Positions 1 through 27,557 of a stretch of 27,557 nucleotides of DNA are shown in pieces. The stretch's first letter is position 1. Each line of letters starts with the position of its first letter. Below the pieces are notes generated by a model that ran no database searches, was not told where the DNA came from, and was given only the letters and a program-made list of their open reading frames with translations. This DNA is from a virus: positions 1-27,557 of IMG/VR virus record IMGVR_UViG_3300021964_000413. The stretch is one strand, 5' to 3'. Both the position numbers and the translations under genes were made by a program.

Positions 1-102
1 TGGTAATGTCTTCATTGCAATCTCATAAGCTTCTTCTACTGTATTCGCTTCTACTTCTGACATTGCTGTTTCTAATTCAAAGAATATATTGTATTTGTTC
101 AT
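1..102 (-). CDS. Small phage protein, partial (3' end outside window)
   Basis: Only the first 34 codons are visible, starting with MNKYNIFFEL and reading leftward off the window edge. The start is supported by a strong Shine-Dalgarno (AAGGAG, minus strand) about 6 bases upstream. The visible part alternates a beta-strand-like stretch with an acidic segment (VEANTVEEAYEIAMKTL), the look of small beta-alpha phage proteins with a V-EA-S-EEA pattern, but no family can be named. It is the last visible gene of the leftward early operon and follows the 50-aa cysteine-rich gene by 11 bases. Function unknown. Confidence 0.6.
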   Translation of the reverse strand, partial: MNKYNIFFELETAMSEVEANTVEEAYEIAMKTLP

Positions 103-113
103 AGGTTTCTCCT

Positions 114-266
114 TTAATAACAAATTACTGCATCTTTACATACCTGGCAGATCTGTATTGATCCATCAGGTAAATAAACCGTTTTAGTCTCACATGCATA
201 TATCCAGTCACCGATAATGCATTGTGCTAGCATAAAACATGAAATAACTATCCATGCTTTAATCAT
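114..266 (-). CDS. Small cysteine-rich protein with N-terminal hydrophobic segment
   Basis: A 50-codon gene starting MIKAWIVISCFMLAQ. Residues 3-18 are hydrophobic and look like a signal peptide or membrane anchor. The remainder has cysteines at 25, 40, 43 and 49, including a CxxC pair, so the mature part could form disulfides in the periplasm. The residue before C16 is Q, so it is not a standard lipobox. Its ATG overlaps the stop of the upstream gene (ATGA type), implying coupled translation, and a GGAG-like element lies within that upstream gene. I do not recognise a family; a role at the envelope is inference from the hydrophobic N-terminus only. Confidence 0.5.
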   Translation of the reverse strand: MIKAWIVISCFMLAQCIIGDWIYACETKTVYLPDGSIQICQVCKDAVICY

Positions 267-568
267 CTTGCGCCTCCACTTCCTTCACTGGTTCGACGTA
301 AACGCTCACCCCGCATCTTCATCATGGCTACACGCTCACGAAATATATCTTTATCTAATCCAAGAATGTTCATGCATAATTCAAACATCTCATTATCATC
401 ATAGATAAAGTCCTCTGCACCTTTGACGAGTTCATTGGGTGATCGGTATCCAAGTAAATCATGTAGTGCATTTTCTAAAATACCGAGTACCAACTTGGCT
501 CGCCAATCATCTGTCGCATAACTTCTGCTGGATACGACTTCATGTAATGGGTCTACAGTAACGTCCAT
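263..568 (-). CDS. Conserved small phage protein (DDN..FELCMNILGLD motif), function unknown
   Basis: 101 aa, starting MDVTVDPLHEVV, with a good ribosome binding site (AGGAGTAAGGT) just upstream. Around residues 19-35 it has WRAKLVLGILENALHDL, and around 52-78 the pattern EDFIYDDNEMFELCMNILGLDKDIFRERV. This matches a pattern common in short phage proteins, in which a helix containing W-A-hhh-al-D is followed by a helical motif ending h-GLD---hR--h. I infer a small all-helical protein. The C-terminal 25 residues are arginine-rich and may be flexible or bind nucleic acid. It sits in the leftward early operon downstream of the ERF annealing gene. No biochemical function is known to me for this group. 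Confidence 0.65.
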   Translation of the reverse strand: MDVTVDPLHEVVSSRSYATDDWRAKLVLGILENALHDLLGYRSPNELVKGAEDFIYDDNEMFELCMNILGLDKDIFRERVAMMKMRGERLRRTSEGSGGAR

Positions 569-571
569 ACC

Positions 572-760
572 TTACTCCTGACTCACCTTGCGTAGGATGT
601 CACCGATCTCATTCTTAATCGCTAAGAATGTATCGGGACCCAATATGCTTAGTGCTTGTTTGTTGACTTCAAAGAACTCAGTAAGCTTCTTTGCTTTCAT
701 TTCTTTTGCAAGTTGACTGTTGCCAATTCTGTGTGACATATCAATCATCGTCTTCTTCAT
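572..760 (-). CDS. Likely C-terminal extension of ERF, read by -1 frameshift
   Basis: As a stand-alone ORF this is 62 aa starting MKKTMIDMSHRIG, helical and lysine-rich. Its ATG has no convincing Shine-Dalgarno: the nearest GAGG lies about 19 bases upstream. The same frame is open upstream without a stop to the slippery heptamer at 817-823, which overlaps the end of the ERF gene. Reading through from ERF by a -1 slip adds 19 codons (VLSLNLPGKDPIEVKDKDA) before this methionine. The combined product would be 224 aa, the normal size for ERF proteins, whose unshifted version here stops at 144 aa. I therefore think this is the ERF C-terminal domain rather than a separate gene. Independent initiation cannot be excluded. 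Confidence 0.55.
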   Translation of the reverse strand: MKKTMIDMSHRIGNSQLAKEMKAKKLTEFFEVNKQALSILGPDTFLAIKNEIGDILRKVSQE

Positions 761-777
761 GGCATCTTTGTCTTTGA

Positions 778-836
778 CCTCAATCGGATCCTTGCCGGGT
801 AGATTGAGGCTTAAGACTTTTTTATTTCAGTCACCT
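778..836 (-). promoter_or_regulatory. Candidate -1 programmed ribosomal frameshift signal in ERF mRNA
   Basis: On the minus strand, in order: an SD-like AGGTGA (831-836); the slippery heptamer A AAA AAG (817-823) phased as ATA AAA AAG in the ERF frame; a 7-base spacer TCTTAAG (810-816) that contains the ERF stop codon; and a stem CCTCAATC/GATTGAGG (802-809 with 778-785, 8 perfect pairs plus a possible closing G-U) with a 16-base loop. The heptamer, spacer length and stem match the architecture known from E. coli dnaX. The -1 frame is blocked by TGA just before the heptamer and open for 82 sense codons after it. Confidence 0.7.
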
Positions 837-1245
837 TTGCCGGTGGTAGTTTAGCTGCAATCGATTTACTTGCTGCGTTACCATCATCATCCTCAGCGGG
901 TAAACCACAAGCAGATAAAAGCGAGTATCTACGTGCATAAGTCAGGGCTGATCCATACTTCTGGGCGTCCTGTTGTGAAGGCACATATAATAAACCACCT
1001 GATATTTGCTCACCACTTGAATGCATAAATACAGTTTCAATCTTGACGCCATTGTCACACTCATGAGTCTTCTGTAATAATGCAATGTCATGGTTATGTA
1101 ATGCATCAATCACCGCATCATGTACCGATGCAAGATCAGCATATTTTGATTTAAAGAATGGGTTATCTGCTTTCTTTAACACTTGTCCAAACTCTTTTTG
1201 TGCTTCCACAAATGCCTTAGCAATCCCCAAAGTTTTCTCTGTCAT
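811..1245 (-). CDS. erf: ERF family single-strand annealing protein
   Basis: ERF proteins anneal complementary single strands during phage recombination and genome circularisation, usually beside an exonuclease, as here. Seen in the sequence: NPFFKSKYADLASV near residue 28, and QKYGSALTYARRYSLLSACGL followed by AEDDDGNAA around 95-125. These are the hallmark blocks of the family (Pfam ERF). I chose ATG 1245 because GGAG lies just upstream; the frame also extends to a TTG four codons earlier. The zero-frame product is 144 aa and ends shortly after the conserved domain (EIKKS then stop), lacking the usual C-terminal domain. A likely -1 frameshift site overlaps its end and would restore a 224-aa protein. 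The YqaJ-type exonuclease is encoded just upstream in the same operon. Confidence 0.9.
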   Translation of the reverse strand: MTEKTLGIAKAFVEAQKEFGQVLKKADNPFFKSKYADLASVHDAVIDALHNHDIALLQKTHECDNGVKIETVFMHSSGEQISGGLLYVPSQQDAQKYGSALTYARRYSLLSACGLPAEDDDGNAASKSIAAKLPPAKVTEIKKS

Positions 1246-1402
1246 AATTATCTCCAAAGTAAGTTAATATTAATTGATTACGTCTACGTTTATCCACGAT
1301 GCGACGTTTGATGATTGTTAGAAACATCTCATCATCTTTTTTATCTTGCTCATATTCCTCTTCACGTATTACCGTTTCATAGAGGTACTGTAAGTCATCC
1401 AT
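1217..1402 (-). CDS. Small acidic/basic hypothetical protein
   Basis: 61 aa starting MDDLQYLYETVIREEEYEQD, with an acidic first third and a basic centre (IIKRRIVDKRRRNQL). It probably forms helices. The ATG (1400-1402) overlaps the end of the exonuclease gene (ATGGATGA arrangement), and a GGGAG element lies about ten bases upstream, so translation is probably coupled. Its 3' end overlaps the start of the ERF gene by 29 bases. Position between the exonuclease and the annealing protein suggests an accessory role in recombination, but that is inference from location only. I recognise no family. Confidence 0.5.
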   Translation of the reverse strand: MDDLQYLYETVIREEEYEQDKKDDEMFLTIIKRRIVDKRRRNQLILTYFGDNYDRENFGDC

Positions 1403-2357
1403 TTCCAAGCTCCCTTATACGTAATTTAGATGCACGGATTGTTCGTGCGGGTTTAGCGGGTACCACTTTTTCAGGTGTTGCCTTGTAGTTGATCATGGTC
1501 CAAGTGACTTTATAATCGCCGGCTGTTGCATAAGCATGATCACGCATGTCCTTCATGATCTCGACTTCAAGTTCTTTTTGACGCTCTTCTAATTCATTAA
1601 TCATGTCTCTAATTTCTACAATCTTTTTAACATGATCAGCTTTATCAGATAGATCAATCTCAGTCTTTTCAGCTTCATCAAAGATAGATGCTGCTTCCCT
1701 TGTGTCCTGGATGTCATACCATTCCACTTCGTCATTGTTTTTATATTTATCTAAGCGACGTTGAAAGTCTTGAATTGCTTCGTGCATCCGGGCAATCACT
1801 TCCTCATCTCTTTGATATACAAAGACTTTTAGCGTGGTTCCTTTGTATAAAACACAAACGGCACCCCACTTTGCGCCATACGTATCCATCTGCATTTGCA
1901 GTTGAAGTACACCGCGATACAGTGGAAGTTCATTCGCTGATTCCACATCATGTGCAGTTAATTTGGCTTCGATGACGCCTTCACCTTCCAATGCGATTGA
2001 GTCTGCATTGACACAAATCACACCTTTGTTGATGTCCGTCATGATGTCTTTGCCATTCCCTTTTACTGTACCGTCCAAGCTACAGGCAAAAGGTAAGGTT
2101 TGATGTTGATAAGGTTTATCATGGTTTGTCTTTGGATTGCCAAGTCCAAGCCGCACCGCTGATTCATTCAGAATGGTTGCTTCTAATCGATTGCCCCAGT
2201 CCATTGATTCATTGGATTGGAATGGTGGTTCGATGCCGTTGATCACATCCATCTTTTGTTTAAGTAGTTCGTTGACCGTCATAAAGCGTGATGCACCCAT
2301 TAATACAGGCACTTCAGACGCTGATAGTTGGTCATTCGGTGTTAGTTTACCGACCAT
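1395..2357 (-). CDS. YqaJ-like viral recombinase / PD-(D/E)XK exonuclease
   Basis: 320 aa. Members of this family (YqaJ, related to lambda Exo) degrade one strand of duplex DNA to give single strands for an annealing protein. Visible motifs are SASEVPVLMGASRF near 12-25, the GNRLE box at 55-59, SLDG with D95, IEAK with E130 and K132 (the catalytic PD-(D/E)XK residues), and VLQLQMQMDTYG at 150-161. Residues about 245-290 form an acidic coiled coil that extends beyond the nuclease core. I chose the ATG at 2357 because AAAGGGA lies ideally upstream; an in-frame ATG five codons earlier has no such signal. It pairs functionally with the ERF gene downstream. Confidence 0.88.
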   Translation of the reverse strand: MVGKLTPNDQLSASEVPVLMGASRFMTVNELLKQKMDVINGIEPPFQSNESMDWGNRLEATILNESAVRLGLGNPKTNHDKPYQHQTLPFACSLDGTVKGNGKDIMTDINKGVICVNADSIALEGEGVIEAKLTAHDVESANELPLYRGVLQLQMQMDTYGAKWGAVCVLYKGTTLKVFVYQRDEEVIARMHEAIQDFQRRLDKYKNNDEVEWYDIQDTREAASIFDEAEKTEIDLSDKADHVKKIVEIRDMINELEERQKELEVEIMKDMRDHAYATAGDYKVTWTMINYKATPEKVVPAKPARTIRASKLRIRELGNG

Positions 2358-2520
2358 TGTGTTCCCTTTCATTTAGTAGTTCTAAGAAATCGTCAAGATC
2401 ATTGACCATTGAAAACCAATCATCCATTGATAGTTCACCACGTCGTTCTAATTCAAAGACGTAGTTAATCAATTGTCTGATTTTAGTTTTGAGTAGAGTT
2501 TTCTCTTGTTGAGTTGTCAT
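2347..2520 (-). CDS. Small acidic hypothetical protein
   Basis: 57 aa (MTTQQEKTLLKTKIRQLINY ...). A basic amphipathic first half is followed by an acidic second half (MDDWFSMVNDLDDFLELLNE), probably two helices. The start has an AAAGGT ribosome binding site inside the recurrent leader motif AACCATGAAAGGT that also precedes other minus-strand genes. It ends 11 bases inside the exonuclease gene and overlaps the membrane-protein ORF upstream by 38 bases. The strong ribosome site and neat end-to-start overlap with the exonuclease are the main evidence that it is real. Function unknown. Confidence 0.5.
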   Translation of the reverse strand: MTTQQEKTLLKTKIRQLINYVFELERRGELSMDDWFSMVNDLDDFLELLNEREHNGR

Positions 2521-2743
2521 TACTTTTACCTTTCATGGTTTCGTTAATACATTCTAATTTAGTCTTTAGATAGACTGTTGCACCAGGATCAATCTGTTTA
2601 AATGCTATTCCCTTTTGACAGATAATGCTGCGCTCCCTTTCATTATAAGATATCTTTAAATTAATTGCAAGATCGTATATCGATGCTCCTAAAAAAGCAC
2701 CTAAAATAACCAGACTAGCTTGTTTTATGTTCTGGACGACCAT
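2483..2743 (-). CDS. Small protein with N-terminal membrane segment
   Basis: 86 aa, starting MVVQNIKQASLVILGAFLGA. Residues about 9-27 are a hydrophobic, glycine/alanine-rich helix that could be a signal anchor. The rest is polar, with two cysteines (C42, C65) and a Ser/Asn/Thr-rich tail. AAAGGA lies 9-10 bases before the ATG. The gene overlaps a 44-aa gene at its start (29 bases) and a 57-aa gene at its end (38 bases). Such nested small genes are common in early phage operons. No family recognised; an inner-membrane or periplasmic role is inferred from the hydrophobic helix. Confidence 0.5.
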   Translation of the reverse strand: MVVQNIKQASLVILGAFLGASIYDLAINLKISYNERERSIICQKGIAFKQIDPGATVYLKTKLECINETMKGKSNDNSTRENSTQN

Positions 2744-2849
2744 CTTCTATTCCTTTCTGCAAAAAGTAGTTTTCAATGGCTAGATCATCCAACCAATCTT
2801 GACCATCCTCGAAACCACAAAAATCCGTGCGTTCCCTTTCCTGATTCAT
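2715..2849 (-). CDS. Small acidic hypothetical protein
   Basis: 44 aa (MNQERERTDFCGFEDGQDWL ...), acidic, with the patterns CGFEDGQDWLDDLAIENYF and KGIEDGRPEHKTS. The ribosome binding site GGAAAGGG lies just upstream of the ATG and is itself one half of a 21-base tandem duplication, the other half of which encodes residues Q3-R7. It overlaps the following gene by 29 bases. Coding status rests on the ribosome site and gene spacing; there is no recognisable family. Confidence 0.45.
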   Translation of the reverse strand: MNQERERTDFCGFEDGQDWLDDLAIENYFLQKGIEDGRPEHKTS

Positions 2850-2863
2850 GCGTTCCCTTTCCT
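2828..2863. repeat. 21-bp tandem duplication containing a ribosome binding site
   Basis: The 15-mer TGCGTTCCCTTTCCT occurs at 2828-2842 and again at 2849-2863. On the minus strand each copy reads AGGAAAGGGAACGCA. The upstream copy supplies the ribosome binding site of the 44-aa gene, and the second lies within its first codons. It is probably a recent slippage duplication. Confidence 0.7.
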
Positions 2864-3026
2864 AATATGGCAAAGTTAATACAAAATAAGATCCTAAACT
2901 TAGCATTGAGAACAAAATAAAGCCCCCTAATATGTCATATATGACAGTTTTACGCTTTCTTTTCCGTGCAATATCTTGTAATATTTCCGGGTTTATGTCA
3001 CTCAAGTATCTATCAAAGTTATTCAT
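2862..3026 (-). CDS. Small single-pass membrane protein
   Basis: 54 aa (MNNFDRYLSDINPEILQDIA ...). A short polar N-terminus leads to a strongly basic patch RKRKRK at 21-26, followed by a hydrophobic stretch from about 33 to 53 (ILGGFILFSMLSLGSYFVLT). By the positive-inside rule the N-terminus would face the cytoplasm. AGGGGG lies 4-9 bases before the ATG. Small membrane proteins of this size in early phage operons sometimes act in superinfection exclusion or host takeover; this one is not assignable. Holin function is unlikely from its early position but cannot be excluded. Confidence 0.5.
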   Translation of the reverse strand: MNNFDRYLSDINPEILQDIARKRKRKTVIYDILGGFILFSMLSLGSYFVLTLPY

Positions 3027-3039
3027 AATTAACCCCCTT

Positions 3040-3201
3040 TTATTTAAAATAAGTATTAATCATTACAGCCGCATTTTGCCTTGTCTTGTGCATTGCAAGT
3101 TGAATTGCTTCATTATGCGCAATTCCAGCCGCTTTATATTGGTTTAAATACTCATTAAATAAGTTTTTAATCACTTGTTTGTTTGCTTTTGTTAGTTTCA
3201 T
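3040..3201 (-). CDS. Small basic helical hypothetical protein
   Basis: 53 aa (MKLTKANKQVIKNLFNEYLN ...), lysine-rich and predicted helical, with AGIAHNEAIQLAMHKTRQNAAVM in the second half. The start has AAAGGT about 8 bases upstream within the recurrent leader motif shared with other genes of this operon. It lies between the Gp88-family gene and the small membrane protein gene, separated from Gp88 by an 79-base gap that contains a large hairpin. Not recognised. Confidence 0.5.
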   Translation of the reverse strand: MKLTKANKQVIKNLFNEYLNQYKAAGIAHNEAIQLAMHKTRQNAAVMINTYFK

Positions 3202-3239
3202 AATATGTACCTTTCAAAGTTTATAAAATGACTATCAAA

Positions 3240-3283
3240 TGATAATCCAGCAGCAGCCTATTTAAAGCCGCTGCTAGTTATCA
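3240..3283 (-). terminator. Hairpin after the Gp88 gene (terminator-like or RNA-processing stem)
   Basis: AGCAGCAGC (3249-3257) pairs with GCCGCTGCT (3267-3275), 9 pairs with one G-T in minus-strand RNA, around a 9-base loop. An outer helix TGATAA/TTATCA (3240-3245 with 3278-3283) extends it and overlaps the Gp88 stop codon. There is no U-tract on either side, so efficient intrinsic termination is doubtful; an mRNA-stabilising or processing structure fits equally well. Confidence 0.5.
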
Positions 3284-3988
3284 CTTACTTATAACAAACC
3301 CGCTTGTATCTTTTCGCGCCTTGCCCTTAGCATATAAGCCTAGAATAGCGTTTTTAGGGTTTAAGAATGTAAGATCATGTTTATCACCATCAAACACGCT
3401 GCGCTTGTGAAATGTAACGGGTATATTTTCGGGCTTGTCAAATACCGCGGCTATTCTTACACCGTTATCAATAGCCTTTTGATTGTACTTTTCAAAGCCT
3501 TTTTTACCACTATATGAGAATGTCAAATCATAGTTTGATGGTATATTCTTACGGTTTGGAATTTTAGTATAATCATAGAATTGCACGTCCGGGAATATAT
3601 CAAATATAGTCTGTAGCTTATTAAACCATTTAAACTGTATATTTTCCCATCGTATGTCACTGGTTCCGTTTAATCTTACAGCGGCTTTTAAACCTAGCTT
3701 TTTAGCTTTATAAGATAATGCGCCTATCTCATCAACTAATTGACGCATGAATTCATTTTGATCATTATTAAATAGTTTGGATCTATTCAGACGCGCGGCT
3801 TGTACATTTGAGAATGCGCCGCGTCCAGCTGTATATAAGCATCCATCAATACATCCCGCTAACTTTGCCATAGGGCAATAGTTAACACCTGATAGATCAA
3901 AAGGGGCAAGGTATAAAATACCGGTTAAATAGCCATATTGTGTGTTTTTGCTAGTCTTAGCGTTTGTATCTATTGATAAGAGTTTCAT
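3281..3988 (-). CDS. Gp88-family phage protein
   Basis: 235 aa. The N-terminal region (KTSKNTQYGYLTGILYLAPF, then SGVNYCPMAKLAGCIDGCLYTAG) with cysteines at 38, 46 and 50, and the following R-G-AFSNVQAARLNRSKLF block, match the widespread phage family named after mycobacteriophage gene product 88. The middle has VRLNGTSDIRWE, and the centre-to-end has FYDYTKIPNR and DLTFSYSGK, also typical of the family. The cysteine cluster suggests a metal or iron-sulfur site, which is inference. The biochemical role is unknown. It is the second gene of the leftward operon, after an intrinsic terminator, and its AAAGG ribosome site is within the shared leader motif AACCATGAAAGGT. Confidence 0.8.
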   Translation of the reverse strand: MKLLSIDTNAKTSKNTQYGYLTGILYLAPFDLSGVNYCPMAKLAGCIDGCLYTAGRGAFSNVQAARLNRSKLFNNDQNEFMRQLVDEIGALSYKAKKLGLKAAVRLNGTSDIRWENIQFKWFNKLQTIFDIFPDVQFYDYTKIPNRKNIPSNYDLTFSYSGKKGFEKYNQKAIDNGVRIAAVFDKPENIPVTFHKRSVFDGDKHDLTFLNPKNAILGLYAKGKARKDTSGFVISK

Positions 3989-4017
3989 TGTTTTAACCTT
4001 TCATGGTTTATTAATGA

Positions 4018-4044
4018 TAAAAAAAGGGGTATATTTCAACCCCT
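4018..4044 (-). terminator. Intrinsic terminator between the 50-aa gene and Gp88
   Basis: On the minus strand AGGGGT (4039-4044) pairs with ACCCCT (4025-4030) around an 8-base loop, followed directly by a run of seven T (4019-4025). This is a standard Rho-independent terminator form. It lies just after the first gene of the left operon and before Gp88, so downstream early genes would depend on read-through or antitermination. Confidence 0.75.
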
Positions 4045-4049
4045 ATTAT

Positions 4050-4202
4050 TTATGATAGATCTTTCCATTTCATATCGAAATGGTTTTCAACTATCTTTTT
4101 TTGATCTTTAGTTGCGACTTGATCAAAATGAGGGTTTAAGAAGTAGTCCATTAAAGTATTTAACTTTCTGAATTTGTCTATTTTCTTTTTGTGTTTATTC
4201 AT
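4050..4202 (-). CDS. Small basic hypothetical protein, first gene of left operon
   Basis: 50 aa (MNKHKKKIDKFRKLNTLMDY ...), strongly basic at the N-terminus (HKKKIDKFRK), then FLNPHFDQVATKDQKKIVEN and an end HFDMKWKDLS. It is probably helical and may bind nucleic acid. The start is supported by AAAGGT within the leader TAACTATGAAAGGTAACAA, and a consensus-like promoter lies 41 bases upstream. An intrinsic terminator follows immediately. The arrangement of promoter, short gene and terminator suggests the product is made first and most abundantly after infection. A regulatory or antiterminator role is possible, but nothing in the sequence proves it. Confidence 0.55.
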   Translation of the reverse strand: MNKHKKKIDKFRKLNTLMDYFLNPHFDQVATKDQKKIVENHFDMKWKDLS

Positions 4203-4242
4203 TTGTTACCTTTCATAGTTATTAAAATGATGCTACGGGATA

Positions 4243-4272
4243 ATAATAAGATATCTATTTTATGATTGTCAA
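4243..4272 (-). promoter_or_regulatory. Strong sigma70-type promoter of the leftward operon
   Basis: On the minus strand, TTGACA (4267-4272) is followed after 18 bases by TATTAT (4243-4248); a 17-base spacing to TTATTA is also possible. The -35 is a perfect consensus and the -10 differs by one base. Transcription would start near 4236, giving a leader of about 35 bases before the ATG at 4202. Confidence 0.8.
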
Positions 4273-4307
4273 CAGTTATTTGAAAATAAAATCAGTGATC
4301 CTGGATT

Positions 4308-4345
4308 GATAAGAATTGCTTATGGATAATAATTGCTTATTGATA
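4308..4345. repeat. Two 17-bp tandem repeats plus a partial third (iteron-like)
   Basis: GATAAGAATTGCTTATG (4308-4324) is followed directly by GATAATAATTGCTTATT (4325-4341) and then GATA. The units match at 15 of 17 bases, and each has internal dyad character (ATAA...TTAT). They lie about 36 bases upstream of the -35 of the left promoter, so they could be operator sites or iterons for the winged-helix protein encoded at 5194. Confidence 0.7.
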
Positions 4346-4488
4346 TGGTGTTAATGATAGGGTTTACTTATCACGTGTAATGGGAATAGATAGGAACTAG
4401 TTAGGAATAAGTATCTTATATCTGTATCTAATCCCTAATGGCATCTTATTTCATACCCTTAAACCCCTATATTGACATGGTATCTTTT

Positions 4489-4520
4489 TACGATCCTGGA
4501 AACTTCATACGATCTGGAAA
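4489..4520. repeat. Direct repeat TACGATC(C)TGGAAA
   Basis: TACGATCCTGGAAA (4489-4502) recurs as TACGATCTGGAAA (4508-4520), one base shorter, with a 19-base period. Two copies with near two-turn spacing suggest a protein-binding site; the ligand is unknown. Confidence 0.55.
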
Positions 4521-4593
4521 AGTTAGAATTGCATGTCACATAAAAGCGACCTTATCCCCCCCTACGGGTATCCTATATCGGTAGGTATCCTAC

Positions 4594-4776
4594 TCAAATT
4601 TTTGCCAACTTTCTCAATAATCTTTCATTAGATATCCTAAAGACATTTTTTTTGTCTATATCGTCTAGTTTTGTCCAGTTAACGATTTCAGAGCGTGTGC
4701 GACCACAAGAAGCACACAGCTCGAGATCGTCTATCGTGACGAGTTTACATTGAAACGTGCATGGAGAATCAGACAT
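4594..4776 (-). CDS. DUF1289-type small cysteine protein
   Basis: 60 aa from MSDSPCTFQCKLVTIDDLEL. The pattern SPC-x3-C, then LC-x2-CGRT--EI-NW--L, then D--KK-V is the signature of DUF1289, a family of short bacterial and phage proteins with four cysteines (here 6, 10, 21, 24) thought to bind a metal or iron-sulfur cluster. The frame stays open 14 codons upstream, but those codons lie over the promoter-like palindrome and do not resemble the family, so I place the start at 4776. There is no good Shine-Dalgarno, and a promoter-like element ends about 12 bases before the ATG, suggesting a leaderless or very short leader. Isolated between two non-coding stretches of the control region. Molecular role unknown. 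Confidence 0.75.
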   Translation of the reverse strand: MSDSPCTFQCKLVTIDDLELCASCGRTRSEIVNWTKLDDIDKKNVFRISNERLLRKLAKI

Positions 4777-4778
4777 AT

Positions 4779-4800
4779 CTTTTTTATATATATAAAAAAG
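4779..4800. repeat. Perfect 22-bp A/T palindrome at the DUF1289 promoter
   Basis: C, six T, four AT dinucleotides, six A, G: a perfect palindrome over 22 bases. It covers the presumed -10 and transcription start of the DUF1289 gene and ends three bases before its ATG. It could be an operator, an easily melted site, or a cruciform-forming element. Confidence 0.65.
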
Positions 4801-4818
4801 TGTTAACATGTATCGCAA
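4789..4818 (-). promoter_or_regulatory. Candidate promoter of the DUF1289 gene
   Basis: Minus strand TTGCGA (4813-4818), 18-base spacer, TATATA (4789-4794). The predicted start near 4782 lies about six bases from the ATG at 4776, so the mRNA would have almost no leader. The -35 is only 4/6, so confidence is moderate. Confidence 0.45.
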
Positions 4819-5159
4819 CCAGTTGGCTACAGCACATGAACACAGATAGTTAGAAGCATAGAACCAAACCCGAATAAAAAAAGGTATTCGGTTAAACAGC
4901 GTTAGCTGGATAGCTCTCGTTTATCTAGTACCATCAGTAATCAGCTGATGTCCGCTTTCACGATTCCCGATACCTTTATAGACTACTCAGTAGGAGACAC
5001 CTCTGCGGTTAAACACGTTTATCCTGGTCTGTCGCTATCTACATTCCAGAGGGCTGGGTCATAGCCCCGTTACATACATATTAGCATAACTGTAGTTTAA
5101 AGCAACTAGCGGAAATAGTTTCCGGTGGTTTCCACACTCTAAAAATAGTTACGGTGTGC
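4819..5159. other. Intergenic region rich in inverted repeats; candidate ncRNA or origin
   Basis: No gene is visible on either strand. Dyads seen: CCGAATA/TATTCGG (4870-4876, 4885-4891); CATCAG/CTGATG (4932-4937, 4945-4950) enclosing the palindrome ATCAGCTGAT; CTACT-C-AGTAG (4983-4993); TAAAC/GTTTA (5010-5021); GGGCT/AGCCC (5051-5055, 5063-5067); CGGAAA/TTTCCG (5110-5124). CGGTTAAACA is repeated at 4889-4898 and 5006-5015. Base composition is less A+T-rich than the left control region. The density of short helices fits a structured RNA or replication origin, but matches no RNA family I recognise (no tRNA, tmRNA, 6S or hammerhead core). Confidence 0.45.
5113..5158. repeat. Direct repeat AAATAGTT-CGGTG upstream of the right promoter
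   Basis: AAATAGTTTCCGGTGG (5113-5128) and AAATAGTTACGGTGTG (5143-5158) share AAATAGTT and CGGTG with a one-base gap, starting 30 bases apart (about three helical turns). The first overlaps the dyad CGGAAA-TAG-TTTCCG. The second abuts the -35 at 5160. The position fits an operator for activator or repressor binding. Confidence 0.5.
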
Positions 5160-5187
5160 TTGAACTTAACTATCTTTCAGATATACT
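5160..5187 (+). promoter_or_regulatory. Candidate rightward promoter giving a leaderless mRNA
   Basis: TTGAAC (5160-5165), 16-base spacer, TATACT (5182-5187). The start would fall at about 5194, exactly at the ATG of the winged-helix gene. An overlapping TATAAT (5187-5192) has no matching -35. The upstream bases contain no Shine-Dalgarno, which is consistent with leaderless translation. Confidence 0.5.
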
Positions 5188-5193
5188 ATAATT

Positions 5194-5622
5194 ATGGAAT
5201 ACAAGATACCTGAATCGATACAGATACAAAAGTTAAGGAATAAAGATCACAGACATTTTGTAGTGATTCCATATAAGGCAGTCATTGACAAAAAGGTGAC
5301 CAATGGTAACTTAAGAGTGTTATGTGCCTTAGCTGCATACTGTAACAAGCAAGGGTTTAGTATTGTTGGGATCAGAACATTGGCAAAACAACTACAGTGT
5401 TCTTTTCCTAACATACAACAACATTTAAAGAAGTTGATGAATCTAGGTTATGTAGAGATGAGAGCGAAGTCGGCTTATCCTGGGATTCGTGGTAACTTAA
5501 GACGCATTGTGTATGACAGTACCGTCAAGTGGGATGATGTGAAAGGTTACATGCTCGATAATGAAGACATCAATTACATTAAACGTTATACCGAGATAGA
5601 GAATGCCAAAGAGCAAAAGTAG
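5194..5622 (+). CDS. Winged-helix DNA-binding protein (possible replication initiator or regulator)
   Basis: 142 aa. Residues about 20-90 (RHFVVIPYKAVIDKKVTNGN, then LRVLCALAAYCNKQG, IRTLAKQLQCSFPNIQQHLKKLMNLGYVEMR) form a clear winged helix-turn-helix: a helix, the LAKQLQCSFPNIQQHLKKL recognition pair and a beta wing. The N-terminal layout (basic, h-VIP, then a helix) resembles phage and plasmid replication initiators as well as transcription regulators. In-frame stops lie just upstream, so ATG 5194 is the only good start; it has no ribosome site and sits at the predicted transcription start. It is the first gene of the rightward operon and borders the repeat-rich control region, so I infer it binds there. 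Its 3' end overlaps the next gene by 20 bases. Confidence 0.7.
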   Translation: MEYKIPESIQIQKLRNKDHRHFVVIPYKAVIDKKVTNGNLRVLCALAAYCNKQGFSIVGIRTLAKQLQCSFPNIQQHLKKLMNLGYVEMRAKSAYPGIRGNLRRIVYDSTVKWDDVKGYMLDNEDINYIKRYTEIENAKEQK

Positions 5623-6046
5623 TTTTAAAAGAGATTTAAGTCGTGGTGTCAAAGTAGAAGACTTTGTCTTACAAAAGATTAAGAATAAGTATCCGGAAGC
5701 CAGAAGGATTAATGGGTACTGTGCAGAGTATGACATTTGGATTCCAGAGATTAACCAAGGCATTGAAGTGAAGTATGATCCTAAAAGCAATGAGACAGGG
5801 AACATTGTGATTGAGATTGAGATGGGTGGTAAACCATCTGCTTTATCAACAACCAAAGCCTCACAATGGATATTCTATGATGGCAAGAGCTTGGTAAGTA
5901 TTGAACCCCGTGTGATTAAGGAATGTATCTATAGACACCAATTAAGATTGGTCACGTTTACCGGACCCGGAGATGAAAAGAGTAAGAGAGTTTATCTGGT
6001 GCCGAAAGAAACATTGTTTCAATATGGAAAGTATATCAATGTTTGA
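5603..6046 (+). CDS. PD-(D/E)XK nuclease-like protein
   Basis: 147 aa. A helix with GVKVEDFVLQKI (E20) is followed by EYDIWIPEINQGIEVKYDPK, giving D44 and E55-V-K57, the D...(E/D)xK catalytic arrangement of restriction-like nucleases. The next block ETGNIVIEIE (64-73) then S-T-KASQWIFYDG fits the core strands and helix of small phage or restriction-type members. Only the core fold is present at this length. Its substrate is not evident: host DNA breakdown, recombination-intermediate processing or defence evasion are all possible. The start overlaps the winged-helix gene by 20 bases, with a weak GAGA ribosome site. Confidence 0.7.
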   Translation: MPKSKSSFKRDLSRGVKVEDFVLQKIKNKYPEARRINGYCAEYDIWIPEINQGIEVKYDPKSNETGNIVIEIEMGGKPSALSTTKASQWIFYDGKSLVSIEPRVIKECIYRHQLRLVTFTGPGDEKSKRVYLVPKETLFQYGKYINV

Positions 6047-6224
6047 GTATGTGCTTGTTGTATATATGACAATGAAACACCCACAATACGTTGGACATTT
6101 TGTAGACTGTACACGAGCGAATAAATATGTTAACAAGCATTATCCGAAAGCAGAATATACCAGTTGTTTACATGAAGACTATATTAATTTACCAGAAGGT
6201 TTAGTGAAGAAGGAGATCAAATGA
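6039..6224 (+). CDS. Small hypothetical protein
   Basis: 61 aa from MFEYVLVVYMTMKHPQYVGH. I chose ATG 6039 because GGAAAG lies about eight bases upstream; the frame is open upstream to 5973, but those codons are basic and overlap the nuclease gene. The pattern of two short strands, a helix (CTRANKYVNKHYPKAEYTSC) and LHEDYINLP suggests a compact alpha-beta fold of the kind common among small phage proteins (h-hhh--- ... C-----ad-hh). It overlaps the nuclease end by eight bases and the next small gene by four. Not assignable to a named family. Confidence 0.6.
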   Translation: MFEYVLVVYMTMKHPQYVGHFVDCTRANKYVNKHYPKAEYTSCLHEDYINLPEGLVKKEIK

Positions 6225-6334
6225 GTAATAACGATGGAGTAGGACCAGGTGGCAAAGGCGATAAACCTAGACCAATTAATGACCGTAAGAAGTTTGAAGA
6301 AAACTTTGATCGTATCTTTGGTAAAAAGAAATGA
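6221..6334 (+). CDS. Tiny conserved-looking phage protein (GDKPRPIND..FEENFDRIFGKKK)
   Basis: 37 aa. A Gly/Asn-rich start (MSNNDGVGPGGKGDKPRPIN) leads to DRKKFEENFDRIFGKKK. Short proteins with a GDK-RP----F--N---IF-KK plan recur in marine and other podoviruses to my knowledge, always with unknown function. An AAGGAG ribosome site lies 5-6 bases before the ATG, which overlaps the preceding stop (ATGA). Its stop overlaps the next ATG in the same way, so translation is tightly coupled. The glycine-rich half is probably unstructured and the C-terminus a short basic helix. Confidence 0.65.
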   Translation: MSNNDGVGPGGKGDKPRPINDRKKFEENFDRIFGKKK

Positions 6335-6600
6335 CATTACGCGAATTCTATAAACTCATCTGTAAGGAGTTCAACGAGGGTGAACCGTTGGAATACAAGT
6401 TTACCGATCCAAGTGGCTATTGGAAAATGACTAAGGGTTTTACCGGGCATGGGCTGAAAGAGATGAAAGCCAGTCAATGGTTAAAGATGATTGAATTGTG
6501 TACTCGTGATGTAGAAGCAGAACATAAGAATGATATACGGAGTCGTGGACGTCCGACAAAAAAGGTCCACAATAAATATGTAGGAGACTTATATGAGTGA
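6331..6600 (+). CDS. Hypothetical protein with AT-hook-like RGRP motif
   Basis: 89 aa. The N-terminal two-thirds (MTLREFYKLICKEFNEGEPL, then EYKFTDPSGYWKMTKGF) looks like a small alpha-beta domain. The C-terminal part has SRGRPTKK (71-78), the core of an AT-hook minor-groove binding motif, suggesting DNA contact. Start overlaps the previous stop. The end overlaps the ribbon-helix-helix gene by eight bases, and AGGAGA near its 3' end serves that gene. No named family. Confidence 0.55.
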   Translation: MTLREFYKLICKEFNEGEPLEYKFTDPSGYWKMTKGFTGHGLKEMKASQWLKMIELCTRDVEAEHKNDIRSRGRPTKKVHNKYVGDLYE

Positions 6601-6754
6601 TCTAAAACCGTTTTTAGTTCGTCTCACTCCTCAAAGTGTTGAGTTGCTAAACAAGACTGCGAAGGAACATGAGAAAACTAAGGCAAGCATTATTAATGAT
6701 GCGATCAAAGCTTACTGTACTAAAGACATTAATGCGAGATTAAATCGACTATGA
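6593..6754 (+). CDS. Ribbon-helix-helix (Arc/CopG-like) DNA-binding protein
   Basis: 53 aa. The pattern PFLVRLTPQSVELLNKTAKE then HEKTKASIINDAIKAYC is a complete ribbon-helix-helix: a short strand (FLVRL), helix one and a second helix beginning at K-SIINDAI. Such proteins dimerise and bind operators through the paired strands. The ribosome site TAGGAGA is well placed about eight bases upstream. Being in the middle of the rightward operon, it is a likely regulator of phage or host promoters, possibly acting on the repeats in the control region; that target is inference. Confidence 0.75.
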   Translation: MSDLKPFLVRLTPQSVELLNKTAKEHEKTKASIINDAIKAYCTKDINARLNRL

Positions 6755-7122
6755 CACCGACACTGAGATTTGAATTGCCATACCCACCGAGTGTTAATAA
6801 TTATTGGCACGCATCGGGAAAGCGAAGGTATATCTCTCCAGCTGGAAAAAAATTTACCGAGGAAGTATTTGCAGTAGTGAAGCAATCTGGGTATAAAGGG
6901 TTTGGCGATAAGAGTCTTGGGATTAGTGTGATGATACACCCTAGATCAAAAAGAATATTTGACCTAGATAATACCTTAAAAGCAATATTAGATGCACTCA
7001 TGAAGGCTAACGTGTATGATGATGATAGTCAATTTGAATACATTGAGATTGCTAGAGGTGAAGCGAAGGATGGTGGCGCAGCTGTCGTCCATATTTATGA
7101 ATTAGAAAAGGAAGAAGAATAA
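6751..7122 (+). CDS. rusA: RusA-type Holliday junction resolvase
   Basis: 123 aa. RusA enzymes are dimeric Mg-dependent endonucleases that cut four-way DNA junctions. Motifs visible: ELPYPPSVNNYWH (8-20), R..YISPAGKKF (26-35), and the catalytic block FDLDNTLKAILDALMKANVYDDDSQ (70-94) with acidic residues D71, D73 and the D90-92 cluster, plus K77. These correspond to the essential aspartates and lysine of E. coli RusA. The length is typical. It overlaps the RHH gene and abuts the SSB-tail gene (TAATGG junction), forming a small DNA-processing cluster just ahead of terminase, consistent with resolving branched concatemers before packaging. Confidence 0.9.
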   Translation: MTPTLRFELPYPPSVNNYWHASGKRRYISPAGKKFTEEVFAVVKQSGYKGFGDKSLGISVMIHPRSKRIFDLDNTLKAILDALMKANVYDDDSQFEYIEIARGEAKDGGAAVVHIYELEKEEE

Positions 7123-7421
7123 TGGCACAAGATAATGGGTATCAAGCAAAACCGGGTACAGGCTCTGTATTTAAAAACGACAACAAAACTGAAGATTGGC
7201 ATGCCGATTGGCGTGGTAAGATCCTCATGCCGGATGGGTCTGAGCATTACTTAGACGTGTATGACAACGTGAGTAAAGGTGGCGTTGCATACAAAAGTGT
7301 GCGAATTGGTAATCCTGTGGCGAACAAAGGTGGGCAAGCACCAGTACGTCATTCGCAGCCAGCGAATCAGGCTATGTCCTCAGATAACTTAAATGAACTT
7401 GATGACGACTTACCCTTCTAA
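7122..7421 (+). CDS. DUF736-like small protein with SSB-type acidic tail
   Basis: 99 aa. The region GSVFKNDNKTEDWHADWRGK (14-32) followed by ILMPDGSEHYLDVYDN and a predicted strand VAYKSVRIGN looks like a small beta (OB-like) domain and recalls DUF736-type proteins. A flexible Gln/Asn/Ser linker (66-90) ends in NELDDDLPF (91-99). DDDLPF closely matches the C-terminal tip of bacterial SSB (DDDIPF), the peptide that docks SSB-binding repair proteins. I infer a phage single-strand binding protein or an SSB mimic. It lies between RusA and the terminase genes and overlaps each by one base. Confidence 0.65.
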   Translation: MAQDNGYQAKPGTGSVFKNDNKTEDWHADWRGKILMPDGSEHYLDVYDNVSKGGVAYKSVRIGNPVANKGGQAPVRHSQPANQAMSSDNLNELDDDLPF

Positions 7422-7840
7422 TGGCTGAAACTAAAAACAAAAATAAACCGATTCCAAGTCTATCAGGGTATGGTGGGGTAAGATCCTTGCAGAAAAACTT
7501 GGAGCGGAGTACGACCATCGCAGCAAATCGAGAGGCGGTAGCCTACTCGTTGCTGTGTATGGCGAATACTAAATTGTCTGATATCATGGAATGGGATGAA
7601 GCGGGTAATGTCAAAGTTAAAGCCAGTAAAGACATTCCTGATACAGCCATGCAAGCGATTAAAAGAATTAAGACGAATCCTAAGACAGGTGAAATAGAAA
7701 TAGAACTGTGGGATAAAGTACAAACCTTAAGACTGTTAGCGAAAGCCAGTGGTCTACTCGACAATCCTGATGAGTCAGATAAACCATCGGTGATTGGTAT
7801 TAACGTAAAAGCACCTGAGACATTTGACAATGAAGAATAA
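7421..7840 (+). CDS. terS: Terminase small subunit (probable)
   Basis: 139 aa. It has a basic N-terminus, then a helical section REAVAYSLLCMANTKLSDIM (38-57), a conserved KDIPDTAMQAIKRIKTNPKT stretch (70-89), and EIELWDKVQTLRLLAKASGLL (93-113). The final S-I-A-K-----I--G---hE-----K--AL--Lak--GLL plan is typical of phage small terminases of the Terminase_2-like type, which recognise the packaging site and assemble as rings. Position six genes before end-of-operon is irrelevant; what counts is that the large subunit follows 560 bases later in the same operon. The recognition domain is not clearly visible, so the call is probable rather than certain. Confidence 0.7.
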   Translation: MAETKNKNKPIPSLSGYGGVRSLQKNLERSTTIAANREAVAYSLLCMANTKLSDIMEWDEAGNVKVKASKDIPDTAMQAIKRIKTNPKTGEIEIELWDKVQTLRLLAKASGLLDNPDESDKPSVIGINVKAPETFDNEE

Positions 7841-8018
7841 AGCATCACGAGATAAATATATGCAGATTATCAAAGAAGAAGCAGCAAAGACAAAAGATTA
7901 CGATAGATCGAGAGGTTGGATTAAAAAAATATTAGATAATCCAAACGATCAGTTTGAAGTGGTGAACAAGTTTGCTCAAGAAGCAGCGCGAAGATTAGGA
8001 ATAAATAAAGATGAATGA
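7830..8018 (+). CDS. Small hypothetical helical protein
   Basis: 62 aa from MKNKASRDKYMQIIKEEAAK. The frame opens at TTG 7824, but ATG 7830 overlaps the small terminase end and is more likely. It is helical and highly charged: a basic N-terminal half, then NPNDQFEVVNKFAQEAARRLGINKDE. No strong ribosome site is visible apart from purine-rich bases of the terminase end, so translational coupling is expected. It overlaps the DUF3310 gene by eight bases. Not recognised. Confidence 0.55.
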   Translation: MKNKASRDKYMQIIKEEAAKTKDYDRSRGWIKKILDNPNDQFEVVNKFAQEAARRLGINKDE

Positions 8019-8259
8019 TCCAAAAGACATCCAAGTTGGTGGTGACCATTACAAGCGACACGCTATACAACCTATAGATGTTATGAAAGAATACCTATCA
8101 GATGAGGCGTACGAGGGATTTCTGAATGGTAATATTATTAAGTACGCATTGAGGTGGAGAGATAAAGGGGGTGTTGAGGACTTGAAGAAGTTACAACACT
8201 ATGTCGCCTTTTTAGTAAAACAACTGGAGACTAAAAATGGAACTCAAGGCAATGATTGA
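8011..8259 (+). CDS. DUF3310 domain protein
   Basis: 82 aa. The conserved VGGDHYKRHAIQPIDVM (9-25), then GFLNGNIIKYALRWRDKGGV and EDLKKLQHYVAFLV is the full DUF3310 signature, a common small phage protein sometimes annotated as a nucleotide kinase, though without biochemical proof. The GGDHYK and NIIKYALR blocks are intact. It overlaps the preceding gene by eight bases and the following small coiled-coil gene by 23 bases. Confidence 0.85.
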   Translation: MNDPKDIQVGGDHYKRHAIQPIDVMKEYLSDEAYEGFLNGNIIKYALRWRDKGGVEDLKKLQHYVAFLVKQLETKNGTQGND

Positions 8260-8398
8260 GCAGTTGCGTGAAGAGTTTGCTATGGCGCACTTAAATAATA
8301 CCCGAGTCATGGAGATTATTGATGCGTTATGGAAAGAGAATCAAGAACTCAAACGCTTAGCCACAATGAAGTTTAAAGATATTGATGATGAAGAATGA
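8237..8398 (+). CDS. Small coiled-coil hypothetical protein
   Basis: 53 aa (MELKAMIEQLREEFAMAHLN ...). Heptad-like spacing of hydrophobics through IEQLREEF, VMEIIDALW and ENQELKRL suggests one long helix or coiled coil, ending acidic (IDDEE). CTGGAGA lies about eight bases before the ATG inside the DUF3310 gene. Its last four bases overlap the terminase start (ATGA). Size and position are similar to small phage proteins encoded just before terminase; function unknown. Confidence 0.6.
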   Translation: MELKAMIEQLREEFAMAHLNNTRVMEIIDALWKENQELKRLATMKFKDIDDEE

Positions 8399-9957
8399 GT
8401 AATAAAAAAGAACGTAGTAAAAAAGAGTTAGCGGGTCCAGGCATTGATCTGGATTTTAGTGGAGCATTAACGACTTATAAATTTCTCCAAAGTAATGCAT
8501 TTGTTCGCGGATTGATGGGACCAGTAGGTTCTGGTAAATCTTATGCATGCGCTGCTGAAATCATGATGAGGGCTGTCAGACAGAAGCCGTCACCACTCGA
8601 TGGGGTCCGCTACACTCGTTTCGTAATTGTCAGGAACTCATACCCAGAGCTTAAGACGACAACCATTAAGACATGGCAAGAGTTATTTCCTGAAAACACT
8701 TTTGGTCCGATGTTATATACACCTCCAATCACGCATCACATACGCCTACCCTCCCGAGGTGATGCCGCAGGCATAGACTGCGAAGTGATCTTTTTAGCAT
8801 TGGACCAACCTAAAGATGTACGTAAACTATTATCATTAGAGTTAACAGGAGCATGGGTCAATGAAGCAAGAGAACTTCCAAAAGCTGTTATTGATGGTCT
8901 CACTCATCGGGTTGGTCGCTATCCTACACAGCGGGATGGTGGACCGACTTGGCATGGAGTGTGGATGGATACTAACCCAATGGATGATGACCATTGGTGG
9001 TTCCGCCTAAGCGAGAAAGAACCGATCACAGGTAAGTATGGATGGGGCTTCTTTAAACAACCGGGTGGCGTCGTAGAAGTATCCCCTGAAGATTTACCTG
9101 AGAATCCTGAAGCCAACGATCATATTTTTGCGGGTGGTCGTTGGTGGACGATTAATGGTAAGGCAGAAAACGTCAATAACTTACCAGGTGGATATTACAA
9201 TCAGATGTTGGGTGGTAAGAACTTAGATTGGATTCGTTGTTATGCGGAAGGTAAATACACCTACGTACAAGAAGGTCGACCGGTGTGGGGTGAATATGAT
9301 GATAACCTGATGAGTTCTGCTGAAGTGGATTACGATCCTAACCTACCTATACACATTGGTCTTGACTTTGGTTTAACACCAGCGGCAGCGATTGGTCAAC
9401 GATTAGCTAATGGCAGATGGGTGATCTTACATGAGATCGTCACTGAAGATATGGGGCTAGAACGATTTGGTCAACAATTATTAGCAGAGATTAATGCAAA
9501 GTATCCTAAAGCACAAGTCTTAGTCTGGGGTGACCCAGCGGGTATGCAACGTGATGCGATTTATGAAGTGACTGCATTTGATTATTTGAGAACATTAGGT
9601 TTGCGCGCACAACCGACGGCATCGAATAACTTTAGAGTTAGACGTGAAGCCGCAGCTGCACCGATGCAACGATTGATTGCGGGTAAGCCAGGACTGATGG
9701 TGCATACTTCTTGCAAACGATTACGTAAATCACTAGCCGGTGGTTATCATTTTAAACGAGTCGCTGTGGGTGCCGGACAAGAGCGATTTAAAGATAGCCC
9801 CAATAAAAACGAACACTCACACATTGGTGATGCATTTGGTTACTTGCTGTTAGGTGGGGGTGAACATAAGCGCATGACCAAGTCAGCCTTAACACAAAAC
9901 ACTTTGATTTCACAAACAGTCGTCAATACTGATTTCGATGTTTTTAATCAACATTGA
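8395..9957 (+). CDS. terL: Terminase large subunit
   Basis: 520 aa. The packaging motor and nuclease that translocates DNA into the prohead and cuts the concatemer. The ATPase half has Walker A GPVGSGKS (42-49), Walker B-like GAWVNEARE (152-160) with the catalytic E158 region, and a coupling motif WMDTNP (190-195). The RNase H-like nuclease half has acidic residues in GLDFG (D324), VWGDPAG (D380) and HSHIGDAFGY (D479). All motifs are intact and the length is normal. Start overlaps the previous stop by four bases. Packaging type (direct terminal repeats, cohesive ends or headful) cannot be told from the sequence alone. Confidence 0.95.
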   Translation: MSNKKERSKKELAGPGIDLDFSGALTTYKFLQSNAFVRGLMGPVGSGKSYACAAEIMMRAVRQKPSPLDGVRYTRFVIVRNSYPELKTTTIKTWQELFPENTFGPMLYTPPITHHIRLPSRGDAAGIDCEVIFLALDQPKDVRKLLSLELTGAWVNEARELPKAVIDGLTHRVGRYPTQRDGGPTWHGVWMDTNPMDDDHWWFRLSEKEPITGKYGWGFFKQPGGVVEVSPEDLPENPEANDHIFAGGRWWTINGKAENVNNLPGGYYNQMLGGKNLDWIRCYAEGKYTYVQEGRPVWGEYDDNLMSSAEVDYDPNLPIHIGLDFGLTPAAAIGQRLANGRWVILHEIVTEDMGLERFGQQLLAEINAKYPKAQVLVWGDPAGMQRDAIYEVTAFDYLRTLGLRAQPTASNNFRVRREAAAAPMQRLIAGKPGLMVHTSCKRLRKSLAGGYHFKRVAVGAGQERFKDSPNKNEHSHIGDAFGYLLLGGGEHKRMTKSALTQNTLISQTVVNTDFDVFNQH

Positions 9958-10429
9958 TAAGATACTACAAGCATTACCGAACTTAGACAATGGATATTAT
10001 TTACCATTTCATTCGGATCATGTGGCTAACTTTAAAGGAATTATTGAATATGAATCTCAATCAATTACGATTGAAGATCGAATCCACATGTTGGAATACC
10101 AGTCTCAACTTGGTCCTAGTATTACTGCGTTTGTTAATAATACTCCTGTCGCTGTGTTTGGTGCTGTGTTTCTCTGGAAAGGCGTGGCTGAAGCGTGGTC
10201 TCTATTCAGTGAGGAATCCAGAAGATACCCAATAGCTATGACAAAAGGTGCAAATGCATTTTTTGATAGCTGTCAGATATTATTTAATTTACATCGTATT
10301 CAAATTACCGTAAAATGTAATGATCAAAGGGCTGTGCGATGGGCTAAGCATTTACGTTTTATATCAGAAGGAACGATGATTGGTTATAGTGCAGATAAAG
10401 ACGATACATATATGATGAGGAGAACTTAA
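9938..10429 (+). CDS. T7 gp13-like protein with GNAT acetyltransferase fold
   Basis: 163 aa. The middle (VAVFGAVFLWKGVAEAWSLF) and the C-terminal block (LHRIQITVKCNDQRAVRWAK then HLRFISEGTMIGYSADKDDT) show the strand-helix plan of GNAT acyltransferases, with N-x-x-A-x-x-h-x-x-hGF-like NDQRAVRWAKHLRF. T7 gp13, needed for internal core assembly, shares this fold. Enzymatic activity is doubtful because the usual Q/R-x-x-G-x-A acetyl-CoA loop is not clear. It overlaps the terminase end by 20 bases and lies well away from the other core proteins (19-25 kb), unlike the T7 order. Confidence 0.75.
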   Translation: MFLINIDKILQALPNLDNGYYLPFHSDHVANFKGIIEYESQSITIEDRIHMLEYQSQLGPSITAFVNNTPVAVFGAVFLWKGVAEAWSLFSEESRRYPIAMTKGANAFFDSCQILFNLHRIQITVKCNDQRAVRWAKHLRFISEGTMIGYSADKDDTYMMRRT

Positions 10430-10704
10430 TGGGTGGTTTATTTGGTGGCGCACCTAAGATGCCAAAGGTCGATACATCTGCACAAGATAAAATGATTGAG
10501 CAGACACAGCAACAAATCGAAATGCAACAGAAAGAAACAGAGCGTTTACGTACACAAGCTGAAGAAGAAAGACGTACAATGGAAGAACAACTAGCATCAA
10601 AACAAGCAGCAAGACGTCGTGGTGGTAAACGATCATTATTGTCTGAAGCACGCTTTATGCCAGAACTCGGTGTAACTGACGAAGACCAAACCCTCGGAGG
10701 TTAA
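10429..10704 (+). CDS. Small coiled-coil virion-associated protein (probable)
   Basis: 91 aa. A Gly-rich start (MGGLFGGAPKMPKVD) precedes a long charged coiled coil (about 16-60, Q/E/K-rich) and a tail RRRGGKRSLLSEARFMPELG ending in acidic residues. The N-terminus MGG-FGG-P--P and the R-G--SLLS motif recur in phage structural proteins that sit between terminase and portal. AGGAGA is well placed upstream. It may assist capsid or core assembly; inference from position. Confidence 0.6.
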   Translation: MGGLFGGAPKMPKVDTSAQDKMIEQTQQQIEMQQKETERLRTQAEEERRTMEEQLASKQAARRRGGKRSLLSEARFMPELGVTDEDQTLGG

Positions 10705-10705
10705 C

Positions 10706-11398
10706 ATGGCTCAGTCCTTATCATATAAAGAAGCCGTATCTAAAGGTCTAGTGTATCCAGGATCTGAACAAGAAGCATTAAAGATTACGGGTGGTGGTAA
10801 AGGTTTTGCTGATACAGAATCTTATAAGAAAGCATTTGAAACATCTTATCAAGCTAAAAAATCTGAAATATCAAATTATCAAACTCAAATTGATCAAGTA
10901 CAAAGAGATCGTGATATAGCTCAACAAGCTAGACGAACATATCAAGATCTTGCATTTCGTATTCCATTTAGAGCGCAAGCGGGTAAAAAAGTTGGTGGCA
11001 TGATTGCAAGTAAAAATGCAGCAGCAAATCAATATAGTCAAATTGCAAGCAAATATGGAATCTCTGCTAGGATTATTTCATACGACGATAATCGATTTGC
11101 ATCTGCTTTTAATGATCAAGTTAATAGAATATTAGAACAACGTAAGAGTGCTTCACAAACCATGGAACAAGCCATGGCTAAATATCAAGCAGCAACTAAA
11201 GAAGCAGTCACAGTAGAGAAAAGAGAAACAGGTGCGGCAACAGCAGCTCGTAAAAGATTAACACGTGGCACAGCTGGATTATTAGCTAAAGCCGGTGGTG
11301 CGGGCGGTATGGTAGGAACAGGGTTACCTGAACTTGGCACAGGAGTCAGTGGTGGTTTAGGTATTGAAGGACAACTAGGAAGAAAGATGACATTATGA
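10706..11398 (+). CDS. Hypothetical structural protein, coiled coil with Gly-rich tail
   Basis: 230 aa. The N-terminus contains a compact KEAVSKGLVYPGSEQEALKI segment, then a coiled coil about 45-75 (KKSEISNYQTQIDQVQRDRD) and a second helical region about 140-180. The C-terminal 45 residues are Gly/Ala-rich (LTRGTAGLLAKAGGAGGMVG ...). This echoes the coiled-coil plus R-G---LL plan of the preceding 91-aa protein, so the two may be related in function. A strong GGAGG lies upstream. Located in the virion module; no family recognised. Confidence 0.55.
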   Translation: MAQSLSYKEAVSKGLVYPGSEQEALKITGGGKGFADTESYKKAFETSYQAKKSEISNYQTQIDQVQRDRDIAQQARRTYQDLAFRIPFRAQAGKKVGGMIASKNAAANQYSQIASKYGISARIISYDDNRFASAFNDQVNRILEQRKSASQTMEQAMAKYQAATKEAVTVEKRETGAATAARKRLTRGTAGLLAKAGGAGGMVGTGLPELGTGVSGGLGIEGQLGRKMTL

Positions 11399-11571
11399 AA
11401 CCAGAATTTAAAGACAATGGCGAACCTACAAATAAGTACATGAAGTGGTTGTATGAAAATGATTTTGAAAAGTTTGAACAATTACAATCAGAACACTTTA
11501 CAACAAAAGCAAAAATGAAAGAGAATCCATTACGTGATTACGTTAAAAAGAAAATGAAGAAGAAGGACTAA
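11395..11571 (+). CDS. Small basic hypothetical protein
   Basis: 58 aa (MKPEFKDNGEPTNKYMKWLY ...). Acidic-to-neutral first half, strongly lysine-rich end (DYVKKKMKKKD). Its ATG overlaps the preceding stop (ATGA) and the ribosome site AAGA is weak. Lysine-rich tails on tiny proteins in the packaging and head region suggest contact with DNA or with the acidic scaffold, which is inference. Not recognised. Confidence 0.55.
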   Translation: MKPEFKDNGEPTNKYMKWLYENDFEKFEQLQSEHFTTKAKMKENPLRDYVKKKMKKKD

Positions 11572-11573
11572 AT

Positions 11574-11705
11574 ATGGAAAAGAAAGGTTTATACCACAAC
11601 ATTAACGAGCGTAAAAAAAAAGGTATTAGTCGCTCTAAAAAAGATTCAACTATATCTGACAAAGCATATAAACACATGCTTGCTGGATTTAAAAAGAAAA
11701 AATAA
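11574..11705 (+). CDS. KKGLY-type small basic phage protein
   Basis: 43 aa. MEKKGLYHNINERKKKGISR then SKKDSTISDKAYKHMLAGFK. The plan KKGLY-NI--KRKR------, followed by S-KAYK-hhk--, recurs in short, highly basic proteins of many marine phages, encoded near the portal gene. AAGGA is well placed upstream. The codons contain a run of nine A (about 11613-11621), which is the point most exposed to sequencing error. A role in DNA packaging or condensation is inferred from its charge. Confidence 0.65.
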   Translation: MEKKGLYHNINERKKKGISRSKKDSTISDKAYKHMLAGFKKKK

Positions 11706-12209
11706 ATGGAAAAATATAGAGACGCATATTCGACGCGTGATATTGAACAAGTCAGGCTGATTGAAGGTCAGGCTTTTAGTTTAGGTTATGTGCGTACATT
11801 TGCAGATCCACTACCCGCTGGACAAAGTATTGACATTGCTTTAGCTTTTCCATCAGGATTAAATCCTATTATAAGTATTTCTGGATTGTGTGCGGGCAAT
11901 GCCATAGGTTATTTGTATGAGAATGCTGTGATGACTGGAGGTACATCATTGCCAATTATTAAACGTAATCGTGCAAGCACCATTAGTAGTCAAGGTGTAG
12001 CTTTAGTAGGACCAACAGTGACGTCACTAGGCACACTTGTATTACAAGAAATACTCACAGGTGGTGTAGGTAAAAAAGGAGCTGGTGGGGAAGCGGGTGG
12101 TAATAATCTTATTTTAAAAGGATTAACTTCATACCTATTTAGATTAACCAATGCAGATCAAAACAATAACGCACAAGCTGCTGAGATTATATTAAGTTGG
12201 AATGAATAA
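11706..12209 (+). CDS. Putative virion structural protein
   Basis: 167 aa. The patterns RLIEGQAFSLGYVRTFADPL (17-36), QSIDIALAFPSGLNPIISIS, a central IKRNRASTISSQGVALVGPT, and a Gly-rich loop (120-133) followed by NLILKGLTSYLFRLTNADQN with IILSWNE at the end suggest an all-beta domain typical of capsid-decoration or neck-type proteins. I have seen this layout near portal genes of related phages but cannot name the family. The ATG follows the previous stop directly, with no strong ribosome site, so coupling is likely. Confidence 0.5.
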   Translation: MEKYRDAYSTRDIEQVRLIEGQAFSLGYVRTFADPLPAGQSIDIALAFPSGLNPIISISGLCAGNAIGYLYENAVMTGGTSLPIIKRNRASTISSQGVALVGPTVTSLGTLVLQEILTGGVGKKGAGGEAGGNNLILKGLTSYLFRLTNADQNNNAQAAEIILSWNE

Positions 12210-12481
12210 TGGTTGCTAAGAAATATCAAAATCCTACAGGTGGTTTGAATGAAAAGGGACGTAAACATTTTGAAAACAAAGATGGTGGAGATCTTAAGCC
12301 ACCACAAAAGTCTGGGACTGATGGTCGTCGTGTCAGTTTTGCTGCACGCTTTTCTGGTATGTCTGGTCCTCTAAAAGATGAGAAGGGTAGACCAACACGA
12401 TTGAAGAAAGCATTACAAGCGTGGGGTTTCGGCAGTAAAGAAGCTGCACGTAATTTTGCAAACAAAAATAAAAAGGGATAA
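12209..12481 (+). CDS. DUF6321-like small basic protein
   Basis: 90 aa. KYQNPTGGLNEKGRKHFENK (5-24), LKPPQKSGTDGRRVSFAARF (29-48), SGMSGPLKDEKGRPTRLKKA (49-68) and LQAWGFGSKEAARNF give the full order of conserved blocks I know from DUF6321 (NPaGGLt--GR, LKpPv, R--SFcaRm-GM-Gpm-d--GkPTR, aL--WgF-s). It is strongly basic. Found in cyanophages and other marine phages near portal; role unknown, possibly DNA-linked. Overlaps the preceding gene by one base. Confidence 0.7.
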   Translation: MVAKKYQNPTGGLNEKGRKHFENKDGGDLKPPQKSGTDGRRVSFAARFSGMSGPLKDEKGRPTRLKKALQAWGFGSKEAARNFANKNKKG

Positions 12482-12483
12482 GT

Positions 12484-14040
12484 ATGGTAGACATGATGAG
12501 ATTAAGTGCTGAAGATGTTTTAAAGCGTCATGAAAAAGCACTGATTAAAAAAGAAGACTTTAGAAACTTATACGAAGAAGCATACGAGTTTGCTCTACCA
12601 CAACGTAACTTATATGATGGTCATTACGATGGTAAGGTTGGTGGCACTAAGAAGATGAATCGTGTATTCGATTCTACAGCGATTAACTCTACACAACGAT
12701 TTGCTAATCGTATGCAATCTGGCATCTTTCCTCCACAGCGTAAATGGTGTCGACTAGAACCAGGACCAGATATTCCTGAGGATCGTAAAGCTGAAGCTCA
12801 AGCTGCTTTAGATGTATACAACGACAGATTATTCTCTACACTTAAACAGTCTAACTTTGACATTGCGATTGGTGAGTTCTTGTTAGACTTATCTGTAGGT
12901 ACGGCAGTGATGATGGTTCAGCCGGGTGATGATGTTAATCCAATTAACTTTGTTCCTGTGCCACAATACTTAGTCTCTATTGAAGAAGGTGCTAATGGTC
13001 AAGTAGATAATGTGTATCGACGTATTCGTCTTAAAGGTGAGGTCATACAAAGACAATGGGCAGATGCAAAGATTCCAGCTGAATTACAAAAGAAAATTGA
13101 TGACAAGCCAACAGATGATGTTGAATTAATTGAAGCAACTATTTTTGATCAGAAGCGTGGTGACTATTGTTACCATGTGATTCATAAAGAATCTAAAACA
13201 GAACTCGTATACAGACGTATGGATTACAGTCCTTGGATCGTATCACGATACGCTAAAGTAGCGGGTGAGATTTATGGTCGTGGTCCATTAATTACTGCAT
13301 TACCTGACGTAAAGACATTAAACAAAACTAAAGAATTAGTATTGAAGAATGCATCATTAACCATCTCTGGTGTGTATACAGCAGCAGATGATGGTGTGTT
13401 GAATCCAAATACAGTGAAGATCATGCCAGGTGCCATTATTCCTGTAGCACGTAACGGTGGTCCACAAGGTGAATCATTAAGACCATTGCCACGTGCCGGT
13501 GACTTCAATGTATCACAGTTAGTGATTAATGATTTAGTAGCAAACATCAAACGTATTTTGCTTGATGAGTCATTACCACCAGATAATATGTCAGCTCGAT
13601 CAGCAACAGAAGTGGTAGAGCGTATGAAAGAATTATCACAAAACTTAGGTTCTGCATTTGGTCGACTCATTAATGAGACAATGATTCCATTAGTATCTAA
13701 GATGCTGCAAGTCATGGATGATCGTGGTATCATTACATTGCCATTAAAAGTAAATGGTTTAGAAATTAAGATTAGTCCTGTTGCTCCATTAGCAATGGCA
13801 CAAAATATGGATGATGTACAAAACATCTTACAGTATGCTCAGATTGCACAGCAAGCTGGACCAGCCGGACAAACAACAATTAAAGTTGAAGAAATGATGG
13901 ATTACATTGCTGAGAAATTAGGCGTGCCACAATCAATCAGACCTACTCCACAAGAGCGTATGATGATGAAACAACAGATGGCGCAAGCTGCACAACAAAT
14001 GGCGGCTGAACAACAAATGGCTCCAGAACAACAAGGATAA
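12484..14040 (+). CDS. Portal protein (podovirus head-to-tail connector, T7 gp8-like)
   Basis: 518 aa. It forms the dodecameric ring at the capsid vertex through which DNA enters and leaves. Typical blocks are FRNLYEEAYEFALPQRN (27-43), FDSTAINSTQRFANRMQSGI then FPPQRKWCRLEPG, SVGTAVMMVQPGD, YGRGPLITALPDVKTLNKTK, and MSARSATEVVERMKELSQNL in the C-terminal wing. The final 30 residues are Gln/Met-rich (MMMKQQMAQAAQQMAAEQ), a low-complexity tail common in this family. AAGGGA ribosome site. Immediately followed by a small Bbp19-like gene and scaffold. Confidence 0.93.
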   Translation: MVDMMRLSAEDVLKRHEKALIKKEDFRNLYEEAYEFALPQRNLYDGHYDGKVGGTKKMNRVFDSTAINSTQRFANRMQSGIFPPQRKWCRLEPGPDIPEDRKAEAQAALDVYNDRLFSTLKQSNFDIAIGEFLLDLSVGTAVMMVQPGDDVNPINFVPVPQYLVSIEEGANGQVDNVYRRIRLKGEVIQRQWADAKIPAELQKKIDDKPTDDVELIEATIFDQKRGDYCYHVIHKESKTELVYRRMDYSPWIVSRYAKVAGEIYGRGPLITALPDVKTLNKTKELVLKNASLTISGVYTAADDGVLNPNTVKIMPGAIIPVARNGGPQGESLRPLPRAGDFNVSQLVINDLVANIKRILLDESLPPDNMSARSATEVVERMKELSQNLGSAFGRLINETMIPLVSKMLQVMDDRGIITLPLKVNGLEIKISPVAPLAMAQNMDDVQNILQYAQIAQQAGPAGQTTIKVEEMMDYIAEKLGVPQSIRPTPQERMMMKQQMAQAAQQMAAEQQMAPEQQG

Positions 14041-14042
14041 TT

Positions 14043-14306
14043 ATGGCTGGATGGGAAGACTTAGAACAAGCATTACCGCTTGATATTAGAGATGTAAATC
14101 AAAAAAGAGATGATGTAGATCGTCTCTGTCTTAGAGTCCTTGGGGGTGAGGACGGTGAACAGTTGATTAAATGGCTGCGTGAAGCAGTTGTTGAGCAACC
14201 TGTTGCCTTGCCAGGTAGCGATCCTAGCTACGCTTACTACCGTGAAGGACAAAATAGTATCGTAAGGGACTTAGAAGCAAGGCTAATTAGAGCAAGGAAA
14301 TTATAA
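14043..14306 (+). CDS. Bbp19-like small phage protein
   Basis: 87 aa. DDVDRLCLRVLGGEDGEQLI (23-42) then KWLREAVVEQP, and YAYYREGQNSIVRDLEARLI (60-79) follow the plan of the Bbp19-type family (helix with L--lf----G--vL--L, a linker, then a--eGqr-lv--I). It is encoded between portal and scaffold in many podoviruses. Function unknown; the position suggests a head-assembly accessory. AAGGA lies upstream, and the stop overlaps the scaffold ATG by one base. Confidence 0.6.
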   Translation: MAGWEDLEQALPLDIRDVNQKRDDVDRLCLRVLGGEDGEQLIKWLREAVVEQPVALPGSDPSYAYYREGQNSIVRDLEARLIRARKL

Positions 14307-15127
14307 TGAGCGAAGAAGCAATCGAGCCTAGTGTGGATCAAGAAAGCACTGGCTTACTCGATGGAGCTACTCCTGAAGTCGAAGAAGCCAATGCTGAAGA
14401 AAATGCACAAAAAGTAGAAATAGATCATCGTGATCCTAAAGAGTTACAAGCTAAAGAAGAGTTTGGCTTAGAGGAAACAGAGGAAGATGATGAGCCATTA
14501 GAGAGACCAGATTGGTTTCCTAAAAACTTTTGGAAAGAAGAAGAGTCTGAACCAGACCTTGAAGGCATGGCTAAATCATGGTCTGATTTAAGAAAGAAAA
14601 TCTCCCAAGGTAAACATAAAGCACCAGAAGATGGTAACTATGATTTATCTGCATTTGGTAATACACCGGATGATGACCCAATTAGGCAGCATGTTGTAGA
14701 TTGGGCAAAAGAGTATGGTGTGAGTCAAGCTGCATTAGATGACTTAGTTGGACAAGTTGTTGATATGAATATGCAGAATGCTGATAACTTTAAAATGAAC
14801 ATTGAGCAAGAAAAGAAAGCTTTAGGTCCTAATGCCGATTCACGTATAGAAGGCATGGTTAAATGGGGTGCTAATCTTGTTCAAAAAGGCATTTGGGGTA
14901 AAGATGACTTTGAAGAGTTTAAAGTAATGGGTGGTACTGCAAAAGGTATCTCTGCATTAGAAAAACTCAGAGCATCATATGAAGGTAGATTACCTACCGA
15001 CACAGTACCCGTTGAAGGCGCACCATCGAAAGATGAGCTATATCAAATGGTCGCTGATCCTAAATATAAAAGTGATCCATCTTTTAGAGCTAAAGTCGAA
15101 AAGTTATTTTCTCAAAACTTTGGTTAA
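14306..15127 (+). CDS. Capsid scaffolding (assembly) protein
   Basis: 273 aa, strongly acidic in the first 90 residues (EEAIEPSVDQESTGLLDGAT, EETEEDDEPLE). Then comes RPDWFPKNFWKEEESEPDLE followed by a helical middle (YGVSQAALDDLVGQVVDMNM) and a C-terminal region with DELYQMVADPKYKSDPSFRA and KVEKLFSQNFG. The PEWLPEKFW-like block, the LY--m-DP-Y--dp-f---V---f end and position between portal and capsid are characteristic of T7 gp9-type scaffolds, which guide prohead assembly and then leave. The gene ends four bases before the -35 of the capsid promoter. Confidence 0.85.
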   Translation: MSEEAIEPSVDQESTGLLDGATPEVEEANAEENAQKVEIDHRDPKELQAKEEFGLEETEEDDEPLERPDWFPKNFWKEEESEPDLEGMAKSWSDLRKKISQGKHKAPEDGNYDLSAFGNTPDDDPIRQHVVDWAKEYGVSQAALDDLVGQVVDMNMQNADNFKMNIEQEKKALGPNADSRIEGMVKWGANLVQKGIWGKDDFEEFKVMGGTAKGISALEKLRASYEGRLPTDTVPVEGAPSKDELYQMVADPKYKSDPSFRAKVEKLFSQNFG

Positions 15128-15131
15128 ACAC

Positions 15132-15161
15132 TTGACAATTTGCCTTGTCCTCGACTATAAT
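15132..15161 (+). promoter_or_regulatory. Consensus sigma70 promoter upstream of the capsid gene
   Basis: TTGACA (15132-15137), 18-base spacer, TATAAT (15156-15161): both hexamers are perfect consensus. It begins right after the scaffold stop and drives capsid expression through a leader of about 145 bases. It is the only strong promoter I see inside the rightward operon. Confidence 0.85.
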
Positions 15162-15167
15162 CGGGGA

Positions 15168-15308
15168 TAAGGCTTATTGTATCTATTCTTGATACAACCC
15201 TTAACGCAAGTAACCTTGTCGACCGGCTATCGTAAATAGCAAGTTCTAGCCCAGTTTCACTGGCATACTAAAGCGATTAATACACAATTTTATTAATTAC
15301 TAAGGAGC
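15168..15308 (+). promoter_or_regulatory. Structured 5' leader of the capsid mRNA
   Basis: The leader contains three non-overlapping hairpins: TTGTATC/GATACAA (15177-15183, 15191-15197, 7-base loop), GCTAT/ATAGC (15226-15230, 15236-15240) and CCAGT/ACTGG (15251-15255, 15259-15263, 3-base loop). An A/T-rich single-stranded stretch with the AAGGAG ribosome site follows. The first stem lies near the 5' end and could protect the message; no terminator U-run is present. Confidence 0.5.
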
Positions 15309-15313
15309 TAATA

Positions 15314-16159
15314 ATGGCTATTGGATTATCTAATGCTTTTGTTACCCTATTTGATGCCGAAGTTAAACAGGCTTACCAAGCAAAAGCACAGCTTATTGCA
15401 GCAGTAAGACAAAGACGCGGCGTTGAGGGTTCAACAGCAAAATTCCCTAAAGTGGGCAAAGGCGTAGCAACATTACGTATTCCACAAACAGACGTAACAC
15501 CGTTAAATGTGGATTTCTCACAAGTAACAGCAACTATGGAAGATTGGAATGCAGCAGAATATTCTGACATCTTCATGCAACAAAAAGTTAACTTTGACGA
15601 AAGACAAGAATTAGTGCAAGTTGTGGCTAATGCTATTGGTCGTCGTCAAGACCAACTTGTTATTGATGCATTAACAGCATCATCAACATCAAACACTGTG
15701 TCAAACGACATTGGTGGTACAGATACAAACCTTAACTTAGACAAGCTTCTTTCAGCTAAGAAATTGTTAGACAAAGGTAACGTACCTCCACAAGATCGTC
15801 ACATGGTAATTCATGCTAACTCTTTAGCATCAATCTTAGCAGAACAAAAACTTACATCTTCTGATTATGCTTCAGTTAAAGCTTTAGTATCTGGTGAAAT
15901 CAATACATTCTTAGGTTTCACATTCCACGTACTTGGCGACAGAACTGAAGGTGGTTTAGCTGTTGACGGTTCTTTAGACAGAACTGTTTGGGCATTCCAC
16001 AAAGATGCAGTTGGTTATGCTGAAGGTATGGGTCCTAAGACAGAGATTAACTACGTTCCAGAAAAAACATCATTCCTTGTGAATTCAATGTTCTCAGCTG
16101 GCGCAGTAGCAATCGATGCTGAAGGTATTGTTCAAATCACATGTCGTGAATCAGCTTAA
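15314..16159 (+). CDS. Major capsid protein
   Basis: 281 aa. The shell protein of the head. An N-terminal arm (MAIGLSNAFVTLFDAEVKQA) is followed by a typical P-domain helix, the NFDERQELVQVVANAIGRRQ helix (92-111), DRHMVIHANSLASILAEQKL (161-180), LGFTFHVLGDR and a C-terminal AFHKDAVGYAEGMGPKTEIN with GAVAIDAEGIVQITCRE. This order is standard for HK97-fold capsids of T7-like podoviruses, though it is shorter than T7 gp10 (345 aa). The dedicated promoter and strong AAGGAG ribosome site fit its need for high expression. No frameshifted longer form is apparent. Confidence 0.88.
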   Translation: MAIGLSNAFVTLFDAEVKQAYQAKAQLIAAVRQRRGVEGSTAKFPKVGKGVATLRIPQTDVTPLNVDFSQVTATMEDWNAAEYSDIFMQQKVNFDERQELVQVVANAIGRRQDQLVIDALTASSTSNTVSNDIGGTDTNLNLDKLLSAKKLLDKGNVPPQDRHMVIHANSLASILAEQKLTSSDYASVKALVSGEINTFLGFTFHVLGDRTEGGLAVDGSLDRTVWAFHKDAVGYAEGMGPKTEINYVPEKTSFLVNSMFSAGAVAIDAEGIVQITCRESA

Positions 16160-16171
16160 GGAGAATGACAC

Positions 16172-16453
16172 ATGGCTTATAATAAAGACAATCTACAACC
16201 AATAGGTGGTCAGTCTAAAGCTGGTAATGCTCCTCAAATGTGGAGCTATACAGCACCGGGAACTGATGCACTTGCTGATATCAATACAGCTGGTTATTTC
16301 AATAACGCACACTCAGTATTAAAAGTGGGTGACTTAATTCATGTATGGGATGCTTCTGTTCCTACATCTACTTTAGTTACTGTACTTTCTAATGCTTCTG
16401 GTGTTGTTGACGTATCAGATGGTACAGCACTATCAGTTGCAGACGCTGACTAA
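16172..16453 (+). CDS. Small virion structural protein, probable capsid decoration
   Basis: 93 aa. YNKDNLQPIGGQSKAGNAPQ (3-22) then MWSYTAPGTDALADINTAGY and FNNAHSVLKVGDLIHVWDAS, ending in SNASGVVDVSDGTALSVADAD. This is a recurrent phage protein found directly after the capsid gene, with a beta-rich plan (LkvGD-I-v). It is usually called a structural or decoration protein. AAGGAG is well placed. It is followed by the stable hairpin at 16472, so it shares the capsid transcript and its high expression. Confidence 0.72.
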   Translation: MAYNKDNLQPIGGQSKAGNAPQMWSYTAPGTDALADINTAGYFNNAHSVLKVGDLIHVWDASVPTSTLVTVLSNASGVVDVSDGTALSVADAD

Positions 16454-16471
16454 GTTGTTTAATGCAGATTG

Positions 16472-16493
16472 GGTAGGTGCTTCGGTGCCTACC
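16472..16493 (+). terminator. UUCG-capped hairpin after the capsid/decoration genes
   Basis: GGTAGGTGC/GTGCCTACC pairs over nine positions (two G-U) around the loop TTCG closed by C-G, the exceptionally stable cUUCGg tetraloop. The downstream sequence (TATTTGCACATTT) is only moderately T-rich, so termination would be partial; it probably reduces tail-gene expression relative to capsid or protects the capsid mRNA 3' end. Confidence 0.6.
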
Positions 16494-16518
16494 TATTTGC
16501 ACATTTAAGGAAAAGAAA

Positions 16519-17133
16519 ATGGCAACAGGTGATACCGATATTAGAATATGCTCAGATGCACTCTTAATGCTTGGAGCGAATCCTATATCTTCATTTACAG
16601 AAGGTACAGACGAATCTAACATTTGTGATCGTTTATATCCTGATATTAAGATCAGAGCATTAACGATGTATGACTGGTCATTCTCATTTAAGAAAACACA
16701 ATTAGCTCGATTAGTGACAACACCGACTAATGAATACAAATATGAATATCAACTACCCTCAGACATTATTGGCAGACCGAATGCCGTATATGATACAGAT
16801 GATGTAGGCGCACCTCCTCGACGTGAGTATCGTTTGATGGGAGACAAATTATTAACTGACTACGAAAAAGTGTATATTGATTACCAATACAATGTTCCAG
16901 AGTTTGCTCTACCACATTACTTTGTACAATTACTGAAGTATGAAATGGCATGGCATTTAGCATTACCAATTACTGATCAAGCAGATAAAGCAGAATATTG
17001 GAGAACCATTGCAGAAGGCACACCCGGAGAGAATGGTCGGGGTGGTTACATTAGACAAGCAATGAATATAGACAGTCAAGGCAATCCAACAAACGCAATA
17101 CAAGATTTCTCATTAATTAACGTGAGGTACTAA
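16519..17133 (+). CDS. Tail tubular protein A (gp11-like adaptor)
   Basis: 204 aa from MATGDTDIRICSDALLMLGA. I start at ATG 16519 because AAGGAAAAG precedes it; the frame opens at 16477 inside the hairpin. Conserved features: DALLMLGANPISSFTEGTDE, CDRLYPDIKIRALTMYDWSF (helix before the W), YKYEYQLPSDIIG, and VYIDYQYNVPEFALPHYFVQ with LLKYEMAWHLALPITDQADKA. This matches the T7 gp11 family that links portal to nozzle. Followed immediately by the nozzle gene. Confidence 0.9.
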   Translation: MATGDTDIRICSDALLMLGANPISSFTEGTDESNICDRLYPDIKIRALTMYDWSFSFKKTQLARLVTTPTNEYKYEYQLPSDIIGRPNAVYDTDDVGAPPRREYRLMGDKLLTDYEKVYIDYQYNVPEFALPHYFVQLLKYEMAWHLALPITDQADKAEYWRTIAEGTPGENGRGGYIRQAMNIDSQGNPTNAIQDFSLINVRY

Positions 17134-19103
17134 TGGCACGGTTTGTTAATATACAAACAAACTTTACAACAGGCGAGCTTGACCCTCTAGTTCGTTCACG
17201 TATTGATCTTGATGCTTACAATAACGCATTAGAAAAAGCAGAGAATGTTATCTGTCAACCGCAAGGTGGAGTGAAAAGAAGACCGGGATTAAAATACATT
17301 ACAGAACTAGGCGGTAGCCCAGAGAATGGTGTACGTTTAGTACACTTTGAATTTTCAGTAACAGATAGCTATATGTTGGTCTTTACTAACCAACGTATGT
17401 ATGTATTTAAAGATAAAGCATTAGTGACTGATATCAATGGTTCAGGTGATGATTATTTAACTGTATCTGCTATTACTAGCGCACGTATCCCAACCATGTG
17501 CTGGACACAGTCAGCGGATACATTGATTGTGGTGCATGAGGATATGAATCCAGTCAAGATTGTTCGTGGAGCAAGCGATTCATCTTGGACAGCATCTAAC
17601 GTGTCATTTGATTCTATTCCTAAATATGCATTTACGTTAAGCACATCTAACCCAGCAGCTACATTAGAACCTTCTGTTGTATCTGGTAAAGTTACATTAA
17701 CTGCTAGCACTGGTGTGTTTAATAGTGGACATGTTGGTCAGTATATTAATGCAGACCCACAAGGTCGTGCAAAGATTATTGAGTTTGTTAGTTCAACAGT
17801 AGTTAATGCAGTCACAGAGTTTCCATTCTTCAACACAACAGCTATTGCATCAGGTGACTGGGAGCTAGAAACAGGATATGAAGACGTATGGTCAGCAACA
17901 AAAGGATATCCAAGAACTGTTACATTTCATCAAGGTCGATTATATTTTGGTGGTAGTAAATCTAGACCATCAACAATATGGGGTTCTAAAGTTGGTTTAT
18001 TCTTTGATTTTGAAGCCATCGAAGGATTAGACGATGATGCAGTTGAAGCTACACTAGATACCAATACATTTAACGCAATTACAGACATGATTTCTGGTCG
18101 TGATCTACAAGTCTTTACATCTGGCGGTGAGTTCGTAGTACCTCAGGAGGGTTTAACACCGATTACACCAACAGACTTTTTCCTACAATCTGTATCACGT
18201 AATGGTATTAAAGAAGGTGTGCGAGTACAACAGCTAGAATCTGGTGTGTTATTTATACAGAGACAAGGTAAACAGTTATCTGAGATTGCATACTCTGATA
18301 CACAGCTCACTTATGTTACATCTAAGATCTCATTACTCTCTGGACACTTACTTAAAAGTCCTAAGTCTATGGATATTAGACGTGCAGTGAATACAGATGA
18401 AAATGACTTGTTATTGATTGTTAATGAAACTGATGGATCGATTGCGGCATTCTCATTATTGCGTGCGCAGAACGTCATAGCACCATCCGAGTTTACAACT
18501 AATGGTGATTACGTAGATGTTGGAGTAGATATTACAGATATTTATACAGTAGTAAAACGTGATGATGATGGCACAGACAAGTACTATGTTGAAGTGTTTG
18601 ATGACACGGTCAATACTGACTCAGCAGTTACGGGCGGTGCAGTAGCGAGTTTAGATGCATCACACATTGACGGACAAACAGTGAATGTTATCTCAGACGG
18701 CTTGGTTGAAGAAGATCAAACAGCAGATAGTGCAGTGACATTTACAAACGTACCCACTACATCGTGTGAAGTCGGATTGCCTTTTGATGTTACCGTCAGA
18801 ACAATGCCTATTGATGTAAGAATGCAATCAGGTACACGGATTGGGTTTAAGAAACGTATTGTTGAGGTTAATGCCTTATTATATAAAACACAGAATTTAG
18901 TAATTAATGGAAACCTTGTTCCGATCAGAACATTAGGCACCGGAGCATTAGATTCAGCAGTGCCAGAGTTTACAGGAACAAAGGTGCTTCATGGTATACT
19001 TGGGTATAGTAATAATGGACAAATCACAGTGACACAAAATGCACCGTTAAAGTTCACATTACTTGGTTTAGAATATAAAGTAGCAACACATCAAGGAACG
19101 TAA
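17133..19103 (+). CDS. Tail tubular protein B (gp12-like nozzle)
   Basis: 656 aa. Starts MARFVNIQTNFTTGELDPLV then RSRIDLDAYNNALEKAENVI and CQPQGGVKRRPGLKYI, the standard opening of T7 gp12-type nozzles. Later blocks are FHQGRLYFGGSKSRPSTIWG and FDFEAIEGLDDDAVEATLDT (around 270-310) and a Gly-rich beta-propeller-like region. The C-terminal third has IRVDVRM-QSGTRIGFKKRIVEVNALLY-type wording. It forms the distal tube through which DNA exits. Length is shorter than T7 gp12 (794) but normal for related marine phages. Overlaps the adaptor gene by one base. Confidence 0.9.
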   Translation: MARFVNIQTNFTTGELDPLVRSRIDLDAYNNALEKAENVICQPQGGVKRRPGLKYITELGGSPENGVRLVHFEFSVTDSYMLVFTNQRMYVFKDKALVTDINGSGDDYLTVSAITSARIPTMCWTQSADTLIVVHEDMNPVKIVRGASDSSWTASNVSFDSIPKYAFTLSTSNPAATLEPSVVSGKVTLTASTGVFNSGHVGQYINADPQGRAKIIEFVSSTVVNAVTEFPFFNTTAIASGDWELETGYEDVWSATKGYPRTVTFHQGRLYFGGSKSRPSTIWGSKVGLFFDFEAIEGLDDDAVEATLDTNTFNAITDMISGRDLQVFTSGGEFVVPQEGLTPITPTDFFLQSVSRNGIKEGVRVQQLESGVLFIQRQGKQLSEIAYSDTQLTYVTSKISLLSGHLLKSPKSMDIRRAVNTDENDLLLIVNETDGSIAAFSLLRAQNVIAPSEFTTNGDYVDVGVDITDIYTVVKRDDDGTDKYYVEVFDDTVNTDSAVTGGAVASLDASHIDGQTVNVISDGLVEEDQTADSAVTFTNVPTTSCEVGLPFDVTVRTMPIDVRMQSGTRIGFKKRIVEVNALLYKTQNLVINGNLVPIRTLGTGALDSAVPEFTGTKVLHGILGYSNNGQITVTQNAPLKFTLLGLEYKVATHQGT

Positions 19104-19105
19104 TT

Positions 19106-19759
19106 ATGGGATTTGCAGCCGCACCAGCAGCAACAACAGCATTTGGATCGACAGCATTCTGGGCGGGAACAGCCGCAGCTGCTCCAGTAGCGACTGCTAG
19201 TTTTGTTCCAACATTACTTACTGCTAGTCAAGGCATATCTACTGGTGGCTTATTGAGTGGATTTAGTTTAAGTAAATTATTACCTACATTAAATCAAGCA
19301 GCACCATACTTGTATTTAGGGTCACAAGCTTTAGGAGCTGGAGCTAGGATTGGTGAAGGTAATTATCAAAGCCGTATGTATGATTTACGTAATTTAGAAT
19401 TACAGGCTAACCTATCTACTAAGCGCATGAATGCTGAGATTGAATCAGTAGAGCGTCTTAAAAAGTTAAAACGTGTTATGGCAAACAATGTAGCACGCCA
19501 ATATTCTGGTGGAGTATCTGGTTTAGATGGATCTGCAAAACTATATGACACTATTGCGCAACAAGAATATGGCAAAGATTACGCAGTTGCCATGTTAAAT
19601 ATTGAGAATGAATTGATTAAAGGTAACGTACAGTCAAATATCTTTGAAGCAACATCACAACAAGTAGTCAACAATGCATATCTTGACTCAGCTGTTCAGT
19701 TAGGAACTGCGGCATATAATTATAAACGATTAGGATTTCCTAGTGGAGGAACACCATAA
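19106..19759 (+). CDS. Internal virion protein (gp14-like)
   Basis: 217 aa. An Ala/Gly-rich, hydrophobic N-terminus (about 1-75) with membrane-friendly segments, then YQSRMYDLRNLELQANLSTK and a long helix with RMNAEIESVERLKKLKRVMA, followed by GGVSGLDGSAKLYDTIAQQE and a final helical region. T7 gp14 is ejected first and inserts in the outer membrane; this protein has the same order (hydrophobic start, helical middle) and lies directly after the nozzle gene. The match is by layout and position rather than by a single diagnostic motif. Confidence 0.72.
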   Translation: MGFAAAPAATTAFGSTAFWAGTAAAAPVATASFVPTLLTASQGISTGGLLSGFSLSKLLPTLNQAAPYLYLGSQALGAGARIGEGNYQSRMYDLRNLELQANLSTKRMNAEIESVERLKKLKRVMANNVARQYSGGVSGLDGSAKLYDTIAQQEYGKDYAVAMLNIENELIKGNVQSNIFEATSQQVVNNAYLDSAVQLGTAAYNYKRLGFPSGGTP

Positions 19760-21552
19760 TGGCTGAAGAATATAGAAGATCATTGTTAGGAACAACAGGA
19801 TCTAATTTAGAATATTCAAATATTGAAGAAGGCGTGCGATCATCAAGACGAATGCAAGATAGATTGAGTCAATTATCTCAATTTGCATTTAGAGATTTGA
19901 CAGAACAAGCAACTCGACAGGGTCAAGAATATGCTGTTAAAAATAGACCATCATTAAAACAGATTGGTGATGCAGTACGCAAAGGTGAAGATGTAAAAGC
20001 ATTATTTGCACAGCCTGGCACCGTGTTTGGTGATAATGCGCGTGTGATGCAAGCTGAGTTGTTTAGACAAGATGTTTCACAAAATTTAAACAATCGTATT
20101 GCAGACGTAATTAATGCAGTAGATCGTGGAATGTATGAAGGTGATGCAAATGAATTTGCTGATAGCATACAAGCTGAGATTGATGGTATTTATAATGTAT
20201 TAGCTGATATTGACCCACAAGCTGGATTAAAGTTTAAAGCACATGGAGTGACATTATCAAATACAGTATATGAGAAAATATTAGGCAAACAAACAGAACA
20301 GTTTATCGCTGAAAAAGAAGCAGCAGTTGAAACACAGAAACAAGCATATGCAACCTTACTATCTGCTAATTTAGTTAAGACTAATGGTAACTTTGCACAA
20401 GCTGTTGCTTTAACAATGTCTGTTAAACAAGATTTGTTTGATGCATATGATGCATTACCAAGCGGTATAACTGATGCAAGCTATAATGATGTCATGGCTT
20501 TAGAGCAAGAGGTATATAAAAATTCAGCAACATCTATTATACAAAACAATCCTATGTTGCGTAATAATTTTGACGATGTGTACTATAACTTAATGAATAA
20601 TACACCGCCTGAACAATTAGATTTTTATCGATATTTACCAGAAACAACTAAACTAGAGATTGTGCAACAAGTTAAAGATATGCATGCACAAAATTATGAT
20701 ATTGCTACCAAAACGTATGCCTTAGAAGAACGTAATAACAAATCTAGATTAGCTGTATTGAAATCTGAATGGCAAGACTTACAAGATACCACAGACTTAG
20801 ATGATCCTAATCGCCAAGAAAAGCTCTATCAAATAGAAGCAGAAGTAGAAATGATGAGTAAAACTCACCCAAGCGTAGTTAATATGATTGGCTGGCGTAA
20901 GTATAAAGACGGGGAATTTGAGGAAATTAATCGATTTGATCCAGATGCAACAGAAATTAGAAGAATGATTGATAATCAAGAATTCGCAGACTGGTCTTCT
21001 TTAGAGGAGTATGCAATTAAAACTTATCCATATAAATTTACTAGCATTGATGAGGTTGAAGCAACATTTGGAGAGTACTTTTTAAATGAAAATAAACGTT
21101 ATATTAGTGCAGTGGCAGATGACATAGTGAATAATAAAATGTTTGCATACTACACAACAACAGATAAGCGTGATTTGCACAATAAAATTGTAAGACAAGT
21201 TAAGAATACTATTAATACAAATACTAAGCTGAATCAACAGGCAGCTGAAGGCGAACCTTTGTTAACTACTGATGCAAAAGAAATTGCTAATGAATTATTA
21301 AAACGAACAGAACAAGTCAAGCCACTTGATCAAGATATCTTTGCACTTCAATCATCCATGCAAGACTATGTAACAAAGGCAAAAATTATGAAATTTAATA
21401 CAACAGATCCAGACTTTGTCATGAATGAAAAAATTGATAAGATATTAAAAAATACATTAGATAAGGATGAATATACTGACTTTATGACTTTATACCAACA
21501 ATTGTTATTAAAAAGACAAGAAGTAATTGATCTTGGTTATACATTATTTTAA
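19759..21552 (+). CDS. Internal virion protein (gp15-like)
   Basis: 597 aa, mostly helical, no membrane segments. The N-terminal half has FAFRDLTEQATRQGQEYAVK, then AVRKGEDVKALFAQPGTVFG and DNARVMQAELFRQDVSQNLN, typical of ejectosome proteins that line the periplasmic conduit. The centre has a coiled-coil-like ALEERNNKSRLAVLKSEWQD. It is encoded between the gp14-like protein and two further ejection proteins, matching the T7 gene 14-15-16 order. T7 gp15 is longer (747 aa). GGAGGA supports the start; overlaps the preceding gene by one base. Confidence 0.72.
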   Translation: MAEEYRRSLLGTTGSNLEYSNIEEGVRSSRRMQDRLSQLSQFAFRDLTEQATRQGQEYAVKNRPSLKQIGDAVRKGEDVKALFAQPGTVFGDNARVMQAELFRQDVSQNLNNRIADVINAVDRGMYEGDANEFADSIQAEIDGIYNVLADIDPQAGLKFKAHGVTLSNTVYEKILGKQTEQFIAEKEAAVETQKQAYATLLSANLVKTNGNFAQAVALTMSVKQDLFDAYDALPSGITDASYNDVMALEQEVYKNSATSIIQNNPMLRNNFDDVYYNLMNNTPPEQLDFYRYLPETTKLEIVQQVKDMHAQNYDIATKTYALEERNNKSRLAVLKSEWQDLQDTTDLDDPNRQEKLYQIEAEVEMMSKTHPSVVNMIGWRKYKDGEFEEINRFDPDATEIRRMIDNQEFADWSSLEEYAIKTYPYKFTSIDEVEATFGEYFLNENKRYISAVADDIVNNKMFAYYTTTDKRDLHNKIVRQVKNTINTNTKLNQQAAEGEPLLTTDAKEIANELLKRTEQVKPLDQDIFALQSSMQDYVTKAKIMKFNTTDPDFVMNEKIDKILKNTLDKDEYTDFMTLYQQLLLKRQEVIDLGYTLF

Positions 21553-21560
21553 GGAAAATT

Positions 21561-22139
21561 ATGGCTGAATTATTTGATTTAGATGAAATTATTAATCAAG
21601 GAATTATGGATGAATATCGTATTGGTAAAAAAGATAAATATAAGCCAGATGCTCTTTATCGACTTGAACAGCAAGTTACTGGTAAAGAACCTGAAGTTGC
21701 TTTTAGAGAAACACCTATGTACGATCAACAGCTAGAGAATATACAAAAGAGTTTACCTAAAACTTTATATTCATTATTAAAGGGATTAGTTCAGGGTGAG
21801 GTAGGTATGCTTGGTGATATAGAAGGTATTGGACGATCAGCTAATGTTGCTGGGCAAGCTTACTTTTCAGATCCTAACAATGAAGCTGAATATGATGCAT
21901 TGATGTCGCAATTAGAAGAAGAAACATTGTTTCCAACCACTGAGGATGTTAAAAAAAGCGTAGATAAATATGTTCCAGCAATGGAAGGATTCGAAGCATC
22001 TGAAAGAATAGGTGAGTTAATTTCTCCTGGTGCTACCTTACTAGCTGGTATGAAATTATTAAAAGGATTGTTTAAACCAAATAAAGGTGCTGCACTTGCT
22101 GTATCAACAAAAGAAGGATTAGAGAATGACAATCGATAG
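21561..22139 (+). CDS. Ejection-associated protein with FPTTED motif
   Basis: 192 aa. KTLYSLLKGLVQGEVGMLGD precedes LFPTTEDVKKSVDKYVPAME and GFEASERIGELISPGATLLA. In related phages the G--GD-e-l-R ... FPTTe-ikk-l ... E-lGel-sPG order lies at the beginning of large internal virion proteins. Here it is a separate gene ending 14 bases inside the 1120-codon gene that follows, so the two may correspond to one protein elsewhere. The end has a hydrophobic segment (ATLLAGMKLLKGLF). AAGGAAAA ribosome site. Confidence 0.6.
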   Translation: MAELFDLDEIINQGIMDEYRIGKKDKYKPDALYRLEQQVTGKEPEVAFRETPMYDQQLENIQKSLPKTLYSLLKGLVQGEVGMLGDIEGIGRSANVAGQAYFSDPNNEAEYDALMSQLEEETLFPTTEDVKKSVDKYVPAMEGFEASERIGELISPGATLLAGMKLLKGLFKPNKGAALAVSTKEGLENDNR

Positions 22140-25100
22140 TAATATTACTAAAAACATTCAAGAGATGTCTGATGCAACAGAACAGTTGACTACTAATAAA
22201 GTTGCGCAAGATTCTGTAGAGCAACAGCAAAATATGGATATGTTTACTGAAACAGAACAACCACCGGTATTTACTGGTGAATCAGTTGAAGTTGCTGGAT
22301 TAGGTCGTAAAGAATTACTTGATATTACTAAAAAGAAAGCAAAAGAGATTGTAAAAGAAAAGTTAGGTAAGAAAGGTCAAAAGATAGAACGTGATATTGA
22401 GGTGACTGAACCAACTAAAGTAATTGAAGAAGCTCCAGAAATTACAAAGCCACAACAAATAGAAAATGAAGTTCAGGTATTAAATAAAGACAAACCATCT
22501 AAGATTAAACCTCAAGAAGAAAAACCATCACAACAATATTATGAAGTAACAGATGAATCAATTGATGAGGTTGCTAAGAAGCGTGAACGCATTATCGAAG
22601 AAGGAACTGAAAGAGTCAAGCCATCACAAACTGTTGATGTTGATCAGGGTGTAGAAGTCAATAGAATCTCTACATTGCCTTATGATGAAACATCACAAGC
22701 AGCTACAGTTAAGGCAAGTAGTCAAGCTTTCTTAAAAGATAATCCAAAAGCACGTACCGTTAAAGATGTGTTTGCTGAAGCAGCACGTCGTGGTATTGAT
22801 GTTAAGCTATTAGAAAAGGTCGCATCTGGTAAAGGAATCAATCTAGAAGCAAAGCTTGGTAGTAAGACTGCTCAAGATTTACCAGAGAAAATTGCTGGAT
22901 ATATTAAGCTACATGATGATAATGCTGCGGTATTAGATGATCTATTTGAAAAGCTAGCGAAAGGAAATGCTACGACTACAGATCGTTATAACTTAAAACA
23001 ACATTTAATTTGGCATCAAGAGATTCTTAAAGGGATGTCTAATGTGCAAACAGATGTTGCAGTATCATTGAACTTGTTTAAACGTGCTTCTGTTGACATG
23101 AAGGGAATGAAGAATGTGTCAGCAGAAATGATTGAAAATCTTAATCAACAATCTCTTAATGATAAAACTTTAAGAGAGTTTGCTGACTTATGGAATACAA
23201 TGCCAACGATTGGTGGCAAGAATAAACTGGTATTAGCGCAAGATGACTTTAATAAGTCGTTGATGGATACAATGTATTTAACATACAAAACCAATCTTCT
23301 TTCTAGCCCAGATACAATTGTAGAGAACTTAATTGGTGCAACTGTGACTGGCGTTAAAACACAGATTGATGATTGGGCTGGTGCTTTATGGGGAAGTGCT
23401 AGACGTAAATTGTTAAAACAGCCAATCACCCGTGAAGATTTAATTATTGATGACATTATTAATGGTTATGCTGGTTTAGCACATACATCTAGAGAAGCAC
23501 TAGAAGCTGCTGTGGTGACATTAAGAACAGGTAAAAGAAGCTATAAAAAAGATATTGAACTAAGTGAATCGTTCTTACAGAAGCTATCTGATAAAGACAT
23601 TAAAGTTCCATATACTAGTATAGTCTTAGGCAAATCACCAAAAGCTGATCAAGAATATTGGAAATCTATAATTAAAGGAGTATCTTATTTCCCAAACCTA
23701 GTTTTAAAAACATTTGGTGCTGGTGATGAGTTTGCTGGATCATTCTTTGCTCGCATGAAACTACATTCGGAAGCTAGTCGTTATAGTAGAAATAGAATGG
23801 CTGATTTAATTTCTGCTGGCAAATCTACTGATGATGCTTTTAAAATTACCTCTTCTGAAGTAGAAGCATTCTTAAAAACACAACCAGCAAATATATATAA
23901 GAATGTAGAACAAGCGCGTGAGTTTATTAATTTACGCTATCGTTTTGCTGATGAGGTAAAAGATGTCGATATATTTGGCATGAAAGCAGATGGTTTAGCT
24001 AGTGGTGTAGGAAAAACATATAACTGGGTGAATGATAAATTATCTAATACACCATTTATTAGATGGATGTTTCCATTCTCAAATTCTTTAACTCGTATCT
24101 TTGAAATGACCGCAGCAAGCATTCCTGGATTAGCTGTAATTGCGCCAACGTACTGGGAAGATAAAGCTGCTGGTGGAGCTAGAAAAGATCGAGCTTATGG
24201 TCGTATGGCTTTAGGCTCAGTGATGTTGATGGGTTTTAAACAGCTTGCTGATCAAGGTATATTAAATGGAGCTGGACCCACAGACCCTAAACATGCTAGC
24301 ACATTACGATCTAGAGGTCATTTACCATATTCAATTCGTTTAGGTAAATCTGAATATACAGATAAAGATATTAATAGTTTACGTAAAATACTTAATGAAG
24401 ATGAAATTTCTGTAGCTCAAAATGGAGACTTGTACATATCGTTTGAACGCTTAGATAACTTTGCTATGATTGCTGGCATGTCATCAGACTATGTAGACTA
24501 CACTAGATATGAAAGAGATCGGTTTAATTCAAATGAATTAAAAAAATTAGCACTTGCTAACATGAGTGTTGTATATCAATTCTTGGGCAATCAAATCTGG
24601 TTTGAGCAAACAGGTCGTTTCTTAAGTGCTATGCAACGTGCTAATGATAGAAATAAAGGAAATATAGTAGCAAATTATATTACACAATCATTAACATTTG
24701 CTGGACAAAATGCAATGCTTGGGATTCCTGTAGCTAGTATGTTTTATAATTCTTTAGCTCGTAAGTTTGCTACGTCATGGGATGAGGAAAAGAAAACATA
24801 CAATGCCAATGTAATGAATATTGATACTACCAATGATACTGAAGTAATGTTGCATGATATTGTGGTTGGTATGAGACAAAACAGCCCATTATTCCGTGGT
24901 AATTTAGTAGACCAATATGACAACTTAGGTCGTGCTGTATATGAAGATGAAGCATATGTTGATTCATGGATGAAACATATTCCAGGAATTCGTATGAGTA
25001 AAGAGCGTGGTGAAAAGGTTGATCGCCTTATGGAGATATATCATGCTGGTGTTAGTAAACCAGATCAAAACTGGGACGGTGTAGAGTTATCAGCATATCA

Positions 25101-25488
25101 ATATGAAATGTTTAAAAAACTATATGGTAATGATGTTAAATTACCAGCCGTTAATGCAAGAACTGGCAAATCTAAAATGCTAAATTTACGTGGCAGCATT
25201 GTGAATGAGATTGATAATCTTGTATACAGACATGATGCTAAAGTAGTTAGTGAGATCAAATCAGAGGATATACAAAAAATTATTGATTTAGAAGTGTCTA
25301 AATATAGAAAGGTAGCAACACAAAAGATGGTTGGTTTATCTGATGCTGTTGAAGTATCTCCAGGAATCAAATTACAAAGATACAATAACTTCTATATAGA
25401 TCCTGTGACAAAACAAAAAGGTGGAATCTTATTTCCAGAACTAAGAAATTCTATCAATGCATTAAAAAACTTTAAAAGGGATCAATAA
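22126..25488 (+). CDS. Large internal virion protein (gp16-like, ejectosome)
   Basis: 1120 aa. Residues about 50-190 are low-complexity, Lys/Glu/Pro-rich and probably disordered. The rest is helical. Around 640-790 are blocks shared by large phage ejection proteins: NTPFIRWMFPFSNSLTRIFE, YGRMALGSVMLMGFKQLADQ, GAGPTDP, LPYSIRLGK and ISFERLDNFAMIAG. I see no lytic transglycosylase motif such as that found at the N-terminus of T7 gp16, so cell-wall cutting must be done elsewhere or by a divergent domain. Start at ATG 22126 overlaps the preceding gene by 14 bases, indicating coupled translation. The last gene of the ejection block before the fibre. Confidence 0.78.
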   Translation: MTIDSNITKNIQEMSDATEQLTTNKVAQDSVEQQQNMDMFTETEQPPVFTGESVEVAGLGRKELLDITKKKAKEIVKEKLGKKGQKIERDIEVTEPTKVIEEAPEITKPQQIENEVQVLNKDKPSKIKPQEEKPSQQYYEVTDESIDEVAKKRERIIEEGTERVKPSQTVDVDQGVEVNRISTLPYDETSQAATVKASSQAFLKDNPKARTVKDVFAEAARRGIDVKLLEKVASGKGINLEAKLGSKTAQDLPEKIAGYIKLHDDNAAVLDDLFEKLAKGNATTTDRYNLKQHLIWHQEILKGMSNVQTDVAVSLNLFKRASVDMKGMKNVSAEMIENLNQQSLNDKTLREFADLWNTMPTIGGKNKLVLAQDDFNKSLMDTMYLTYKTNLLSSPDTIVENLIGATVTGVKTQIDDWAGALWGSARRKLLKQPITREDLIIDDIINGYAGLAHTSREALEAAVVTLRTGKRSYKKDIELSESFLQKLSDKDIKVPYTSIVLGKSPKADQEYWKSIIKGVSYFPNLVLKTFGAGDEFAGSFFARMKLHSEASRYSRNRMADLISAGKSTDDAFKITSSEVEAFLKTQPANIYKNVEQAREFINLRYRFADEVKDVDIFGMKADGLASGVGKTYNWVNDKLSNTPFIRWMFPFSNSLTRIFEMTAASIPGLAVIAPTYWEDKAAGGARKDRAYGRMALGSVMLMGFKQLADQGILNGAGPTDPKHASTLRSRGHLPYSIRLGKSEYTDKDINSLRKILNEDEISVAQNGDLYISFERLDNFAMIAGMSSDYVDYTRYERDRFNSNELKKLALANMSVVYQFLGNQIWFEQTGRFLSAMQRANDRNKGNIVANYITQSLTFAGQNAMLGIPVASMFYNSLARKFATSWDEEKKTYNANVMNIDTTNDTEVMLHDIVVGMRQNSPLFRGNLVDQYDNLGRAVYEDEAYVDSWMKHIPGIRMSKERGEKVDRLMEIYHAGVSKPDQNWDGVELSAYQYEMFKKLYGNDVKLPAVNARTGKSKMLNLRGSIVNEIDNLVYRHDAKVVSEIKSEDIQKIIDLEVSKYRKVATQKMVGLSDAVEVSPGIKLQRYNNFYIDPVTKQKGGILFPELRNSINALKNFKRDQ

Positions 25489-25548
25489 ATAGATATCATT
25501 TAGTGGATTATTTAAACAAACGAGGGTAAAATACAGTAGAGGATTATT

Positions 25549-27246
25549 ATGGCAATCGATATATCAAGCACAACTAGGCGTATAGTTTATACCGGCTCAG
25601 CTGGTACAGGTCCTTACGCATTTAACTTTGAAGTCTTAGCACAGACTGACCTTGCTGTATATTTTAACAATACAGAACTAACGCTCACTACAGACTATAC
25701 TGTTTCTATTTCTGGAGACGGCACAGGTTCTGTCACGATCGTTGTCGGTACTAATGTTCCTACCACACCTATTGCTTCTGACCGTATTACAATTATTGGT
25801 GATCGTACAATCCAAAGAACAACAGACTTTACAACAGGTGGTCCTCTATTTGCAACCTCATTAAACGATGAGTTTGACAGCCAAACCATCTTTGTACAAC
25901 AGGTACAAGAACAAGCTGATCGTTCATTACGTGCGCCTAACACAGATCCTACGACTGTGAATATGACACTGCCTATTAATACGGTACGTGCCAATAAAAC
26001 ACTAGCGTTTGATGCTAATGGTGATCCAACCATCGGTGAACTTATTGGTGACTATCGTGGTAACTGGGCAGCATCAACAAGCTATAACAAACGTGACTTA
26101 GTTAAAGACACAACGAATAACAATATTTATATTTGTCAAGTTGCACATACATCCTCAGGTTCATTGCCAATTACCTCTAATGCTGATGTAGCTAAATGGG
26201 ATCTTGTTGTAGACGCTGCTACTGCCGCAGGCTATGTGACTGAAGCAGAAGACTGGGCAATTAAGACAGATGGTATTGTAGATAGTACAGACTACTCATC
26301 CAAAGCATGGTCTATTGGTGGTACCGGGGTAACAGATACAGCATCTCGTGGTGCTGCTAAAGAATGGGCAACCAAAGCAGAGGACAGCACAGTCGATGGT
26401 ACAGAATACTCAGCTAAACACTATAGTGCTAAATCATCTGCTAGTGCATCTGCCGCATCAAGCAGTGCAAGTGCAGCAAGTACTTCAGCAAGTAATGCAG
26501 CAACATCAGCCAGCAATGCAAGTACCTCAGCAACGAATGCATCGAATGCACAGACCGCAGCAGAAGCTGCTAGAGATTCAGCATTAGCAGCATACGATAA
26601 CTTTGATGATCGTTACCTTGGGGTTAAAACATCTGATCCAACACTAGACAATGATGGTGATGCTCTTGTTGCTGGTGCGTTGTATTACAATAGTACAGAT
26701 GAAGCAATGAAGTTGTATACAGGTTCTGTCTGGGTCGCTGCTTATGTGACTGGCGATGGCTTCCTTGCTTCTGCAAATAACTTATCTGATGTATCAAGTG
26801 CATCAGCTGCACGGACTAACTTAGGTCTTGAGATTGGTGTTGATGTACAAGCCTACGATGCAACCATTGTTGTGGATGCAGACATTGGCTCAACCGTACA
26901 AGCCTACGATGCAGATACAGCTAAGACAGATGTGACACAAACATACACAGCACCACAGCGTGGTACAGTGACAGCTGACAACGATCTATCATTCGATCAA
27001 AACGCAACCAATAACTTCTCATGTACACCGAGTGCCGGTGGTACACTGACATTTACTAATCACACAGCTGGACAATCAGGTTATGTCTTACTCGATAACA
27101 GTAGTGGTTATGCGATCACTGCCGCAGCAACAACTAAGATCACTGCAACCGATCTAACCACGATTAGTACCGCTGGAGTCTATTTAATCTCTTACTTCGA
27201 TAATGGTACTAACGCATACTTGACTGTTAGTGCTAGCTACAGTTAA
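25549..27246 (+). CDS. Tail fibre protein (T7 gp17-type N-terminus)
   Basis: 565 aa. Residues 1-130 (RRIVYTGSAGTGPYAFNFEV, TDLAVYFNNTELTLTTDYTV, LNDEFDSQTIFVQQVQEQAD) form the attachment domain shared with T7 gp17. About 168-222 (YRGNWAASTSYNKRDLVKDT, then NNIYICQVAHTSSGSLPITS) resembles a chitin-binding-like module. The stalk at 295-350 is almost wholly Ala/Ser/Asn in heptads, then NFDDRYLGVKTSDPTLDNDG with ALYYNSTDEAMKLYTGSVW is a common fibre module. The C-terminal beta region after about 430 has an 18-base repeat encoding VQAYDA twice. AGAGGA lies upstream. It binds the host surface or carries other fibres. Confidence 0.88.
   Translation: MAIDISSTTRRIVYTGSAGTGPYAFNFEVLAQTDLAVYFNNTELTLTTDYTVSISGDGTGSVTIVVGTNVPTTPIASDRITIIGDRTIQRTTDFTTGGPLFATSLNDEFDSQTIFVQQVQEQADRSLRAPNTDPTTVNMTLPINTVRANKTLAFDANGDPTIGELIGDYRGNWAASTSYNKRDLVKDTTNNNIYICQVAHTSSGSLPITSNADVAKWDLVVDAATAAGYVTEAEDWAIKTDGIVDSTDYSSKAWSIGGTGVTDTASRGAAKEWATKAEDSTVDGTEYSAKHYSAKSSASASAASSSASAASTSASNAATSASNASTSATNASNAQTAAEAARDSALAAYDNFDDRYLGVKTSDPTLDNDGDALVAGALYYNSTDEAMKLYTGSVWVAAYVTGDGFLASANNLSDVSSASAARTNLGLEIGVDVQAYDATIVVDADIGSTVQAYDADTAKTDVTQTYTAPQRGTVTADNDLSFDQNATNNFSCTPSAGGTLTFTNHTAGQSGYVLLDNSSGYAITAAATTKITATDLTTISTAGVYLISYFDNGTNAYLTVSASYS
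26845..26913 (+). repeat. 18-bp direct repeat in the fibre gene (VQAYDA)
   Basis: GTACAAGCCTACGATGCA occurs at 26845-26862 and 26896-26913 in the same frame, 51 bases (17 codons) apart. It encodes VQAYDA in a beta-repeat of the fibre and could promote slippage or recombination between fibre modules. Confidence 0.7.
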
Positions 27247-27254
27247 GGACATGC

Positions 27255-27557
27255 ATGAGTCTATTACAAAACAGTAATGCCATATCTACAGGTGGTGCAT
27301 ATCACCTAGAATCTAGTCTACGTTTTCGTAGAAATGGTTCTGCGTATTTAAGCAGAACAGCATCAACTGCCCCCACAAGCAATCAAAAAGGAACATTTTC
27401 ATTTTGGTTTAAGCGTAGTGCGGTAAATTATGCAACAGAACAATGGTTATTTTCATCTAGTCTAACTAATAGAATGGGATGTTATATAGGATATACTGGA
27501 GCAAGTGCTGACCAAATAGCATTAGAATATTTTAATGCACTATATTTAGTAACAAAT
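27255..27557 (+). CDS. LamG/concanavalin-like fibre or receptor-binding protein, partial
   Basis: The first 101 codons are visible; the gene runs off the window end. LESSLRFRRNGSAYLSRTAS (18-37) then SNQKGTFSFWFKRSAVNYAT and EQWLFSS are the start of a LamG/concanavalin-A-like jelly roll, a form widely seen in fibre genes of marine podoviruses (the SLRF---dsaYLSRT ... TwSgWvKR pattern). I chose ATG 27255, seven bases after AAGGA. Lying directly after the gp17-like fibre, it is probably the host-contacting tip or a second fibre. Sugar binding is inferred from the fold. Confidence 0.72.
   Translation, partial: MSLLQNSNAISTGGAYHLESSLRFRRNGSAYLSRTASTAPTSNQKGTFSFWFKRSAVNYATEQWLFSSSLTNRMGCYIGYTGASADQIALEYFNALYLVTN

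Follow-up and report, generated by a model that had tools for sequence, protein, structure and literature searches.

In dnaX, frameshifting at a slippery heptamer is stimulated by an SD-like element upstream of the heptamer and by a stem-loop downstream of it. In E. coli, this gene has an in-phase A_AAA_AAG with a prompt stop codon for the short form, and thus produces forms with and without a C-terminal domain, tau and gamma (PMC5009743). The long form of E. coli DnaX comes from normal reading and the short form from slippage. This polarity is reversible in some bacterial dnaX genes and can reverse when the frameshift efficiency is near 50% (PMC5009743). Phages are known to use frameshifting for adding a C-terminal extension to the tail chaperones G/GT and to the capsid proteins of T3/T7, A2, and PSA (PMC5009743). 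These are structural or assembly genes, whereas the ERF gene described here is a recombination gene.

The other system to be compared is lambda Red, in which the gene of the annealing protein Red-beta adjoins that of the exonuclease lambda Exo (the SynExo two-component layout). Red-beta consists of an annealing core and a small, mainly helical C-terminal domain (CTD). Recombination, though not annealing, depends on this domain, to which lambda Exo and SSB bind (PMC7496540, PMC9512822). It is an open question how the trimeric exonuclease and the many-subunit annealing ring reach a complex of 1:1 monomer stoichiometry (PMC9512822).

In the open-access literature, no paper on frameshifting in Erf, in annealing proteins, or in phage recombinases was found. 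As far as this literature shows, the mechanism proposed below is known from dnaX and the ERF gene is new to it. If the prediction is true, ERF would be, among recombination genes, the first case of dnaX-like frameshifting that could be located, and the trait would be widespread in aquatic phages.

The ERF locus

The window, meaning the whole analyzed stretch of 27,557 nucleotides (IMG/VR virus record IMGVR_UViG_3300021964_000413), has the following features in and around the ERF gene.

1395-2372, minus strand: YqaJ-like exonuclease gene upstream of ERF, its presumed partner (PF09588, 29.3 bits)
1252-1255, minus strand: SD sequence GGAG of the ERF gene, six bases 5′ of the ATG (read from the sequence)
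811-1245, minus strand: predicted ERF single-strand annealing protein, short form in the 0 frame, 144 aa (PF04404; PHROG 2324, Erf-like)
831-836, minus strand: SD-like AGGTGA, 7 nt 5′ of the heptamer (family-wide anti-SD pairing signal)
827-829, minus strand: TGA in the -1 frame, barring entry from the 5′ side of the heptamer (translation GD*NKKVLSLN)
817-823, minus strand: slippery heptamer A_AAA_AAG, encoding Lys-Lys in the ERF phase, X_XXY_YYZ (sequence and relatives)
811-813, minus strand: stop codon TAA of the 0 frame, one codon past the heptamer (read from the sequence)
572-817, minus strand: coding sequence of the CTD in the -1 frame, 81 codons and TAA (574-572), reading KK followed by VLSLNLPGKDPIEV and ending with SQE
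802-810, minus strand: 5′ arm of a stem-loop (from folding; perfect only in the window's subclade)
777-785, minus strand: 3′ arm of the stem-loop (from folding)

The ERF ORF (1245-811, minus strand; 144 aa and a stop) ends with the codons ATA AAA AAG TCT TAA. The first-pass annotation had predicted a programmed -1 frameshift at this place, and its account of the reading frames was reproduced: A_AAA_AAG is present in the ERF phase at 823-817, a TGA at 829-827 blocks the -1 frame, and the -1 frame is then open from the heptamer to the TAA at 574-572. The claimed product lengths, 224 aa (143 + 81) with the shift and 144 aa without it, were both confirmed. The short form had been said to end after the conserved domain, and it indeed corresponds to the ERF domain (PF04404, 82.5 bits against the Pfam cut-off of 25). 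Two details needed correction. AGGTGA is present at 836-831, but its spacing to the heptamer is 7 nt rather than 8, and the eight Watson-Crick pairs claimed for the stem are joined by one G-U pair (810-802 with 785-777). All three elements of the dnaX type are present in the window as claimed, but only the heptamer proved to be universal among the relatives.

AAAAAAG occurs 21 times on the two strands of the window, compared with 10.6 times in shuffles, and it is found in the slippery phase only once in the ORFs of at least 100 aa (7,812 codons), namely at the ERF site. With 21 copies in the window and a single one in this phase in these ORFs, the ERF heptamer exceeds chance. The sequence is thus commoner than in shuffles, yet it looks as if it were avoided in the slippery phase elsewhere in these ORFs. 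No DNA similarity to positions 1-3000 of the window was found in phage records.

It is very likely (a probability of about 0.93), judging from the sequences of the window and of its relatives, that the ERF gene undergoes programmed -1 ribosomal frameshifting like that of E. coli dnaX. During ERF translation, ribosomes would arrive at A_AAA_AAG, where the SD-like sequence upstream and, in the window's lineage, the stem-loop would favor slippage. Part of the ribosomes would re-pair as AAA AAA and go on in the -1 frame, producing the 224-aa protein with an additional domain of 80 residues (a beta-hairpin and three helices), and the non-slipping ribosomes would stop one codon later, producing the 144-aa annealing domain.

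Frames of the C-terminal domain in relatives

Is this arrangement common among related phages? An initial IMG/VR scan yielded 54 related loci, and later scans yielded several hundred. For the frame test, distinct ERF genes from IMG/VR, MAGs, and phages were scored for the frame of the CTD relative to ERF and for the presence or absence of an in-phase A_AAA_AAR before the CTD. The queries consisted of the CTD from two residues past the heptamer, and hence the loci were not selected by the heptamer. In all of the 55 distinct loci having an out-of-frame CTD, the CTD is read in the -1 frame, and an in-phase A_AAA_AAR precedes it; none of the 55 has it in the +1 frame or in the -1 frame without the heptamer. 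In 21 distinct relatives the CTD is fused to ERF in the 0 frame, with an in-phase heptamer (15 relatives) or without it (6 relatives). The first-pass annotation had named relatives with both frames fused in one ORF, or a conserved heptamer plus stem, as possible support. Fused relatives exist, and the heptamer is conserved, although the stem is lineage-specific. At the level of sequence comparison, its main point, a programmed -1 frameshift in the ERF gene, is thus supported by the relatives.

In all relatives of the frameshift type, the 0-frame stop codon lies 0-9 nt past the heptamer. Both scans with a DNA pattern of the cassette retrieved ERF loci exclusively (51 of 51 newly numbered loci). 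The fetched loci contain 2,465 distinct ORFs with a length of 80 aa or more. In these ORFs, 57 in-phase AAAAAAG sites lie within four codons of a stop, and for 56 of the 57 there is a -1 ORF of 60 codons or more; nearly all of them belong to the ERF-CTD cassette. The second Lys codon of the heptamer is AAG in the 46 representatives, except for AAA in one clade. The first Lys codon and its preceding base are invariant in these representatives, and third positions of two-fold invariant codons differ in ~31% of pairs, a comparison which is partly circular in that the representatives were picked by the heptamer, unlike the loci of the CTD-query frame test. All 44 representative loci whose sequence is long enough for this comparison have a YqaJ gene upstream.

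Homopolymers are error-prone and fused relatives do exist, as would be expected if a sequencing error or a pseudogene indel had split a single ERF gene. However, the split lies at the identical site in 55 distinct sequences, which were assembled independently from many metagenomes, and the coding sequence is conserved on either side of it; the cultured phage MEP301 has the split as well. The error that the first-pass annotation had considered is thereby excluded, and the chance of any such artifact is negligible.

MEP301, a cultured OM43 Methylophilales phage (MW452941, L056), has the YqaJ-ERF gene order, A_AAA_AAG, a stop codon one codon later, and a CTD of 83 codons in the -1 frame. Its record annotates only an ERF of 133 aa (QRV71434.1), and the CTD falls within an unannotated gap of 404 bases (3056-3459). 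The MEP301 genome paper mentions neither ERF nor a frameshift. Naive gene calling gives a truncated ERF and loses the CTD, even in a cultured phage. Judging from the pattern of gene conservation, which is very strong, short and long forms of an annealing protein appear to be produced by many phages of aquatic origin, of which one, a marine phage, is in culture and the others are uncultured; the ribosomes would slip back by one base at a fixed heptamer.

Salmonella phage SB28 (MK947460, L419), with its annotation "recombinase x2", was considered as a second case of a frameshifted ERF and was rejected; part of its ERF gene is actually duplicated in tandem (1192-2152), which is why two recombinases are listed in its record, and the duplication is perhaps an assembly error. 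In L077, the CTD is cut short at its end by a frameshift (DIKMQSVMS), for which a sequencing error or a decayed copy is the probable reason.

Coding in the -1 frame from the heptamer onward

In the 48 nt that separate the heptamer from the earliest start codon that is commonly present, the pN/pS value over sequence pairs was 0.41 for the -1 frame, and 1.52 and 1.74 for the other two frames. By this measure, purifying selection acts on the -1 frame in this interval. In the relatives, a motif SLxLPGKDPIEV starts directly after the two lysines, and protein-level conservation covers ~20 codons at the beginning of the CTD, ahead of the usual starts.

These results bear on the possibility that there are two genes and that the CTD is made alone, via re-initiation at an internal start past the ERF stop codon. 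The ORF at 572-760 of the window has an ATG with the ERF stop near it, and many relatives have an ATG at +63, +75, or +84 from the heptamer. However, neither re-initiation nor a gene of its own for the CTD explains the data, because coding in the -1 frame begins at the heptamer, ~20 conserved codons before the usual starts, and because in MEP301, L030, and L037 the stretch of ~130 nt past the heptamer is free of in-frame ATG and GTG codons. The joining of the fused homologues at the heptamer and the -1 frame with heptamer in 55 of 55 loci also argue against re-initiation, which is extremely unlikely.

Stimulatory elements

Over the family, the pairing energy with the anti-SD sequence at the 3′ end of 16S rRNA peaks for 9-mers starting 18 nt 5′ of the heptamer (-18 to -10; mean -3.5). 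In the band from -20 to -15, the mean of the minima is -4.13, as compared with -2.98 ± 0.29 in synonymous-codon shuffles, none of 200 being as low. Thus, the upstream SD-like signal is supported by the sequences in aggregate over the family.

Slippage during transcription on the A-run, as in the dnaX gene of Thermus, would yield the same two products from mRNAs with altered numbers of A. The site is an A-run, of seven A residues in L038-L042, but in nearly all loci it consists of six A residues and then a G, and it never comes near the nine residues of the runs used in Thermus dnaX (PMC5009743). Moreover, slippage of this type needs neither the constant codon phase of the heptamer nor the SD-like signal, both of which are present. 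It is very unlikely, and ribosomal frameshifting remains the preferred reading.

The stem-loop region of the window has a folding energy of -16.6 kcal/mol (z = -2.68 against synonymous-codon shuffles). Its 9-bp stem is perfect in the window's own subclade, with z values from -2.3 to -3.9 in nearly all members, and is partial in the next subclade. An alternative 5-bp hairpin, GCCTG/CAGGC, which shares the 5′ bases, is perfect in ~14 representatives of other branches including fused ones, and four representatives have a G-C to C-G change in it. Several subclades have neither the 9-bp stem nor the 5-bp hairpin. A stem conserved throughout the family is not claimed here, since formal covariation is weak for either hairpin. 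Depending on the subclade, the stem differs or is missing. As far as the compared sequences go, the stem-loop is lineage-specific, a difference from dnaX, and the heptamer alone is universal.

Fused relatives and polarity swaps

Natural fusions of ERF and CTD join at the same Lys-Lys as encoded by the heptamer. L023/L024, L031, L109/L111/L131, L142, and L185-L196 have the CTD in the 0 frame and retain GTA/GCA AAA AAG. The -1 frame of these fused types meets a stop codon after four codons in L023, two in L109, and three in L142 and L185; L031 is an exception, with a -1 frame running 17 codons to the stop. Since the heptamer is retained together with a prompt -1 stop, normal reading of the fused genes would give the long form and slippage would give the short form. 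This is the polarity of E. coli dnaX, and the layout of the window is the reverse. ERF thus differs from dnaX not only in being an unrelated gene, for a phage annealing protein, but also in that most members would obtain the long form by shifting.

The two layouts can be close relatives; the ERF parts of L112 (shift type) and L109 (fused type) are 89% identical. On a tree of the ERF domain, based on 118 columns, five layout changes are needed and at least four are forced by well-supported branches, although core-CTD recombination could mimic some of them. Read from this tree, the polarity swap happened at least four times, and the ERF family is an evolutionary record of frameshift polarity flipping several times. 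Such repeated swaps suggest a high slippage efficiency. Because swaps would be nearly neutral near 50%, the ribosomes probably slip at a substantial efficiency. A caution is that, in a gene fused not long ago, the heptamer could be a relic.

It is also conceivable that the frameshift is real but merely expresses the full-length protein or lowers its amount, with the short form having no function. The six fused homologues without the heptamer get by on one form, and thus some phages manage without the short form. However, most of the fused relatives retain the heptamer with a -1 stop codon close behind it and would thereby regain the short form, and a shift conserved across very diverse CTDs would be an odd route to one protein. 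A functionless short form is thus unlikely, but it deserves more weight than the other alternatives. At codon 132 of the ERF gene of L164, an in-phase A_AAA_AAA lies in the linker before an unrelated C-terminal part, and the -1 frame stops after 26 codons.

A second, probable annealing core with the same cassette

I found that L085 and L087-L091 have the heptamer, the stop codon, and the -1 CTD as in the ERF loci L014/L015/L084, behind a different core of 148 aa. This second core matches PHROG 11717, a PHROG without function, and its closest homologue in phage records is annotated as an mgM101-like protein. The loci also have a YqaJ gene. From the mgM101-like annotation, the CTD, and the YqaJ neighbor, the second core is probably a Sak3/Mgm101-like annealing protein. 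Most of its relatives have other C-terminal parts and lack the heptamer. Since the cassette is shared by ERF and the second core, whose relatives are mostly without the heptamer, it appears from the sequences that the cassette has moved between cores.

Structure and possible role of the C-terminal domain

An AlphaFold2 model of the CTD consists of a beta-hairpin and three helices (pLDDT 81.6). Searches of Pfam, PHROGs, and PDB with the CTD gave nothing meaningful, and there was no significant match in PDB, including the solved CTD of Red-beta. The best named of the weak matches in BFVD were SAK3 (E 0.011, TM 0.89 on the query) and Bet (E 0.22, TM 0.72); weak matches to coronavirus spike proteins were dismissed as coiled-coil noise. 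In the AlphaFold2 model of the fused protein of L109, the ERF core is followed by a low-confidence linker holding the heptamer lysines and by the CTD. The core of this model matches the Gp77 structure 9y6u (E 5.5e-6), and Mgm101 weakly.

As the CTD has no family or PDB match, its role is proposed here by analogy with Red-beta. The ERF system resembles lambda Red in that the annealing-protein gene adjoins an exonuclease gene and that the annealing core is followed by a small, mainly helical CTD. It differs in that the core is not Bet, the exonuclease is YqaJ, the CTD does not match that of Red-beta in PDB, and two forms would come from one gene by the predicted frameshift. By this analogy, the CTD may recruit the YqaJ exonuclease and/or SSB. 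The two forms may co-assemble into mixed rings with a limited number of CTDs, the ratio of the forms setting the number per ring.

A more speculative proposal, which I regard as possible but on balance doubtful, is that the slippery site, the stop codon, and the CTD constitute a portable cassette, used with two cores, that fixes a near-equal ratio of subunits with and without the CTD in phage annealing rings. The frame of the long form could then be swapped without a change in this ratio, and a many-subunit ring would show only a few docking sites for the exonuclease or SSB. Two types of subunits, with and without a docking domain, would be a natural answer to the stoichiometry question of lambda Red.

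Another site was noticed upstream of the YqaJ gene in L112 and L144. An 81-aa ORF ending with LKKGV has an in-phase AAAAAAG, from which the -1 frame leads into YqaJ (325 codons). Either another shift site or a simple overlap of two genes could account for this.
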